From Muribaculaceae bacterium (lineage in GTDB: Bacteria > Bacteroidota > Bacteroidia > Bacteroidales > Muribaculaceae), in assembly GCA_029058745.1 (NCBI GenBank), contig JAIDXM010000049.1, positions 173,069 through 237,068 on the forward strand: DNA of 64,000 nt, written 5' to 3'. The stretch's first letter is position 1; every line of letters begins with the position of its first letter. The position numbers and the translations under genes are program-made. The notes below the pieces were generated by a model that did no database searches, was not told where the DNA came from, and saw only the letters and a program-made list of their open reading frames with translations. Positions 1 through 64,000 of the stretch are shown here, piece after piece.

Positions 1-32
1 ATATGAAAAAGAGTGATGCTGCGGATGAGCAT

Positions 33-63
33 TTGTATATAATCGGTTAAATCATTAATTTTG
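33..63 (+). promoter_or_regulatory. Bacteroidota-type promoter
   Basis: TTG at 33-35, a 20-base spacer, then TAATTTTG at 56-63. This fits the -33 TTTG / -7 TAnnTTTG consensus of the Bacteroidota primary sigma factor. It lies 46 bases before the start codon at 110. Confidence 0.6.
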
Positions 64-109
64 TGGAGGGAAACCGGACTTATGGGATTTCCGGTTACAT
101 ACTACAGCT

Positions 110-955
110 ATGAAAACGATTCTCATCATTATAGGAGGCATGGCCGACCGTCCGGATATTGAGCTTGACGGCAGGACTCCCCTGATGGCGGCCTCCACCC
201 CGTCTCTGGATGCCCTTGCGAAATGCGGGTGTTGCGGGCTCATAAACAATGTTCCTGACAACGAGTCTCCTACGTTGAAGACAGCCGTGCTGTCGCTTAT
301 GGGTTACGATTTTTCCCGTGGTGTACCGTCAGACAGGACTTTGTCTTTTTTCTCCGCAGGACTCCCTTTCAATCCTTCCGAGATGCGCTTTTTCGTGATT
401 CCAAAGTTTTCGGGTCATGGGGTGGTTGTCTCAGACGACCCTGTGGTGCGCGGCATAGGCATGATGGCCATGTTGCGTCCTCTTTTCCCGATGGGAGAGG
501 GCGTGGTTGTGAGCGGAGGCGCTCCCACCGGCACTCTACGCGATAAGGCCCTTCTCGCCATAAAGGCCATAGAGATTTACGATTTTGTGATGGTTTATGT
601 CGGAGAGGCCTTCGAGATGTCGCTCAATGGAGATGTGGAAGGGAAAATGGATGTGTTGGAACGGATAGACAGGGAACTGATTACACCTGTGGCCGATTAT
701 GTCTGGAATGCCAGGTTGCAGATGAATCTTGTGGTTACCGGCGACCTGGTCACATCGTGGCGCGACCGTGCCACAGCGAGGGGAGAGGTGCCGGCTGTCG
801 TGTATTTCAACGATGACCTCCCTTACGACATGAAGGCTTTCGACGAGAAGACGGTGGCCGAGGGTCCTCTCAACGCGCCGTTGCCCGGCGACCTGATGCG
901 TCTGCTGGCATCGTTCGAGCCTTTTGATGATGAGAAAGGGAAAGGGGGGATTTAG
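110..955 (+). CDS. Degenerate ApgM-like alkaline-phosphatase-superfamily protein
   Basis: The 281-residue product resembles the N-terminal part of cofactor-independent phosphoglycerate mutases of the ApgM type, a family in the alkaline phosphatase superfamily that is usually about 400 residues long. The family pattern is visible in MADRP (11-15), GRTPLMAASTPSLDALAK (21-38) and the LSLMGYD block (61-67). The metal-binding Asp of the family DG.GDRP motif is replaced by Gly9. The nucleophilic Ser of the PGSD block aligns with Leu56, and the next Asp with Lys57. The C-terminal metal-binding His residues are not recognisable. It is therefore probably not an active mutase; a binding or regulatory role, or a decaying gene, are both possible. 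The reading frame is intact and has a good promoter 46 bases upstream, which argues for expression. Confidence 0.65.
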   Translation: MKTILIIIGGMADRPDIELDGRTPLMAASTPSLDALAKCGCCGLINNVPDNESPTLKTAVLSLMGYDFSRGVPSDRTLSFFSAGLPFNPSEMRFFVIPKFSGHGVVVSDDPVVRGIGMMAMLRPLFPMGEGVVVSGGAPTGTLRDKALLAIKAIEIYDFVMVYVGEAFEMSLNGDVEGKMDVLERIDRELITPVADYVWNARLQMNLVVTGDLVTSWRDRATARGEVPAVVYFNDDLPYDMKAFDEKTVAEGPLNAPLPGDLMRLLASFEPFDDEKGKGGI

Positions 956-997
956 CTTTGCGCTGATTCCCGGAAGGAAGTCGTGGAAAAAGAAAAA

Positions 998-1015
998 GGC
1001 TGACTCACGTCAGCC
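998..1015. terminator. Short perfect hairpin after the ApgM-like gene
   Basis: GGCTGAC, TCAC loop, GTCAGCC form a perfect 7-bp stem flanked by an A-run on the left and CTGTTTCCTTC on the right. It lies 43 bases after the stop codon and could end transcription of the plus-strand gene. Confidence 0.6.
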
Positions 1016-1230
1016 CTGTTTCCTTCAATTAAAACAACAATAACAACTTTTTCAGAACGCTTATAGCAGTAATATCTTATTGACTTCTTGTGAAGTACGA
1101 ATCTTCTTTTTTGTTGTAACCGGCTTTATGAGCCGTTTTACGATATTATAACACGCGTTCTTTGAAGATGGTTCAGGGTGATGTGAAAAAAAATAAAAAA
1201 AAATTTAAACCCGTTGTAATAGGGAAAGAG

Positions 1231-1268
1231 AGATGCCCGGTTCAGATTGATTGTTGAATCGGGCATCT
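1231..1268 (-). terminator. Terminator of the secreted BspA-type gene
   Basis: Arms at 1231-1244 and 1255-1268 pair over 14 bp (AGATGCCCGGTTCA with TGAATCGGGCATCT, one G-T pair). It follows the minus-strand stop codon at 1313 by about 45 bases. The rest of the 956-1312 gap is AT-rich with A-runs near 1190-1205; I see no gene in it. Confidence 0.75.
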
Positions 1269-1312
1269 TTCTATGTAAAAGCATTATATGTGTCGAGCCG
1301 ATACCGTTGCAT

Positions 1313-2827
1313 TCATTCTACGGCCATCTTCCTGCATGATTTTCCATTACGGATTATGTAGATTCCCTTAGGCAGTCCTTCGATGGTGTCACCGACATAA
1401 ATCCCCTGGATAGTATATATCCTCGGAGTTGAAGACATGTCTCCTGACTCGATTTCAGCCACGTCAGCAGTAGAGATTGGCAAGATTTCGTTGAAGTATT
1501 TACTCCAATCGGACTCCTTATATGCATTCACAGATTCATCCGGCACGTACAGCAATTTTGACCATTCGCTTGCGTATAAGAATGGTTTTATGTTACCCTC
1601 AAGCATCGGAGGTATGCTTGCTTCCGAGATTACGTTTGATATTGTCTTCGATGCGAAGGCGCCATTCATTATCCGAGTCACGGATTCCGGTATAACTAAG
1701 GTAAGGTAATCCTCTGCGGATTTCGTGGAGAAATTTTCCGGAAGGATAGCTCCGTCGATATGTTCGATAGCGATGTGATTGCCGTTGATGTTGAATCCTG
1801 AGGGTATGCGGATAGTGGATTCGTTTTCAAAAGCGGTATCAATGAGGATAGATGGTAGATTGTATGAATGTATCCTATATGTGAGATCTTTCGCCTGCAT
1901 AATCACGTCTTCAGGATCGTTATTTTCGATTTTTGTGATAAGTTGGCTTATTGTGTCGTAGAGATATGCCCAAGGGTCTCTGTAGATCGCATTCTCTATG
2001 AAATACTGAAGGTCGAGTTGCTCCTTTTTGATAGTTTCGGACAATTCCATCAGACGGTTATATAAGAGAATCGTTTGTCCTTCATCCGGATTTGCGGATA
2101 TCTGTTTCTCGATTTCATTTAAATCGGCATTCCATTTTTCAAACATCTGATTGGATATGTCGAGAATCCTGTCGGTCTCTGCCGACCATTCGAGTATTAT
2201 AATCTCCGCTCTCTCTGCAGCGAGGTCAAACTCTGATTGGAATGATTCTAAGAAACGGAGTGACTCTGTATAAGTGTTTTCAAGATATTCACGGATAAGA
2301 TTCATATTGAATTCAGAGGTAGAACCGGCATATGCTATAATGCCAGCGTTCTTGTATCCGGTCGCGGTTGTATTTTCGGAACGTGTTGACTGTGGGTATA
2401 ATGAATCAATACAGGCATGAATGTTGTCCATCAGCAGATTCATTCGGTTAAGGATGTTGGTTATTTTTCTGTTGCATGCCTCCATCCTGTCATTGAAATT
2501 GAATGACTGTATCCTGATTAGTTCTGAACAAATCTTTAGGTCGGATTTGAACACGGGGAACTGTTTTATGCATTCTTCGACAAAACCCGATGCCGCGAAA
2601 GCCTTGAGATCGTTGATGGGATAATCCACGGAAACGAGCGCTCCCTGACCATCCATGTTCTGAAAGCAGAACCCGGATACGGGGTCAATCAGATACTCGA
2701 TTCTGCCGAAGTTGGATACGGTGATTGTGTTTGTCGGAACCTCATTGCCGCTGATGTTCTCTTGGGCGAATGCTGATGTAGTGATACTGGCCATTAAGGC
2801 AAGTTGAAAAAGTAGAGATTTCCTCAT
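1313..2827 (-). CDS. Secreted protein with BspA-like C-terminal module
   Basis: The 504-residue product begins with a signal peptide (MRKSLLFQLALMASITTSAFA) and has a long helical, Glu/Asn-rich middle (about residues 100-320) that I cannot assign. The end holds a leucine-rich-repeat-like stretch (VIPESVTRIMNGAFASKTIS), then the 'IPPM...LYVPDESVNAYKESDWSKYF' element found after BspA-type LRR_5 repeats. The last part, IYTIQGIYVGDTIEGLPKGIYIIRNGK, is the short C-terminal tail common on exported Bacteroidales proteins. It is monocistronic: a promoter at 3123-3153 gives a leader of about 290 bases and a strong terminator follows. Base composition looks more AT-rich than the neighbours. Surface or exported location is inferred; function is unknown. 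Confidence 0.7.
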   Translation of the reverse strand: MRKSLLFQLALMASITTSAFAQENISGNEVPTNTITVSNFGRIEYLIDPVSGFCFQNMDGQGALVSVDYPINDLKAFAASGFVEECIKQFPVFKSDLKICSELIRIQSFNFNDRMEACNRKITNILNRMNLLMDNIHACIDSLYPQSTRSENTTATGYKNAGIIAYAGSTSEFNMNLIREYLENTYTESLRFLESFQSEFDLAAERAEIIILEWSAETDRILDISNQMFEKWNADLNEIEKQISANPDEGQTILLYNRLMELSETIKKEQLDLQYFIENAIYRDPWAYLYDTISQLITKIENNDPEDVIMQAKDLTYRIHSYNLPSILIDTAFENESTIRIPSGFNINGNHIAIEHIDGAILPENFSTKSAEDYLTLVIPESVTRIMNGAFASKTISNVISEASIPPMLEGNIKPFLYASEWSKLLYVPDESVNAYKESDWSKYFNEILPISTADVAEIESGDMSSTPRIYTIQGIYVGDTIEGLPKGIYIIRNGKSCRKMAVE

Positions 2828-3120
2828 AATAATTAGATTTATGGCATGCCGTCCCTGAATATGCCTGATGCTGGAAATGAGAAAGCGCAGGACGTCATCT
2901 GCTTATTCATCAGAGGCATCGCCAAACGCCTATTCCCTATAAACAGTCCACTCCCACGCCATAATCGAATATCGATAGCCCCTTGTCGGGGAGTGGATAT
3001 ACGACAAGCATGAGCCTTTCTTGACTGCTTTGTCCCGGGAAATAAAAATTTGGCGAATTTCTGATGAGGGAAAAGCAAGAAACGCTTTCAGATAATAAGT
3101 AACAGGCCTCTGCCTGATAC
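2828..3120 (-). other. Long structured 5' leader
   Basis: This is the stretch between the minus-strand promoter at 3123-3153 and the start codon at 2827. It contains no convincing reading frame. TCCACTCCC (2947-2955) pairs with GGGAGTGGA (2989-2997), and ATCGAATATCGAT lies inside the loop. I do not recognise a known riboswitch or leader class. The remaining 3154-3210 stretch shows nothing beyond the upstream gene's 3' flank. Confidence 0.45.
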
Positions 3121-3122
3121 GG

Positions 3123-3153
3123 CAAATTTAGCAATTATAAATGAATCAGCAAA
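3123..3153 (-). promoter_or_regulatory. Minus-strand promoter for the BspA-type gene
   Basis: On the minus strand this reads TTTG (3153-3150), 19 bases, TAAATTTG (3130-3123), a full match to the Bacteroidota consensus. Transcription would start near 3119. Confidence 0.7.
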
Positions 3154-3210
3154 ACGACTTGCGTCAAAATATGCAGAGAATATGCTGATTTGTCAGGAAG
3201 ACATATGTGA

Positions 3211-4950
3211 TCAGCACATCATGTCGCGGTAGATTTCGAGGGCCGCCTCGATGTCTTTCGCTTCTGGGACACAGTCTATGACCGGATTGCCGGGCGATAA
3301 GAGCAGCGTGAAGTTGGGATGTCCCGCTGCGGCATTCTTCTTGTCGTGGGCCATAAGGGAAATAAGCAGAGGGATGTCGTCGCAGGTGACGCTGATGCGG
3401 GGATAGTGGGGTTTTAACGCGCAAGAGGCATACCTGTTGACTTCCGATGACTCGAACCCTTTCAGGATATGGCTGAGAATAAGCTCCACAAGCATTCCGT
3501 GGGCCACCGCCTCGCCGTGGGCGAGCGGCTTGTGCCTTTCAATCGCGAGGCTCTCGAACGCATGGCCTGCCGTGTGTCCGAAATTAAGGATTTTCCTCAA
3601 CCCCTTTTCCGTGGGATCCTGTGCCACTACATCCTCCTTGATTTCCACACATCTTTTCATGGCCTCTTCAAGGCGTCGGTTGTCACCGATGACACCTTCC
3701 ACGTCGAGCAACTTCCGGTAGAGGTCAGCGTCGGCGATAAACCCGGTCTTGAGCATCTCCGCATATCCCGACACCACCTCCCGGCGCGACAGCGACGCGA
3801 GAGGCAACGCGGATATAATCACCTCAGAGGGGAGATGGAAAGCTCCGATTTCATTCTTGAGCCCGTTGAAATTAATTCCGGTCTTCCCTCCGGTGGCGGC
3901 ATCCACGGCTCCCAGGAGCGTGGTGGGGACATTTATGAAACGTATTCCGCGCTTGAATGTGGCGGCCGCAAAACCGCCTATGTCGGTCACAAGGCCTCCG
4001 CCGATATTCACCACAAGGCTGTGGCGTGTGGCTCCGGTCTCTTCCAGCGCGTTCCATATCTCTGCCACCGAATCCAGGTTCTTATGGTCTTCTCCGGGAG
4101 TCAGTACAACCTTATTAGCCTTCGCAAGAGTCGCGGAACTGTTTAAAAGCGGCAACACGGCGGCATCTACGTTAGAGTCGGTCACGATGGTGACTGTGGC
4201 CGGAACGAGGCTTTCTGCCGCCTTGTCGAGACGTTCGGAAAGCTCCTGATAGCGATGGGATAGTCCGTCATGTCGCGGGAGTGTCCTTTCGAGCCAGTCG
4301 GCGAAGTCATCCATCGACGGGAAAACCAAGTCTGCGCCCTCCTTCTCCAAGGCTTCACGGGGCACAGGGCCTGTGGTGACAGCCACCGTGAAACATCCGG
4401 CGGCTTTCCCGGCTCTCACACCGAGAGGCGCGTTTTCCACCACGATACACTGTCGCGGGCTTACTCCGGCCTTTGCCGCACCCATAAGGTAAGGTTCCGG
4501 GTCCGGTTTCCCGTGTCTCACGTCGTTGGCCGTTATCCTCATGTCATGCGGGAAAGCCCCCGGATAGTCGGAGTCGAGGCTGTTGAGAAGGGAACTTTGG
4601 GCAGAACCTGTCACCAGTACACGCGGAATGCCCGCATTCATGAAAGCCCTGACCATCCTGTCGGCTCCTTTCATGGGAAGTTTGCGCCCTGAGGCGGTGA
4701 ATATTTCAGCTTTACGTGCATAAAGGTCCTTCTTTTCACTGTCTGTGGCGTCGCGGTGGAGCTCACGCTGGAAAATAAGGTTTATGGTGGCGGCTCCGGT
4801 CATCCCCTCATAGAGGTAATATTCGTTGGGGTCTGTGGTGATGCCGTTTTCAGCCATCATCTGATGCCACGCACGTGCATGGTGGCTCATGGAATCATAC
4901 ATCACGCCGTCCATGTCAATGAGGGCGGCGCGGATATCTTTTGGAAACAT
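3211..4950 (-). CDS. aroB: HAD phosphatase fused to 3-dehydroquinate synthase
   Basis: The 579-residue product joins two enzymes. Residues 1-222 form a HAD hydrolase of the beta-phosphoglucomutase-like group: nucleophile region DMDGV (Asp12, Asp14), VTGS at 113-116, Lys148 in HGKPDP, and Glu172-Asn173. Residues 230-579 form 3-dehydroquinate synthase, the second step of the shikimate pathway (DAHP to dehydroquinate, NAD and Zn dependent). They carry GEDHKN (286-291), GGGLVTDIGGF (317 onward), and the likely zinc ligands Glu398, His459 and His478. Both halves keep their key residues and the reading frame is continuous, so both activities are plausible. AroB is normally a separate protein of about 350-360 residues. 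The AsmA-like gene lies 42 bases upstream on the same strand and the two may be cotranscribed. Confidence 0.92.
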   Translation of the reverse strand: MFPKDIRAALIDMDGVMYDSMSHHARAWHQMMAENGITTDPNEYYLYEGMTGAATINLIFQRELHRDATDSEKKDLYARKAEIFTASGRKLPMKGADRMVRAFMNAGIPRVLVTGSAQSSLLNSLDSDYPGAFPHDMRITANDVRHGKPDPEPYLMGAAKAGVSPRQCIVVENAPLGVRAGKAAGCFTVAVTTGPVPREALEKEGADLVFPSMDDFADWLERTLPRHDGLSHRYQELSERLDKAAESLVPATVTIVTDSNVDAAVLPLLNSSATLAKANKVVLTPGEDHKNLDSVAEIWNALEETGATRHSLVVNIGGGLVTDIGGFAAATFKRGIRFINVPTTLLGAVDAATGGKTGINFNGLKNEIGAFHLPSEVIISALPLASLSRREVVSGYAEMLKTGFIADADLYRKLLDVEGVIGDNRRLEEAMKRCVEIKEDVVAQDPTEKGLRKILNFGHTAGHAFESLAIERHKPLAHGEAVAHGMLVELILSHILKGFESSEVNRYASCALKPHYPRISVTCDDIPLLISLMAHDKKNAAAGHPNFTLLLSPGNPVIDCVPEAKDIEAALEIYRDMMC

Positions 4951-4992
4951 ACCGTTGTTTTTAGGAGCCGCAAATGTCGCGGCCGTCGTTGA

Positions 4993-7974
4993 CTAATTAA
5001 CGGAGGAAACGCTATTCTGATTGTTTTCGGCATCATATTTTGCGGCGGCGTTGACAAATACCAGCCATCCGTGGCGCAATTCCCGCATAATGTTGACATC
5101 GACATCATCTTCAAGATTCGATGCTATGTCGCGTTCGCGTCCGTCGTTGACCCACCTCCCGCCAAATCTCACCGACGGGTGACGGTAGTTGCCCACTATG
5201 TTTATTCCAAATGGAAGATGGAAAGGGGAGGCGAGAAGCCCGGCATGATAATATATCTCACCCTGGAGATTGTTGACTCCCGCCATGAGCACACGGTAGC
5301 CGCCGAAGTCGAGAGTGAAGGGTTCCACGAGCAGGAGATTGTCGTGGAAAGAGGCGTGTATGTCAAGGCCGTTCACGGCTATAGGGTTGTCGCCCCTGAT
5401 GAGCATCATGTGGCTGGCATGTCTTATCTCGCTATCGTCTCTTTCCACCATTATGCTGTCGCCTGTCAGCTTGGCCTCCGCAGTCATGGATGGGGCATTG
5501 ACTAACATGTTCGGAAACATGAGGAATTTGCCGTCGGCTTTCACGTCAATCTTTCCGGATATGTCCTCAAGCTGAGGCATTCCCTCCGAGAGCTGAGGGA
5601 AGTGAGTGAGGAACTCCCGCATATCGAATCCGTCGATGTCCGCGTCAAGAGTCATGTATATGTCATCGAGGTCGGCCGTTGCATAGGTCCAGTCGAGACG
5701 GGCGGAACAGTAGGGGGCGCCGATGGTTAGGCTGTTGATTGAGGCGACACCATCGCGCATGGATATGCAGGCGGAAAGGGGAGAGAATCGGTGTTGCAGA
5801 TATTCGGCATGGTCGGAACGGAGCCTTATGTCAGCGGTGATGTTTCTTGGAATCGCCACACAAACAGTGTCGCCGGCGTTCATGTCCCCTTCCGGGGACG
5901 CCTTATATGAACATGGGATACCCGACAAGGCCTCCTTCCCTTTGAAATAAGCCCCGCAGAGGCGGTTGATGTCAACATCGGATAAATCCGCGTCGAGAGA
6001 GACTTTTAGCGGAGAGCCTGCCGAACCGAGCAGGAACCCTCTCAGATTTGAGATTTCTCCTTTCAATGCCGCTGATGTAGGTCCGGACTCAAGATTCATG
6101 GAACGGATTTTCAGCGAGTCGGAGGTGGAGGAGATATGGACATTCGAGAAGCTGTTGGCCGCAGGGTAGGCCGGGGTGTTCAAGATGCCATCCTTCAGAC
6201 TAAGGTCGGCAGAGATGTCGGCGAGCGAGAGGACGGTCTGGAGCATGGACGGGAGTGCCGGAGTCACATACAAAGGGGTGTGGCTCACCTCGGCGGATAA
6301 TATCGAGTCATTTTCGGAGGAGTATGCCGCATGGCATGAAGAAGGGGAGAAGGGAGTGCCGCGCAATTTCGCGCCAATCAGTAGCGAGACACTGTCGGCC
6401 GACATGCTGGTTTTCCCGTAGGAGGCCGTTATATTCCCGGCGTTGATATGTAAATCTCCTTTTGAGGCGGCTCCTGAGGCTTTTCCTTCAGCTGCGTATG
6501 ACAAGTAAAATCTCGATAATCTGGAGGAAAGGTTACAGGATGTGTCATTTATGGTCAGTAGAGGTGACTTGACCTCTCCTCTGATTTTGATTCTCTTGGG
6601 AGAGAAAGCTCCGTTAATATCGGAGAGGGTTCCCTCGATATGCGATTTCGCGACTATGTCTCCGTCGGCACGCATTGACGATGAAGGAAGGAATCCCTGT
6701 TCGATTTGCCCCATGTTCCCTTTGGCTTTGATGTCGGCTTTCAGCGACGGTGTTTTGCCTAACAATGAGTCAAGGCAACCGGAAACGCTGCAAACTATCC
6801 CGTCGGAAGCTTTGAAGGAACATTCATTTATTGTTAGGCGCCCACCATTTGAATCCCCTTTGTCGCAAGAGAATCCGACATTGAGAGACAGATCTCTGAC
6901 GGAGATTTCTTTTTTCGGGGATATCGGTATAGAGAAGGAGACATCGGGAATCTTCACGATAGCCTCTAAAGCCGGAATCTCCTGAGATGTGGCAGTGTAG
7001 GGGGAAAGCAGAGACGCATAAAGATTCATCGGCACCGGCGACGGATTTCGGATAGTTTTCAAGGCCTCATTAATTGGAGACTGCTCTTCCGGAGGGAGGA
7101 GAGGGGCGAACTCAAGTATGTCGGGAGACTCGATTTCTGCCGTCAGGCTTGCAATCGTGACAGGATTATTGCCGGAGATGTCGGCTGTCACCACCGCTTC
7201 GGTGTGGCCGGCCGCAATCTTGAAAGATTTGGTTGAAAGCCTGAACGGATTGGATGACAAGTCAAGTTTGCCGGTCAGCGTCAGAGGGAGAGGGAACGGT
7301 AGTGAGACCTTTTTATAGTGGCCTGTGACACGTGCACGCATCTGTATGTCAAACTCACCATCGTTGCCGGAGGGAGGAGTGATGACCGCCTCATCGACCG
7401 ATAGCCTTACTTCTGAGGGTGCTGACATGTCGGTATATCTGACCACCGCCGGGCCGTCGATGTTGATTTTGCCGGTTGACACTCTCTTGAGATGCGGTTT
7501 TGTCCTGTCGTCTTTCAGAATGGAATAGTTGTTGAGGGTGTCATTCACGGAGACAATGTTGACGTATGGTGACACGATATGGACATCGTCAAGTTCTATC
7601 TCTCCCTTCAGGGCCTTGAGGATGTTGAGGGATGCCCTCACTTCATGTGTCGAGGCGAGAATGGAGCCGTCAAGTGAGTGAGACACTATCCTGACAGAGT
7701 CGCATCGTATGGAAAGGGATGGGAAGGATGACCAGATTGTGTAATCCACCGGCGCTGTGGAGATGTCGGCACGGAGGTATTTGGCAGACTCCTTGCTTAT
7801 TATTGCGGCCACCCTTTCCGGGGTGAGCCAACGTGTAATGCCCGCCAAAGAGGCGGCTATGATTACGGTGATTGAGATTAATATGCACAAGACGATGCCG
7901 CCCACCTTTAAGAATGTGTTGCGTTTCTTGGGTTGGGAGAGGGTGCCGGAGATGTCTTGGTTCATGTTTTTCAT
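4993..7974 (-). CDS. AsmA-like membrane-anchored protein
   Basis: The 993-residue product has one N-terminal membrane segment (about residues 22-46, VGGIVLCILISITVIIAASL). It is followed by the AsmA-type N-terminal pattern (LTPERVAAIISKESAKYL) and then by long beta-rich sequence with many Ser, Thr and Asp residues, as in the AsmA/TamB/YhdP group. Proteins of this group bridge the periplasm and have been linked to phospholipid movement or outer-membrane assembly. Here the assignment rests on topology and the N-terminal pattern, so the exact role is open. The HAD-AroB gene follows 42 bases downstream. A gap of 191 bases separates it from the divergent tyrosine-phosphatase gene. Confidence 0.8.
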   Translation of the reverse strand: MKNMNQDISGTLSQPKKRNTFLKVGGIVLCILISITVIIAASLAGITRWLTPERVAAIISKESAKYLRADISTAPVDYTIWSSFPSLSIRCDSVRIVSHSLDGSILASTHEVRASLNILKALKGEIELDDVHIVSPYVNIVSVNDTLNNYSILKDDRTKPHLKRVSTGKINIDGPAVVRYTDMSAPSEVRLSVDEAVITPPSGNDGEFDIQMRARVTGHYKKVSLPFPLPLTLTGKLDLSSNPFRLSTKSFKIAAGHTEAVVTADISGNNPVTIASLTAEIESPDILEFAPLLPPEEQSPINEALKTIRNPSPVPMNLYASLLSPYTATSQEIPALEAIVKIPDVSFSIPISPKKEISVRDLSLNVGFSCDKGDSNGGRLTINECSFKASDGIVCSVSGCLDSLLGKTPSLKADIKAKGNMGQIEQGFLPSSSMRADGDIVAKSHIEGTLSDINGAFSPKRIKIRGEVKSPLLTINDTSCNLSSRLSRFYLSYAAEGKASGAASKGDLHINAGNITASYGKTSMSADSVSLLIGAKLRGTPFSPSSCHAAYSSENDSILSAEVSHTPLYVTPALPSMLQTVLSLADISADLSLKDGILNTPAYPAANSFSNVHISSTSDSLKIRSMNLESGPTSAALKGEISNLRGFLLGSAGSPLKVSLDADLSDVDINRLCGAYFKGKEALSGIPCSYKASPEGDMNAGDTVCVAIPRNITADIRLRSDHAEYLQHRFSPLSACISMRDGVASINSLTIGAPYCSARLDWTYATADLDDIYMTLDADIDGFDMREFLTHFPQLSEGMPQLEDISGKIDVKADGKFLMFPNMLVNAPSMTAEAKLTGDSIMVERDDSEIRHASHMMLIRGDNPIAVNGLDIHASFHDNLLLVEPFTLDFGGYRVLMAGVNNLQGEIYYHAGLLASPFHLPFGINIVGNYRHPSVRFGGRWVNDGRERDIASNLEDDVDVNIMRELRHGWLVFVNAAAKYDAENNQNSVSSVN

Positions 7975-8012
7975 AAATTTATAACAAGCTCCGGAGTTAA
8001 ATGTTGAAGCGT

Positions 8013-8043
8013 TTTGAAGCTGTGCGATAAATTGCTAATTTTG
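8013..8043 (+). promoter_or_regulatory. Promoter for the tyrosine phosphatase gene
   Basis: TTTG at 8013-8016, 19 bases, TAATTTTG at 8036-8043: a full consensus match. The transcript would start near 8048 and carry a leader of about 115 bases made largely of a low-complexity repeat. Confidence 0.75.
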
Positions 8044-8052
8044 CGGCATGTT

Positions 8053-8165
8053 GGTCGTTAGTCATTAGTTGATGATGACGTATGGCATTGGATGTTAGAT
8101 TCTCGACCTTATATTTGACTGACAACTGACGACAAATGACTAAAACTAAAAACTGACGACTAAAA
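8053..8165. repeat. Degenerate GTCAGT/GACTAA low-complexity repeat
   Basis: GGTCGTTAGTCATTAGTT at 8053-8070 and a run of ACTGAC, GACGAC, GACTAAAA units at 8117-8165 are variants of one short motif in opposite orientations. The same motif family recurs at 12689-12802. It ends directly before the start codon at 8166 and could fold back on itself in the leader. Confidence 0.7.
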
Positions 8166-8675
8166 ATGGAAATACCGGAAGTGGCGAGGGAACTCGCGGG
8201 GAAGGATAGGATAGGGGTACTGTTTGTTTGCCTGGGCAACATCTGCCGTTCTCCTGCGGCGGAGGGTGTGATGAGGCATCTTGTAGAGGAACGAGGACTT
8301 CAGGAAAGGTTCGATATCGACTCCGCCGGGCTTTATGGCGGACATGCCGGAGATCTTCCGGACCACAGGATGCGTGTCCATGCCATACGGCGAGGATATG
8401 GACTCATCCACAGGAGCCGTAAGGTCAGGATGTCGGACTTCGATGAATTTGACCTCATAGTCGCGATGGACCATAGCAACTATGACCGCCTTCGCGACAT
8501 GGCTCCCACACTTGAAGCTCAGAGGAAGGTGGTGAGGATGATAGATTTTGTGGGAGGATATCCGCAATGTGACTGTGTCCCCGACCCATATTACGACGGA
8601 GCGGAAGGTTTTGAGCTTGTACTCGACCTTCTTGAGGATGGATGCGTTAATCTTTTGGACACATTGAGTGTCTAA
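8166..8675 (+). CDS. Low-molecular-weight protein tyrosine phosphatase
   Basis: The 169-residue cytosolic enzyme has the P-loop CLGNICRS, with nucleophile Cys22 and Arg28 (C-x5-R), close to the N terminus as in the LMW-PTP family (usual length about 150-160). The general acid is Asp140 in VPDPYYDG. The family removes phosphate from tyrosine; in bacteria its targets often include tyrosine kinases that control surface polysaccharide, but no such kinase gene is present here. The start at 8166 gives the normal distance to the P-loop and follows the promoter at 8013-8043. The next gene starts 14 bases after the stop and may be cotranscribed. Confidence 0.93.
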   Translation: MEIPEVARELAGKDRIGVLFVCLGNICRSPAAEGVMRHLVEERGLQERFDIDSAGLYGGHAGDLPDHRMRVHAIRRGYGLIHRSRKVRMSDFDEFDLIVAMDHSNYDRLRDMAPTLEAQRKVVRMIDFVGGYPQCDCVPDPYYDGAEGFELVLDLLEDGCVNLLDTLSV

Positions 8676-8689
8676 TAATAAAAGTAAAG

Positions 8690-9055
8690 ATGAAAGATAT
8701 GAGAAAGGGTATCATAGCGTTCCTGGCTTTTGCCGGAATGGGCATCTCTGCCATGGCGGCGGATGTCCCCGCCTATCCCGGCGGGAAAGAGGCGATGGAC
8801 AAGTTTATCGCCTCCACGATGGTTTATCCCGCTCCTGCCATGGAGAATGGGGTGGAGGGGGTCGTGAATGTGAAGTTCACGGTGAATCCCGACGGAACCA
8901 TAGGGGCCATCAAGATAGTCAGGATGGTGGATCCCGACCTGGAGCAGGAGGCCATCAGAATCGTTAAGAAGATGCCTAAGTGGATTCCCGCCGACAAAGA
9001 CGGACAACCTGTCGAGTCTTCGGCGACTGTGGCTATTCCGTTTATGTTGAAATGA
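8690..9055 (+). CDS. Periplasmic stand-alone TonB C-terminal domain protein
   Basis: The 121-residue product has a signal peptide (GIIAFLAFAGMGISAMA, cleavage near residue 24) followed by one TonB C-terminal domain. The pattern is YPGGKEAMDKFI, then EGVVNVKFTVNPDGTIG, then a PDLEQEAIRIVKKMPKWIPA block and a VAIPFML end. There is no membrane anchor and no proline-rich spacer, so it cannot be a full energy transducer. Small proteins of this kind are common in Bacteroidales and may bind TonB-dependent receptors or other partners; the role here is not known. It sits 14 bases downstream of the tyrosine phosphatase and ends at a strong terminator. An alternative start is Met4. Confidence 0.82.
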   Translation: MKDMRKGIIAFLAFAGMGISAMAADVPAYPGGKEAMDKFIASTMVYPAPAMENGVEGVVNVKFTVNPDGTIGAIKIVRMVDPDLEQEAIRIVKKMPKWIPADKDGQPVESSATVAIPFMLK

Positions 9056-9070
9056 CATAAGTGTAAAATA

Positions 9071-9120
9071 AAAATCCCTCCCAAACTTCAGGAAAAGTTT
9101 GGGAGGGATTTTTATTTTTT
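9071..9120. terminator. Strong bidirectional terminator
   Basis: Arms at 9071-9088 and 9095-9112 pair over 18 bp (AAAATCCCTCCCAAACTT and its complement) with a 6-base loop and T-runs on the right and A-runs on the left. It lies between convergent genes and can stop transcription from both sides. Confidence 0.92.
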
Positions 9121-9131
9121 ATGGTCTGCTA

Positions 9132-9992
9132 TCACTGCCCTGCGGCATCCTGCGGCTCCTCGATTGTAGGAGTCATATCGATGGTCAGCACGTCGTCAGG
9201 TTGCAGTCCGAGCTGTGTGCAACGTGGCCCGAACAATGCTTGTGCCGAACTCAAGAACACGCCGTTCTGGCCGGATGAAAGAGACAGGAAGGCCTCGTTG
9301 AGAGGTGATTCCTTCATCCTGCGTCCGATTGTCAATGTGGATGGCATCGGAGCCTTGACCGTTTTCCCATTGGTGTCGGTGATTTTGATGTTGAGTTTGA
9401 TATTATCGCCGTCTTTCAGCTTCTCACCGTCATTTTTTGCTACGTTGCCGTAAAGGTTGTCTGAGATTTTGGACATATTCTTTGCGGCGGCCGCTTTTGC
9501 GAGAGCCTCAGAGGCGGCCTCGCTGTCGCGCAGTTCCTTCTCCCTGTTGAATTCGCTCATTATGCGGTAGAATTCCTGTTGCATCTTCTGAGGATTTCCG
9601 AGGGAGTCGGAAGAGATGGCCTCGGCAAGGCTTTCAAGATAGACCTTGTTGGAGAGCGTCACTCCATAGTCTTTCTTGAACTGAGCCATGTTCATGGCAA
9701 TCTGCATACCCATCATCAGACCGTCGTTGTATGTGTCCTTTCCGGCCTTGATGGCGTTCAGACCGGCCTTCACGCCGCTGATATATTCCTTGCGGGCGTT
9801 GTCGGTGGCGAGAGTGGTGTCGCTGTCAGCCTTACGCTGATAGTCGGCTCCGCTCATCTGACCGAAGTAATATATCAGGGAGTCAGCCTTTGATGCATCG
9901 GAAACCTGTCCGAGGGTTTTCCCCTCCGGATTCTGGCATGCCGCGAGCATGAGACCTGCGGCAGCTATGGAAAATAAAGATTTAAGATTCAT
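9132..9992 (-). CDS. FKBP-like lipoprotein with degenerate isomerase domain
   Basis: The 286-residue product has a lipoprotein signal (LMLAACQNPEG; Cys19). An FkpA-type N-terminal dimerisation domain follows (about residues 30-170, including SYGVTLSN-like and EAASEALAKAAAAKNM helices). The C-terminal domain (about 190-275) keeps the FKBP outline but has lost most hallmark residues: there is no VHYTG and no GTVFDSS, and the flap reads FGPRCTQLGLQPDD. Prolyl isomerase activity is therefore doubtful, and a chaperone or binding role is more likely. It is the last of four genes in a minus-strand operon with two typical FKBP proteins upstream, so it probably arose as a diverged duplicate. Confidence 0.72.
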   Translation of the reverse strand: MNLKSLFSIAAAGLMLAACQNPEGKTLGQVSDASKADSLIYYFGQMSGADYQRKADSDTTLATDNARKEYISGVKAGLNAIKAGKDTYNDGLMMGMQIAMNMAQFKKDYGVTLSNKVYLESLAEAISSDSLGNPQKMQQEFYRIMSEFNREKELRDSEAASEALAKAAAAKNMSKISDNLYGNVAKNDGEKLKDGDNIKLNIKITDTNGKTVKAPMPSTLTIGRRMKESPLNEAFLSLSSGQNGVFLSSAQALFGPRCTQLGLQPDDVLTIDMTPTIEEPQDAAGQ

Positions 9993-9997
9993 GTCAT

Positions 9998-10186
9998 TTA
10001 TTCCGGCACTTCTATGGAGTCAGGCTGGGTGGCTATGATGTCATCGTGGTTTGCAATGACCACCTCCACCGTATCGCCGGTAGGCTCCATATTCTCGGCT
10101 GTCCTCCCCTTGCACGCCTGCAAAGAGAATGCGAGGGCAAGTAGAAGCACAGCCGCCAGTGTCGTGTATGATTTTGAAAATTTCAT
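9998..10186 (-). CDS. Small lipoprotein of unknown function
   Basis: The 62-residue product has a lipoprotein signal (VLLLALAFSLQAC; Cys25) and a short acidic mature part of about 38 residues ending TQPDSIEVPE. I do not recognise a family. It lies between two FKBP-type genes with gaps of 7 and 5 bases, so it is almost certainly part of the same operon and may work with the isomerases at the membrane. Confidence 0.6.
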   Translation of the reverse strand: MKFSKSYTTLAAVLLLALAFSLQACKGRTAENMEPTGDTVEVVIANHDDIIATQPDSIEVPE

Positions 10187-10193
10187 ATTCGGA

Positions 10194-10757
10194 TTAATTC
10201 ACTTTGATGAGCTCCACTTCAAAGATGAGGTCGGAGTTGGGGGCAATCACACCGCCGGCGCCTCTCTCCCCGTAGGCGAGGTCTGAGGGGATGTAGAATA
10301 TTGTCACGCCACCCTCTTTCATGAGCTGCAGGCCCTCGGTCCATCCCGGAATCACGGCTCCGAGCGGGAATGCGGCGGGCTCTCCACGGCTCACGGAGCT
10401 GTCGAACACAGTTCCGTCGGTGAGACGTCCGGTGTAATGCACAGTCACCTCGTCGGCAGCTGTGGGGCTTTTCCCGTCACCCTCTTTCATCACCACATAT
10501 TTGAGTCCTGAAGGGGTCGTCACATATGTGGAGTCGGAAGGAGTCTCGCTCTGTCTGTTCTTGTCGTTGAAGAAGTCAGGGCCGTATGATGCGGCTTTTT
10601 CCTGGTCTTCATTTGAGAACTGCGATTCGCGGGGAGCCGGAACTTCCGCCACCTGTGTGTTTTCGTCAGTCTTTCCGGCTTTTTCGCTTTTGCAGGAAGA
10701 CGCGCCGGCGAGCGTCATTACGGCCAAGGCGGCCGCCATGATTATATTTTTTTTCAT
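10194..10757 (-). CDS. FKBP-type peptidyl-prolyl isomerase lipoprotein
   Basis: The 187-residue product has a lipoprotein signal (ALAVMTLAGASSC; Cys22) and a Glu/Lys-rich linker. A complete FKBP_C domain fills about residues 85-187 with the hallmark blocks VTVHYTGRLTDGTVFDSS, IPGWTEGLQLMKEGG and AYGERGAGGVIAPNSDLIFEVEL. FKBP proteins catalyse cis-trans isomerisation of prolyl bonds during folding; this one would act in the periplasm. Its start codon overlaps the stop of the upstream FKBP gene by 4 bases, which indicates translational coupling. Confidence 0.93.
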   Translation of the reverse strand: MKKNIIMAAALAVMTLAGASSCKSEKAGKTDENTQVAEVPAPRESQFSNEDQEKAASYGPDFFNDKNRQSETPSDSTYVTTPSGLKYVVMKEGDGKSPTAADEVTVHYTGRLTDGTVFDSSVSRGEPAAFPLGAVIPGWTEGLQLMKEGGVTIFYIPSDLAYGERGAGGVIAPNSDLIFEVELIKVN

Positions 10758-11344
10758 TTCTTGATTACCTTGATGAGTTCAACCTCAAAGATAAGTGTGG
10801 AATGAGGCGGTATTGCGTTAGGCACTCCCTGCGGGCCGTATGCGAGGTCGGAAGGGATGAAGAACGTATATTTTCCACCCTCTTTCATGAGCTGCACGCC
10901 CTCTGTCCATCCCGGGATGACACGGTTGAGCGGGAATGTGGCGGGTTCGCCACGGCTTACAGAACTGTCGAACACAGTGCCGTCGAGAAGCTTGCCGGTG
11001 TAGTGCACTGTCACTTCGTCAGTGGCGGAAGGCTGTGCGCCGGTGCCTTCTTTCTCCACGATATACTGGAGTCCGGAAGCGGTTACGTTCACATTCTCCT
11101 TCTTGAGGTTCTCCTGAAGGAACTTGTCGCCGACAGCCTTTATCTCAGCCGCCTTCTTCTCGGTGAGTTCCTGGAGGTAGGTCTGTATGGTCTGGTTTGC
11201 CTCTTCAGGCGACATTTTTGTTTCCTTGCCGTCGAAAGCCGCGTGTACAGCTTCGTCGAAATCTGCTTTGTCAAGGTTGTCCACGCCCATTGCGCGGAGT
11301 TGCTGGCCGAGGGCCATGCCCCAGGCGTAACTAAGTTTGTCCAT
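10754..11344 (-). CDS. FKBP-type peptidyl-prolyl isomerase, FklB/FkpA type
   Basis: The 196-residue product has an N-terminal helical dimerisation domain (MDKLSYAWGMALGQQL and the following 80 residues) and an FKBP_C domain. Its blocks are VTVHYTGKLLDGTVFDSS, IPGWTEGVQLMKEGG and AYGPQGVPNAIPPHSTLIFEVEL. No signal peptide is visible, so it is probably cytosolic like FklB, in contrast to the lipoproteins that follow. It is the first gene of the four-gene operon and its 3' end overlaps the next gene by 4 bases. Its catalytic domain is closely similar to that of the next gene, which suggests tandem duplication. I could not place a clear promoter in 11345-11490. Confidence 0.92.
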   Translation of the reverse strand: MDKLSYAWGMALGQQLRAMGVDNLDKADFDEAVHAAFDGKETKMSPEEANQTIQTYLQELTEKKAAEIKAVGDKFLQENLKKENVNVTASGLQYIVEKEGTGAQPSATDEVTVHYTGKLLDGTVFDSSVSRGEPATFPLNRVIPGWTEGVQLMKEGGKYTFFIPSDLAYGPQGVPNAIPPHSTLIFEVELIKVIKK

Positions 11345-11490
11345 TATATTTCGGGTTTTGATAATATGTTTCGTTCGTAAAACTCCTATCAGTAATAACG
11401 CCTTTGGAGAGGAAATGTTATTGGAATAAGATATAAGGATATGTAAAAAAAGGTAAAATATGGTGTGAGAAGAAAAAAACGTTGATATTT

Positions 11491-11522
11491 TTTGTTAGAA
11501 TCGACAATAATGCTTAACTTTG
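11491..11522 (+). promoter_or_regulatory. Promoter for tRNA-Gln
   Basis: TTTG at 11491-11494, 20 bases, TAACTTTG at 11515-11522. It precedes the tRNA by about 95 bases; the intervening sequence has no other feature. Confidence 0.7.
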
Positions 11523-11618
11523 CAATGACCTTAGACCATAGTCGGTTATAGTATAGCCCGCGAGGGTTAACGAGAAAGCATTAGTTATCATGGCAATGGG
11601 TGGTCTGGGTCATAGGAT

Positions 11619-11689
11619 TGTCTTATGGTGTAATGGTAGCACTGCAGTTTTTGGTTCTGCCTGTCCAGGTTCGAATCCTGGTAAGACAA
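11619..11689 (+). tRNA. tRNA-Gln (anticodon TTG)
   Basis: The acceptor arms TGTCTTA (11619-11625) and TAAGACA (11682-11688) pair fully. The D-arm holds GTGTAATGGTAGC. The anticodon TTG is at 11651-11653 in loop TTTTGGT, and the T-arm is CCAGG-TTCGAAT-CCTGG. The discriminator is A and no CCA is encoded. The base pair next to the anticodon loop is T-T (11648 and 11656), a small oddity. Confidence 0.95.
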
Positions 11690-11698
11690 CCGCAGTCC

Positions 11699-11739
11699 GG
11701 TAGGCTAAGTAGGTGATACTTGGCCTACCATTGTTTTTA
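11699..11739 (+). terminator. Terminator after tRNA-Gln
   Basis: GGTAGGCTAAGT (11699-11710) pairs with ACTTGGCCTACC (11718-11729), with one mismatch, and ATTGTTTTTAT follows. Confidence 0.85.
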
Positions 11740-11763
11740 TACGCACGCGCATGGCAACCGAGA

Positions 11764-11803
11764 TACCGGGGAACTCCGATATGAATTTCGGAGTTCCCCG
11801 GTA
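11764..11803 (-). terminator. Terminator of the esterase gene
   Basis: Perfect 16-bp arms at 11764-11779 and 11788-11803 (TACCGGGGAACTCCGA and its complement) with an 8-base loop. It lies 21 bases after the minus-strand stop codon at 11825. Confidence 0.85.
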
Positions 11804-11824
11804 GCATTGCATGTTGTCGCGGTT

Positions 11825-12643
11825 TTACTTGTCTTGCTTCTTGGCGGGTAGCCAGCGGAGCCAGGCCTCGAGTTCTTCGAGCACTTGGTCGTGGAATTGG
11901 AAAGACTTGCGGAATCCCCATCCGTGTCCGCCGGTAGGGTATATGTGTAGCGAGGCAGGGACTCCGGCCTTCTGCAGGGCTGTGTAATATCCGATGGCAT
12001 TGAGAGGATGCACGGCGGTGTCGTCGTTGCTGTGGAAGATTATCGCAGGGGGAGTGCCGGCATCAACAACATTGGCATTCGAGAATTCCTCCTGGTCGCC
12101 GAGGATAGGGCTTTTGCCGAGGAATCCTGTGCGTGTTCCTGCGTGAGTGATGGCCGGGTCGAGCGACACCACAGGATAGAATAGAATCTGGAAGTCAGGT
12201 TTTTCCACACCGTCGGTGTGCGTGGCGATTGATGATGCGAGGTGTCCTCCGGCGGAAGAACCCATGATTCCGATGTCGGCAGGGTTTATCTTCCAATTCT
12301 CGGCACTGTCACGGAGAGTGCGGAATGTGGTCTTCACATCATTCATCGGGATTGAGCGGTCGCCGTTCGGGAGACGGTATTTCAGTACGGCCACGGCGAT
12401 TCCCTGTCCGTTGAAGAAAGGCGCCCACTGATGGCCTTCATGCTCCATGGCATGATGCGAGTATCCCCCACCGGGAAGAATGACGATGGCACGTCCGCTT
12501 GCCATAGACGGGTCGGGAAGATATACCGTACATTCAACATTGTCGAGATTGAAGACACGTCCGGCGGCATAGGCTCCGAAGGATGCGGCGGCCACAGCCA
12601 CCGTAGTGCAGAATATTCTTCTGATTACAGATTTCAGGTTCAT
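11825..12643 (-). CDS. Secreted alpha/beta-hydrolase, carbohydrate esterase-like
   Basis: The 272-residue product has a signal peptide (FCTTVAVAAASFGAYA) and a complete alpha/beta-hydrolase fold. The oxyanion block is ILPGGGYSHHAMEHEGH, the nucleophile elbow GSSAGGHLA, the acid Asp is in HSNDDTAV and the catalytic His in GGHGWGF. It resembles the acetyl-xylan-esterase-like group that removes acetyl or feruloyl groups from plant polysaccharides; the substrate cannot be read from the sequence. It is the last gene on the minus-strand side of the locus with the BNR_4 protein, hybrid sensor and SusC/SusD, and probably trims the same glycan. Confidence 0.85.
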   Translation of the reverse strand: MNLKSVIRRIFCTTVAVAAASFGAYAAGRVFNLDNVECTVYLPDPSMASGRAIVILPGGGYSHHAMEHEGHQWAPFFNGQGIAVAVLKYRLPNGDRSIPMNDVKTTFRTLRDSAENWKINPADIGIMGSSAGGHLASSIATHTDGVEKPDFQILFYPVVSLDPAITHAGTRTGFLGKSPILGDQEEFSNANVVDAGTPPAIIFHSNDDTAVHPLNAIGYYTALQKAGVPASLHIYPTGGHGWGFRKSFQFHDQVLEELEAWLRWLPAKKQDK

Positions 12644-12688
12644 GAGTCAGTATTATTTGTGAATATACCGCGAAGTTAATATTTTTTA

Positions 12689-12802
12689 GCCATTAGTCGT
12701 TGTTTTTAGTCATTAGTTTTTTAGTTGTCAGTTGTAGGTTGATTATTTTTAGCCGTTATGATAATCAAAATTAAAGACTGACGACTAAAGGACTACCGAC
12801 TA
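12689..12802. repeat. Second copy of the GTCAGT/GACTAA low-complexity repeat
   Basis: 12689-12735 and 12772-12802 hold variants of the motif also seen at 8053-8165 (TTAGTCATTAGTT, TTAGTTGTCAGTTG, AAAGACTGACGACTAAAGG). The right end runs into the 3' end of the BNR_4 gene and supplies its stop codon at 12793-12795. Confidence 0.7.
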
Positions 12803-14130
12803 ATCTCCAGTATATATGCCGGGGAGGAGCTTTCAGCGGCTTCGGCGATTCTCTCGCCATCGCCCTGATGGGAGGTTTGCACGTATATATGGAGCTTGCG
12901 CTGTCGGTTCCAGAGGTTTGTGTCGAAAGAAGGCTCCCAGGCATCCACGGAGAAGTCGGTAAGGTCGGCGATATCCCATTCCGTCTTACCGATTTCGGGA
13001 GTATAGGCCACACTCACCCGGCTCCCCCTTTCGGAATCACGGAAAATGTAGTAAGCCTGACGGCCGTCGCAGGCTATACGCGGCCTGGCGATAGGAATCA
13101 TCTTGGTTCCACCTCCGGATAATGAGAACGGTTGTGTCCTGGAGCCTACGGAATTCATGTTCCAGACCTTTCCGTCGTGCCACACAAGCCTGTATTGGGG
13201 CACATTACTGTCTGAGTCCCTCCAGTATGTTGCTATGTAAGGTCTTCCTGAGGAATCCGCAGTCATACTTGTCTGGTTGATGAGTTCAGAGTTCTGAGGA
13301 ATCTCCCACGCCACTTCAGCCGAATCCATGGTGATTGGCAGAGAGTATTTAGAGCCGTCGCTGCGTTCCCAGGTCTTCCCTCCATCACGCGAGCGTGCGT
13401 AGCAGAGGTCATGGTTTGTCTCCACGAGCCAGGTTTCACGCCACACCCAAGATAGGTGCATGATGCCGGCCGGGTCCACATACATCTGCCAATAAGCGTT
13501 GCGTTTCCCCTCCCCGTCGATAAGGACGTCATGCAGTCGGCTCCATTCCTTTTTCTTGACAGAATAACGGTTGAGCACAAGATTCCCCTGTCCGGAGCGT
13601 CCGGAACGGTATGCGAAAATCAGGTCGCCGCCGGGCATGGAATAGAACTCCGGATATGTCACGTCATTCTCGTCGTCGCCACCCAGCATAGGAGACATCT
13701 CGCCGAGAATCAGCGACCCCGGGGCCACCGACCGGGCATATCGTAGGCGGTTGCCGTGATGGTCGAAAGAGACATGCAGGAATCCGTCGCCATCCACGCC
13801 AATGCTGATGACGTTGTGGGCGTCGGAAATCTTACCCTTGTATTGCGTGCGGTGCAACTGCCATTCCTTGTCAGATATATCCCTTTTCCCGAGCACGACA
13901 TATCCGTCCTTGTCATAATAGGAGATATATTGAGAGTCGCCATGAGATATGACAGAGCTGCCACGGAAAACGGCGGTATTCACGGAAGTCCGGCTATAAG
14001 CGTCGCCGGCCTTGACAAGTCTCACATCCTTTCCCGAGAGAGACGATGCCGGATATGCGGGTGTGGCGAGAGCCACGGCCATGGCAGTGCAGGCAACCAA
14101 GGCGAGAGGTTTTATGAATATCTTAGTCAT
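12793..14130 (-). CDS. BNR_4 beta-propeller enzyme (PL24/PL25/GH145-like)
   Basis: The 445-residue secreted product has a signal peptide (ALVACTAMAVALATPAYPA) and then a seven-bladed-propeller type sequence of the BNR_4 group. Signature blocks are SDAHNVISIGVDGDGFLHVSFDHHGNRLRYARS, split over residues 102-134, MYVDPAGIMHLSWVWRET and YARSRDGGKTWE (Asp-box). The known relatives in this fold are polysaccharide lyase families PL24 and PL25 (ulvan) and GH145 (rhamnose-glucuronate linkages), all acting at acidic sugars. The His-Asn and His-His pairs match the residues around their active sites, but I cannot choose between lyase and hydrolase. It lies 51 bases from the 3' end of the hybrid sensor gene and may be read from the same transcript. 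Its stop codon falls in a low-complexity repeat. Confidence 0.75.
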   Translation of the reverse strand: MTKIFIKPLALVACTAMAVALATPAYPASSLSGKDVRLVKAGDAYSRTSVNTAVFRGSSVISHGDSQYISYYDKDGYVVLGKRDISDKEWQLHRTQYKGKISDAHNVISIGVDGDGFLHVSFDHHGNRLRYARSVAPGSLILGEMSPMLGGDDENDVTYPEFYSMPGGDLIFAYRSGRSGQGNLVLNRYSVKKKEWSRLHDVLIDGEGKRNAYWQMYVDPAGIMHLSWVWRETWLVETNHDLCYARSRDGGKTWERSDGSKYSLPITMDSAEVAWEIPQNSELINQTSMTADSSGRPYIATYWRDSDSNVPQYRLVWHDGKVWNMNSVGSRTQPFSLSGGGTKMIPIARPRIACDGRQAYYIFRDSERGSRVSVAYTPEIGKTEWDIADLTDFSVDAWEPSFDTNLWNRQRKLHIYVQTSHQGDGERIAEAAESSSPAYILEISR

Positions 14131-14181
14131 GCTATATATTTTATTAATGTTGGTTTAGTTGACTGTCCATCTGATGTTGAT

Positions 14182-17100
14182 TCATGAGATTCCGTCAGGC
14201 GGATTGTCGTCGGGAGATGAATCTTTCTCCTTGCGGTGGAGAGCGATGTATTCCGAGGCGCTCATCCCGAATTCCTTTTTGAAAGCTTTGGCAAAGGCCG
14301 AATGTCCGTTGAATCCAGCCTGGTAGGCAATCTCGTTGAAACTGTATGAGCCCTCCTCAAGCATCTCCTTAACCCTTGCGAATCTCACCTGACGTATAAA
14401 ATCGTTGGTTGACATCCCTAACAGGGAGTTCACCTTACGGTAGAGAGTGGAGTAGCTCATGCATAGTTCGTTGGCTATATACGACACTCCGAGTTCCTTG
14501 TTCGGAAGATTGTTCTTGATAATCTCTATCATTCTTTCCACAAATCTCCGGTCGGCTTCCGTAAGCGATTGCTCTTGATTCAATGAATCTGTTGATTGGG
14601 AGGTAATTGATTGGGTGTCTGATGTTTGTGTAGTTGGGGGGGTGGAAGTGGACGCTGACATTTTCAGGATTCGCTCCCTCATTGTTTTCCTGATTCTCAA
14701 GATATTCTGTAATCTTGTGAGGAGCAGTTTCGCGCTGAACGGTTTCGTGAGATATGAATTGGCTCCGGCGGCATACCCCTCTTCCTTGTCGGATATGGAG
14801 TCTTTCGCCGTAAGCAGAATCACCGGGATGTGGGAAGTCTGGAAATCGTCTTTAATCATACGGCATAGGGTTATGCCGTCCATTTCCGGCATCATGATAT
14901 CAGAGATGACAATATCGGGACATTCCTCCTGCACCAATTTTATACCTTCGAGTCCGTTTTTCGCCTCGATTGTGTCATATGCAGGGGCGAGAGCCTGTGT
15001 TATATAAGCACGTATTTCGGGATTGTCATCAACCACAAGCACCTTCATTCTTGCGGAAGATTCAGGAGCGTCCGGTTTGCGTTGTCCTGCATCCGGCTGG
15101 TCCCCGTGTATAGCCTCCGGATATATATTGTCGGTGGCGATACGGAATGTGAAAACCGAACCTTTCCCCAGTTTGGATTCCACAGACACGGATGCCTGAT
15201 GGAGTTCAGCCAGGTTTTTCACGATAGCCAGTCCGATGCCGGTTCCCGATGCCTGATGGGCTCCGTCGGTTTGGTAGTATCTTTCAAAAATATGCTTCAT
15301 CCCCTCTTCCGATATTCCATGTCCTGTGTCGGCCACGACAATGTCTGTGTGCCTGGAGCCATTGTCGGCATACGTCTTGCATGAGAGGGTGATTGTGCCG
15401 CAGTCTGTATATTTCACCGCGTTCGACATCAGGTTGTTCACGATTGTGGTGATCATCTCCGAATCGAAATATATGTCGTTGCCGATATCCTCGATTTCGA
15501 GATTTATCTCCACATCCGGATTATGGTTCAGCTCCTTGAATCTCAGTCCCAATTCCCGGATAAGGTTTGTCAGGTTGCCTGCCTTTACATGCAACTGGCG
15601 GTTCTGGGTTTCCGTTTTCCTGAACTCAAGAATGCTGTTGATCATAGAAAGGAGCGAAGTTGAGCTGTCGCGTATCATCTGCAGTTTCGGAGAGAACTGC
15701 GACGGCATCGAGGGGTCGCTGACCAGGTCTTCAAGCGGGCCGAGGATGAGCGTGAGTGGAGTGCGCAGCTCATGAGTGATGTTGGTGTAGAAACGGAGTC
15801 TCTCCTCATTCAGAACCTGCTTGTTGCGGCTGTTTTCCTCAAGCGTAAGCAACTGTTGTTTCAGTTTGATTCTGTTCTTGTAGAATATGAAGGACACGGC
15901 AATGACGGCTATGAAAAGGAGGACATACAGGGTCATTGCCCACCAGGTGAGCCACAGCGGGGGCTCGATTATGATTGTCAGCACCGTTTCCGGCTCGCTC
16001 CAGTTATGCCCTTTCTGGCGTTGTTTCACCATAAACCGGTATGTCCCCGGGCTCAGATTCCGGTACAGGGCGTCTGTACCGTTCGCGGCGGAAATCCAGA
16101 CATTGTCGATGCCATCCATCTTGTAGGCGAAATCGGTGGTCTGGGTCATCGCATGGTCGAGGATATTGAATGATATCCGGAATGTGTTCTGCCTGTATTG
16201 GAGCTCAATCCTGTCGGAGGTCACGGGGATTGAGATTTCGTTTTCCTTCCTGTCTCCCCCCTCCTTGAACACCGTGAAGTCGGTGATATGTACCCTCGGA
16301 GTCTCTTCCATGTCGAGTGCGCCCGGAGTGACAGAGAAGAGTCCGTTTCCGGATGCGAAATATATGTTGCCGGCAGAGTCGGATGTCGCGGCGTTCTCTA
16401 TGAAAGTGTGTAGAGGGAATGTCTCCGAAATCTCATATAATATCGCGTCGTCGCCTGATGCGTTAATCCTCGCCAGCCCACGGTTGGTTGACGCCCATAT
16501 GTTATGGGAATTGTCTTCGGAGATGGCTTGTATGTGAGAGATTCCGAGATTGTCGATGGCTTCAAGTTTATTGTATGCCGAGGGGTGTTCGTCCGGCTCA
16601 GGGATAAGTATCAGTCCCCCTCTCGTCGCGGCCCATATCCTCCCCTTGGAGTCGCATCTGAGCGCGTTGACCGCATTCGACGGGAATCCTGTGGCCTCTT
16701 CGAGATGAGCCAGACATTCCAGGTTCTTGTTGAAGACGGCGATTCCTTTTCCGAATGACCCCACCCAGAGGTTGCCTTTACGGTCGAACGCCAGTGTCTG
16801 TATCACGTGGTCGTAAAGTTTATTGTTGACCGGTTCGTTCCTTACCGCCCTGTCCCGTTCTGTGTCGAAAAGGAACACCCCGCCGTCGCCGCCAATCCAG
16901 ATGTTGCCTCCGGAATCTTCGGCGAATACCCTCACGTCGGCGGGAAGGCCCTGAATCTGTCGGAAAGACCTTGACTTCGGGTCGAACAGCATTCCGCCAC
17001 GGTCATATGTCCCGACCCATACTCTTCCCTTTGAGTCAGTCTTTACCGCCCTCACGAAAGTCTTGCCGTCGGAAGAGGCCTTCGGGAGAGGGATAATCTC

Positions 17101-18288
17101 TATGCCCCCGTTCTTAAGGCACGCGATTTCATCCTCGCCACCAATCCATATTGTCCCGTCATGGCTGTAGTCGCAGCTCCAGGTTGGTTTGTAGCGGAAA
17201 CCGTTGTCATCGGCAATCATGTAGTCTATCCTTGACACCGGAGGGTCGATGTGAGGAATCACATCCATCCCCGTGCGATAATTCCCAATCCAGATATTTC
17301 CGAAAGAGTCCTGGAAAAGGGCGCGGATGTATGCGCTTGATGTGCCCTTAGGCATACCTGTCGCCGGGATTGAACGGAATCTTGCGTTGGCAATCCCGTT
17401 GCTGAAAGAAGACCTGTCGAGAATGCTCACCCCGCCTTGAGAGGATGCGAACCATATTTGTCCGTTATCGAGTTGTCTGATGTCCCTGATTCTTCCCGCT
17501 CCTATGGAACCGGGGTCGGCGTCGTTATGGACAAAAGGAGTGAACTGCTGTGTGACCGGATTGAAAAGGGCCGCGCCGAGGTCTGTGCCGAGCCAGACAT
17601 TACCGAAGGAATCGATACATATCGCATATACCTGGTTGCCGGGGATAGACGGCTGGTCGTCTCGGTGGATGAAATTTACCGCCTTATGCCTCAGGGTGTC
17701 AATGACACTGAATCCCCCTTTCTCGTGCCCCACATAAAGGATTCCGCCGTCAGCCTCCACTGCGGTCCAGAATCTGGGAGGGAGCCCGGGGATGTTGTTG
17801 CGGTTATACACCCTTGCCTCGCCTGTGGAAGGGTTGTAGTAGTGGACACCGGAGTGAAAATTGGTGAGCCACATTCCGGAGTTTTTTGCCGGAGAGATCG
17901 AGGTGATGGCATTGTGGTCGATTCCCGGGGCTTCGAATCTTGAGATGATTCCGGTGGAGTGGGTGTAAAGATACATCCCGTTTCGTTGTGTGGCAATCCA
18001 GAGCCTGTCAGGGTCGGAAGGAATCTGGGCCACGCAGTTCAGCTCGTCGGCGCCGAGACCGGAATTCTTTTTGTTGAAGGTCACGAATCTCCGTCCGTCG
18101 AATCTGTTAAGGCCATCTTCAGTGGCCACCCATACATATCCCGACGGGTCTTGCGTGATGGAGGTGACATATCCGTTGGAAAGTCCCGACATCATTCCGA
18201 GGTTGCTTATGTTGGCTCCATACAGTCCGGCCGATGCCGACAGGAATGCGAGGAGCATTGCGGTCATGGTATGTGAAAATCGATTCAT
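14182..18288 (-). CDS. Hybrid two-component system regulator
   Basis: The 1368-residue product joins sensor and regulator in one chain. It has a signal peptide, a large periplasmic sensor of reg_prop propeller repeats (about residues 25-680), a Y_Y_Y domain (about 695-765) and a transmembrane segment (about 780-803). Next come HisKA with His839 in ITHELRTPL, an HATPase domain (GTGIGLAIVKN), a receiver with Asp1130 in ISDIMMPEMDG, and an AraC-type HTH (about 1243-1350). Such proteins bind a breakdown product of a glycan in the periplasm and activate the nearby locus, here probably susC/susD at 18612-23477. A -7 element ends only 4 bases before the start codon, which suggests a leaderless message. 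Confidence 0.96.
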   Translation of the reverse strand: MNRFSHTMTAMLLAFLSASAGLYGANISNLGMMSGLSNGYVTSITQDPSGYVWVATEDGLNRFDGRRFVTFNKKNSGLGADELNCVAQIPSDPDRLWIATQRNGMYLYTHSTGIISRFEAPGIDHNAITSISPAKNSGMWLTNFHSGVHYYNPSTGEARVYNRNNIPGLPPRFWTAVEADGGILYVGHEKGGFSVIDTLRHKAVNFIHRDDQPSIPGNQVYAICIDSFGNVWLGTDLGAALFNPVTQQFTPFVHNDADPGSIGAGRIRDIRQLDNGQIWFASSQGGVSILDRSSFSNGIANARFRSIPATGMPKGTSSAYIRALFQDSFGNIWIGNYRTGMDVIPHIDPPVSRIDYMIADDNGFRYKPTWSCDYSHDGTIWIGGEDEIACLKNGGIEIIPLPKASSDGKTFVRAVKTDSKGRVWVGTYDRGGMLFDPKSRSFRQIQGLPADVRVFAEDSGGNIWIGGDGGVFLFDTERDRAVRNEPVNNKLYDHVIQTLAFDRKGNLWVGSFGKGIAVFNKNLECLAHLEEATGFPSNAVNALRCDSKGRIWAATRGGLILIPEPDEHPSAYNKLEAIDNLGISHIQAISEDNSHNIWASTNRGLARINASGDDAILYEISETFPLHTFIENAATSDSAGNIYFASGNGLFSVTPGALDMEETPRVHITDFTVFKEGGDRKENEISIPVTSDRIELQYRQNTFRISFNILDHAMTQTTDFAYKMDGIDNVWISAANGTDALYRNLSPGTYRFMVKQRQKGHNWSEPETVLTIIIEPPLWLTWWAMTLYVLLFIAVIAVSFIFYKNRIKLKQQLLTLEENSRNKQVLNEERLRFYTNITHELRTPLTLILGPLEDLVSDPSMPSQFSPKLQMIRDSSTSLLSMINSILEFRKTETQNRQLHVKAGNLTNLIRELGLRFKELNHNPDVEINLEIEDIGNDIYFDSEMITTIVNNLMSNAVKYTDCGTITLSCKTYADNGSRHTDIVVADTGHGISEEGMKHIFERYYQTDGAHQASGTGIGLAIVKNLAELHQASVSVESKLGKGSVFTFRIATDNIYPEAIHGDQPDAGQRKPDAPESSARMKVLVVDDNPEIRAYITQALAPAYDTIEAKNGLEGIKLVQEECPDIVISDIMMPEMDGITLCRMIKDDFQTSHIPVILLTAKDSISDKEEGYAAGANSYLTKPFSAKLLLTRLQNILRIRKTMRERILKMSASTSTPPTTQTSDTQSITSQSTDSLNQEQSLTEADRRFVERMIEIIKNNLPNKELGVSYIANELCMSYSTLYRKVNSLLGMSTNDFIRQVRFARVKEMLEEGSYSFNEIAYQAGFNGHSAFAKAFKKEFGMSASEYIALHRKEKDSSPDDNPPDGIS

Positions 18289-18292
18289 GTCA

Positions 18293-18323
18293 CAAATTTA
18301 CAATCAAAATCCGAGTGTGGAAA
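18293..18323 (-). promoter_or_regulatory. Promoter of the hybrid regulator, possibly leaderless
   Basis: On the minus strand TAAATTTG occupies 18300-18293 and TTTC, one base off the -33 consensus, occupies 18323-18320 with a 19-base spacer. The start codon is at 18288-18286, so transcription would begin at or next to the A of the ATG. Confidence 0.55.
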
Positions 18324-18430
18324 GTAAAAAACGTTCAATGATATGTCTGAATCGGTCAGATATGTGAAGATTGAAAGATTTGGACAAAAGAATGAAAGAA
18401 ATTGACAAAGCCGGATATGTAAAGAGATAT

Positions 18431-18438
18431 TAATTTTG
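18431..18438 (+). promoter_or_regulatory. -7 element upstream of susC 1
   Basis: TAATTTTG fits the -7 consensus but no TTTG is placed 19-21 bases upstream, as expected for a promoter that needs an activator. It gives a leader of about 170 bases. The rest of the 18289-18611 gap holds a GC-rich stretch (18470-18515) and the element ACTAACC at 18597-18603. Confidence 0.5.
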
Positions 18439-18611
18439 CGGCAGGTAAATTAACAGGTATTAGGATTCGCCCGGATGTCGGGCGGCGGGGGATGCAGAGG
18501 TGTCCTCCCGGCAGACAGAGTTGCAGGCATTATTTCTTAAAAGTGAAAAAAATTGGTTTTAGGTTTTGTATAGGCTAACATTTAACAATAATAACAACTA
18601 ACCAGAAACAG

Positions 18612-21600
18612 ATGAAAAAAGAACGTTACCTGATGTGGCTTTTCCTCCTTATATTAGGAGTGGCCACCATGAAAGCTCAGCAATATCCTCTGAAAGGGGA
18701 GGTGCTGGACGAGGCTGGGGAAGCCGTGATTGGCGCCACCGTAATGGTGGAAGGCACAACAACCGGCACCTCGACAGACATTGACGGACGTTTCACTCTT
18801 AATGTGAGCGACGGAGATGTCCTGGCGGTGTCGTATGTCGGCTATCTTGGCCAGAAAATCAAGATAAACGGACAGAGGGAACTCAAGATTACCCTTCTTC
18901 CCGACAATCAGCTTCTCGATGAGCTGGTGGTGGTGGGCTACGGTTCGGTGCAGCGCAAGAACTTCACCGGTTCTGTATCTACGGTGAAGGTTGCGGATTC
19001 TCCGTTGTCCCTGATTCCGACTTCGAACGCTATGGACGCGCTTCGCGGAACTGTGACGGGTATCACCGTGTCGCAACAGCAGGGCGCCGGTCAGGTTCCT
19101 TCCATGGTGGTGCGCGGACAGAAGTCAATCAATGGAGGCTCTGACCCTCTCCTTGTGGTTGACGGTGTGATTTTCCAGGGAGCCCTCCGCGACATCGATC
19201 CTTCCATTATCGAGTCGATGAGCGTGCTGAAGGACGCCACCTCACTCGCCGCCTACGGTTCGCAGGCCGCAAACGGTGTCATCATGATTACCACTAAGAA
19301 AGGTGTGGAAGGGAAACCTCTCATCACCTTATCGACATCCTGGGCATGGTCGAACGCCGCATCGAAGCCCGACCTCCTGAGCCCTGCCGATTATGTGAGG
19401 AAAAACAATATCCTCGCTGGTCTCGCCGAAGACGCCGACCCTACCTGGATGGGCAAGTTCGAGTATGACAACTATAAGAAAGGGCAGACCACCGACTGGT
19501 TTGACTATGCCACCCGCACCGGTCTTATGCAGAATTACACGGTGTCTGTGTCCGGAGCCTCGAGCAAGGTCAATTACTATGCATCCGGTTCCTACACCAA
19601 GCAGGAAGGCGTGGTGATAGGCGACGATTACGAACGTTTCGTGATGAACGCGCGTCTTACCGCCGATGTCACCGATTGGCTACAACTCGGCGCCCAAATG
19701 AACTATTCACACAACAACTATTCCGGGGCTACTGTATATGACCTCTATCAGACCACCCGTCTCAGCCCCTACGGACAGCCTACGCGAATGAACGGAGAGG
19801 TGAACAAGTATCCGGTCAACGAGGGTGGCTATCGCCTTAATCCACTCTGGAGTGTCTTGTCCAACACGATAGACGACAATGATATCTACAATACCACAGG
19901 TCTCAAGGGACACCTTATCCTCAAATGCCCATGGGTGAAAGGGCTCCAGTTCCGCATGAACGGAAGCTTCACCCTCGAGAATATCGAGCGTGACTATTTC
20001 ACCCACGAGGGATATTACGTGCGTGAGATGTCCGGCGTGGCTATCGAGGATGCCGACGCATACTATACAGACTCCGCAACCGCAGGGTATCTCGCATCAG
20101 CCAACGGCTACAACTATCACCGCAAGAACAAATCTTGGGTGTGGGACAATATCCTCAGCTACAACGGGCAGTTTGACGCGCATTATGTTGACGCCACTCT
20201 CGTATATACCCGCGACTCGTATGAATACTACACCCGCCAGATGACCGGTTCCGACTTCTCCGCGCTTGGCAACACCAACCTCGGATATGACGGGCTCAAT
20301 CTTGCGGCCACACAGAAAATAGAGAAGCCCGGCTATGCCCGTCATACCGACGTTGGCTACCTGGCGCGCGTCAATTACAACTTCGACCAGCGTTACCATT
20401 TCAGCGCGTCTGTACGCCGCGACGGCTCGTCAGTGTTCGGTGCAGGCAAGAAATGGGGTACGTTCCCCGCTTTCGGCGTGGCTTGGACAATGTCTAACGA
20501 GAAGTTTATGGAGAAGATTGCCCAAATCACCAATCTCAAGCTCAAGGCTTCATGGGGTAAGAACGGCAACCAGTCGTTGAGTCCATATCAGACTCTCTCA
20601 ACAATTACTCTCGGACAGTCAGGCGGTTTTGTATATCCTTTCGGCAACGCATCTCAGGCAAGCTGGGGACAGCGTATCACCGCTATGGGTAACGTCAACC
20701 TGGGATGGGAGACCACCACGTCATGGAACTTTGGTTTCGAACTCGGAATGTTCAACAACCGTGTAAACCTTGACTTCGACGCCTATACATCCAAGACCAC
20801 CGACCAGATTTTCTGGCGCAGTATTCCCGTCATGATTAACGGCCTCACCGGCATGTACGCCACTATGGGCCGCGTGGATAACTGGGGTATCGAGGCTACC
20901 CTCAACACAGTCAATATTGAGAACAAGGACTGGAGCTGGACATCGACCCTCAATTTCTACATGAACCGCAATAAACTTAAAGACCTCTACGGCGACGGTA
21001 AGGACGATGTCACCAACGGACTGTTCCTCAATAAGTCGCTCGGAGCTATCTATGGCTATAAGAATATAGGCATCGTGCAGGTTGAGGACACTGAATACAT
21101 GGAGAAAAACGGCGCACAACCCGGTGATGTCATGTTTGCCGACATGGATGGCGACGGCGTGATTACTTCCGACGACCGCACAATCCTTGGCTATTCTAAG
21201 GAGAATTTCCGCATGGGATTCGGCAATACAGTAAGATACAAAAACTTCACTCTATTCGCGATGTTCACTGGCATCTTCGGAGGCAACGGCTATGGAAAAG
21301 CTCAGAATCTCTATGCCTACCGCACGCTGTCTGACGTTAACTTCGACAACAACCTTAACCATGGATGGTGGACAGAGGAGAACCGCAGCGATGAATACCC
21401 CCGCATCAACTACACTGACGGACGTTTCACTCCGTTGCAGAGCTATTCATTCGTACGTCTCGCCGACCTCAGCCTCTCTTATACCTTCGACCAACCTTGG
21501 GTGAAAAACTGTGGCATCAACAACCTCAAGGTGTTCTTCGCCGCGAAGAACCTCTTCACCATCACCGGCTGGGACGGTGGAGATCCCGAAATCAAACAGA

Positions 21601-21674
21601 CTGTCGGGACAGGCTACTCTTACGGATATCCCCTGTCGCGTTCTTTCTCTCTCGGTCTTAACCTAACATTCTAA
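18612..21674 (+). CDS. SusC/RagA-family TonB-dependent glycan transporter
   Basis: The 1020-residue outer-membrane protein has a signal peptide (LFLLILGVATMKAQ) and a carboxypeptidase-regulatory-like N-terminal domain (about residues 25-100, GEVLDEAGEAVIGATVMVEGT). The SusC signature DELVVVGYGSVQRKNFTGSV follows, then a plug with PLLVVDGVIF and AAYGSQAANGVIMITTKKG, and a beta-barrel ending in SLGLNLTF. It imports oligosaccharides bound by its SusD partner, driven by TonB. The susD gene starts 15 bases downstream. ACTAACC lies 8 bases before the start codon, as also seen, with different spacing, before the genes at 27310 and 49151. The divergent hybrid regulator is the likely activator. Confidence 0.97.
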   Translation: MKKERYLMWLFLLILGVATMKAQQYPLKGEVLDEAGEAVIGATVMVEGTTTGTSTDIDGRFTLNVSDGDVLAVSYVGYLGQKIKINGQRELKITLLPDNQLLDELVVVGYGSVQRKNFTGSVSTVKVADSPLSLIPTSNAMDALRGTVTGITVSQQQGAGQVPSMVVRGQKSINGGSDPLLVVDGVIFQGALRDIDPSIIESMSVLKDATSLAAYGSQAANGVIMITTKKGVEGKPLITLSTSWAWSNAASKPDLLSPADYVRKNNILAGLAEDADPTWMGKFEYDNYKKGQTTDWFDYATRTGLMQNYTVSVSGASSKVNYYASGSYTKQEGVVIGDDYERFVMNARLTADVTDWLQLGAQMNYSHNNYSGATVYDLYQTTRLSPYGQPTRMNGEVNKYPVNEGGYRLNPLWSVLSNTIDDNDIYNTTGLKGHLILKCPWVKGLQFRMNGSFTLENIERDYFTHEGYYVREMSGVAIEDADAYYTDSATAGYLASANGYNYHRKNKSWVWDNILSYNGQFDAHYVDATLVYTRDSYEYYTRQMTGSDFSALGNTNLGYDGLNLAATQKIEKPGYARHTDVGYLARVNYNFDQRYHFSASVRRDGSSVFGAGKKWGTFPAFGVAWTMSNEKFMEKIAQITNLKLKASWGKNGNQSLSPYQTLSTITLGQSGGFVYPFGNASQASWGQRITAMGNVNLGWETTTSWNFGFELGMFNNRVNLDFDAYTSKTTDQIFWRSIPVMINGLTGMYATMGRVDNWGIEATLNTVNIENKDWSWTSTLNFYMNRNKLKDLYGDGKDDVTNGLFLNKSLGAIYGYKNIGIVQVEDTEYMEKNGAQPGDVMFADMDGDGVITSDDRTILGYSKENFRMGFGNTVRYKNFTLFAMFTGIFGGNGYGKAQNLYAYRTLSDVNFDNNLNHGWWTEENRSDEYPRINYTDGRFTPLQSYSFVRLADLSLSYTFDQPWVKNCGINNLKVFFAAKNLFTITGWDGGDPEIKQTVGTGYSYGYPLSRSFSLGLNLTF

Positions 21675-21689
21675 TCTTCTTTTAAAGAA

Positions 21690-23477
21690 ATGAAACTTAA
21701 GAATATTGCGATATATGCATTGGGCGGGATGGCGTTAGCTCCGCTGTTTTCTGCCTGTAACAGCGACTCCGATTTCCTGACGGAGAAACCGCGCACAATA
21801 TATACCACCACCAACTCATATGAGACTGCCGATCAGGTGAGGGCTTGTGTCACCAACCTCTATGTGCATATCCGTTATTGGTATGACGTTGACAACTTCC
21901 TGAAGGGACTTGGCGCTGATGTGGCCGACACCCCGAACTGGCGCGCGAGCGGAAACTACATATGTAACTTCAATAACTGGAGCGCGTCGTCAAACCAGAG
22001 CAACAAGATTTATGAGTCGATGTATCAGCTCGTCAACTATGCCAACCAGAGTCTTGAGGGTGTTCGCAAGGAGGGTCTCTCCTGGGAAAGCGAAGCCCAG
22101 CGCAATGAGTGCTATGGCGAGATGATGTTCATGCGTGGCTACGGTTATCTACGTCTTGCCGAGATGTTTGGCGGAGTGCCTCTTGTGACTCAGTTCTATG
22201 AGGAACTTAAACTCGATTTCACACGTGCCACGAGGGAGGAGACCTATCTCCAGGCAATCAGCGACCTTGAGGATGCGGCGGCCAATCTTCCCGACTATCC
22301 TTCGGAGGCAGGACGTGTGGCCAAGGGCGCGGCCTACCATTTCCTTTCTGAGGCATACCTGGCTCTCGCAACAATCAAGAACAACAACGCCTCCGACCTT
22401 GACGAGGCAATCTCTTATGCCGACAAGGTGGTGGCTCTCCATCCCCTTATGACAGAGCGATTCGGCTCACGTGCCATAGTAGATGGAGGCAAGAGCGTGA
22501 ACGGGGTGGCGGCCTACCGTGAGGACGGCAACGTTTTCTTCGACCTTTTCCAGCGCGACAACCAGGACCGCGACAACGGCAACACCGAGTCGCTGTGGGT
22601 GTTCCAGCATGATTATGCAGTGCGTCATGAATTCGGCGGAAATCAGAATGATTCTCCCCGCAACTGGTCGCCGGTGCTCCGAGATGCGTATTGGAAGGAT
22701 GAATACAAGGAAAATGGAGAGAACTGTCCGTGGAACAATGCTGATGAGAGTCTTTATCCCGGTGGAAACATCTGTGCTTATGTAGGCGGACGTGGCATTT
22801 CGAGCAATAGCCCTACCAATTATGTGATTAATGAGGTATGGGCCGGAGAATATGGCGATGACATGCGTAATGCCCAGTGTAATATCCATCGTGAGTTCAA
22901 GGTTACTGACAGGAACCACTCCATGTATGGCCAGGTAGTGACACTCGACATGCTTGACCCGACCCGTATCGACCGTTTCTACCCGGTATGGGAGAAATGG
23001 GCATCGGCTGACGACTACAATTATGATGACCTCAGCGAGGGATGGCAGCGTAGCGCCTACTACATTGACCAGTATGCATGCCGCTCTGCGGAAACAATCC
23101 TTCTCCGTGCCGAGGCAAAGTTGCGTAAGGGCGACAACGCAGGCGCCGCTTCTGATGTCAACATCATCCGCGACCGCGCACAATGTTCCAAGATGGCTGA
23201 GGCCGGCGACATGAGCCTGCAGTTCATACTCGATGAACGCGTCAGGGAGCTGTTCTTTGAGGAACAGAGATGGCCTACCCTTCTTCGTATGGGTCAGGAT
23301 GGCATAAACAGTATCAACGCCCATGCCATGGGTATCGCCGACCAGAGCGAGGCATGGCCCGGATGCTTCAGCTCCACGCTTCCCTCCATCACGAAGTGGA
23401 CATTGTTCCCGATTCCACAGACGATTATCGACACCAACACAGGCGCTGTCATAGAACAGAATCCGGGGTGGAACTGA
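21690..23477 (+). CDS. SusD/RagB-family glycan-binding lipoprotein
   Basis: The 595-residue lipoprotein has a signal ending at LAPLFSAC (Cys23) and the SusD family pattern. An N-terminal FLTEKPR and SYETADQ region leads into TPR-like helices (MYQLVNYANQSLEG, RGYGYLRLAEMFGGVPL, ISDLEDAAANLPDYP, GAAYHFLSEAYLALA). The C-terminal RxxE helices read ILLRAEAKLRKGDNAGA and ILDERVRELFFEEQRWPTLLR. It sits on the cell surface as the lid of the SusC barrel and binds glycan. It directly follows susC and is followed by two hairpin terminators. Confidence 0.97.
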   Translation: MKLKNIAIYALGGMALAPLFSACNSDSDFLTEKPRTIYTTTNSYETADQVRACVTNLYVHIRYWYDVDNFLKGLGADVADTPNWRASGNYICNFNNWSASSNQSNKIYESMYQLVNYANQSLEGVRKEGLSWESEAQRNECYGEMMFMRGYGYLRLAEMFGGVPLVTQFYEELKLDFTRATREETYLQAISDLEDAAANLPDYPSEAGRVAKGAAYHFLSEAYLALATIKNNNASDLDEAISYADKVVALHPLMTERFGSRAIVDGGKSVNGVAAYREDGNVFFDLFQRDNQDRDNGNTESLWVFQHDYAVRHEFGGNQNDSPRNWSPVLRDAYWKDEYKENGENCPWNNADESLYPGGNICAYVGGRGISSNSPTNYVINEVWAGEYGDDMRNAQCNIHREFKVTDRNHSMYGQVVTLDMLDPTRIDRFYPVWEKWASADDYNYDDLSEGWQRSAYYIDQYACRSAETILLRAEAKLRKGDNAGAASDVNIIRDRAQCSKMAEAGDMSLQFILDERVRELFFEEQRWPTLLRMGQDGINSINAHAMGIADQSEAWPGCFSSTLPSITKWTLFPIPQTIIDTNTGAVIEQNPGWN

Positions 23478-23504
23478 TGTTGAGTATTTGATTGATTTAC
23501 ATGC

Positions 23505-23570
23505 GCGGGAGCCGTTCTATCGGCTCCCGCTTGGAATGGAAGGCGTATAGCAAGGATACGCCTTCTTTTA
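23505..23570 (+). terminator. Tandem terminators after susC/susD 1
   Basis: The first hairpin pairs GCGGGAGCCG (23505-23514) with CGGCTCCCGC (23521-23530). The second pairs GAAGGCGTAT (23539-23548) with ATACGCCTTC (23556-23565) and is followed by TTTTA. The second can also serve the convergent minus-strand gene ending at 23576. Confidence 0.85.
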
Positions 23571-23575
23571 TGTTC

Positions 23576-24196
23576 TTATGTGAACATTATGCGGCAGTTG
23601 TGGCGGGTGGTGGGAAGAGATATGAATAGGCACGCACGCGCTATTTCCTGCTCGTATCCGGATGTGCCCTGTGGGGCAGTGATGTCCGAGGCCACGAGTC
23701 CGGGAATCTCATCAGTAAGGCGCTCAGGTCTATCCGGGGAGAATCCGACAGATATGAGACGGACTCCATAATCGGAAGGAATAGGGAATCTCTTCTTGTG
23801 GGCGCTCCATTCGGAAAGGATGGCTTCGCATCCGTCGCGGTCGGCACACACCACAATGTCAACGTCGCGCCATGCCTTCAGGAGAGCGCGGAAGGCGTAT
23901 GCTGTGGCAGAAGAGTCGGAGAGGTCGGCGGGATGATAGCGTATCCCCTCGTTGAGAGCCAGGGTATGGCCCGCGTCAGTGTCAGGGTCGAAGATGGCGA
24001 CCCGGCAACCGGCTCTGATGAATTCGCGGGCTATGGCAAGCCCGGGGGCATGTGCCCCGCCGGTGACAAGCACCCTTTTCTCAGGGAGCGGAAATTGCAG
24101 TATCCCTTTCCTTATGCCTGCCGATGCGGCTCGTGGTGCGGTGGTCTTTCCGCTCCGGAGTTCCTCCATACGTTTCTCAAGATAGTTGTCGGCCAT
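23576..24196 (-). CDS. Degenerate short-chain-dehydrogenase-like protein
   Basis: The 206-residue product has a Rossmann nucleotide-binding start, KRVLVTGGAHAPGLAIAREF (about residues 39-58), then beta strands ending in FDPD and HPADLSD as in short-chain dehydrogenases. The catalytic Ser and the YxxxK pair are absent, and the sequence after the fourth strand does not follow the family. The N-terminal 35 residues are charged and unassigned. It may bind a nucleotide without being an oxidoreductase. It has its own full-consensus promoter (24261-24293), divergent from cysE. Confidence 0.55.
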   Translation of the reverse strand: MADNYLEKRMEELRSGKTTAPRAASAGIRKGILQFPLPEKRVLVTGGAHAPGLAIAREFIRAGCRVAIFDPDTDAGHTLALNEGIRYHPADLSDSSATAYAFRALLKAWRDVDIVVCADRDGCEAILSEWSAHKKRFPIPSDYGVRLISVGFSPDRPERLTDEIPGLVASDITAPQGTSGYEQEIARACLFISLPTTRHNCRIMFT

Positions 24197-24260
24197 ATCA
24201 GGTGTGTTTTTCTTGGTGTTTCAGTGTTTGGTTTGCCATCCTTCAGACTTGAATTGTCAG

Positions 24261-24293
24261 CAAAATTAGCTGTCCGGGAGGCATGAATGCAAA
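24261..24293 (-). promoter_or_regulatory. Promoter of the degenerate dehydrogenase-like gene
   Basis: On the minus strand TTTG (24293-24290), 21 bases, TAATTTTG (24268-24261): full consensus match, about 65 bases before the start codon. Confidence 0.7.
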
Positions 24294-24332
24294 ATTATTT
24301 ATTATTTATGACAATTCAAGCGTTTTTATGAT

Positions 24333-24340
24333 TAAATTTG
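24333..24340 (+). promoter_or_regulatory. -7 element of cysE
   Basis: TAAATTTG at 24333-24340; no clear -33 element. Its position shows that the in-frame TTG at 24338 cannot be the start and that the ATG at 24368 is. Confidence 0.55.
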
Positions 24341-24367
24341 CAAGCGAAACAATTTCAATATACAGAT

Positions 24368-25267
24368 ATGATTCCGGAAGAGATATTGCTGAGAAATATC
24401 CGTGGACTTTCCTCCTGTCTTGAGGAGGAGAGGATGATGCTCCCCAACGGGGCGGGACATTTCCCGTCGATGGATTCGATGAGGGAGCTGATGCGACTTG
24501 TCAGGGAAGTGGTTTTCCCGGATTTTTTCGATAAGCAGCGAGAAAGCACCAAGATCAGGGAATATTTTATAGGGATAGGGATAGAGCGTCTTTATTCATT
24601 GCTCAAGAGGGAGATAAGCCACGCTTTGCGATTCAATCATGAACGTGGGGCAAATGATGTGGATACGGAGTCCCGAGAACTCGCGTTGCGCTTTATCGAC
24701 ACGTTGCCGGAGATAAAACGTCTGCTCTATACAGATGTCAGGGCAATGTATGACAACGACCCGGCTGTAGATAACTATGGGGAAGTGATTCTGTGTTATC
24801 CTGTGGTGCTTGCAATGGTGAACTACCGCGTGGCACATTCCCTGCTTAAACTCGGCATTCCCGTGATTCCTCGTATCCTTACGGAACTCGCTCACTCTAT
24901 GACGGGGATTGACATACACCCAGGCGCGGAAATCGGAGAATATTTCGCCATAGACCATGGCACCGGTGTTGTGATAGGGGAGACCTGTATAATAGGGAAC
25001 CATGTCACGCTTTACCAGGGTGTCACCCTGGGGGCAAAAAATTTCTCGCTCGACAGTCACGGCCATCCTGTCAATGTACCCCGCCATCCTATAATAGAAG
25101 ACAATGTCACCGTATATTCGAATTCATCGATTCTCGGACGCATCACGGTGGGACATGATTCGATAATCGGAGGAAACGTATGGCTCACATATTCAGTGCC
25201 GCCGGAGTCGAGGATACTGCAACGTAAGGCGGTCGCCACCACTTTTACAGATGGCTTGGGGATTTAG
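24368..25267 (+). CDS. cysE: Serine O-acetyltransferase
   Basis: The 299-residue enzyme makes O-acetylserine from serine and acetyl-CoA, the first step of cysteine synthesis. The N-terminal half is helical. The C-terminal half is the left-handed beta-helix of hexapeptide repeats: GIDIHPGAEIGEYFAIDHGT, GVVIGETCIIGNHVTLYQGV, TLGAKNFS and NVTVYSNSSILGRITVGHDS. His residues in IDIHPG and IDHGTG match the active site. I start it at the ATG at 24368 because the -7 element at 24333-24340 covers the upstream TTG. cysK, the next enzyme of the pathway, starts 132 bases downstream with its own promoter. Confidence 0.92.
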   Translation: MIPEEILLRNIRGLSSCLEEERMMLPNGAGHFPSMDSMRELMRLVREVVFPDFFDKQRESTKIREYFIGIGIERLYSLLKREISHALRFNHERGANDVDTESRELALRFIDTLPEIKRLLYTDVRAMYDNDPAVDNYGEVILCYPVVLAMVNYRVAHSLLKLGIPVIPRILTELAHSMTGIDIHPGAEIGEYFAIDHGTGVVIGETCIIGNHVTLYQGVTLGAKNFSLDSHGHPVNVPRHPIIEDNVTVYSNSSILGRITVGHDSIIGGNVWLTYSVPPESRILQRKAVATTFTDGLGI

Positions 25268-25340
25268 AAGTGAGAATATGGGAGGCGATGACAGGATTGG
25301 ATAAAATGAAAGAAATTTTTGATGATACCATGATTGTGGT

Positions 25341-25372
25341 ATTGTGGTAGTGATAATGTGGTGGTAATTTTG
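25341..25372 (+). promoter_or_regulatory. Promoter of cysK
   Basis: ATTG (25341-25344), 20 bases, TAATTTTG at 25365-25372; 27 bases before the start codon. Confidence 0.65.
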
Positions 25373-25399
25373 CAGTGTTAAATTTAAAAGAATAGAATT

Positions 25400-26347
25400 A
25401 TGGCACAAATCTACAGAAATCTCACCGAGCTTATCGGAAACACACCCCTTGTTGAAGTAGGCAACATAGAAAAGTCGGAAGGACTCCAGGCACGTCTCCT
25501 CGTCAAGATTGAGGCGTTCAATCCTGGCGGCAGCGTTAAAGACCGTATTGCCCTCGCCATGATAGATGCTGCTGAGGCAGACGGGAGTCTCACCCCCGGA
25601 GCCCTGATAATAGAGCCTACGAGCGGCAACACAGGAATCGGTTTGGCCTGGGTAGCCTCGGTGAAAGGATATAGGCTTGTGCTGACCATGCCGGAGACCA
25701 TGAGCGTGGAGCGTCAGAATCTTCTCAAGGCCCTCGGGGCCAGGCTTGTGCTGACTCCGGGAGCCGAGGGGATGAAGGGAGCTATCAGGAAGGCGCAGGA
25801 ACTCCAGGCAGAGAATCCGGGTTCCGTTATACTTCAGCAATTTGAGAATCCGGCTAATCCGAAAGCCCACCGTCTCACTACCGGAGAGGAGATATGGAGA
25901 GACACTGACGGTGAGGTGGATGTGTTTGTGGCCGGCGTCGGCACCGGCGGCACGCTCTCAGGCACTGCGGAGGCTTTGAAAGCCCATAAGCCGGAGGTCA
26001 AGACCATAGCCGTTGAGCCTGCGTCATCACCCGTGCTTTCAGGAGGTAATCCGGGGACCCATAAGATACAGGGGATAGGAGCCGGATTCGTGCCGGGCAA
26101 TTTCAACCGTGAGGTTGTGGATGAGGTGGTTGCGGTTCCCGACAATGACGCTATCCGGGCATCTCGGCTATTGGCGGAAAAGGAAGGATTGCTTGTGGGC
26201 ATCTCTTCGGGGGCGTCATTCTTCGTCGCGCTTGAGGAAGCCCGTAAACCGGAGAATGCCGGCAAGACCATCGTGGCATTGCTTCCCGACACCGGCGAGC
26301 GTTATCTATCGACAGTGCTTTACGCCTTTGACGAGTATCCGGTGTGA
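25400..26347 (+). CDS. cysK: Cysteine synthase A (O-acetylserine sulfhydrylase)
   Basis: The 315-residue PLP enzyme converts O-acetylserine and sulfide to cysteine. Lys47 in NPGGSVKDR binds PLP, PTSGNTG (73-79) binds the substrate carboxylate, and the phosphate loop GVGTGGTLSG is present. ISSGAS and LPDTGERYLST close the C-terminal part. The length is normal for the family. The stop codon overlaps the GTG start of a LuxR-type regulator gene, so the two are translationally coupled, and cysE lies upstream. The arrangement suggests that the regulator is made together with the enzyme. Confidence 0.97.
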   Translation: MAQIYRNLTELIGNTPLVEVGNIEKSEGLQARLLVKIEAFNPGGSVKDRIALAMIDAAEADGSLTPGALIIEPTSGNTGIGLAWVASVKGYRLVLTMPETMSVERQNLLKALGARLVLTPGAEGMKGAIRKAQELQAENPGSVILQQFENPANPKAHRLTTGEEIWRDTDGEVDVFVAGVGTGGTLSGTAEALKAHKPEVKTIAVEPASSPVLSGGNPGTHKIQGIGAGFVPGNFNREVVDEVVAVPDNDAIRASRLLAEKEGLLVGISSGASFFVALEEARKPENAGKTIVALLPDTGERYLSTVLYAFDEYPV

Positions 26348-27000
26348 GGTTCCCGACATTTATACTGGCCGACAACCAGGCATTGACAAGAGCCGGCGTG
26401 CGTTCCTTGATTATGCAATGGGTCAGGGGCGCGCGCCTGTTGGAGGCTTCCTGCAAGAAGGAGCTTCTGAAGACCCTTGAGGAGACGGAGTCTGGTGTCG
26501 TGGTGCTTGATTACGCGCTTTTCGACCTTCGGGGAGCGGAAGAGGTGCTTGTGTTGCACAGGCGTTTCCCGGATGTCATGTGGCTGTTGATGTCGATGGA
26601 ACTCAGCGGTGATTTCCTGCGCCGGATGACGGCGGAGGAAAATGTGAGCGTCCTGTTGAAGGACGCGCCGGCGGAGGAGGTGCGTGCCTGTCTTGAAAGT
26701 GTGGCGCGAGGAGAGAGGTATATCTGCAGCCAGGTGGCCAACTATCTCCGTTTTGGAAAGGAGTCTTGCGGTCAAGACTGTGGTGGCAACCCACTGACCC
26801 CGACGGAGACAGAGATACTTCGGCTCATAGCCCACGGCCGGAGCGTGAAAGAGATTGCCGAGGCAAGGACTCTTAGCACACATACAGTTGTGACCCACAA
26901 GAAAAACATTTTCAGGAAACTCGGTGTCAACAATGTGTATGAGGCGACGAAATATGCTTTACGAGCCGGACTTGTGGAGATGATGGAGTATTATATATGA
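26344..27000 (+). CDS. LuxR/NarL-type response regulator, coupled to cysK
   Basis: The 218-residue regulator has a receiver-like domain (about 1-125) and a LuxR-type HTH (about 145-210, LTPTETEILRLIAHGRSVKEIAEARTL split over the helices). Receiver features are Asp10-Asn11 where two acidic residues are usual, Asp56 in VVVLDYALFD as phosphate acceptor, and Lys106. The start is GTG inside GTGA, overlapping the cysK stop. No partner kinase is nearby and the acidic pocket is altered, so it may respond to something other than phosphorylation or to a distant kinase. A link to sulfur metabolism is inferred only from coupling to cysK. Confidence 0.85.
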   Translation: MRFPTFILADNQALTRAGVRSLIMQWVRGARLLEASCKKELLKTLEETESGVVVLDYALFDLRGAEEVLVLHRRFPDVMWLLMSMELSGDFLRRMTAEENVSVLLKDAPAEEVRACLESVARGERYICSQVANYLRFGKESCGQDCGGNPLTPTETEILRLIAHGRSVKEIAEARTLSTHTVVTHKKNIFRKLGVNNVYEATKYALRAGLVEMMEYYI

Positions 27001-27147
27001 GAAGTCATCATGTCTGAGCCGGTCCATTTCTAATTCCTAATTGCCAAATGCTGTTCTAAAGGGTTCGCGTTATTGAGCGCAGGGTCTGGTAAGTGTTAAA
27101 AATGTCAATAAATCCGTCATAGAGGGGAATTTTTTTGGTTTCATTAA

Positions 27148-27178
27148 TTGCAATTAAGAAAATTTAAGGTTAAATTTG
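27148..27178 (+). promoter_or_regulatory. Promoter of susC/susD 2
   Basis: TTG at 27148-27150, 20 bases, TAAATTTG at 27171-27178, giving a leader of about 125 bases. ACTAACC is at 27288-27294. I see nothing else in 27001-27309. Confidence 0.7.
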
Positions 27179-27309
27179 CATTCTGATTCAGCCGACACCT
27201 GGCTTTTCAGTGCCAATGGATTACTCGAATCTCCATCATCATCAAATCGTGATGAATAAGGGGGGCTGAACCTTAGCGACACATATAACTAACCTTAAAT
27301 AGAACATTA

Positions 27310-30300
27310 ATGACAGTATTTACTACCGTATGTGAGAAATCACGACGCCTGCGACCGGCGGTTGTGTTGCATCGGATATTTACGATGGCATTCCTGCTTG
27401 CGGCGTTCCTTCCCGCTATTGCCCAAAACAGCTGGGTGTCGGGTACAGTGACAGACGAAAAAGGGGAAACTCTTATCGGAGTTACAGTGAGGATTGAAGG
27501 CTCCTCTGTCGGCACAGCTACCGACATTGACGGCAAATATCGGCTTGACGGAGCGTTCGGGAAAACAATCTCCTTCTCTTATGTGGGGTATAAGACCCTT
27601 GAAATCAAAGCTTCCTCAAACACTCTCGATGTCGTTATGGAGGAAGACAACAAGCTCCTCGACGAGGTTGTCGTAGTGGGGTATGGCACCATGAAGCGTA
27701 AGGATCTCACCGGGTCAATCACCACCGTCAATTCCAAGGAACTCAACGTGGGGGCATACACCGATGCCGGCCAGTTGCTCCAGGGTAAGGTGCCGGGTCT
27801 TGTGGTGGTGCAGAACTCCGACCCCAACGGTGGTGTCAACTCCATGACATTGCGCGGGGCCTCCACTCTCAGTGGGGATTCGAATCCCCTTTATGTAGTC
27901 GATGGTATTCCGGGCGTGAACATGAACCTGATTCCTGCGGCAGATATCGAGAGCATCGATGTGCTGCGTGATGCTTCCGCGACAGCCATTTATGGCTCCA
28001 AGGCGGCCAACGGAGTCATCATCGTCACCACCAAGCGAGGCTCTGACGGACCGGCGCGTGTCACATATCAGGGTTATGTGTCATGGGAGCGGATTGCTAA
28101 CGACCATAAGATGATGACCGCCTCACAGCTCCGTGCATATGCGGAGGAGAACGGTATAAATATCCCCAACGACCGAGGCGCCGACACCAACTGGGCAAAG
28201 GAGGTGCAACGCACGGGCTTCGCCACCAATCATGACCTTTCCATTTCTGGCGGTAACAAGACCACCAATTATAATGTCTCCGTCAATTATCTCAAACGTG
28301 ACGGTATCATCAAAGGCGTTGGCAACAACCTTTTCACGGGGCGTGCGTATGTCGAGACCAAGACCCTCAAGGACCGCCTGACACTCGGAGTCGGCATCAA
28401 CGGCAATATCCGTAAAGAGTGGGGAGTGCCCCGCGACATAGAAGGGTCGTCGGTATATGAGGGTATGTATTATTATTCTCCGCTTGTGCCTGTCAAAAAT
28501 GAAGACGGAAGCTGGTATTCCGACAAGACCATATCTCAGAACTACAATCCACTCTCTCTTGTGTATGAGAACACATCGATGACCACGTTCAAGCGTCTCC
28601 AGTTCACAGGGAAGGCTTCGTTGAAAATCCTTGAGGGGCTTTTCCTTAACGCGAATTTCTCATACGAGACCCAGAACGAGCATTATAAGTCCTACACATC
28701 GACGCAGTCGCAGAACAATACCCGTCATGGGGAGGCCCAGCGCAAGGTGAAGGACAATTGGGGGAAGCTTATGGAAATCTACGGCAACTATGATAAGGAG
28801 TTCGGGGAAAACCACAAACTCGCGCTCATGGCCGGCTACTCCTGGGAAGAGCATAAGAATGGCGACGGTTTTGGAGCCACGGGCTACAATTTCTATGACG
28901 ACTCTTTGGGCTGGAACAACATCGGGATGGCCAATTCGTGGGATGCCGACCCGGTATGGGGTGAGCTTGAGAGCCACACCAAGATGATTTCCTTCTACGG
29001 ACGTGCCAATTATTCCCTGATGTCGAAGTATCTTTTCCAGGCGGCTGTGCGCCGTGACGGAGCCTCCACATTCGGTTCCAACAACAAATGGGCCACTTTC
29101 CCTTCGGCGTCGGTGGCCTGGAGATTGTCGCAGGAGAGTTTCCTCAATGATGTCCAGTGGCTCAGCGACCTCAAACTCCGTGTGGGTTGGGGTGAGAGCG
29201 GTAATGCCAACGGTTTTGATATCTACACTGCACGTTTCTTCTATGACAAGGCCAACCGTTTCGACTATGTGGATCCGATTACGGGTACTGTAACCTCCTA
29301 CAAGGGTCTTACGGCGGCCCGTAACGTCAACGACAATCTGAAGTGGGAGACCACCTCGATGCTCAACGTAGGTCTTGACTTCTCCTTCCTCAACGGAAGA
29401 ATCGGGGGTACAATCGAATATTACAATAAGGAGACAAGGGATATGATATGGGAATATCCGGTCTCTACCGCACTGTATCCTGTCAATGTCATGACCGCCA
29501 ATGTGGGCAAGATGCGCAACCGGGGCGTGGAGCTTATGATCCAGGCCTATCCGGTGCAGACCCGTGACTTCTCTTGGAACACCTCGCTCAATTTCTCACA
29601 TAATGACAATAAGGTGATAAGTGTCTCAAACAGTGAGTTCAACGCCGGTGTCCTCAACCGTTATGACCCGCATCTTCCGGGACTGTCGCAGGGATGCAAC
29701 ACTCAGCGTATCGTGGAAGGTAAAGCCATTGGTTCGTTCTATCTGTGGGATTGGGCAGGATATAACGACCAGGGCATCTCGACTTTCTATCGTTATGACG
29801 GCAATGGCAACCATATCCTTGATGAGAACGGAAATCCGGAGACTACCTTGCAACCCGGTGCGGATGACCGTATCTATGCCGGTAGCGCGCAGCCAAAGCT
29901 TACGATGGGTTGGGACAACCGACTCATCTATAAGAACTGGGATCTCAACCTCTTTTTCACCGGAGTTTTCGGTCAGAAGATTTTCAACGAGCCTCGCGCA
30001 TATTTCTCCTACATAGGCTCAATCTCCCAGGGAAAGAATGTGATGGAGTCGGCGATAAAAGACCAGTTGCCCACCGATGGACTCGCACACTATCCCTCCC
30101 AGCGTTATCTCGAGGACGGCAGCTATTTCAAACTTGCCACCGTGACACTTGGATACACTTTCCGCAATTGTTTCAATGGATGGCTCAACGACATCCGTGT
30201 CTATGTTTCGGCCAACAACGTGTTTACGCTGACAAAGTATAAAGGACGTGATCCGGAAATCTGTCTGGGCGGCCTTGAGCCGGGACATGACACGCGTTCA

Positions 30301-30354
30301 GACCATTACCCGCGCACACGTCAGATTCTTGTGGGCGCCTCCATCAATTTCTAA
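27310..30354 (+). CDS. SusC/RagA-family TonB-dependent glycan transporter 2
   Basis: The 1014-residue product has an unusually long positively charged n-region before its signal sequence (MAFLLAAFLPAIAQ begins at residue 26), so translation could also start at 27385. A carboxypeptidase-regulatory-like domain (GTVTDEKGETLIGVTVRIEGS) leads to the SusC signature DEVVVVGYGTMKRKDLTGSI. The plug holds PLYVVDGIPG and AIYGSKAANGVIIVTTKRG, and a barrel of the usual size ends in ILVGASINF. It works with the SusD encoded 22 bases downstream. No hybrid sensor, ECF sigma factor or other dedicated regulator is adjacent; the LuxR-type gene upstream is coupled to cysK instead. Confidence 0.97.
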   Translation: MTVFTTVCEKSRRLRPAVVLHRIFTMAFLLAAFLPAIAQNSWVSGTVTDEKGETLIGVTVRIEGSSVGTATDIDGKYRLDGAFGKTISFSYVGYKTLEIKASSNTLDVVMEEDNKLLDEVVVVGYGTMKRKDLTGSITTVNSKELNVGAYTDAGQLLQGKVPGLVVVQNSDPNGGVNSMTLRGASTLSGDSNPLYVVDGIPGVNMNLIPAADIESIDVLRDASATAIYGSKAANGVIIVTTKRGSDGPARVTYQGYVSWERIANDHKMMTASQLRAYAEENGINIPNDRGADTNWAKEVQRTGFATNHDLSISGGNKTTNYNVSVNYLKRDGIIKGVGNNLFTGRAYVETKTLKDRLTLGVGINGNIRKEWGVPRDIEGSSVYEGMYYYSPLVPVKNEDGSWYSDKTISQNYNPLSLVYENTSMTTFKRLQFTGKASLKILEGLFLNANFSYETQNEHYKSYTSTQSQNNTRHGEAQRKVKDNWGKLMEIYGNYDKEFGENHKLALMAGYSWEEHKNGDGFGATGYNFYDDSLGWNNIGMANSWDADPVWGELESHTKMISFYGRANYSLMSKYLFQAAVRRDGASTFGSNNKWATFPSASVAWRLSQESFLNDVQWLSDLKLRVGWGESGNANGFDIYTARFFYDKANRFDYVDPITGTVTSYKGLTAARNVNDNLKWETTSMLNVGLDFSFLNGRIGGTIEYYNKETRDMIWEYPVSTALYPVNVMTANVGKMRNRGVELMIQAYPVQTRDFSWNTSLNFSHNDNKVISVSNSEFNAGVLNRYDPHLPGLSQGCNTQRIVEGKAIGSFYLWDWAGYNDQGISTFYRYDGNGNHILDENGNPETTLQPGADDRIYAGSAQPKLTMGWDNRLIYKNWDLNLFFTGVFGQKIFNEPRAYFSYIGSISQGKNVMESAIKDQLPTDGLAHYPSQRYLEDGSYFKLATVTLGYTFRNCFNGWLNDIRVYVSANNVFTLTKYKGRDPEICLGGLEPGHDTRSDHYPRTRQILVGASINF

Positions 30355-30376
30355 CACTAAATTGAACTGATAAAAC

Positions 30377-32119
30377 ATGAAACCATATACAAGATTGCTT
30401 TCACTTGGTGTGGCTCTTGCCGGGATGTGTTCCTGCACAGACCTTGACACCGATGTGAACACAAGATATACCGAATTCCCCAACAACCCGATTGCGGTGG
30501 AGGGTGAGTTCAATGCCTGCTATCTATATCTTCACAGTTGGTTTGGCCGCGACTTCAACGAGGGTGTGGTCAATCAGGGAGATGAGGTGATGGGATGCTG
30601 TTTCGGAATCGGAAACTATTACGATGATGGACGCTACCTCAACGCGTCAATCCATTCGCTCAACCTTGACAACTGGAACACTCGTATAATTGAGGGATGC
30701 ATGTCTGGCTTGACATACACCAATACGAAGATACTGTCATACGGAGGGGCCGAACTCAACGACCCTATCGTGGCTCCTTTGCGGGCGATAAGGGCCTATT
30801 ATACGTTCTGGATGATGGAACTCTATGGAGACGCGCCGATTATGAAACGTCCTCTGGCTGAAGGCGAATCAATCGACCGTTCTCCGCGTGCTGAAGTGGC
30901 CAGATGGATAGAGAGCGAATTGCTTGAGATTCTCGGACAGGAGGGTGCCTTGAGCAAGGCCAACGACCTCTCCACCTATGGCAAGCCCAATTATTGGATG
31001 GCGGCCGCGCTTTTGGCGAAGCTATATCTCAACTGGGGAGTATATACCCATGATATCATCACCGTAACCAATGACACTCCCAATGAGAAACTCAACGATT
31101 GTGTTAAATGGTGTGACGAAATAATAAATTCCGGACTGTTTGAGGTTGGACAAGGCTACCGCAGAAAGTTCTTCCCTGACAATGGTGTACAAATAAAGGA
31201 CTTCATATACGCGCTTAATGTCGATCCGTCTTCACAGGCTGACGGCACTACAACCTGGTACCGTTGGTTCGGTTTCAAGAAGGATGGCCTGTGTGTGCCA
31301 TACACGCTTGGATGGAAAAATGAGATGTCGCTTGCAGGCCAGACCGTCTTGACTAAAGAGGCGGTTGAAAGATTCAATCTTCCTGGTGATGAACGTAATA
31401 AAATAATACTCCAGGGACCTCAATACACTTTCGATGCCAATTATGAGCAGACAGATATCCCTGTGATGATATATCAGATTCCCGGCAATGAGAAAACACT
31501 TGTCGGCCAGCTGAACTATCATGCCGATTTCGATTTCGACGATGGCTCCATCTATTCTCTCGGAGATGAGGCATTACCCAAGGCATCTAAGGAAAATATA
31601 GCCAACGGGACTGCTCTCCTCAATATCCAGAAGGGTGCGAGATGCTTCAAATATCCCCCCAGGGAGGAGGATTACAGTCTGTGGAGTCGCCAGCAAGCCA
31701 ACGATGCGCCGATATTCAGGTTTGCGGATATCCTGCTCACGAAAGCTGAGTGTATCATGAGGGGTGCGACGCCTACTCTTGGCGCGACGGTCAATGAACT
31801 CGTGAATGAGGTGCGCCGTTGTTCCGGAGCCCCTGAGGTGACAGGCACATTTACAATCAAGGATTTGATGGATGAGCGTTCACGAGAGTTTATCCTTGAG
31901 CCCTGGAGACGCAATGACCTTATCCGTTGCGGGATGTTCGAAAACGACTGGGGCGAGAAGAACCGCTACAAGGTTTGGGATGACGCCGACCATACTACGT
32001 TCCATTGGGTTGAACGTGACGGAGCGAAAGACCCCAACCGCCGTCTTATGCCAATCCACAGGGGAATCCTTGAGACGAATCTCAACTGGAAGCAGAATCC
32101 GGGGTATCAGGGATTGTGA
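30377..32119 (+). CDS. SusD/RagB-family glycan-binding lipoprotein 2
   Basis: The 580-residue lipoprotein has its signal end at LAGMCSC (Cys20). SusD-type helices follow: LRAIRAYYTFWMMELYGDAPIM, YWMAAALLAKLYLNWGV, and the C-terminal ILLTKAECIMRGATPTLGAT and LMDERSREFILEPWRRNDLIR. It binds oligosaccharide at the cell surface for the paired SusC. A hairpin 17 bases downstream separates it from the accessory protein gene. Confidence 0.96.
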   Translation: MKPYTRLLSLGVALAGMCSCTDLDTDVNTRYTEFPNNPIAVEGEFNACYLYLHSWFGRDFNEGVVNQGDEVMGCCFGIGNYYDDGRYLNASIHSLNLDNWNTRIIEGCMSGLTYTNTKILSYGGAELNDPIVAPLRAIRAYYTFWMMELYGDAPIMKRPLAEGESIDRSPRAEVARWIESELLEILGQEGALSKANDLSTYGKPNYWMAAALLAKLYLNWGVYTHDIITVTNDTPNEKLNDCVKWCDEIINSGLFEVGQGYRRKFFPDNGVQIKDFIYALNVDPSSQADGTTTWYRWFGFKKDGLCVPYTLGWKNEMSLAGQTVLTKEAVERFNLPGDERNKIILQGPQYTFDANYEQTDIPVMIYQIPGNEKTLVGQLNYHADFDFDDGSIYSLGDEALPKASKENIANGTALLNIQKGARCFKYPPREEDYSLWSRQQANDAPIFRFADILLTKAECIMRGATPTLGATVNELVNEVRRCSGAPEVTGTFTIKDLMDERSREFILEPWRRNDLIRCGMFENDWGEKNRYKVWDDADHTTFHWVERDGAKDPNRRLMPIHRGILETNLNWKQNPGYQGL

Positions 32120-32136
32120 TAATAAAGACAAAAAGA

Positions 32137-32172
32137 CTCATGCGACGGGGCTTACACTTCCCGTCGCATGAG
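32137..32172 (+). terminator. Intercistronic hairpin after susD 2
   Basis: Perfect 13-bp arms, CTCATGCGACGGG (32137-32149) and its complement (32160-32172), with a 10-base loop. No T-run follows, so it may protect the 3' end of the susC/susD message or only partly block read-through into the gene at 32212. Confidence 0.65.
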
Positions 32173-32211
32173 ACACCAAAATAACTTAAACATAATACCA
32201 AACTTATTGTT

Positions 32212-33657
32212 ATGACGAAATTCAACTTCAGACGCAGCGCAATGCTGCTTGGTGCCGGTGCCGTGATGCTTTCAGCCGGAGCCGCCGGTTCGTATCGTGA
32301 TGTAACCGGACAGTACATGACCAATCCGGCTTTCCTTCCCGGTTGGCAGGGAGCGTTGGCGGCAGTAGCTGACGGTGTGGGAGAGGTATGGAATGGAGCG
32401 TTCAACCTCTATCAGGTGCTTCCCGACATGCCTGCCGGTGAGTATGTGCTTACCGCTGACGCGTTCTATCGTTGCGGTAACAATGACTATGCCAAAGCCA
32501 ATATGGCTGATGGCAAGAATCATTACGCGTTCCTTTATCTTGGTGACGCGCAGGTTGCTGTGAAGGCTCTGTTCGAGGGCCGTGAGACAGCCCCCAACGG
32601 GACTGCCGATGCGGCTGCCGCTTTCGCTGCCGGCGAGTATGTCAACACTGTCACTTTCAACCATGAGGGTGGCGACCTTGTACTTGGCATCAAGAATCTT
32701 GGCTGCTATGCCGACGAATGGTGCTGTTTCGACAATTTCCAGCTCAAGAGCGGAGATACCGATTACACCGACCGCATTGTCAACGCGCAGTTCGACAATG
32801 GCATCGATATGGACAACGCGGCCTGGAATATGGTAAACAGCGGCAACAAGGTAAAGACTCCCGATGTAAACAAACAGGGAGGTGTATATAGAAAGACAAA
32901 TGCTTCTGAATACAATTTTGGACAGCAGGTTGAACTCCCTGCAGGAACATACCGTTTCAGCGCATTGACATTCATGCGCTATGGCGGTGCCGGCAACTAC
33001 GATGGAAAGATTATCGGTTGCAAAGGTCAGTGGGGTGTTGCGGATTCCGATCCGTCTCCGAAGCAATGGTTCGACCAGAAGCTATACAAGGAAGACGATT
33101 ATCATAACAACGCCTACCTGTATGTCTCTTTCGAGGAATCGAAACCGAACAGTTTCGAGGTTTCCATGGACATGCTTGAGGAGAATGTTCTACTTACCCG
33201 CATCAAGGACTGCTGGGAAATCTGCAACGGTGACTATGCTTCCATGCCTGAGAATGAGACCCGAGGCACGGCTGATTTCACTGAAATCGTACCTGACTAC
33301 GAGACCCGTAATGTAGTTGACTGTTGGGATGATTCAGGTAAGGAACGTGAGTCAAGCGCGGCTTTCGTGAATGACCCGGAGAAGTGGCGTCATTATGTAG
33401 AGTTCACACTCACAGAACCTGCCAAGGTATGGGTTGGTCTTGGAAAGGATGCCAACGCGCCTGCGCAATTCTGGAACCCGTTTGCCGACTTCAAGCTTGA
33501 GAAGTTTGACGAGAGTGCTGCCGTAGAGGGTGTTGAGGTTGACGAGAATGCACCTGAGGTGTATTACAACCTTCAGGGTGTGCGTGTTTCCGAGCCGGCC
33601 AACGGCATCTTCATCGTGAAGAAAGGGAACAAGGCTACAAAACAGATTTTCAAATAA
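32212..33657 (+). CDS. Secreted accessory protein of the susC/susD 2 locus
   Basis: The 481-residue exported product has a signal peptide (RSAMLLGAGAVMLSAGAAG). Two beta-rich units look like galactose-binding-type sandwiches (about residues 30-185, ending CCFDNFQLKSG, and 190-320 with LPAGTYRFSALTFMRYGG). A third beta-rich segment leads to the tail VYYNLQGVRVSEPANGIFIV-KKGNK. There are no catalytic motifs that I recognise. By position, third after susC and susD, it is a candidate surface glycan-binding protein; the tail is shared with other exported proteins here. The hairpin before it and the terminator after it mark it as the last gene of the operon. Confidence 0.7.
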   Translation: MTKFNFRRSAMLLGAGAVMLSAGAAGSYRDVTGQYMTNPAFLPGWQGALAAVADGVGEVWNGAFNLYQVLPDMPAGEYVLTADAFYRCGNNDYAKANMADGKNHYAFLYLGDAQVAVKALFEGRETAPNGTADAAAAFAAGEYVNTVTFNHEGGDLVLGIKNLGCYADEWCCFDNFQLKSGDTDYTDRIVNAQFDNGIDMDNAAWNMVNSGNKVKTPDVNKQGGVYRKTNASEYNFGQQVELPAGTYRFSALTFMRYGGAGNYDGKIIGCKGQWGVADSDPSPKQWFDQKLYKEDDYHNNAYLYVSFEESKPNSFEVSMDMLEENVLLTRIKDCWEICNGDYASMPENETRGTADFTEIVPDYETRNVVDCWDDSGKERESSAAFVNDPEKWRHYVEFTLTEPAKVWVGLGKDANAPAQFWNPFADFKLEKFDESAAVEGVEVDENAPEVYYNLQGVRVSEPANGIFIVKKGNKATKQIFK

Positions 33658-33822
33658 CGAATATTATTGCATGTAAGTTCTTTTTACCATCGGATGATTA
33701 GGATAGGACGTCATGGAGGCAAAGAGTTATTATAATTGTCCGTTATGATGGTGAAAAGATGGATATCGAGTTATTCATACTCATAGAAGGGAGGCAGACG
33801 TGAGTCGATCCTCCTGACGAAC

Positions 33823-33856
33823 AAAGGGGAAGACGTGAGTCTTCCCCTTTCGTTTT
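33823..33856. terminator. Terminator between convergent genes
   Basis: AAAGGGGAAGAC (33823-33834), GTGA loop, and the perfect complement at 33839-33850 followed by CGTTTTG. It ends the plus-strand accessory gene and may also serve the minus-strand phosphatase gene. Confidence 0.85.
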
Positions 33857-33878
33857 GCCTGGATGGCGACAGGTCTGT

Positions 33879-35207
33879 TCAAGAATAATGACAAAATGTG
33901 GCTATACGCTGACTCCATAATGTCCTGAGGTCTGTCCAACGGTAGAAGCCCGGAAAAGGAGAGGGGAGTGGGAACGATGCCGGGCGTTCGTTTAGGAGCG
34001 GGAGCACGATTATGCCGTCGGCGGATTGGGTGTCGCTATCGCGCAGGAACAGCAGCTGAAGATTGGCTCCCATAGGAGAGATGCGGAAGTCCTGCCATGC
34101 CTCGCAATACTTCGTGGGGTCAGCCTCGCTATTGGCGCAACCCTCCACTCCCATAAGGGCCAGGAGGCGGATAAGGGCCGTGTCATGGCCGAACCGGAGT
34201 TGTACGGAGGGTTGGCAGGGTGTGGCGTCGTCAACCGGCGACATGTCGCCGCAGGCTTCCGACAAAGCCTTGTCGGCTCTTTCGATTATGTCGCCAAGCA
34301 ATGACTCCGCCGACTTCATCCCCGCCATGCCGCCGGCCGGAGAGGCGGCATGACGCACGTACATGCCATAATTGACGGCCTGCCAGAAGCCATAAAGCTC
34401 ATCAGGGCTGAAGATTGAGAGGAGGTCGATGTCGAGTTCCACGTTCTGGGTGGTGATGGCGATGTCGTGAAGGGTTTTCCAGAACTTTTCAGGGAAAACC
34501 ACCCTCTCAGGATTTATGAACAGCAACCTTGAGAGACGGGAATAATCAACCACGGAATCGCGGAAGGCATCCAGCTTTTTCCACCATGAGGCAGATTCTT
34601 TTGAAAACTCCTTGGCTTCCGGAGTGGAATATGATATGAACGACATGTCGCCGGGAGAGGCGGTCCGGGTTATCCTGAGCGAAGGGTTAGCCTCCTTGAG
34701 ACTTTCGGAGAAAGCCGCCATGCTGACAATGCAACGAGGCTCAACCGACGATAAGGCCGACACATGTGCGGAATCCCTGAAAAGGGATGGGGTGCGCCGC
34801 ATCATCCTGCGTGCTATTCCCTTGTGTTGGCGCTGACCGAGCGGAGAGAGTTCCCCCGCGTGTCCTGCGGCGTGGGAGGCTATGGCATCCACCATAGCCA
34901 GTGTCTCAGTTCCTTTGGCGGAAAGATTCCCCTTCCTGTTCTCCTCTCTGAGCAGGTCGGCCACGAGGGGATATTGCTTCTCGTTGATGGCCCACCGCGA
35001 CCCATGCCGGCCATAATGGGAAATATATACAGGCTCATATCCTTTCGGCCATTCCGGCACATAGTCGGAAGTGTAGGGATAGGCGTAGTATATCCCTCCC
35101 GACTTGCCAGGAGCGGCGGCAATCTCATCATGCAGAGACTGCGGGTATCCTGTACCGCAAAATGAGACGGCCAGGAGGGAGAGCCAAATACTTTTCATAG
35201 CAGTCAT
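33879..35207 (-). CDS. Secreted histidine acid phosphatase (MINPP-like)
   Basis: The 442-residue exported enzyme has a signal peptide (SIWLSLLAVSFCGTG) and the branch-2 histidine phosphatase signatures. ISHYGRHGSRW (RHGxR, phosphohistidine) is near residue 65 and RFGHDTALIRLL (proton-donor HD) is in the C-terminal part. Relatives include phytase-like inositol polyphosphate phosphatases of gut Bacteroidales. It would release phosphate from inositol phosphates or sugar phosphates outside the inner membrane. Its ATG overlaps the GH28 stop by 4 bases, so it is coupled to the glycosidases and probably takes phosphate from the same material. Confidence 0.88.
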   Translation of the reverse strand: MTAMKSIWLSLLAVSFCGTGYPQSLHDEIAAAPGKSGGIYYAYPYTSDYVPEWPKGYEPVYISHYGRHGSRWAINEKQYPLVADLLREENRKGNLSAKGTETLAMVDAIASHAAGHAGELSPLGQRQHKGIARRMMRRTPSLFRDSAHVSALSSVEPRCIVSMAAFSESLKEANPSLRITRTASPGDMSFISYSTPEAKEFSKESASWWKKLDAFRDSVVDYSRLSRLLFINPERVVFPEKFWKTLHDIAITTQNVELDIDLLSIFSPDELYGFWQAVNYGMYVRHAASPAGGMAGMKSAESLLGDIIERADKALSEACGDMSPVDDATPCQPSVQLRFGHDTALIRLLALMGVEGCANSEADPTKYCEAWQDFRISPMGANLQLLFLRDSDTQSADGIIVLPLLNERPASFPLPSPFPGFYRWTDLRTLWSQRIATFCHYS

Positions 35208-36592
35208 CTCACACCCCGGCAGTTGATTGTTTTCATGAATCCGGCATATCTGTCGGCGGGGAACCCATCGAGCGACACGGAGCAGTCGCGCACCGTTATG
35301 TCGTCGGCCGTGTCAAAGAAAAAGCCGTAGGTGGGAGATTCCACAAACCCTTCCCCGTCGCGAGGCCTTAGGTCATACACGCCACCGGGGTAGGAGGTTG
35401 TCTTCACAAGGTCGATATTCACATTGCTGAACAGGATGCGGTTGATTTTTCCCGGCACGTCGCCACCGATGAACACCCCGTTTTCAGAAGTGCAGAACAC
35501 ATTGTTGAATCGGATTCGGCTCACTTCCCCGCATTCCCCCTTTACGGCCCCTTTCGGGAAACGCCATCCGGCATCCTTGTGGTTGCCTACGGCACGCGGG
35601 TAGGATGTTATATAGATGGGTTCCGATTTCCCCCACCACACATCGGAATATAGCCGGCAGTCAACGTGCATGTCGCTGAACGTGACATCGGTCACGGTAC
35701 CCTCGTCGCGGTTCTGAATGCCGATTCCACGGTTGCTGTCGCGTATTATGCAGTTGGAGAAAAGCACGTTAGCGATGCTGTCCATATTCTCGGAGCCGAT
35801 TTTCACGGCGCAAGAGCGAGATGTCATGATGCAATTGGTGACGGTGATATCCTTGCAGGAGCCGTATTCCTCGAATTCACGGCGATTCTTGAGACATATG
35901 CAGTCGTCGCCGCTCTCGATATAACACCCTGAGATTCTCACCTTTTTCGAATGGTCGATGTCGATTCCGTCACCGTTTCTGATTTTGAGGTTGTTAAGCA
36001 GGGATATGTCGGTGATTGCCACGTCAAGGCACCCTACAAGATGTATGGTCCAATATGCGCTGTTGCGTATGGTAATGTCGCTGATATTCACCTTTTCAGC
36101 GTTCAGTAGAGTCAGCACATGCGGGCGCGGGTCGAAATCCGTGACAGGTTTAAGCTCATACGAGTCGTCGAGTTCACGTCCCATGAAAGCCACTCCGTTT
36201 CCGTCGATGGTGCCGGTGCCGGTGATAGATACGTTTTTGATGTCCTTGCCGGAAATCCACATCATCCCCTCCCCCCGGTTTTCACGGAACGCGCTCTCCT
36301 GATATACGGATTCGTCGGGGTTTGCCACTATCCGCGAGTTTGGTTCGAGATGCAGGTTGACGAAAGATTTCAGCCTGAAAGGCCCGGACATGAACGATTT
36401 GCCGGCCGGAATCACGACAGTTCCCCCGCCGTCGGCCGAGCATCTGTCGATGGCCTTCTGGATAGCCTCGGCATTGTCGGCGAGAGAGTCGGCCGACGCC
36501 CCGAAATCAGTGATGTCATACACGTTGCCACGACTGCCGGAGCAGGCGGCGAAAAGAAGGAAGAGAGGGATGAGGAAGCAATGTATTCTCAT
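35204..36592 (-). CDS. GH28-family glycosidase (polygalacturonase-like)
   Basis: The 462-residue lipoprotein (signal end LFLLFAAC, Cys17) is a right-handed beta-helix of the GH28 type. DITDFGASADSLADNAEAIQKAI opens the domain. The catalytic blocks are RNGDGIDID, SGDDCICLKN and SCAVKIGSEN, followed by RGIGIQNRDEG. The acidic residues of NGD and GDD are the expected catalytic Asp residues; the family GHG is replaced by CAVKIGS as in many Bacteroidales members. GH28 enzymes cut galacturonic-acid-containing chains such as pectin or rhamnogalacturonan. The gene overlaps GH92 upstream and the phosphatase downstream by 4 bases each. Confidence 0.92.
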   Translation of the reverse strand: MRIHCFLIPLFLLFAACSGSRGNVYDITDFGASADSLADNAEAIQKAIDRCSADGGGTVVIPAGKSFMSGPFRLKSFVNLHLEPNSRIVANPDESVYQESAFRENRGEGMMWISGKDIKNVSITGTGTIDGNGVAFMGRELDDSYELKPVTDFDPRPHVLTLLNAEKVNISDITIRNSAYWTIHLVGCLDVAITDISLLNNLKIRNGDGIDIDHSKKVRISGCYIESGDDCICLKNRREFEEYGSCKDITVTNCIMTSRSCAVKIGSENMDSIANVLFSNCIIRDSNRGIGIQNRDEGTVTDVTFSDMHVDCRLYSDVWWGKSEPIYITSYPRAVGNHKDAGWRFPKGAVKGECGEVSRIRFNNVFCTSENGVFIGGDVPGKINRILFSNVNIDLVKTTSYPGGVYDLRPRDGEGFVESPTYGFFFDTADDITVRDCSVSLDGFPADRYAGFMKTINCRGVR

Positions 36593-38859
36593 TGTTGGTT
36601 TGATGGTTTACGGTTAGTCATTTTCATGTGCAGGGTGGCTCCCGACATGATGTCGGAATGAGATATGAAGGGAGTCGCAAGCGGTTTGCCATCGATGGTG
36701 GCCTTCTCCACATATATGTTCTCAGGAGATGCGTTTTCCGCGATGATTGTGAAAGTCTTCCCGTTTTCAAGCTTGATTTCCGCTTTCGGGAATACCGGGC
36801 TTCCGGTGACGTATTCCGTTGACGCGGGGCATACGGGGTAGAAGCCTAACATGGCGAACACGCACCAGGCCGACATCTGTCCGGCGTCGTCGTTGCCGGA
36901 GAGTCCTCCTGGAGTGTTCAGATACTCCGTGTCGAGGATATGGCGCACATATTCCTGGGTCTTTTCAGGCATCCCGGCATATGGGAATAGCCATGCCACC
37001 TGATGGCATGGCTCGTTGCCGTGCCAGTATCTCCGTTGCGAGAACATGGAGTCGAGTTTCGCGGCATATTTCTCCCGTCCCCCCATTATTCCCATCAGTC
37101 CCTCCTGGTCGTGGGGAACATACCAGGTGTAATGGCAAGGGGCGCCCTCAGTTATGTTTTTCGAGAAAGAGAAGGGGTCGGAAGGTAGAAACCGTCCCGA
37201 AGAATCGCGAGGCGCCGCATATCCGGATGCCGGGTCGATTGCATTGCGATAGTTCCGGGCCCGGCGCATGAGTTCATTGTAATCATCGGTCTTTCCAAGC
37301 GAGTGTGCCACCTGGGCGAGCGCGAAATCATCAAAGGCGTATTCGAGAGTGCGCGACACCTGCTCCTTCTTATGGAAGGCGTCCGGCACGCTGTCCTCCA
37401 CCGGTATGTAGCCGTATCTGAGATAAGAGCCGAGGGCACGTCTCCCCATGCCGTCGCGATAGTCGCCTATGTTGTCCGGTGACTCGAAGGCATTCTTTCT
37501 CATCGCCTCGTATGCCGTGGCAATGTCGAATCCCTGCACCCCCTTCACGTGGGCATCGGCAATAGCCGCGATGCAATGGTCGCCGATCATAGCGGCGGTG
37601 TAGCTGTTCCAGCAGGGGAAAATTGGGAGCCATCCCCCCTGCTGATACTTGAGCACGAGGCTCTGCATCATCTGTCCACTCTTCGAGGGGGATATTATGT
37701 TGAGCAACGGATGGAGAGCCCGGTAAGTGTCCCACATGCTGAAGTCCTCGTAATAGTCCGTTCCTGCGGGCATGGAAAGAGTCTCCTTGCCGGTTGAGAA
37801 TGCCGGATAAGAGCCGTCGGCGTCGTTTATCGCGTGAGGAAGGAATGAGGCCCGGTATAGGGCACTGTAGAATTTGGTCATGTCAGCCTCCGAGGCGCCC
37901 TCTACGGCGACCTTTCCGAGCTGGCGTTCCCATGTGGCGGTGAGGTTTCTGTGCACATCCTCGAAGTCATACCCCGGAATCTCCGCTTTCAAGTTGGCAA
38001 GCGCCCCCTCTATACTTGTGAAAGAGGAGGTCGCCTTGACAGTCACTGTCTCGTCTTTCCCGACATTGAAGGATATGTATGCGCCGATGCCGGATGTGGA
38101 GCTGATTTTGTCCTCATCCTCAAATACATTGTCATCTTTGAAAGTCCCAAATCCGGCAACCTTTAGAGATTCCGGCCATTCCACTACGAAATACCCTGAG
38201 AATCCGGCAGGCTGACCCCACCCCTGATAGATTCTGTGCACGGGATTGTAGCCTCTTATCTGACGGTTTTCAGTGTCAATCTCTACATAACCCTGCCCCT
38301 CGTCGCTGTTTGGGTTGACAATCAGGAACCCTTCCCCCTGTTCCGAATATGTGAAACGGAATATCGCGGCTCGAGACGTTGCTGTCATTTCCGCCGTAAT
38401 GTTCTCGTCGGGGAGTGACACGGAATAGTAGTCGGGACGCGAAATCTCCATTTCGCGGTCCATGCGGGATGCGCGAGCCTCCGGCGATGTGCGGAGCTTT
38501 CCGTACAGCGGCATCAATGTCATCGACCCGTAGTCTTGCGTACATCCCCCCACAATCCAGTGGGAATTCCTGAAACCTTGGAGTAAGGAGTCTGTGTAAT
38601 AATACGGGGCGATGCATTTCTGTTCCGTGTCGCGGGTCTGCGGTGTCCAGAAGTTCATCCCGTTCGGCATGAGGACGGCAGGGAGTGTCTGCCCAAGCTC
38701 TTCGGTGCCTTTCCCGAAGAGGCCGGCGGCCATGGTTTCGCTGTGAGCCGTGCCTATCCGTGGTTCCACGAAAGATACCGGCGATTGTGTCTGGCGGGTA
38801 CTCACGCAGGCGGAAGTTGCCAAAGCGAAAGCCGGGATTGTAATCAGAAACTTGTTCAT
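36589..38859 (-). CDS. GH92-family alpha-mannosidase lipoprotein
   Basis: The 756-residue lipoprotein (signal end ALATSAC, Cys18) follows the GH92 pattern from start to end: FVEPRIGTAHSE, PAVLMPNGMNFWTPQT, the barrel part with SMWDTYRALHPLLNIISP, TEGAPCHYTWYVPHDQEG and SGNDDAGQMSAWCVFAMLGFYPVCP. GH92 enzymes are calcium-dependent inverting exo-alpha-mannosidases. The acid Glu in TEG and the Asp pair in GNDDAG are present. It is the first of three overlapping genes (GH92, GH28, histidine phosphatase), and an MFS gene lies 82 bases upstream on the same strand. Confidence 0.95.
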   Translation of the reverse strand: MNKFLITIPAFALATSACVSTRQTQSPVSFVEPRIGTAHSETMAAGLFGKGTEELGQTLPAVLMPNGMNFWTPQTRDTEQKCIAPYYYTDSLLQGFRNSHWIVGGCTQDYGSMTLMPLYGKLRTSPEARASRMDREMEISRPDYYSVSLPDENITAEMTATSRAAIFRFTYSEQGEGFLIVNPNSDEGQGYVEIDTENRQIRGYNPVHRIYQGWGQPAGFSGYFVVEWPESLKVAGFGTFKDDNVFEDEDKISSTSGIGAYISFNVGKDETVTVKATSSFTSIEGALANLKAEIPGYDFEDVHRNLTATWERQLGKVAVEGASEADMTKFYSALYRASFLPHAINDADGSYPAFSTGKETLSMPAGTDYYEDFSMWDTYRALHPLLNIISPSKSGQMMQSLVLKYQQGGWLPIFPCWNSYTAAMIGDHCIAAIADAHVKGVQGFDIATAYEAMRKNAFESPDNIGDYRDGMGRRALGSYLRYGYIPVEDSVPDAFHKKEQVSRTLEYAFDDFALAQVAHSLGKTDDYNELMRRARNYRNAIDPASGYAAPRDSSGRFLPSDPFSFSKNITEGAPCHYTWYVPHDQEGLMGIMGGREKYAAKLDSMFSQRRYWHGNEPCHQVAWLFPYAGMPEKTQEYVRHILDTEYLNTPGGLSGNDDAGQMSAWCVFAMLGFYPVCPASTEYVTGSPVFPKAEIKLENGKTFTIIAENASPENIYVEKATIDGKPLATPFISHSDIMSGATLHMKMTNRKPSNQQ

Positions 38860-38941
38860 GAGACTGTAAGGTTTTTCAAGCCGTAAAGATAGCTAAAAAA
38901 ACCTGAATCCGGAAACTGCCACAGTCTAATTCGGGGGCGAT

Positions 38942-40309
38942 TCATCCCTTTTTCATGTCACTCCTTGCGTCAATTTGCCGGGAGTCCCTGTCCATTCGGA
39001 AGAATATCAGGAAAAGCACCCCCACAGTTAGGGCATATGCCGAGAAAATCAGCCATGGCGATGTCCAGTCGCCCATGAACAGGCGCATCATCCCCTGTCC
39101 CGACGGAGCCGGCACCATCTCCCAGGAGCAGAAGGAGTTTACCACCGCACCGGCGGCAATCATTCCTCCGGTGGCCCCGATTCCGTTGCTCATCATCATG
39201 AGGAGTCCCTGTCCGAACCCCTTTGTCTCCTTCGCGCTCACCTGCTCCATGTAGAGATGTCCGGCAATGTTGAAGAAATTGAAGGCTATGCCATATACAA
39301 TCATCGAGGCCACCAGCCAGCACAGGCCGTCGCCCGGATTTCCGATGCCCAGGAAAAGGAACCGCAGGCACCAGGCGGCGAGAGCGAGGAACACCACAAG
39401 GCGGAAACCTATCCGTCGCATGGCTATCCCCACAAGAAGGATGCACGCGGCCTCTGAAATCTGAGAGAGCGAGAAAAGCATCGTCGCGTTTCCTGAGGCA
39501 AGCGAACCTGCATATTCGCGAAATCCCATGAAATGGTTTATGAAAGGGATGGCAAACCCGTTTGAAATCTGGAGGCATACACCCGTAAATACGGAGAATA
39601 TGAGGAATATTCTCACCTCCCTGTTCCTGAAAAGACGGAAAGCCTTGAATCCGAATATCTCGCCAAGAGTTTTCTTCTCAGTCTTCGCGGGAATCCTTAC
39701 GGTCGGCAATGTGAAGGTGTAGAGGGCAGTGGCGATGCCGGTGACGGATGATGCGAGCAGCTGCATTGATGTGTATTGGAAGCGGAAGGGGGACTGGGGG
39801 AGAGTGTCAGAGAGAGTGAAGCCGAAACTCCCCTCGTGGACGTATGCGCTGTTGACAAACCACATGGCCGCCACGAACCCCACGGTGCCCCACACCCTGA
39901 TGGCCGGGAAATGGTCAACGGGCTGTTGTCCGTGGGATTTCAGCAGGGAGAATGTGGTGGTGTTCGAGAGGGCCATGGTGGGCATGTAGAAAGCCAGGAA
40001 GCAGAGATATAACGGAAAGAAGCATCCGAATTCCATCCTGGGGTGTGACGACGCGTATATCCAGGCGGCCAGCATGGCCATGGCAGCCGCCAGATGGCAC
40101 GCCCCCAGAAGTCTCAGAGGGTTGAAGAAGCGGTCGGCGAAGTGTCCCATGAGGGCAGGTGTGACCAGCGACACCATCCCCACGGCCGCATAGAACCATT
40201 GTATATCCTTGCCGAGACCACCGGCGCCGAGGAGCTGTCCGAAACAGGACAGATAGCATCCCCAGACGGCGAACTGCAGGAAATAAAGTATTGACAGTTT
40301 CCCTTTCAT
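38942..40309 (-). CDS. MFS transporter, nucleoside-permease (NupG) type
   Basis: The 455-residue inner-membrane protein has about 12 hydrophobic segments and the pattern of the nucleoside:proton symporter family. It begins LSILYFLQFAVWGCYLSCFG and carries ALMGHFADRFF between helices 2 and 3, FPAIRVWGTVGFVAAMWFVN in the middle, and a long central loop rich in Lys. The substrate cannot be read directly; nucleosides are the family default, but sugar-related use is possible given its place before GH92, GH28 and phosphatase genes. No clear promoter lies in the 76 bases between it and the TonB-dependent receptor gene. Confidence 0.85.
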   Translation of the reverse strand: MKGKLSILYFLQFAVWGCYLSCFGQLLGAGGLGKDIQWFYAAVGMVSLVTPALMGHFADRFFNPLRLLGACHLAAAMAMLAAWIYASSHPRMEFGCFFPLYLCFLAFYMPTMALSNTTTFSLLKSHGQQPVDHFPAIRVWGTVGFVAAMWFVNSAYVHEGSFGFTLSDTLPQSPFRFQYTSMQLLASSVTGIATALYTFTLPTVRIPAKTEKKTLGEIFGFKAFRLFRNREVRIFLIFSVFTGVCLQISNGFAIPFINHFMGFREYAGSLASGNATMLFSLSQISEAACILLVGIAMRRIGFRLVVFLALAAWCLRFLFLGIGNPGDGLCWLVASMIVYGIAFNFFNIAGHLYMEQVSAKETKGFGQGLLMMMSNGIGATGGMIAAGAVVNSFCSWEMVPAPSGQGMMRLFMGDWTSPWLIFSAYALTVGVLFLIFFRMDRDSRQIDARSDMKKG

Positions 40310-40385
40310 ATCATTCAGGTGTAGCCGGATTGTTTTGTCAAATCGGGTTGATCGGTGAGTTTATGTCGGTTGTCGCGAGAGGGTG

Positions 40386-42260
40386 TCAGAACTTGAATTC
40401 CACCCCACCCATGATCGTGGTGCCGGGCATCGGACACCCATATACCACCTCATAGTGCTTGTTGGTGATGTTATCGACCTTCACGAGCAGAGTCACCGGC
40501 ACTTTCGCATTGTAGGTGTAGGATGCGCGGAAGTTCAGCAGGGTATAGTCTTCGGTGGCATCCGGATTTCCGTTGTGGAGGCTCCACACGCTTGAGTCTT
40601 CGAGAGAGAACTCGAATGGGCCGGGATGATAGCTTATTTCCGCGTCAAGTTTGTTCTTGGGTGCGTAGATGGTGGTGTTGTCGGTGTGAAGGTAGGCATA
40701 GTTGGCGCTCAGGGTCCAAAGGTCGTTTAATGCGAATCCGGCTTCTAATTCAAAACCCTTGTTTATGAACTTCCCGACGTTCATATTTTTCGGCCGTCCG
40801 TCAATCATCTGCACCTGAATCATGTCCTTGCCGTCGATAAAATATAGTGCGGCGCCGAGATTCAGTCGCCCGTCGAGCAAGGCCTGCGAATAGGAAAGCT
40901 CATAGTTGAGCATGTATTCCGGTTTCAGGTCGGGATTGGCCGGGGCATACAGATATAGCTCACGCAGGTTTGGGGCGCGGAATCCTTTGCTGAATGAGAA
41001 TTTGATGTGTGAAGCGTCGGTGGGGCGGTATATCAGACCTGCCTGAGGCACCCAGACATTCCCGTATTGAGAGCCATGCTGGAGCCTCACGCCTCCGTTG
41101 ACAGAGAATTTCCCGGAGAAGAATCCCTGCTGCATCATCACATATCCGGCCACCTCATTCTCACATTCCTTGAAATCCGCGCTTTTCTGCGCTGGATTCT
41201 CTTTCGCGGTGTTCCAGGAGTGTCCTCCCCAGTGCAGGAAGTCGAGTCCCGCCGACAGGTCGTTCCCCTGCCAGGGTTTGAAAGTCTCGAAGATGGTCAC
41301 TCCCATGTTATAGTCGGTGGAGTGGAACAGGTAGTCGGTAGGGTCGGCTCCGGGAGCGTATCCGTCATCGATGGTGTGTGCGCCCCAGTTGATGAACCCC
41401 TGTATCCCGCCATGCATGTTGTCGTAGGTATTGTTGGCGAAAGCGGATGCTGTGCCACGGAAAATCTTTGTCCACATGCTCAGCAGCGGGGCCTGCGAGG
41501 TTCCCGGATTGTTGGCTTTCGACTGCGTCATGTCGGTGTTTGCGCCGACGCTCCAGTGGGGCGACAGATTGTAGCGCAACTGCAGGAATTCGTTGGCGAG
41601 CCAGAATTCACTTCTCTCGCGGTATCCGTTGCTGCGGTCGAGCTGGGCGGCCGCGTTCATTGAGAACCTCCCTTTCCGGTAGCCGGTGGAAAGGTTGAAT
41701 TTCTGGGTGGTGAAAGACCCGAACATCGCCCTGGCCTTTCCGGAAGCGCCCTCATCTCCCTGATGGCGTGTTATGATATTTACCGAGCCACCCATGGCGT
41801 TGGAGCCGTACAGGAGGGAGGATGGCCCTTTTACGATTTCCACCCTTTCCACGCCGTTGGCCACATAGGTGTCGGGAAGCGAGTGCCCGAAGATGCCGGC
41901 CCATTGGGGTTGCCCGTCGATGAGGAACAGCACTTTGTTGCCCCCTCCGACGCCACGGATATTTACTGTCCCGGCGGCCCCTCCGGAGACTCCGTAGCCT
42001 GCGAACCCGCGTTCGCTTACAAAGAGTCCGGGCACTTTGGTCATAAGAATCGGGAGAAGGGATGATTCGGTTGATTTGTCGATTTCCTTCGCTCCTACGA
42101 TAGAGACATCAAGAGGGGTAAGCTCCACGTCGGTCTTGTAGGGGGCGTTTACAAACACTTCGTTGAGTGAAATCGTGTCAGGAAATGATTCCTCGGCCTC
42201 TGCATGGGCCTGGAAAGGAAGCAAGCATGCGGTGAGTAGAATGAAATGGAATTTTCTCAT
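40386..42260 (-). CDS. TonB-dependent outer-membrane receptor, BtuB/siderophore type
   Basis: The 624-residue receptor has a signal peptide (FILLTACLLPFQAHA), a plug domain (about residues 45-160) and a 22-strand-type barrel ending in GGVEFKF. The plug holds TVNIRGVGGGNKVLFLIDGQPQW and ERVEIVKGPSSLLYGSNAMGGSVNII. It lacks the N-terminal carboxypeptidase-regulatory-like domain and the size of SusC proteins, so it imports a metal complex, cofactor or similar ligand. A possible TonB-box-like stretch precedes the plug (DTISLNEVFVNAP). A methyltransferase gene is divergent from it. Some Bacteroidales corrinoid loci pair such genes, but I see no cobalamin riboswitch. Confidence 0.9.
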   Translation of the reverse strand: MRKFHFILLTACLLPFQAHAEAEESFPDTISLNEVFVNAPYKTDVELTPLDVSIVGAKEIDKSTESSLLPILMTKVPGLFVSERGFAGYGVSGGAAGTVNIRGVGGGNKVLFLIDGQPQWAGIFGHSLPDTYVANGVERVEIVKGPSSLLYGSNAMGGSVNIITRHQGDEGASGKARAMFGSFTTQKFNLSTGYRKGRFSMNAAAQLDRSNGYRERSEFWLANEFLQLRYNLSPHWSVGANTDMTQSKANNPGTSQAPLLSMWTKIFRGTASAFANNTYDNMHGGIQGFINWGAHTIDDGYAPGADPTDYLFHSTDYNMGVTIFETFKPWQGNDLSAGLDFLHWGGHSWNTAKENPAQKSADFKECENEVAGYVMMQQGFFSGKFSVNGGVRLQHGSQYGNVWVPQAGLIYRPTDASHIKFSFSKGFRAPNLRELYLYAPANPDLKPEYMLNYELSYSQALLDGRLNLGAALYFIDGKDMIQVQMIDGRPKNMNVGKFINKGFELEAGFALNDLWTLSANYAYLHTDNTTIYAPKNKLDAEISYHPGPFEFSLEDSSVWSLHNGNPDATEDYTLLNFRASYTYNAKVPVTLLVKVDNITNKHYEVVYGCPMPGTTIMGGVEFKF

Positions 42261-42471
42261 TGGGTTATAAACTCATTGGGTTGTTGAATATACTTGTCTG
42301 TGTGGAAAAGCGATTCAATGTGGAAGTGGTGATTCGGGCAAAGGCCCCGTAATCGGAGAGGAAGAGGGGCGCACCCGGAATTTTTAACAAATCCGGAGGT
42401 TGAATTGTTTTAATGTCATGTTTCACCGAGGAATGTTATGTGTGGCATACTTCCCCAATAGATTGTTTCGT

Positions 42472-43062
42472 ATGACAAGAGAAGAGATTTCCTTTTTCGA
42501 TAATATAGCCCCTAAATGGGACAGCATGGAGCATAAATCCACCCCTGAGAAGGTGAACGGGCTGCTTGACCTTGTCGGGGTGAGCGGTGGTATGAGTGTG
42601 CTCGACCTCGGGACAGGCACAGGAGTCCTCGTCCCTTATCTGTCGGAAAGGACAGGCCCCGGAGGCAGTGTCACAGGAGTAGATATGAGCGAGGGGATGC
42701 TGAGAGAGGCACGCCGGAAATACGGTGAGCTTGAGAACGTGAGTTTCATCAGACGTGATTTCGAGACCGACCCCATCGAGGGGCGTTATGACCGTGTCAT
42801 GCTCTATTGTGTATATCCGCATCTCCATGACCCGATAGCCACCATCAGGCGGATATCGGAATATAACCTGAAACCGGGGGGGAAGATAGAAATCGGGTTC
42901 CCCTCAGATGAGAGGTTTATCAATGGCATACATGCAGAGAAAAAGGCGGAAAGCTCATTGTTGCCCCCTGCGGGAGTGCTTGTGATGAGGTTCCGTCTTT
43001 CGGGGATGCGTGCGCGAGTCCTTGCCGCCGATCCGGAGCGTTATCTTGTAGAGATAGGATAA
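42472..43062 (+). CDS. Class I SAM-dependent methyltransferase
   Basis: The 196-residue cytosolic enzyme has motif I VLDLGTGTGVLVPYL (about residues 44-58), the acidic loop GVDMSEGML, and motif III-IV MLYCVYPHLHD leading into LKPGGKIEIGFP. I start at the ATG at 42472 because the sequence from there (MTREEISFFDNIAPKWD) is the usual start of this group and the upstream part reads as non-coding. The substrate is unknown. It is divergent from the TonB-dependent receptor and overlaps the convergent thioredoxin-like gene by 22 bases at the 3' end. The 210 bases between it and the receptor hold a GGGC-AAAG-GCCC hairpin and a CCGGAATTT/AAATCCGG repeat of unknown meaning. Confidence 0.88.
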   Translation: MTREEISFFDNIAPKWDSMEHKSTPEKVNGLLDLVGVSGGMSVLDLGTGTGVLVPYLSERTGPGGSVTGVDMSEGMLREARRKYGELENVSFIRRDFETDPIEGRYDRVMLYCVYPHLHDPIATIRRISEYNLKPGGKIEIGFPSDERFINGIHAEKKAESSLLPPAGVLVMRFRLSGMRARVLAADPERYLVEIG

Positions 43063-43601
43063 CCCGATATGGCCGGCTCCCGGGATGCTTGGCGTATCCT
43101 TTCCACCTCGTCTTTGAGTGTCTGAAAGGAGGGGGGATTCTCCGGCCCGAATGATGACGATATAATCCCCTGCCTGTCGATGACATATATTCTGGGAATG
43201 CCTGCTGTCGCGAAAAGATTATAGACATCCCTTCCGTTTTGCGGAGAGAACGGGACAGTGAGGCCATTGTCGAGCCAATAGCCCGCGATTGAGGCTTCGT
43301 CCTCGTCGCGGGCTATTGCTGTCACGGTCACGTCATTCAGCGTAAGGCTCCAGTCATACAGTTGCTGGAGAGTGGGGAGCGCGTCACGGCAGTCACGGCA
43401 ACCGGTATTGAAAAACTCAATCACGGCTACATTCCCCCTCAGGGATGAGGGGGAGATTGAGGAGCCGTCGTTCAACGTCACGGAGAATTGAGGCAATGGG
43501 TCGCCTGCGGAAAGCCCTATGTTGTCGGGGGTGTCTTCCGTGACGCAAGAGCAGAGCGATGTCGCGGCAGTCAGCAGTAATGACGCTATGCGGTTGCTCA
43601 T
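43041..43601 (-). CDS. TlpA/ResA-like thioredoxin-fold lipoprotein
   Basis: The 186-residue lipoprotein (signal end SLCSC, Cys19) has a thioredoxin fold of the TlpA/AhpC-TSA type. LPQFSVTLNDGSSIS leads to EFFNTGCRDCRDALPTL with the CxxC pair as CRDC instead of the common CxPC, and the cis-proline region is TAGIPRIYVIDRQGI. It is probably a periplasmic thiol-disulfide protein. The start codon overlaps the stop of the OmpA-like gene by 4 bases. The 3' end overlaps the convergent methyltransferase gene by 22 bases, so no terminator separates them. Confidence 0.85.
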   Translation of the reverse strand: MSNRIASLLLTAATSLCSCVTEDTPDNIGLSAGDPLPQFSVTLNDGSSISPSSLRGNVAVIEFFNTGCRDCRDALPTLQQLYDWSLTLNDVTVTAIARDEDEASIAGYWLDNGLTVPFSPQNGRDVYNLFATAGIPRIYVIDRQGIISSSFGPENPPSFQTLKDEVERIRQASREPAISGYPISTR

Positions 43602-44461
43602 TTCGGTTGCTCTTCCGGGGCTTGGTCGATGAGGTCGAGGAATTCGTCAAGCTTGGGAGTGATGATGATTTCCGTGCGGCGGTTACGCTGTTTGCCCACT
43701 TCCGAGCCGTTGTCGGCGATGGGATTGAACTCACCCCTTCCGGCTGCGGTCAGTCGGCTCGGGTCGATTCCGAAATCATTCTGTAGAACCTGTACCACGG
43801 AAGATGCGCGGAGTCCGGAGAGATCCCAGTTGTTGCGGATATTCTCGCGGGAGATGGGCACATTGTCGGTGTTCCCTTCCACGAGCACATCATAGTCTTT
43901 GTAGTCTTTTATGATTTTGGCGATTTTCGAGAGGGTCTCCATGGCTCTGCTGCTCACCTCATAGCTTCCGCTCTTGAAGAGCATGTTGTCGGCGAGGGAT
44001 ATATATACCACCCCTTTCAGCACTTTCACATCCACCTCCTTGAGTTCGTCGGTAGATAGGGAACGGGTGAGTTTGTTGGTGAGGGCGATGTTGAGAGAGT
44101 CCGACTTCGACTTGGCGTCAACAAGCTGCTTGATATATTTGTTGGATGCGTTGATTTCGTCAACGAGTTTTGCGATGTTCACACTCCCCTGCGTGTTTGC
44201 GTCCATGCTCTTGTCGAGAGTGTTCTTTAGTTCCACCATGCCTTGCTTAAGTTCGCCGTTGGCCTGGCGTGCCGCCTCAAGCTGGGTCTGCAGGTTGCGT
44301 GAGTCGGCGTTGCAGTTGATTAGTTCCTCGCGGGTGGAGCCATAGGTGGACTGCAGTTCCTTATACTGGCTTTCGAGCTCAGCATATTTCTTATTAGTGA
44401 CGCAACTTGTGGAGAGCATTCCGAGAAGAGCCGCGCCGATGCATAATGTTTTAAATTTCAT
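43598..44461 (-). CDS. OmpA-family lipoprotein with coiled coil
   Basis: The 287-residue lipoprotein (signal end LGMLSTSC, Cys20) has a long coiled coil (about residues 28-120) and a C-terminal OmpA domain. VLVEGNTDNVPIS, NNWDLSGLRASSVVQVL (Asp and Arg that hold peptidoglycan) and GRGEFNPIADN mark that domain, and QRNRRTEIIITP closes it. It is likely anchored in the outer membrane and bound to the cell wall, where it stabilises the envelope. The TlpA-like gene follows with a 4-base overlap, which is an unusual partner and may point to a role in redox control at the envelope. Confidence 0.92.
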   Translation of the reverse strand: MKFKTLCIGAALLGMLSTSCVTNKKYAELESQYKELQSTYGSTREELINCNADSRNLQTQLEAARQANGELKQGMVELKNTLDKSMDANTQGSVNIAKLVDEINASNKYIKQLVDAKSKSDSLNIALTNKLTRSLSTDELKEVDVKVLKGVVYISLADNMLFKSGSYEVSSRAMETLSKIAKIIKDYKDYDVLVEGNTDNVPISRENIRNNWDLSGLRASSVVQVLQNDFGIDPSRLTAAGRGEFNPIADNGSEVGKQRNRRTEIIITPKLDEFLDLIDQAPEEQPK

Positions 44462-44617
44462 AAGGATATAAAGATTGGGTTAAATAATCGGCATGATAAG
44501 CGTTTCCTTTGGGAAAACCAATGCAAAGAAAGCAAGAAAAAGCGAATCATGCAAAAATTCAAACTGTTATTTTAAATAAAACAATTTAATTATTAGATTG
44601 ATGAGGGCGGGTATGGT

Positions 44618-45658
44618 TTAATCGTCCTGAGGGTGTTTGGCGCGGTTTTCTCTCCATTCCTGCATGAATGCGTTCAGTTTCTCATGTTCGATAAGGAAAC
44701 CGTCATGCGCGAAATCCGATTCCATCACCCTGAAAGTGGAGCCGTCGATAGCGTCGGCGAGTTCTTTGAGGCATGCGGGAGGGAATAGGATGTCTGAGCT
44801 GATTCCGATTACGAGAGTGTTGGCTTTGATACCCTTCAGCGCGTTCTGTATTCCTCCCCGTCCCCGTCCCACGTTATGGGAGTCACCGCTTTCACATATC
44901 CTGACATATGAGTATGCGTCGAATCTGCGGCATAGTTTCTCACCCTGATATTCCTGGTAGGTCTGCACTCTATGGAAGAAAGGGTCCGGGTTCTTGTCGT
45001 CGTCGCGTTGGCTCATGTTGTAGGCGAACGGCCCCCGGTAGCTTATCAGGGCTATCGCCCGTGCCGTGGCGAGTCCCTTCCTTGCCGCGTCACACCGAGG
45101 CTCCCCGAAAGAAGGGTCGGTGGAAATAGCCATATACATCGATTTGTTGAAGGCCGCCAGCCATGGGCTGCAGGATGAGTCGGTGGCGCAGAACATGACG
45201 TTCTCAGCGATTTCCGGGTCAGTCACCATCCATTCTATGGCCTGAAATCCACCTAATGAGACACCGATCATCTCATGTATCTTCTTGATTCCGAGTGTCT
45301 GTGCAAGAATCCTGTGGCATTTCACCATATCTCGGATAGTGATTCTCGGGAAATCGCCCCACCATTGCCTCCCGGTGTGAGGATTCACGGATGACGGGCC
45401 AGTGGTGCCATAGCATGACCCGAGCATGTTTGCGCATACTATGAAGTATTTTTCCGGGTCAAGGAATTTACCCTTCTCAACGGTGTGCGGCCACCAGTCG
45501 GCCACGTCAGAATTGGCGGTCAGGCCATGCATCACCCATATGACGTTGCTTTTGTCCTCATTCAGGATCCCGTATGTGTGGTATGCAATTGTCAGCGAAG
45601 GGAGAGTCTCCCCGCTTTCGAGGGTGAACGGTTGATTGATCCGGCAGTATTTTGTCAT
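44618..45658 (-). CDS. metX: Homoserine O-acetyltransferase
   Basis: The 346-residue enzyme transfers acetyl from acetyl-CoA to homoserine on the way to methionine. It has the alpha/beta-hydrolase fold with the oxyanion region MHGLTANSDVADWW, the NMLGSCYGTTGP block and nucleophile Ser134 in GVSLGG. The catalytic Asp is in SSDILFP and the His in FAHDGFLIE. I choose the ATG at 45658; an upstream in-frame ATG at 45733 would lie beyond the -7 element at 45701-45708 and is not part of the family. It is followed by an AT-rich gap of about 155 bases before the OmpA-like gene, without a clear terminator. Confidence 0.95.
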   Translation of the reverse strand: MTKYCRINQPFTLESGETLPSLTIAYHTYGILNEDKSNVIWVMHGLTANSDVADWWPHTVEKGKFLDPEKYFIVCANMLGSCYGTTGPSSVNPHTGRQWWGDFPRITIRDMVKCHRILAQTLGIKKIHEMIGVSLGGFQAIEWMVTDPEIAENVMFCATDSSCSPWLAAFNKSMYMAISTDPSFGEPRCDAARKGLATARAIALISYRGPFAYNMSQRDDDKNPDPFFHRVQTYQEYQGEKLCRRFDAYSYVRICESGDSHNVGRGRGGIQNALKGIKANTLVIGISSDILFPPACLKELADAIDGSTFRVMESDFAHDGFLIEHEKLNAFMQEWRENRAKHPQDD

Positions 45659-45700
45659 GATTGTCAGGGGTGTTTTGTCATGAATATTGGAATTGTTTTG

Positions 45701-45733
45701 CAAATTTAGATTAAAATGCTGAGATTGACGCAA
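45701..45733 (-). promoter_or_regulatory. Promoter of metX
   Basis: On the minus strand TAAATTTG at 45708-45701, with TTG at 45733-45731 as a -33 element and a 22-base spacer. It is about 42 bases before the chosen start codon. Confidence 0.6.
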
Positions 45734-45744
45734 CAGAATGACAT

Positions 45745-46046
45745 AAAAATGAGGCTTCGTCCTCTCGGATGAGCCTCATTTGGCATGATGACACTAAAAG
45801 CACCGAATGAAAACCTTAGTGTCATTATGTTTGCCGGATAATCCGGCGTAAAACTGTTTCATTATTCAACCAAACAAAAACCTTTGCTCCTCTGCAATGG
45901 AAGCCAAAGGCCCAAAGGCAACCGTAACCATACGTTTGGCCGATGTCTTGAATAATAATTTGGTGAGATAATCTTCACAGATTACGGACCTTAATTCTGC
46001 ATAAATAATGATTAAATAAGAAATGTTTGCCATTATCTACTGTTGT
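45745..46046 (-). ncRNA. Candidate structured small RNA or long metX leader
   Basis: On the minus strand a -7 element (46060-46053) is followed by about 300 bases without a reading frame. ATTATTCAA (near 45950) pairs with TTGAATAAT (near 45865), CCAAAC inside it pairs with GTTTGG, and CCTTTG pairs with CAAAGG further in. This gives one long imperfect hairpin of about 90 bases. Smaller hairpins follow: GCCGGATTATCCGGC (45835-45849) and ATGACACTAA paired with TTAGTGTCAT (45787-45826). The last, AATGAGGCT with AGCCTCATT (45748-45780), is followed on this strand by TTTTATG and looks like an intrinsic terminator. The shape could be a 6S-like RNA; RNase P, tmRNA and SAM riboswitch signatures are absent. 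It may also be an attenuated metX leader. Confidence 0.5.
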
Positions 46047-46052
46047 TGTTGG

Positions 46053-46060
46053 CAAAAGTA
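46053..46060 (-). promoter_or_regulatory. -7 element for the candidate small RNA
   Basis: TACTTTTG on the minus strand fits TAnnTTTG. There is no TTTG 19-21 bases upstream; the spacer region is AT-rich. The AT-rich stretch 46061-46418 shows no gene or further structure that I can support. Confidence 0.45.
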
Positions 46061-46418
46061 AATAAAATAAATGATAAATTATAGAATTATATTATTAAAA
46101 ATAGTTAAAATATGATTTTGTATCTATTTCTGCAGGGTGGAGAAATGTTGATTCATAGACGTTCTTGATAAGTTGTTATTCATATAAAATATTGTTGATT
46201 AGTGATATATGTATGAATTGCTTGGCATATGTGAATTTTATATAATTTAAAGTAATGCATATTTATACATTTGTATTTTTGTGAAGAAAAATAAGGTATG
46301 TCCGCAAGAAGACATATTAATATAGGGCAGGTGTATGGTGTAGGTGAAGACTCCTCTCACTTAGACGGCCCAATCAGCGACATTCCATGATGTAATTCAT
46401 ATGTAATACTGGAAAATT

Positions 46419-46449
46419 TTTGCCGATTCAATTCAAATGCTTACTTTTG
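46419..46449 (+). promoter_or_regulatory. Promoter of lrgAB
   Basis: TTTG at 46419-46422, 19 bases, TACTTTTG at 46442-46449: full consensus match; leader of about 90 bases. Confidence 0.75.
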
Positions 46450-46466
46450 CATTCGAAAACACATGT

Positions 46467-46516
46467 ATGCGTCCCCATGAAAGCTGATATTCACAGGGGG
46501 GCGCATGTTTATTTTG
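46467..46516 (+). promoter_or_regulatory. Leader hairpin with U-rich tail before lrgA (possible attenuator)
   Basis: ATGCGTCCCC (46467-46476) pairs with GGGGGCGCAT (46497-46506) over 10 bp with one T-G pair, and GTTTATTTTG follows. The structure lies between promoter and start codon, so it could end transcription early under some condition. Confidence 0.55.
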
Positions 46517-46544
46517 AAAGGCACAAATAATCAATGCAGATATT

Positions 46545-46946
46545 ATGATATTACAATTCGGCCTGATACTGTTTTTTCTCGCAGTAGGCGAGTTTGTTGT
46601 ATGGCTTACCGGCATTCCGGTTCCGTCAAGTATAATAGGAATGTTGCTGCTTGCCGCATCGTTGAAAATAGGACTGGTGAAGCCCCGTCACGTGGAACGC
46701 CTCTCTAATTTCCTTGTCCATAATCTTGGTTTCTTCTTTGTGCCTGCCGGTGTCGGGCTTATGAATTGCCTGGGACTTATAGCAGACGAATGGATACCGA
46801 TTGTGGGCGCCGCTGTAGGTAGCACGGTGGTCATAATCGCCGTGACCGGATGGATGCATCGTCTTGTGAGGAAGTCGATGGCCCGCAAGCATACCGGGAT
46901 AAGGATTAATGAGAACAGTATTGAAAAAGAAACGGAGGCGCTATGA
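46545..46946 (+). CDS. lrgA: CidA/LrgA-family membrane protein
   Basis: The 133-residue protein has four hydrophobic segments and the LrgA/CidA pattern: GEFVVWLTGIPVPSSIIGMLLL, then RHVERLSNFLVHNLGFFFVPAGVGLM, then IVGAAVGSTVVIIAVTGWM. Members were described as holin-like or antiholin-like and, in other bacteria, act with LrgB in pyruvate uptake. The charged tail of about 25 residues overlaps the lrgB start by 4 bases (ATGA). The hairpin in the leader suggests regulation by attenuation. Confidence 0.92.
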   Translation: MILQFGLILFFLAVGEFVVWLTGIPVPSSIIGMLLLAASLKIGLVKPRHVERLSNFLVHNLGFFFVPAGVGLMNCLGLIADEWIPIVGAAVGSTVVIIAVTGWMHRLVRKSMARKHTGIRINENSIEKETEAL

Positions 46947-47644
46947 TTGCGGAGTTTTTAAACAACAAATTTTTTCTTCTCGCGGCCACATTCATTTTTT
47001 ATCTGGGAGCGCAGATGCTTCAACGTCGCACGGGTATCAAACTCTTGAATCCCATCCTTCTTGCCATAGCCGCCATGATATGTTTCCTGCTGATGTTTGA
47101 CATCGACTACAAGACATATCAGGCCGGGGGAGAGTATATCGATTTCTGGTTGAAACCGGCAGTGGTGGCTTTGGGATTGCCGTTGTATAAACAATTGTCA
47201 ACAATCCGTAAGCAACTGGTTCCGTTGCTGGTGTCAGAGTTGGCGGGATGTGTTGCGGGCATTGTGTCGGTGGTGGTGATAGCCAAGCTTCTCGGGGCCT
47301 CTCATGAGGTGATTATGTCGCTTGCTCCTAAGGCGGTCACTACTCCTATAGCCATGGAGATTTCCTCCGCAGTGGGTGGCATTCCGTCGCTGACGGCGGC
47401 TGTGGTGGTGTGCACCGGGATATTCGGGGGGATGGCCGGCTTCAAGATTGTAAAGCTCAGCCGAATAAAGAGTCCGATAGCACAGGGGCTCTCAATAGGG
47501 ACTGCGGCACATGCCGTAGGCACTTCGGCGGCTATGGAGCGTAGCGAGCGCTATGGGGCTTTTTCCTCGCTTGGCTTGACGCTAAATGGGTTGTTCACGG
47601 CTCTTTTAGCTCCGTTCATTCTTCACCTGATAGGTGTTTATTAA
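46943..47644 (+). CDS. lrgB: LrgB/CidB-family membrane protein
   Basis: The 233-residue protein has about six to seven hydrophobic segments and the LrgB signature blocks: GLPLYKQLSTIRKQLVPLL, SLAPKAVTTPIAMEIS, GGIPSLTAAVVVCTGIFGG, and GLSIGTAAHAVGTSAAMERSER. It forms a membrane complex with LrgA, with which it is translationally coupled; the pair has been tied to murein hydrolase control and to pyruvate transport. A strong hairpin terminator follows at 47683. Confidence 0.94.
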   Translation: MIAEFLNNKFFLLAATFIFYLGAQMLQRRTGIKLLNPILLAIAAMICFLLMFDIDYKTYQAGGEYIDFWLKPAVVALGLPLYKQLSTIRKQLVPLLVSELAGCVAGIVSVVVIAKLLGASHEVIMSLAPKAVTTPIAMEISSAVGGIPSLTAAVVVCTGIFGGMAGFKIVKLSRIKSPIAQGLSIGTAAHAVGTSAAMERSERYGAFSSLGLTLNGLFTALLAPFILHLIGVY

Positions 47645-47682
47645 CCCCGGTGTTGCCGGAAGTCATGGAGGAGACCGAAAAA

Positions 47683-47714
47683 CGCCGGTAAAGGGGAGTG
47701 CCCCTTTTCCGGCG
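47683..47714. terminator. Terminator between lrgB and the TSCPD gene
   Basis: CGCCGGTAAAGGGG pairs with CCCCTTTTCCGGCG (one T-T mismatch) around an AGTG loop. A-run on the left; usable from both directions. Confidence 0.75.
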
Positions 47715-47719
47715 CCTGG

Positions 47720-47962
47720 TTACTGGATTTCCCGGAGAGCTTTTGAAAGCTGGTCAGGACATGATGTCGGCTTGTTGCCGCATTTGATTCCATCAAGTTT
47801 AGCGACTACTTCTTCCACGGTCATCCCTTTCACGAGCGAGGAGATGCCTTGGAGATTGCCGTGGCAACCACCGATGAATTCCACATCCTTCACGATTCCG
47901 TTCTCGACTTCGAGATTGATGACACGCGAGCACGTCCCTTGGGTCTGATACTGATATTTCAT
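47720..47962 (-). CDS. TSCPD-domain protein (TIGR03905 type)
   Basis: The 80-residue protein matches the small TSCPD-domain family: YQTQGTCSRVINLEVENG, VEFIGGCHGNLQGISSLVKGM and CGNKPTSCPDQLSKAL. The four conserved Cys residues (11, 33, 61, 68) could bind metal. The domain also occurs at the end of some ribonucleotide reductases; the role of the stand-alone form is not known. The ATG at 47962 gives the family length; a longer upstream frame is non-coding. Its promoter (48008-48015) lies inside the left direct repeat. Confidence 0.85.
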   Translation of the reverse strand: MKYQYQTQGTCSRVINLEVENGIVKDVEFIGGCHGNLQGISSLVKGMTVEEVVAKLDGIKCGNKPTSCPDQLSKALREIQ

Positions 47963-47997
47963 AATGTTCGTTGTTTGGGGATAGCTCCCCTTATGGG

Positions 47998-48372
47998 TTG
48001 TTGTGTGCAAAATTACAAAATAAAACCGATTAAATGGTGTGTATGTAGTGAAATCGGACAGTGAAATCGGATTGTCCGATTGGGTGTAAGAGCCATGTGT
48101 CCCTCTCAGATGTCCGGTCGTTTTCTGTAGGAAGATGGGCTCATCCCCATCACCTTTGAGAACAGTCGAGAGAAATAATAAGGGTCGGAGATTCCCACCA
48201 TGTGGCATATGCAGTTGAGTTTCATGTCAGTGCTGTCGAGAAGCTGGCAAGCGTGTCTCACTTTTAGCAGATTGAAATAAGCGAGAGGTGAATGTCCGGT
48301 CCTCTCTTTGAACACAGAAGAGAGGTATGATTGAGAGTAACCGGAATATGAGGATAGCTGTGAAAGGGTTAT
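47998..48372. repeat. Left direct repeat (DR1) flanking the AT-rich island
   Basis: It begins TTGTTGTGTGCAAAATTAC and ends GTGAAAGGGTTAT, and it matches 53598-53953 in the same orientation. It covers the promoter region of the TSCPD gene and the last 254 or so bases of an AraC-family gene. Compared with DR2 it has a 13-base insertion near 48059 and some changes in the non-coding part, but only five differences in the coding part. Confidence 0.92.
48008..48015 (-). promoter_or_regulatory. -7 element of the TSCPD gene with AATCGG half-sites
   Basis: TAATTTTG on the minus strand. Upstream of it lie CCGATT at 48026, AATCGG at 48052 and 48065, and CCGATT at 48076; the last two form AATCGGA-TTG-TCCGATT. 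These could be operator half-sites. The same set, with one half-site fewer, is present in DR2. Confidence 0.5.
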
Positions 48373-48432
48373 AATCAGGGTGCACAGGCTTTCCGGAGTA
48401 TGATAAATCTCTGAATCAGCTGAGATGCTCAA
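48106..48432 (-). pseudogene. 5'-truncated AraC-family regulator copy
   Basis: The frame encodes an AraC-type HTH domain (TLSQLSSYSGYSQSYL to SSSYRKRPDI) identical in amino acids to the C-terminal 87 or so residues of the regulator at 53687-54568. The sensing domain is missing; the 22 or so preceding residues come from unrelated sequence and the only available start is TTG at 48432. The five base differences from the intact gene in this part are all at synonymous third positions. It is either a recent remnant of recombination or a kept stand-alone DNA-binding domain; I favour the remnant. Confidence 0.75.
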
Positions 48433-49150
48433 ATATTTATGTATTGTCTATAACTGTGGATACGTGGAATATGTCTTTCATAAGGATTAAAAGTATAAGA
48501 CGTAATTGATAGGCTATTTTGTAAAAAAGAATCGACAATTTTATAAAAATTGTCGATTCTTTTTAAATTTTTTAGAAAAAAACAGAATATATTAAATTTT
48601 TTTATTAACTTGCGACATAAATGTAGAACTCTTTATCAATGATAAATGAAGACTGCAAGAATTAAATGGATTGAATGCACTTGCCTTATATAATTTGCAC
48701 GCAATGAATTATATTTGTTAACAAGGATGTTCAAGTTTGATGTTCCATGATTAACTCGCTTTATTAGGAGTCTTGGAGCGCAGAGCCACCCGATTTGGAT
48801 ATAAAACTCTCCCTGGCTCGGAGATCTATATACATAAGTTTAACATTGGCCAAGCGTACTTTGAAATTTTGTTTTTAGTCTCAGAATAGACATAGATTTT
48901 TGGATATAACGGCAGCATTAGCATCATGGGTATGGCTTCGGGATGTATGAACCTGATTTTCTCATTGCTTTACAGCCGATTATTAGACTATAAAATCGCT
49001 AAGATCCAGTGTATTATCCATGTTTTCGATGTGCTGTTTTGTGCAAAAAAACAATATTTTGATCATATGTTTTTATTGTTTTTCAGGTGTTTTGAATGAC
49101 GTTTTTCGGAACATAGAACTGAACACCCTATTTACTAACCTTTAAAAGAG
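48433..49150. other. AT-rich gap at the left end of the island
   Basis: About 720 bases without a supported gene. It contains a strong hairpin at 48524-48564, a possible -7 element TATATTTG at 48710-48717 on the plus strand, and ACTAACC at 49134-49140, 10 bases before the peptidase start codon. No transposase, integrase or terminal inverted repeat is visible. Confidence 0.6.
48524..48564. terminator. AT-rich bidirectional hairpin terminator
   Basis: AAAAAGAATCGACAATTTT pairs with its complement around a 2-3 base loop, with A-runs on the left and T-runs on the right. It separates the truncated araC copy from the island genes. Confidence 0.8.
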
Positions 49151-51826
49151 ATGCGTATGAAATTGAAAATGATCCTTTTGATGTTAATGCTTTTTGGAGG
49201 ATTGTCCATAAAAGCTGCCGGCACTTATAAAATTTCCAGATCGGATGCCTTGGAAATTGCAAAACGGATGTTTTATGATAGAGATGTTGACTATTTTTAC
49301 CTTCAAAGTGTAAATGTCAGCACTATGAAAGTGCATACAGTTTTTGTTGATGCTGAACCAATGAAGGGTTGGCCACATGAGTGTTATGTTCTTGAAATAG
49401 ACAAAACGTCGTCATCTCCAGTAGGATTCACTTCTCCAAAAAATGTTGCCCGAATGAATTATCCTCCGATGCAAAACTATGAAACTCTCTATGTTCGTAA
49501 TAGATATGGAGGCAAAGCTAATTCGGTACCTAATGTTAAAAATGGGGTCCTTACCAATGACATAAAAGAGGTTGCGGAAAGAACCTATGCTGTGATATTG
49601 AGCGGTGGACATAATAAGTTGTCGAATTATGAGCGTTATTGGAATGATTGTTCATTTATTTATCAAACATTGGTAAGAAAATATGGAGTGCCTAAAGATA
49701 ATATTTTCCCAATTATGTCTGACGGTGATAATCCTGAACCCGATGTGAGATGTACTACCGGTGGTTTTAAGTCTCAGTCTCTTGACCTTGATTTCGATGG
49801 TATGAATGAGACAGTACTTGCGGCTACCCATCAAAATGTTCAATCAATACTTAAATCGTTGGAGAGTAAATTGAAAAAGGATGACCATTTATTCTTTTAT
49901 GTAATTGATCATGGTGGAACTTATGATAATTATACGGACTCATATATAAACCTTTGGGATGGTGAGATATTAAGGGATTATGAACTTGCTGAGATGCTTA
50001 CTCCATTTACAAATAAATTTATTAATGTCAATGTTGTTCTTGGACAATGTTATTCTGGTGGATTCAATGACAATTTAACTAAAGTGGGATGTGTGGTTGC
50101 TTCCGCTTCAACAGGTAGTGAGAGTTCGTGGGCGTGTCCTGATATTCCTTATGATGAGTTTGTCTATCATTGGACATGTGCTGTAAATGGTGCTACTCAT
50201 GAGAATGTAAAAATTGATGCTGATTCAGATAATAATGGACGAGTAACAATGAAGGAGGCTTTTGATTATGCAAAGGCTAATGACAGGAGAAGTGATGAAC
50301 ATCCGCAATATGTTTCGACTCCGATTTCGGTTGGTGAAGATTTGGCATTCAATAATCTGGCAAAATCGGTGGATCTATATATTAAGGATAATGAATTGGA
50401 TACGGGAAAGGAACCGAATGTTACTACCGATGAATTTTGGAAGAGTCCGTCAATTTGGGTTCGTAATCAGGACGATGGGATAGAGATTCATGAGAATCCG
50501 ATATATTCTCCCGATCATTTGGCTGCTATTGTTTATGTAAAAATCCATAATAGGGGTAAGGAGGATTATGAAGGAGGACAGTGGTTGCATGTATATTGGG
50601 CTAAAGCCTCAACTGCCTTTAATGATAAAGCTTGGAAAGGAAGGGAACTGTACAATGGTGCTTATGTTACAGGGGGGCATCTCGATGCTGTTTGCATTCC
50701 GAGAATTGAGGCCGGTGGTTATGAGGTAGTTAAAGTGACATGGGCATTGCCTCCTATTCTTGTTGGTGCAACTGATGAGGACAAACATCATTTTTGTTTG
50801 AAAACAAAAATAATGGATATACATTATGATGAAAAATATGAGGCAGGAAAGAGATATTTTGATTTAAGAGGGTGTAATGATCAGGCTCAGAAAAATGTGT
50901 CCATTATCTCTAAAGACGCTTTTTTATCAGGTACACTTGTGTTCGTTAGAAATGTTTCGGATCAGACGAAGAATTATACTTTGGAACTAATACCTTGCTC
51001 TCAGACGGATGAGTCGGTATATGAAATGGCAAATGTAGAATTGGATTTAAGTCCAACAATCTATAAGGCGTGGGAGAGAGGCGGATTGAGGTCGCAAGAT
51101 GTTGTTGTCGTCCCGTCAACAAGATCAAATGGTTCAGATACAAAAACTGTAAGATTTATATCTCCCAATAGTAAGCTACAATCTGTGAATCTGAAAGGAG
51201 AAGAGTTTGATATTGTAAGCTTGAAATTCGATTTCAAAGATTTCCCAACTAAGAATGAGAAATATGCTTTTGATTTGATTCAAAGAGATGAAGATGGGAA
51301 TATTATAGGAGGTGAAACTTTTATTGTTGAATCACCTACTTTGGTATCTGGACAATTAGGAATAACGGCTTCACCGATTTCGTGTTCGAAAACAAGGCTA
51401 TATATTGACAATGAAGATGTTGTCCGGCTTAAGTGGGTTGACGAACAAGGAAATTATCTTGGAGATTCAGAAAGTATTGAAGTTTCGCCAGTTCTGGGTA
51501 AAAATAATTATACTGTTATTGCTACTACAGAAAATGGAGACGTTCTAAGGGATGACATTTCTCTGGATTCTTATTTTGGAATAAAATCAGTTGATATGCA
51601 TAAGGACTCGAATAGTTTAGAAGTTGGATTGAATGGGCAGGCTACTGATAATTCTGTTATTTTGATTTCTTCTGTATTGGATGGAAATGTGAATTCAAGT
51701 AAAATTATTCCGAATGGTGATAAATGCGTATCTATTGATGTGTCTGGCTTTCATGAAGGACTATATGCGGTGATTCTTACTGTAGATGGGGTAGTAATAG
51801 ACCAAAAGAAAATAAAAGTATATTGA
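49151..51826 (+). CDS. Secreted clan-CD cysteine peptidase with C-terminal sorting-like domain
   Basis: The 891-residue exported protein has a signal peptide (ILLMLMLFGGLSIKAA) and a short pro-region. A caspase-fold peptidase domain (about residues 140-400) of the legumain/gingipain-like type follows: the catalytic His is His254 in YVIDHGGT and the Cys is Cys300 in VVLGQCYSGGF. Strands TYAVILSGG and HLFFYVID precede them as in family C13. Immunoglobulin-like beta domains fill residues 430-800, and the last 70 or so residues (EGLYAVILTVDGVVIDQKKIKVY) resemble a type IX secretion C-terminal signal. Codon use is clearly more AT-rich than the flanking genes. It is followed by a BspA-like gene and lies between the direct repeats. 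Confidence 0.85.
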   Translation: MRMKLKMILLMLMLFGGLSIKAAGTYKISRSDALEIAKRMFYDRDVDYFYLQSVNVSTMKVHTVFVDAEPMKGWPHECYVLEIDKTSSSPVGFTSPKNVARMNYPPMQNYETLYVRNRYGGKANSVPNVKNGVLTNDIKEVAERTYAVILSGGHNKLSNYERYWNDCSFIYQTLVRKYGVPKDNIFPIMSDGDNPEPDVRCTTGGFKSQSLDLDFDGMNETVLAATHQNVQSILKSLESKLKKDDHLFFYVIDHGGTYDNYTDSYINLWDGEILRDYELAEMLTPFTNKFINVNVVLGQCYSGGFNDNLTKVGCVVASASTGSESSWACPDIPYDEFVYHWTCAVNGATHENVKIDADSDNNGRVTMKEAFDYAKANDRRSDEHPQYVSTPISVGEDLAFNNLAKSVDLYIKDNELDTGKEPNVTTDEFWKSPSIWVRNQDDGIEIHENPIYSPDHLAAIVYVKIHNRGKEDYEGGQWLHVYWAKASTAFNDKAWKGRELYNGAYVTGGHLDAVCIPRIEAGGYEVVKVTWALPPILVGATDEDKHHFCLKTKIMDIHYDEKYEAGKRYFDLRGCNDQAQKNVSIISKDAFLSGTLVFVRNVSDQTKNYTLELIPCSQTDESVYEMANVELDLSPTIYKAWERGGLRSQDVVVVPSTRSNGSDTKTVRFISPNSKLQSVNLKGEEFDIVSLKFDFKDFPTKNEKYAFDLIQRDEDGNIIGGETFIVESPTLVSGQLGITASPISCSKTRLYIDNEDVVRLKWVDEQGNYLGDSESIEVSPVLGKNNYTVIATTENGDVLRDDISLDSYFGIKSVDMHKDSNSLEVGLNGQATDNSVILISSVLDGNVNSSKIIPNGDKCVSIDVSGFHEGLYAVILTVDGVVIDQKKIKVY

Positions 51827-51971
51827 TTTATGAAAATGTGTTATAATTGATTTTTTTATATAGGCATTCGATAAGATTTTGAATCAAATGTTTGATTTTC
51901 AATTTTACGTTGTGAGACAATGTATATTTATTAAAATCAATTATGGCACATCTTCAGATAATAAGATTATT

Positions 51972-53489
51972 ATGAAAGATTTTACATTATTTGTTATTTC
52001 GGTACTGTTTGTCTGTATTGAAGGCATTGCAGGAGAAAGAGATATTAATTGTGTGGTGGATGCGATTGCAGATAAGAAAACTGAAATTTCAGAGGATTTG
52101 ATGCAAGAAGAAATCAGTTTGGATCATAAAAGGATTTTTTTGCAAAATAAGACAAGAGCTTCTGAGGGAGATTCTGAAGGAGTGATTTTTAAGGAGATTA
52201 CAGTTCCAGCTGCCGGGATGTTGGCGGATGTTCTCGGAGCAGATGTTAATACCGTTGATTCCCTTGTGGTGAAAGGAGAAATAAATGAAGCTGATTTCAA
52301 CACTTTGTGGTCTGGGACATTTTATGGGAGACTATCGTCAATCAATCTTGAGCAGGCTGTCGTGGAAAACGGAATTATCCCGTCGAATGCATTCTGGCAT
52401 AAGGAAGAACAGTGGCCTGGCGATGAGACTATATATGTAAATGGGCTCAGGAAACTGATTCTTCCGGAAGGAGTCAAAGCCATAGGAGATTTAGCTTTCT
52501 CATACTGTATTCATCTTGAGTCGATTAACTTCCCGACAACTTTAGGAAGTCTTGGAATGTATTGTTTTTCTGATTGTATTTCTTTAGGGACATCCCCTTT
52601 GCAATTACCTGAAGGTATGTCAGATGTGCCTCCAATGTGTTTTCTGAACTGTGAATCGTTGGACAGTGTAATTCTTCCTACAACTATCAGTCATATCGGA
52701 GAAGGAGCGTTTTACAGAGCGAAACTGAGTCGGATAAATCTTCCTGAGGGATTGCGTTCAATAGGCAATTGCGCATTTTATGCCTCCAATCTGTTGGAGG
52801 TGTCGTTGCCGGCATCTTGTCAGGATTTTACAGGAACCCATCACTTTGCATTAAATCATGAATTGAAAAAAATTAATATTCCTCTCGGAGTGAAGAGAGT
52901 GCCTAATTGTTTTGTCTTTAACTGTGTGAAGCTAAAGGAAATTGAAATTCCTGAAAGTCTTGAAATTATCGGAGATGATGCTTTTTCAACCTGTTATGAA
53001 TTGTTGGGACTAAATCTGCCGGAAGGGTTGACGAGAGTGGAATCAAATGGGTTATGGTATTGTAAGTCGCTTAAAAAGCTTGTTTTACCTTCATCTCTTA
53101 CCTATCTTGGAGGAGCCAGTTGCATGTATATGCAGTCGTTGGAGGCAATATATTGCATGGCACCGGTTCCGCCAGTGTGTGACGAAGATCCGGCTAATCC
53201 GGGAAGAGACCATACTTTCGGAAATATTATGGGAGAACCTTCTCATCTTTGCACGCCTAATAACATACCTGTTTATGTGCCTGTGGGAACGGCAAATTTA
53301 TATGCATCCGCTTATGGATGGAATTATTTCAATAATTTTATAGAAGTGGATTTCTCCGGAATAGACGAGGTTCATGTTGCGGATCGCACTAATGATATTG
53401 TTTATAATTTGAATGGAGTTAGAGTCTATAAATTGATTCCCGGGAATATGTACGTAAAGAATGGAGTAAAGTTTGTCTATGCTGAGTGA
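51972..53489 (+). CDS. BspA-like leucine-rich-repeat secreted protein
   Basis: The 505-residue exported protein starts at the ATG at 51972, where a signal peptide follows (DFTLFVISVLFVCIEGIAG); the upstream extension is non-coding. From about residue 155 it has LRR_5 repeats of the BspA type (LRKLILPEGVKAIGDLAF, INLPEGLRSIGNCAF, IEIPESLEIIGDDAF). Then come the APVPPVCDEDP and YVPVGTANLYASAYGWNYF element and the tail IVYNLNGVRVYKLIPGNMYV. BspA-like proteins bind host proteins, cells or other bacteria. It lies 145 bases after the peptidase gene, shares its AT-rich composition and is followed by a perfect palindrome. Confidence 0.88.
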   Translation: MKDFTLFVISVLFVCIEGIAGERDINCVVDAIADKKTEISEDLMQEEISLDHKRIFLQNKTRASEGDSEGVIFKEITVPAAGMLADVLGADVNTVDSLVVKGEINEADFNTLWSGTFYGRLSSINLEQAVVENGIIPSNAFWHKEEQWPGDETIYVNGLRKLILPEGVKAIGDLAFSYCIHLESINFPTTLGSLGMYCFSDCISLGTSPLQLPEGMSDVPPMCFLNCESLDSVILPTTISHIGEGAFYRAKLSRINLPEGLRSIGNCAFYASNLLEVSLPASCQDFTGTHHFALNHELKKINIPLGVKRVPNCFVFNCVKLKEIEIPESLEIIGDDAFSTCYELLGLNLPEGLTRVESNGLWYCKSLKKLVLPSSLTYLGGASCMYMQSLEAIYCMAPVPPVCDEDPANPGRDHTFGNIMGEPSHLCTPNNIPVYVPVGTANLYASAYGWNYFNNFIEVDFSGIDEVHVADRTNDIVYNLNGVRVYKLIPGNMYVKNGVKFVYAE

Positions 53490-53501
53490 CTTTATATGGT
53501 C

Positions 53502-53541
53502 GTTCCGGCAAATTCCGTTGCAACGGAATTTGCCGGAACGG
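53502..53541. terminator. Perfect 40-base palindrome after the BspA-like gene
   Basis: Arms 53502-53521 and 53522-53541 are exact complements (CGTTCCGGCAAATTCCGTTG and its complement). It lies 12 bases after the stop codon and no T-run follows, so it may be a terminator, an RNA end protector or a protein-binding site. Confidence 0.75.
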
Positions 53542-53597
53542 GATAAAAGTGCTAACTTCCCCTCCCTTCATCCTTATTGGTTTTGCAACAATTTGAT

Positions 53598-53953
53598 TTG
53601 TTGTGTGCAAAATTACAAAATAAAACCGATTAAATGGTGTGTATGTAGTGAAATCGGATTGTCCGATTGGGTTATGTGTGGTTCTCTCAGATGTCCGGTC
53701 GTTTTCTGTAGGAAGATGGGCTCATCCCCATCACCTTTGAGAACAGTCGAGAGAAATAATAAGGGTCGGAGATTCCCACCATGTGGCATATGCAGTTGAG
53801 TTTCATGTCAGTGCTGTCGAGAAGCTGGCAAGCGTGTCTCACTTTCAGCAGATTGAAATAAGCGAGAGGTGAATGTCCGGTCCTCTCTTTGAATACAGAA
53901 GAGAGATATGATTGCGAGTAACCGGAATATGATGATAGCTGTGAAAGGGTTAT
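53598..53953. repeat. Right direct repeat (DR2), part of the intact araC locus
   Basis: Same orientation and about 95 percent alike by eye with 47998-48372. It holds the 3' end of the intact AraC gene and a copy of the TSCPD promoter region (-7 element at 53608-53615) that now points toward the end of the BspA-like gene, with no TSCPD gene behind it. Confidence 0.92.
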
Positions 53954-54568
53954 GGTGCGCTCAATGTTCTCATTCATGAAGTGGATTGTGGCGTCTATAA
54001 TGTCGCGGTCGCCGGATTTTTCTCCGGCGCTACGGTATTCACGGAGATAGCGTAATGTGCCGAGGTAGTGATGGAACAGCGACATCGCGTATCTGATTCC
54101 CTCTATGCTGAATCCGGAGTCGAGAGTGGAGAAAATTTCCTCGAAGAGATTGGTGCGGTTGCGGATTCTGGAGCCTATCCCGGGATTTATGAGATGAGGC
54201 ATCGCGCAGTCGGCGGCATAGTGCCGTGCCAGGGTTCCGCTGAAATGAATCCAATATATTGTCCATGGATTTTGCTCCTTCGCACCGTATGAATGAGGAA
54301 TTCCTGCGGGGAGTATGAAATATGAATTGGTAGCCACCTCATTCCTGACGCCCTCTACCTCAAACCAACCCTCACCGGCGGTGCAATATATGAAGACATA
54401 TTCCCCGATAGGTTCCGGACGTTCCCTGAAATGGTATCCGGCATCGGGATAATACCCTATGGCAGTGATGTGAAGTGCCGACAATACCGGGTCGGCCATC
54501 ATCACGTCAAGTATCATCTTAGGCAATACTATGGAACGTTGTCCGGAGAATCCGTCGCGTAGTTTCAT
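53687..54568 (-). CDS. AraC-family transcriptional regulator
   Basis: The 293-residue regulator has an N-terminal cupin-type ligand domain (about 35-150, with GEYVFIYCTAGEGWFEVEG and YFILPAGIPHSYG) and a C-terminal AraC HTH (about 200-293). It begins HFMNENIERTITLSQLSSYS and ends in RLFSKVMGMSPSSYRKRP. This form usually senses a sugar and activates a nearby operon. It is divergent from the sugar porter operon at 54709-64000, its probable target. Its last 254 or so bases are repeated as a truncated copy at 48109-48372. Confidence 0.94.
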   Translation of the reverse strand: MKLRDGFSGQRSIVLPKMILDVMMADPVLSALHITAIGYYPDAGYHFRERPEPIGEYVFIYCTAGEGWFEVEGVRNEVATNSYFILPAGIPHSYGAKEQNPWTIYWIHFSGTLARHYAADCAMPHLINPGIGSRIRNRTNLFEEIFSTLDSGFSIEGIRYAMSLFHHYLGTLRYLREYRSAGEKSGDRDIIDATIHFMNENIERTITLSQLSSYSGYSQSYLSSVFKERTGHSPLAYFNLLKVRHACQLLDSTDMKLNCICHMVGISDPYYFSRLFSKVMGMSPSSYRKRPDI

Positions 54569-54602
54569 GGATTGGCGGGTTTATGAAGTGGTTAATGATT
54601 GC

Positions 54603-54610
54603 CAAAGTTA
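54603..54610 (-). promoter_or_regulatory. -7 element of the AraC gene
   Basis: TAACTTTG on the minus strand, about 35 bases before the start codon at 54568; no clear -33 element. Confidence 0.5.
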
Positions 54611-54678
54611 ATGATAAAAAAGTGATATTGTCCATTATTTTGGAAAGAAAATGCATTTTATCGGTGATGGAAAGGGAG

Positions 54679-54686
54679 TAATTTTG
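54679..54686 (+). promoter_or_regulatory. -7 element of the sugar porter operon
   Basis: TAATTTTG, 22 bases before the start codon at 54709. TTTT near 54656 is a poor -33 element, in keeping with need for an activator such as the divergent AraC protein. Confidence 0.55.
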
Positions 54687-54708
54687 CGGTGTTAAAACTA
54701 TAATCACC

Positions 54709-56160
54709 ATGATATTTCAGATTAACCGTAAATTTATTTATTTCATCTGCTGTGTTTCGGCCATGGGAGGGCTCCTATTTGGCTACGACTGGGTTGTAAT
54801 CGGCGGCGCGAAGCCGTTTTATGAGACATATTTCGGGATAGCCGACAACCCGTCGATGCAGGGCCTTGCCATGAGTATAGCGATAGCGGGATGTCTTGCG
54901 GGAGCGATGGTGGCCGGATTCTTTGCCGACAGATTCGGGCGTAAGCCTTTGCTGATATTCTCGGCGATAGTGTTTCTCGCATCCGCGTATATGACAGGTG
55001 CTGTTGACACGTTTGTCCCGTTCTTGTGGGCCCGGTTGATAGGAGGGGTGGCTATCGGTGTGGCGTCAGGACTGTCGCCTATGTATATTGCCGAGGTTTC
55101 TCCACCCGACACGCGGGGACGTATGGTGTCAATCAATCAGCTTACTATCGTGCTTGGTATCCTGGTGGCCCAGATAGTCAACTGGCTGATAGCCGAGCCA
55201 ATTCCTGCAGGAATGAATACACCCCTTCTTGAATCCTGGAACTGCCAGCATGGCTGGCGTTGGATGTTCTGGGCAGAAGGATATCCGGCGGCGATATTTC
55301 TTGTGCTTGTGATGTGTATTCCCGAGAGCCCCCGATGGCTGATGATGAAAGGGGAGGGCAGGAAAGCGACTGATATTTTCAGGCGTATCGGAGGTGGTGC
55401 ATACGCTGAGGCGGAAATCAATGCCATCAGGGAGTCAGGCAAGGGGAGAGGGGACGCGGGAACCCTCGCCATGCTGTTCCGTAGTCCGTATCTTTCACTG
55501 ATAATTCTCGGTATAGTCATAGCAGTGTTCCAGCAGTGGTGTGGCACCAATGTGATATTCAATTACGCCCAGGAGATATTCTCAAACGCCGGATACGACC
55601 TTGGAGATATGCTGTTTAATATCGTGCTCACGGGCGTGACTAATGTGGTGTTTACGTTTGTGGCCCTCTATGCGGTTGATAAAATCGGACGCAAGAAACT
55701 GATGCTGATGGGTTCAGGCGGTTTATTCGCCATTTATCTGACACTCGGGGGATGCTACTATCTGCAGGTGGCGGGATTCATGATGGTCATTCTTGTGATG
55801 GGCGCGATAGCATGCTATGCGATGACGCTTGGACCTGTGACGTGGGTTCTTCTTTCGGAAATATTTCCAAACAGGGTGAGGGGTATGGCCATGGCGGTGT
55901 GTACGTTCGCGCTATGGACAGGTTGTTTCACGCTGACCTATAGTTTCCCATTGCTGAATTCCCGCTTAGGGAGTTATGGCACCTTCTGGCTTTATTCCAT
56001 GATATGTCTTGCCGGATTCCTCTATTTCAGGAGTCGCCTCACGGAAACCAAGGGCAAGACACTGGAGCAGATTGAGAAGGATTATGACAACGTTTTTCAT
56101 AACAAAAATAGATATGAAGGTAAAAGCCTGGAAAGAGAGAGTGGTGATACCCACATATGA
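54709..56160 (+). CDS. MFS sugar porter (XylE-like sugar:proton symporter)
   Basis: The 483-residue inner-membrane protein has 12 hydrophobic segments and the sugar porter signatures: GGLLFGYDWVVIGGA, DRFGRKPLL, PMYIAEVSPPDTRGRMVSINQL, PESPRWLMMKG in the centre, and QQWCGTNVIFNYA and DKIGRKKLMLMG in the second half. It imports a monosaccharide with protons. It is the first gene of an operon with a DUF5107/TPR protein, GH35 and GH2, so the imported sugar is probably galactose or a related sugar freed by those enzymes. The next gene begins 47 bases before its stop. Confidence 0.94.
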   Translation: MIFQINRKFIYFICCVSAMGGLLFGYDWVVIGGAKPFYETYFGIADNPSMQGLAMSIAIAGCLAGAMVAGFFADRFGRKPLLIFSAIVFLASAYMTGAVDTFVPFLWARLIGGVAIGVASGLSPMYIAEVSPPDTRGRMVSINQLTIVLGILVAQIVNWLIAEPIPAGMNTPLLESWNCQHGWRWMFWAEGYPAAIFLVLVMCIPESPRWLMMKGEGRKATDIFRRIGGGAYAEAEINAIRESGKGRGDAGTLAMLFRSPYLSLIILGIVIAVFQQWCGTNVIFNYAQEIFSNAGYDLGDMLFNIVLTGVTNVVFTFVALYAVDKIGRKKLMLMGSGGLFAIYLTLGGCYYLQVAGFMMVILVMGAIACYAMTLGPVTWVLLSEIFPNRVRGMAMAVCTFALWTGCFTLTYSFPLLNSRLGSYGTFWLYSMICLAGFLYFRSRLTETKGKTLEQIEKDYDNVFHNKNRYEGKSLERESGDTHI

Positions 56161-59100
56161 GGTGGGAGAACCTGAAAAGAATCCCATATTTCTTGAGAAA
56201 AGGGTTTATCAAGGGTCGTCGGGAGTGGTTTATCCCTACCCGGTGGTGGAATCGATAGCAAACGAAAAGCGCGACCATGAATGGAACGCTGTGTTCATAG
56301 AGAATGAGTATATAAAGGTGATGGTCCTTCCTGAACTTGGCGGCCGCATACAGATGGCTTACGACAAAATCAAGGAGCGTCATTTCGTCTATTATAACCA
56401 TGTGATAAAGCCGGCTCTTGTCGGTCTGGCGGGGCCTTGGATTTCCGGCGGCATTGAGTTTAACTGGCCGCAGCACCATCGTCCCTCCACATATCTTCCG
56501 GTGGATTGCACAATAGAGGAGCATGCGGATGGTTCTGTCACAGTATGGGTGAGCGAACTGGAAAGGATGTTCCATCAGAAAGGGATGGCCGGATTCACTT
56601 TGCGCCCCGGATGCGCATATCTTGAGATAAAGGGAGTGCTCTACAATCCTACCGATATTCCGCAGACTTTCCTGTGGTGGGCGAATCCAGCTGTTGCGGT
56701 GAACGAACATTACCGCTCAGTCTTCCCCCCTGATATCAACGCCGTGTTCGACCATGGCAAGAGGGCGGTGTCGTCGTTTCCGATAGCCACCGGCACATAT
56801 TATAAAATGGACTATTCCGCCGGAGTCGATATCGCTAACTATAAGAACATATTCGTGCCGACAAGCTATATGGGGGTCAATTCCGGTTATGATTTCGAAG
56901 GCGGCTATGAGTGCGACACCGAAGCGGGTATGCTTCATGTGGCGAGCCACCACGTAAGTCCCGGCAAGAAGCAGTGGACATGGGGCAACGGAGACTTCGG
57001 GCGTGCATGGGACCGTAACCTCACCGACGAAGACGGCCCTTACATAGAGCTAATGGCCGGTGTATATACCGAAAACCAGCCGGACTTCTCATGGCTTATG
57101 CCGTTTGAGGAGAAGGAGTTCACACAATATTTCCTTCCATATCGGGAATTGGGTGTCGTGAAGAACGCCACCAAAGACCTCCTTATGAACATTGAAATGA
57201 CCGATGAGGGGGACGCGCTTCTGAAACTGTTCGCCACCAACCTCCGGCACGTGAGGATAATCCTTAAAGGGAAAGACGGGGAACTGCTTTTCGAAGAGGA
57301 TAGGGAGATCACACCCGAGGCGGTATTTGCATCGATGATTCCTTTGAAAGGGAGAAGCCTTGAGGATATACACCTGGAAATCAGGGAGGATGGGCGTGTG
57401 ATGATGGAATGGGAAGCCGAACCAGACGAAATCCGCCGCATACCAGACGCGGCCGAGGCCGCGTTGCGCCCTGTGGAGATAAAGACCAATGAACAGCTTT
57501 ATCTCACCGGTCTGCATCTTGAACAGTACCGCCACGCCACGTTCTCCCCTGTGGAATATTATGAGGAGGCCCTTCGCCGTGACCCTGACGACTATCGATG
57601 CAACAATGCACTCGGGCTCTGGTATCTGCGGAAAGGTCGTTTCGAGCTGGCAGAAAAATATCTCCTGAAGGCTGTGAAGGTAATTACAAGGCGCAACCCC
57701 AATCCATATGACGGGGAACCCGTCTATAACCTCGGACTTGCCCTGAAGTATCAGGGCAGGGGCGACGAAGCCTACGACAGGTTCTATAAATCTACGTGGA
57801 ACGGCGCCTGGCAGGATGCCGGTTATCTTGCATGTGCAAGAATCTCCGCCATGCGGAAGCGCTGGGAAGATGCCCTCTATGAGACTGAACGAAGCCTTCG
57901 ACGCAACACACACAACCATAGGGCAAGGACTATCCGTGCCGCCGTGCTTCACGAGATGGGCCGTGATGACGAGGCCCTTGCATTGTGTGAGGAATCGTTG
58001 GAAATCGACCGTTTCAACTACGGCATAATGTTTATAAAATACCTTATAACAGGAGATGAAAGCGTAAAGACATTGATGACGGAGCTTATGCATGGCTCGG
58101 AACATAATTATGACGAGACCGGCATAGAATTTATGGAGGGTGGATTCTACGACCATGCGTCGGCAATCTGGCAGATAGCCGACGGCAACGGGGTAGATAC
58201 CGTGATGGGCGATTACTATCTCGGATATTGTCATCTCCGTGCCGGCGAAATGGATGAGGCCGTCAAGAGGTTTGCTGTCGCCGCCGGGAAATCGCCCGCA
58301 ATGTGTTTCCCGAACGCCCTCTATGCTGTGCTGGCTCTCGATGCCGCAATCGGAGTCAATCCGGAAGACGGCAACGCACACTACCTTCTCGGCAACCTTT
58401 ACTACGATAAACGGCAATACGACCTTGCATTCAGCCATTGGAAACGGGCGTCGGAACTGAAACCGGAATATCCTACGGTGTGGCGTAACCTCGCTCTCGC
58501 ATATTTCAACAAGAAAGGGGAGGCGGAGAAAGCGTTGGAATGCATGGAACGAGCATTTTATCTCGACACGACCGACAGCCGTGTGCTGATGGAGCTTGAC
58601 CAGCTTTACAAGCGTATCGGCCGTCCGGCGCAGGAACGTCTGGAATTCCTTCTAAGCTATCCCGGACTTGTGGAGAGACGAGACGACCTCGTGCTTGAGG
58701 AAATCACTTTGCTCAATCAGACCGGCAGGCATGATGCGGCTAAAAAAATGCTTGACAGCCATATTTTCCATCCATGGGAAGGAGGCGAAGGAAAAGTGCC
58801 GATGCAGTACCAGACAGCACGTGTGGAACTTGCCAAGGAGGCAATGGCGGAAGCCCGCTACGCCGATGCAATCGTGTTGCTCGAAGAGTGTCTCGAATAT
58901 CCGCATCATTTAGGGGAAGGTAAACTTTACGGGGCGCAGGAAAACGATTTCTACTACCTTCTCGGATTGTGCCACCGGGCATTGGGTCAGGAAAGGGAGG
59001 CTGTGGAATGTCTTGAAAAGGGCACGCTCGGCCCTGCCGAACCTGCGGCCGCGATGTATTACAACGATGCCAAACCCGATAAGATTTTCTATGCCGGACT

Positions 59101-59419
59101 GGCATGGCGCGCTCTCGGAAACGAAAACAAGGCGAGGGCATATTTCAACCGCCTCGTGGATTATGGCAAGCAACATATCTACGATGACGTCAAGATGGAC
59201 TATTTCGCCGTGTCGCTTCCCGACCTCCTGATATGGGACGGAGACCTCAACGAGAGCAACCGCAGGCATTGCCTGTATATGCTTGCCCTTGGCGCCTATG
59301 GGCTCGGCGACTTGCGCCATTCCGAGAGATGGCTTGGCGAACTCATAGCCTGCGACAGCAGTCATCAGGGAGCCCAGGCTTTTATGAGCCTCAGGAATAT
59401 GGCGCAACGTGAAGATTAA
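56114..59419 (+). CDS. DUF5107 domain protein with tetratricopeptide repeats
   Basis: The 1101-residue product has an N-terminal DUF5107 domain (about residues 1-390), beginning VKAWKERVVIPTYEVGEPEKNPIF and holding ELGGRIQMAYDK and GGIEFNWPQHHRPS. This is a fold related to galactose mutarotase and sugar-binding beta-sandwich domains. From residue 460 to the end a long row of TPR units follows (CNNALGLWYLRKGRFELAEKYL, YLLGNLYYDKRQYDLAFSHW and others). No signal peptide is visible. I start at 56114 because the domain begins there; this overlaps the sugar porter gene by 47 bases in another frame. It lies between a sugar porter and two glycosidases, so it probably acts on or senses the same glycan. 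The biochemical activity is not known to me. Confidence 0.85.
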   Translation: MKVKAWKERVVIPTYEVGEPEKNPIFLEKRVYQGSSGVVYPYPVVESIANEKRDHEWNAVFIENEYIKVMVLPELGGRIQMAYDKIKERHFVYYNHVIKPALVGLAGPWISGGIEFNWPQHHRPSTYLPVDCTIEEHADGSVTVWVSELERMFHQKGMAGFTLRPGCAYLEIKGVLYNPTDIPQTFLWWANPAVAVNEHYRSVFPPDINAVFDHGKRAVSSFPIATGTYYKMDYSAGVDIANYKNIFVPTSYMGVNSGYDFEGGYECDTEAGMLHVASHHVSPGKKQWTWGNGDFGRAWDRNLTDEDGPYIELMAGVYTENQPDFSWLMPFEEKEFTQYFLPYRELGVVKNATKDLLMNIEMTDEGDALLKLFATNLRHVRIILKGKDGELLFEEDREITPEAVFASMIPLKGRSLEDIHLEIREDGRVMMEWEAEPDEIRRIPDAAEAALRPVEIKTNEQLYLTGLHLEQYRHATFSPVEYYEEALRRDPDDYRCNNALGLWYLRKGRFELAEKYLLKAVKVITRRNPNPYDGEPVYNLGLALKYQGRGDEAYDRFYKSTWNGAWQDAGYLACARISAMRKRWEDALYETERSLRRNTHNHRARTIRAAVLHEMGRDDEALALCEESLEIDRFNYGIMFIKYLITGDESVKTLMTELMHGSEHNYDETGIEFMEGGFYDHASAIWQIADGNGVDTVMGDYYLGYCHLRAGEMDEAVKRFAVAAGKSPAMCFPNALYAVLALDAAIGVNPEDGNAHYLLGNLYYDKRQYDLAFSHWKRASELKPEYPTVWRNLALAYFNKKGEAEKALECMERAFYLDTTDSRVLMELDQLYKRIGRPAQERLEFLLSYPGLVERRDDLVLEEITLLNQTGRHDAAKKMLDSHIFHPWEGGEGKVPMQYQTARVELAKEAMAEARYADAIVLLEECLEYPHHLGEGKLYGAQENDFYYLLGLCHRALGQEREAVECLEKGTLGPAEPAAAMYYNDAKPDKIFYAGLAWRALGNENKARAYFNRLVDYGKQHIYDDVKMDYFAVSLPDLLIWDGDLNESNRRHCLYMLALGAYGLGDLRHSERWLGELIACDSSHQGAQAFMSLRNMAQRED

Positions 59420-59444
59420 TAATGATGACAGTAATTAAGATGAT

Positions 59445-61481
59445 ATGAATATTGGAAAGAGAATTATAGCGTTGGCCGGCGTGGTGATGATGGGGATAAC
59501 GGTCGCGCCGGCTGCGAATCCGGAAGTCAGGTGGGATTCGCAAAGTCTTATTATCGACGGAGAGAGGGTGATGCCCGTGATGGGAGAGATACATTACTCG
59601 CGTCTCCCGGAGAACGAATGGGCAGAATCCGTAAGGAAGATGAAGGATGGGGGAGTGACGGTGATTGCCACTTATGTATTCTGGAACCATATCGAGGAGA
59701 AGGAAGGGGTGTTTGACTGGAGTGGCAGCCGCAACCTAAGGAAATTCCTGGAAATATGCAAGGAGGAGGGGTTGCCGGTGGTGATACGCATAGGCCCCTT
59801 CTGTCATGGCGAAGTGAGGAACGGCGGCATTCCCGACTGGGTATTCGCCAACGGACTCAAGTCCCGTTCGGAAGACCCTGCGTTCCTTTCCGCCGTCGGG
59901 CGTCTCTATCGGCAGATATTCACCCAGGTGCAGGGTCTGCAGTGGAAAGACGGCGGTCCGGTGATGGCATGCCAGTTTGACAACGAGTATCGCGGACATG
60001 GGTCTTATCTTATGGCTTTGAAGAATATAGCCGAGGGAATCGGTTTCGACCTCCCGTTCTATACCCGTACGGGATGGCCCGAACTGAAGTCTCCGGTGCC
60101 GTATGGGGAGATGCTCCCCCTATATGGCGACTATGCTGACGGATTCTGGGAACGCTCGATCGCGCCGACCGCCGGAAACTATTACAAGGCATTCAATTTC
60201 AAAGGCTTCAGAAGCTCCACCGCCATAGCCTCCGAACAAATCAAAAACCAGAAAGAGAAGGTGACTGAAGGGGATGAGCTTTATCCGTATTTCACCTGTG
60301 AGCTTGGAGGGGGGATGGCCACGGCCTATCATCGCCGTCCCTATATATATCCTGAGGATGCATATTCGCTTGCCGTGGTGAAACTCGGCAGCGGGAGCAA
60401 CCTGCTGGGCTATTACATGTATCACGGGGGCACGAACCCGGAAGGAGCCGGCTATCTTAACGAGGTGCAGAAGAGTCCTGCCACCAATTATAACGATATG
60501 CCTGTGAAAACCTACGATTTTCAGGCTCCCCTCGGAGAATTCGGTCAGCCCTACCCGCATTACTATACCCTGCGAAAACTTCATCTCTTTATGAATGACT
60601 ATGGCAAGACGCTTGCACCGATGGAAGCATCTTTTCCGATGTCGCAGGATTTGAAGAAGGGTGAGGATTCCGGATTGCGGTGGTCCCTCCGTTCGGAGGG
60701 CGACAGCGGTTTTGTGTTTGTCAACAATTATGAGCGTCTCCAGAATCTTTCCGCCAAGAAAGGGGTGAGGTTTGACGTGTGTGGCGTCAGGTTCCCCTCA
60801 CGCAAGATTACCATACCCGCCGGCACCGTGTGTATATTCCCAGTAAATATCGATGGAATACGTTACGCCACCGCCCAGCTTGTGGCACACCGTGACGGAA
60901 AAATATTCATGGAACAGATTCCGGGAATTCCCACAGAGATAGCCGTGGATGGCAAGGTGTTGAAAAATGTCAAGGCACTCGGGCTGAAGCGTCCTGTCTA
61001 TGGGAACATATATCTTCTTACTTCCGAAGACGCGGCAAGGCTGTTTCTCGAAAAAGGGGAGCCTTTGCCTGCTGCTGCGGCCCCGTCGGTGAGGAAGATA
61101 AGCGACGCCAAGGGTGTCCGTGAGATTACAATCGGGGTCAACAAGGCGGCCGAGGCTCCCGTGGATTCCGACTTTATGAATGCCGCCGTGTATGTGATAG
61201 ACAATCTTCCTGCCGGGGATGACCGCGAAGGGAGATTGCTGAATATAAAATATCGTGGCGATGTGGCACGTTTGTATTGCAACGGGAAGTTGATTGACGA
61301 CAACTTCTATAACGGACGTCCTATGCTCTATGGATTGTGGCGTCTGCCGGAAGAGGCTACCTCCCTGGAGTTGCGCATTCTCCCGATACAGAAGGATATG
61401 CCCGTATATTTCCCCGCCGAGGCCGACACGGCTCCCGGTGAGGAGGTTAAGGAAGTGACAATTCAAACATTTCTACCATGA
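59445..61481 (+). CDS. GH35-family beta-galactosidase
   Basis: The 678-residue exported enzyme has a signal peptide (IIALAGVVMMGITVAPA) and the GH35 barrel: PVMGEIHYSRLPENEWAESV, YVFWNHIEEKEGVFDWSGS and RIGPFCHGEVRNGGIPDW. The acid-base Glu181 is in CQFDNEYRG; the probable nucleophile is Glu286 in YFTCELGGG. GH35 enzymes cleave terminal beta-galactosides. A beta-sandwich part (residues 400-678) may bind carbohydrate. The start codon is 26 bases after the DUF5107 gene and the stop codon overlaps the GH2 start (ATGA), so the three are one operon. Confidence 0.92.
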   Translation: MNIGKRIIALAGVVMMGITVAPAANPEVRWDSQSLIIDGERVMPVMGEIHYSRLPENEWAESVRKMKDGGVTVIATYVFWNHIEEKEGVFDWSGSRNLRKFLEICKEEGLPVVIRIGPFCHGEVRNGGIPDWVFANGLKSRSEDPAFLSAVGRLYRQIFTQVQGLQWKDGGPVMACQFDNEYRGHGSYLMALKNIAEGIGFDLPFYTRTGWPELKSPVPYGEMLPLYGDYADGFWERSIAPTAGNYYKAFNFKGFRSSTAIASEQIKNQKEKVTEGDELYPYFTCELGGGMATAYHRRPYIYPEDAYSLAVVKLGSGSNLLGYYMYHGGTNPEGAGYLNEVQKSPATNYNDMPVKTYDFQAPLGEFGQPYPHYYTLRKLHLFMNDYGKTLAPMEASFPMSQDLKKGEDSGLRWSLRSEGDSGFVFVNNYERLQNLSAKKGVRFDVCGVRFPSRKITIPAGTVCIFPVNIDGIRYATAQLVAHRDGKIFMEQIPGIPTEIAVDGKVLKNVKALGLKRPVYGNIYLLTSEDAARLFLEKGEPLPAAAAPSVRKISDAKGVREITIGVNKAAEAPVDSDFMNAAVYVIDNLPAGDDREGRLLNIKYRGDVARLYCNGKLIDDNFYNGRPMLYGLWRLPEEATSLELRILPIQKDMPVYFPAEADTAPGEEVKEVTIQTFLP

Positions 61482-64000
61482 AACGATTTTTGTATATAAT
61501 GGCTCTGGCCGCGACATTGCCGGCCGCGGCCCAGAAAGAGAAAACCATTGACCTTTCAGGGGAATGGGACTTCGGTTATGGCGACACCAAAGTGTATGAC
61601 GACCGCATACAGTTGCCCGGTTCCATGCTCACTAACGGAAAGGGCAACGATGTGGATGCCTCCACCAAATGGACAGGCTCTCTCTACGACATGTCTTATT
61701 ATTTCCGCGATGACCTCGCCCCTTACCGGGAGAAGGGGAACGTGAAGTTCCCGTTTTTCCTTACTCCGGGAAAGGAATATGTAGGTGACGCCTACTATCA
61801 CCGTAAGGTCAGGATACCGTCAGACTGGAAAGGGAAGAGGGTAGTGCTGAGCCTTGAACGTCCCCATATTGAGACCACTCTTTACGTCAACGGTAAGGAG
61901 GTCGGCCATCGCATGTCGCTCTCGACTCCGCATGAATATGACATCACGGATTTCATGAAGGCAGGCAAGGAGAATGAGATTGAACTGAAAATCTACAACG
62001 GGATAGAGAATGTCTGTGTAGGGCAGGACTCGCATAGCGTCACCGACCAGACCCAGGGAAACTGGAACGGAGTGACAGGCACGATGTCGCTACGCGCCAC
62101 TCCGAAAGACTCCTATATAAGGAATGTGAGAGTTTTCCCCGACGTGAAAGGGAGGAAGGCGACAGTAAGGGTGATACGCGGAGGGAAATCCGTGAAGCCG
62201 GGAGCCGCCAAAGTCAAGGCTGTGGCCCCGGACGGGGTGACGGTGTTCACCGCCGCCGCGTCCGGAGTCAAAGGCGACACTCTTTCCTATACCATAGATT
62301 TGGGCGACCGTATGCAGACCTGGAGCGAGTTTTCCACCCCTCTGTATAATCTTACGGTGGAACTCGGCGGCGATGTGGCCACCACCACATTCGGAATGCG
62401 GGAGATTTCCATATCCGGGCGCGACTTCTATGTCAACGGTATCCCTACGTTTATGCGTGGCACGGTGGAGAACTGCTGTTTCCCGCTCACGGGATACGCT
62501 CCCACGGACGAGGAGTCGTGGCGTATGGTGTTTGAGAAGTGTAAGGAATATGGAATCAATATGATGAGGTTCCACAGCTACTGCCCTCCGGAGGCGGCCT
62601 TCACTGCAGCCGACAAGGCCGGCGTTTATCTCCAGCCCGAAGGACCGTCATGGCCTAACCACGGCGTGAAGCTGAACGCCGGCATGGATATCGACCGCTA
62701 TCTGCTTGAGGAGTCGAAGAGGATAGTTGATGCTTATGGCAACCATCCTTCGTTTGTGATGATGGCGGCCGGAAACGAGCCTGCCGGCGACTGGGTGCCT
62801 TATTGCAACCGTTGGGTAGGGGAGATGAAGGCTTACGACCCGTCAAAAGTGTATTGCGGAGCTTCCGTGGGAGGCGGATGGGCATGGGACGACGGGAGCG
62901 AGTATCATGTGAAAGGGGGAGGGCGTGGCCTTGCCTGGAGCAAGAGCATGCCGTCGAGCGACGATGACTACACCTCCGATATGGATCTTCCGCGTAATTT
63001 CAAGCCCACTCCGGGCAATCCGGTCAACAACCATCCTATCCTTGCGCATGAGCAGGGACAGTGGTGCGCGTTTCCCGACCTGAATGAGACATCGCAATAC
63101 ACCGGGGCATACACCGCGAGAAATTTCGAGATTTTCAATGACCTCCTCCATAAGAACGGCATGGGGGAGATGGCCTCCAGGTTCCTGATGTCGAGCGGAA
63201 AGCTCCAGACTCTCTGCTATAAGTATGAGATAGAGAGGAATCTCCGCACTCCAGGCTACAGCGGTTTCCAGCTTCTTGCCCTTAACGACTACAGCGGACA
63301 AGGCACTGCGCTTGAGGGTGTCCTCAACGTGTTCTGGAAGGAGAAGGGATATGTGGATGCCGCCGGATGGCGTGAGTTCTGCAGTGAGGTGGTGCCTCTT
63401 GCCCGTTTCCCGAAATTTGTCTTTACCGACAAGGAACCGGTGGTGGTCGAGATGGAGGTCATGAATGCCTCGTCGGGGGTGATTCCGGACGGAAAGTTGC
63501 GCTACAAGGTGGCTGACGACAAAGGGGACGTCGTCACCGACGGCGTGTTCCGGATGGGAGATATTCCGGTAGGAAAGAACAACCGCGCAGGCATTATGAC
63601 ATTCATGTCTCCTGCCGGTGATGTGCCGGCACGCTACACATTGACTGCCGAGGTGCCCGGAAAAGGAAAGAACAGCTGGCAGTTCTGGATATATCCTCAG
63701 GAAGAGGTAAGGACGCTCCCGAAGGATATATACGTGGCCGACACGCTCGACAGCAAGGCTTTGGATGTGCTCCGGGATGGAGGCAAGGTATTGCTGACGG
63801 CGGCCGGAAAGGTAACGCTCGGCAGTGATGTGGTGCAGCATTATCTGCCCGTCTTCTGGAATACGAGCTGGTTCAAGATGAGACCTCCGCACACAACCGG
63901 CGCATATATCGACACGTCTCATCCGCTGTTTGCGCATGGATTCCCTACCGACGACTGGAGCAACCTCAACTGGTGGGAGTTGCTCAACCGTTCCCAGGTG
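61478..64000 (+). CDS. GH2-family glycosidase, 3' end outside the window
   Basis: At least 841 residues are encoded and the frame is open at the window edge. A signal peptide (FLYIMALAATLPAAA) is followed by a sugar-binding jelly-roll (LSGEWDFGYGD, AYYHRKVRIPSDWKGKRVVL), an immunoglobulin-like domain and the GH2 barrel (FYVNGIPTFMRGTVENCC, YGINMMRFHSYCPPE). The acid-base Glu434 is in AAGNEPAGD and the probable nucleophile Glu525 in LAHEQGQW. GH2 includes beta-galactosidases, glucuronidases and mannosidases; the GH35 partner makes beta-galactosidase or a related exo-activity likely. Its ATG overlaps the GH35 stop. Confidence 0.9.
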   Translation, partial: MKRFLYIMALAATLPAAAQKEKTIDLSGEWDFGYGDTKVYDDRIQLPGSMLTNGKGNDVDASTKWTGSLYDMSYYFRDDLAPYREKGNVKFPFFLTPGKEYVGDAYYHRKVRIPSDWKGKRVVLSLERPHIETTLYVNGKEVGHRMSLSTPHEYDITDFMKAGKENEIELKIYNGIENVCVGQDSHSVTDQTQGNWNGVTGTMSLRATPKDSYIRNVRVFPDVKGRKATVRVIRGGKSVKPGAAKVKAVAPDGVTVFTAAASGVKGDTLSYTIDLGDRMQTWSEFSTPLYNLTVELGGDVATTTFGMREISISGRDFYVNGIPTFMRGTVENCCFPLTGYAPTDEESWRMVFEKCKEYGINMMRFHSYCPPEAAFTAADKAGVYLQPEGPSWPNHGVKLNAGMDIDRYLLEESKRIVDAYGNHPSFVMMAAGNEPAGDWVPYCNRWVGEMKAYDPSKVYCGASVGGGWAWDDGSEYHVKGGGRGLAWSKSMPSSDDDYTSDMDLPRNFKPTPGNPVNNHPILAHEQGQWCAFPDLNETSQYTGAYTARNFEIFNDLLHKNGMGEMASRFLMSSGKLQTLCYKYEIERNLRTPGYSGFQLLALNDYSGQGTALEGVLNVFWKEKGYVDAAGWREFCSEVVPLARFPKFVFTDKEPVVVEMEVMNASSGVIPDGKLRYKVADDKGDVVTDGVFRMGDIPVGKNNRAGIMTFMSPAGDVPARYTLTAEVPGKGKNSWQFWIYPQEEVRTLPKDIYVADTLDSKALDVLRDGGKVLLTAAGKVTLGSDVVQHYLPVFWNTSWFKMRPPHTTGAYIDTSHPLFAHGFPTDDWSNLNWWELLNRSQV

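Follow-up and report, generated by a model that had tools for sequence, protein, structure and literature searches.

The window analyzed here, i.e., a 64,000-nt stretch of contig JAIDXM010000049.1 from a Muribaculaceae bacterium, includes a 5.2-kb island that is enclosed by two direct repeats and holds just two large genes. The gene order runs from LrgA and LrgB through a TSCPD gene (minus strand) to the first repeat (DR1), a 778-bp spacer, a C13 cysteine peptidase gene, a BspA-like gene, a hairpin, and the second repeat (DR2). Next come a whole araC gene (minus strand), into which DR2 runs, an MFS transporter gene, and a gene for a DUF5107 protein. Through DR1, the TSCPD gene abuts an orphan araC end; DR2 connects the island with the complete araC. 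The features are listed below.

47720..47962, minus strand: TSCPD-domain gene (TIGR03905 family), left neighbor, intact (Pfam 3e-30, NCBIfam 4e-36)
47998..48372, no strand: DR1, 375 bp, intergenic promoter region and araC 3' end (orphan copy)
48007..48016, minus strand: predicted -7 box GTAATTTTGC ahead of the TSCPD gene, within DR1, from a pattern search
48106..48432, minus strand: orphan araC 3' end, a 108-aa open frame with a TTG start, HTH part only (HTH_18 3e-20)
48524..48564, no strand: terminator-like hairpin, 41 nt self-complementary with A/T runs at the flanks, from an opposite-strand self-match
48724..49130, minus strand: decayed insertion sequence (IS)-like remnant, with inverted ends near 48724 and at 49109-49129
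49151..51826, plus strand: C13 (legumain-family) cysteine peptidase, 891 aa (Pfam PF01650, 4e-13)
51972..53489, plus strand: BspA-type LRR protein, 505 aa from the ATG (Pfam PF13306, LRR_5, 7e-63)
53501..53540, no strand: terminator-like inverted repeat, perfect over 20 bp, past the BspA stop
53598..53953, no strand: DR2, 356 bp, the DR1 segment again, running on into intact araC
53687..54568, minus strand: AraC-family regulator, intact, 293 aa (Pfam ligand-binding domain and HTH)

DR1 and DR2 run in the same direction and are 92.8% identical in a gapped alignment, with an ungapped 277-bp core at 97% identity and an identical stretch of ~170 bases. This alignment bore out an earlier note on this DNA, which had described near-identical repeats in the same orientation with coordinates that proved right to the base, and which had placed the araC 3' end and a promoter region (here a predicted one) in each of them. 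The local alignment starts from 47998/53598 and the identity block extends up to 48372/53953, past which GGTGC alone re-aligns, with a 6-nt offset. Within the araC part, 262 of 267 nt match, leaving five substitutions across 88 codons, while the copies differ in the intergenic part by gaps of 13, 1, and 5 nt and by several substitutions; the 13-nt gap reads as a tandem duplication within DR1. These last 88 araC codons are kept in the orphan frame, the first ~20 codons of which are island-derived. An Rfam search yielded one sub-threshold match and nothing above threshold.

A DNA search of the source genome found, at the search threshold, two copies of the repeat segment, namely DR1 and DR2. In 128 fetched sequences (1.99 Mb with the window, partly overlapping), we detected five direct repeats of ≥100 bp spaced >1 kb apart, among which DR1/DR2 alone combined a length of ≥150 bp with an identity of ≥90%. 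Against such rarity, 567 kb sampled from the source genome (18% of 3.17 Mb) contained four more direct pairs (≥100 bp, ≥90% identity, >1 kb apart), three of them amid genes that by eye resemble lipoprotein paralogues (contig C56, 74932-122926) and the fourth a serpin pair on contig C97. The repeats at 66.9–129.5 kb of C56 were considered as a comparable case and rejected, as they read by eye as lipoprotein paralogues. Elsewhere in the window, an 81% direct repeat (10270-10454 and 10836-11020) lies between two neighboring ORFs of 187 and 196 aa, which are probably paralogues.

The predicted -7 box lies 45 nt ahead of the TSCPD start in DR1 and is present in both repeats (48007-48016 and 53607-53616). 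The pattern has 4 matches within the window vs 1.28 expected, including a further copy at 54678-54687, 22 nt ahead of the MFS gene, and it fits the Bacteroides -7 consensus TAnnTTTG as given in an excerpt of PMC7366714. Owing to its length, the duplication breaks neither the araC frame nor the predicted promoter of the TSCPD gene. Among relatives, none of 80 fetched araC loci had a TSCPD match and none of 14 fetched TSCPD loci had an AraC match; an MFS gene was found in 62 and DUF5107 in 56 of the 80 araC loci. TSCPD itself occurred in 17 of 111 genomes of the genus (own included), and in other genomes the DNA of the region was matched at 71–72% at best. Because no fetched relative has both genes adjacent, it is the repeats themselves that would point to araC followed by TSCPD as the ancestral order. 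The exact empty-site pattern, in both allele lengths, was absent from viral contigs, a collection that is a poor place for such a site.

Both island genes were identified by the earlier note as encoding a cysteine peptidase and a BspA-like protein, and the Pfam matches (Peptidase_C13 and LRR_5) agree. The C13 protein scored 49.8 bits against PF01650 (cut-off 22.8), and a weak match to legumain 4aw9 (E 2e-4) aligned its DHG and C-x-SG stretches, which we take to be the catalytic His and Cys sites. The BspA-like protein scored 210.6 bits against PF13306 (cut-off 27.7). The C-termini of both proteins resemble a type IX secretion sorting domain by eye, with no Por_Secre_tail match at E 0.001. Of 111 genomes of the genus, counting the source genome, 9 have C13 relatives (E ≤ 1e-20), and a BspA match lay within the same fetched locus as C13 in 8 of 14 cases; among the six loci without one, three (L129–L131) end at a contig end on the BspA side. 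The surroundings of these C13–BspA pairs vary between species, which is the behavior of accessory cargo and agrees with an acquired island. At one locus (G083, contig C19, 7393-14410) the C13 peptidase lies near a gene for a C25 (gingipain-family) peptidase. On contig C57 of the source genome (6635-9762), a low-GC BspA-like gene is followed by a 172-aa ORF between 162-bp, 92% direct repeats.

The island has a GC content of 36.7%, compared to a mean of 52.0% for same-sized stretches elsewhere in the window (sd 1.4, minimum 47.9%), in line with the lower GC content that had been noted by inspection. This low GC is a trait of the C13 family and does not prove recent import: in fetched C13 loci from other genomes of the genus, the C13 stretch (36–48% GC) was below its locus in 14 of 14 cases, and low GC was therefore rejected as proof of import. 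Another low-GC region of the source genome (C56, 162000-166500, ~38%) was scanned and gave no long direct repeats.

No integrase, mob, or tra gene was found between DR1 and DR2. The earlier statement that neither an integrase nor a transposase is visible thus stands for the integrase, and needs amending for the decayed IS-like remnant at 48724-49130, which is separated from DR1 by 351 bp and stops 21 nt short of the C13 start. Its left half is 82% identical to a segment of C56 in the same genome (270595-270804) that adjoins a tyrosine-recombinase fragment (Pfam 4e-14). On C56 (locus L180, 12596-13436), an insertion-sequence end lies by a tyrosine-recombinase fragment close to the contig end. 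Matches to the remnant were found in 8 of 111 genus genomes, own included, and in other genomes 5 of 9 places end at or ≤1 bp from a contig end, where multi-copy elements often end. In G069, a different species, the left 200 bp of the remnant match the end of a 355-codon open frame that had no Pfam or NCBIfam match; similar proteins occur in 14 plasmid records (the eight listed are all hypothetical or unannotated), and we infer that this frame is transposase-like. Both halves of the remnant occur in G133, in a 506-bp form. Given its distance from the borders, the remnant is not the maker of the repeats. A composite transposon or IS insertion would have IS copies at the island borders, whereas here the IS-like remnant is internal. 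We accordingly rejected an integrase- or transposase-bounded element as the origin of the borders, the island having no such gene.

Next, we considered how the two araC ends diverged. All five substitutions between them are synonymous, which has a chance probability of 0.0007–0.0017 under neutrality, varying with transition bias, and of ~0.01 (hand estimate) with part of the change allowed in a working gene. This suggests that the copies probably diverged as parts of working genes, i.e., that during most of the time since the split the orphan end probably belonged to a functional araC, in which case its source would be either another strain or a complete duplicate. All five substitutions are confined to 108 of the 267 nt, at one end (P ~0.01), a clustering that suggests gene conversion between the copies and to that extent blurs the divergence argument.

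Taken together, these data are best explained by a single-crossover (Campbell-type) entry of foreign DNA, a reading to which we assign a probability of roughly one-half. The repeat-flanked island is a real structure and probably a one-off insertion, of a kind already known but in an unusual natural setting. A circular (or circle-like) molecule would have carried the C13 and BspA genes along with ~360 bp comprising an araC 3' end and the downstream promoter region, this araC end being derived from a relative whose araC was intact. At the shared stretch, RecA-type recombination would then have opened the araC–TSCPD junction and left one copy on each side, so that araC stayed full-length to the right and TSCPD retained a predicted promoter to the left. 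An exchange between DR1 and DR2 could in turn delete the island scar-free, restoring araC, promoter, and TSCPD in succession. The hallmarks of such an event are present: a host segment in the same direction at both ends, with the whole gene at one end and the opposite neighbor at the other. In Bacteroides, chromosomal DNA delivered by conjugation integrates by homologous recombination, according to an excerpt of PMC5729914. The earlier note had offered this Campbell-type interpretation; the anatomy fits it, and the all-synonymous divergence favors a second, once-working araC end over an old in situ fragment, although the low GC that might have seemed to support it is no proof of import.

The synonymous-only divergence would be accounted for equally well if araC and its downstream sequence had first been duplicated in tandem, with both copies functional for some time, and the island, brought by an element of any type, had then replaced the 5' part of the TSCPD-side copy. 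Paralogue pairs with homogenized 3' ends do exist around peptidase genes, as for the C97 serpins of the source genome and in G083. However, this scenario requires two events. In addition, the DNA search of the source genome gave the two ends only and no araC tandem came to notice, and the homology breaks off sharply, the island retaining nothing of the 5' part of araC. We therefore regard it as unlikely.

A replication slip would require no donor: with the island already beside araC, ~360 bp could have been copied to its far side through template switching or a similar non-tandem duplication. In its favor, the outer edge of DR1 coincides with the predicted TSCPD transcription start and its inner edge is arbitrary within araC. 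An orphan end produced in this manner should nevertheless decay freely, yet 5 of 5 changes are synonymous (P ~0.001 to 0.01), which makes this origin quite doubtful.

We give little credence to integration at GTAATTTTGC by a CTnDOT-type integrase, with an element whose imprecise excision had earlier brought along chromosomal DNA and whose own genes were lost afterwards. The box fits GTANNTTTGC, the CTnDOT attB consensus, which is present near the outer edge of each repeat (48007-48016 and 53607-53616), but its occurrence here is inseparable from that of the predicted promoter box. An element of this type also adjoins the nearest C13 homologue found. Against this, the box may be a plain -7 promoter, another copy of which lies ahead of the MFS gene, the repeat identity extends 9 nt past it, and the island has no integrase. 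Finally, an assembly chimera of two strains or loci joined within the repeat is highly improbable: the genome is a draft of 111 contigs and the repeats have ~170 identical bases in common, but each copy has private differences, the contig is 272.8 kb long, and the contamination estimate is 0.09.

For the single-crossover entry, the carrier had been left as unknown. A plausible one is now indicated by the closest C13 homologue found, which belongs to another species of the genus (G030; 61% over residues 3-664, its contig starting inside the gene). This gene lies on contig C41 (locus L129, 1-20000), 1.2 kb from MobC (1054.7 bits, cut-off 900), followed by MobB and MobA, with TraG, TraJ, TraK, and TraM further along, as in a Bacteroides-type conjugative transposon. 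In all, four C13 matches occur in G030, with three at contig starts. No TraG-family (ICE ATPase) match was found in the source genome, which is 92.75% complete. As to a donor or circle, the plasmid, phage, and viral collections provided no useful match: the C13 search gave one weak hit in plasmid records (Photobacterium, 24%), no match in phage records, and no relative in viral contigs. We infer that a conjugative transposon is the likeliest vehicle, which is plausible given this homologue.

We also evaluated whether C13–BspA modules might be integrase-free cassettes that move with a captured piece of a host gene and home by RecA to the end of that gene. Each insertion would then be bracketed by gene-end copies with its neighbors spared; such a general mechanism is possible but unlikely. 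Of the 14 other C13 loci fetched, 4 have C13 enclosed by direct repeats of 45–1450 bp. At G144:C33, a 68-bp coding-like direct repeat lies tightly around the C13–BspA pair; its right copy is near a contig end rich in G and C runs, and the C13 match contains one internal stop. The same locus (L136, 3589-13348) has a CXXX-repeat radical-SAM peptide cluster beside the pair (TIGR04115 and TIGR04119, with TIGR04117 sub-cutoff). In G013, the enclosing repeat is a BspA paralogue pair. The 390-bp repeat at G083:C3 (L140) was rejected as an insertion scar, as it represents the common 3' halves of two small secreted-protein genes, and the perfect 45-bp repeats at G083:C19 (L139), which have a hairpin inside, were read as terminator copies rather than an insertion mark. 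At G144:C8, with long flanks on both sides, there was no enclosing direct repeat, and a comparison of the intergenic DNA by C13 and BspA with the contig (minus 2,000 contig bases) yielded no convincing att-like direct repeat. Several C13 loci are cut by contig ends. Since the four enclosing repeats differ in kind and G144:C8 has none, a shared cassette mechanism seems improbable. On C97 of the source genome, a 94% direct repeat (10993-11142 and 14143-14291) composed of serpin 3' ends (serpin 1.6e-67) and downstream sequence encloses a C10 peptidase (Pfam 1.5e-11) and coincides with the sole 2-kb interval below 40% GC among 260 on that sampled contig. In this region (L215, 10627-14291), a truncated serpin is followed by the C10 peptidase and an intact serpin, at a local GC minimum. 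Our literature search found nothing on C13–BspA islands or gene-end-flanked islands in Bacteroidales.

If the single-crossover reading is correct, a gut commensal would here have gained, naturally and reversibly, accessory genes for a protease and a surface protein that brought no recombinase of their own, and the length of the duplicated stretch would be just sufficient to leave intact the regulator as well as the predicted promoter of its neighbor. It would further show conjugative-transposon cargo settling through homology alone, and provide a clean test object for repeat-mediated loss.

Among known systems, the island resembles a Campbell-type plasmid co-integrate in having a piece of a host gene repeated at its ends, with one gene copy whole and the other truncated, and in being reversible in principle; unlike such a co-integrate, it has no replicon, and no donor molecule or empty site was found. 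CTnDOT-type conjugative transposons of Bacteroidales are linked to it through the C13 homologue 1.2 kb from MobC in such an element, but the island lacks integrase, mob, and tra genes and is flanked by ~360-bp copies rather than a short core. In the conjugative chromosomal transfer of Bacteroides fragilis, as described in an excerpt of PMC5729914, conjugation-delivered DNA is likewise taken in by homologous recombination, although there segments of 125–482 kb replace host DNA by double exchange, whereas here 5.2 kb were added. In the source genome, the C10 peptidase at C97:10993-14291 is likewise an accessory cysteine peptidase, set in low-GC DNA and flanked by same-direction copies of a gene 3' end, but its serpins look by eye like old paralogues and its repeat spans just 150 bp.
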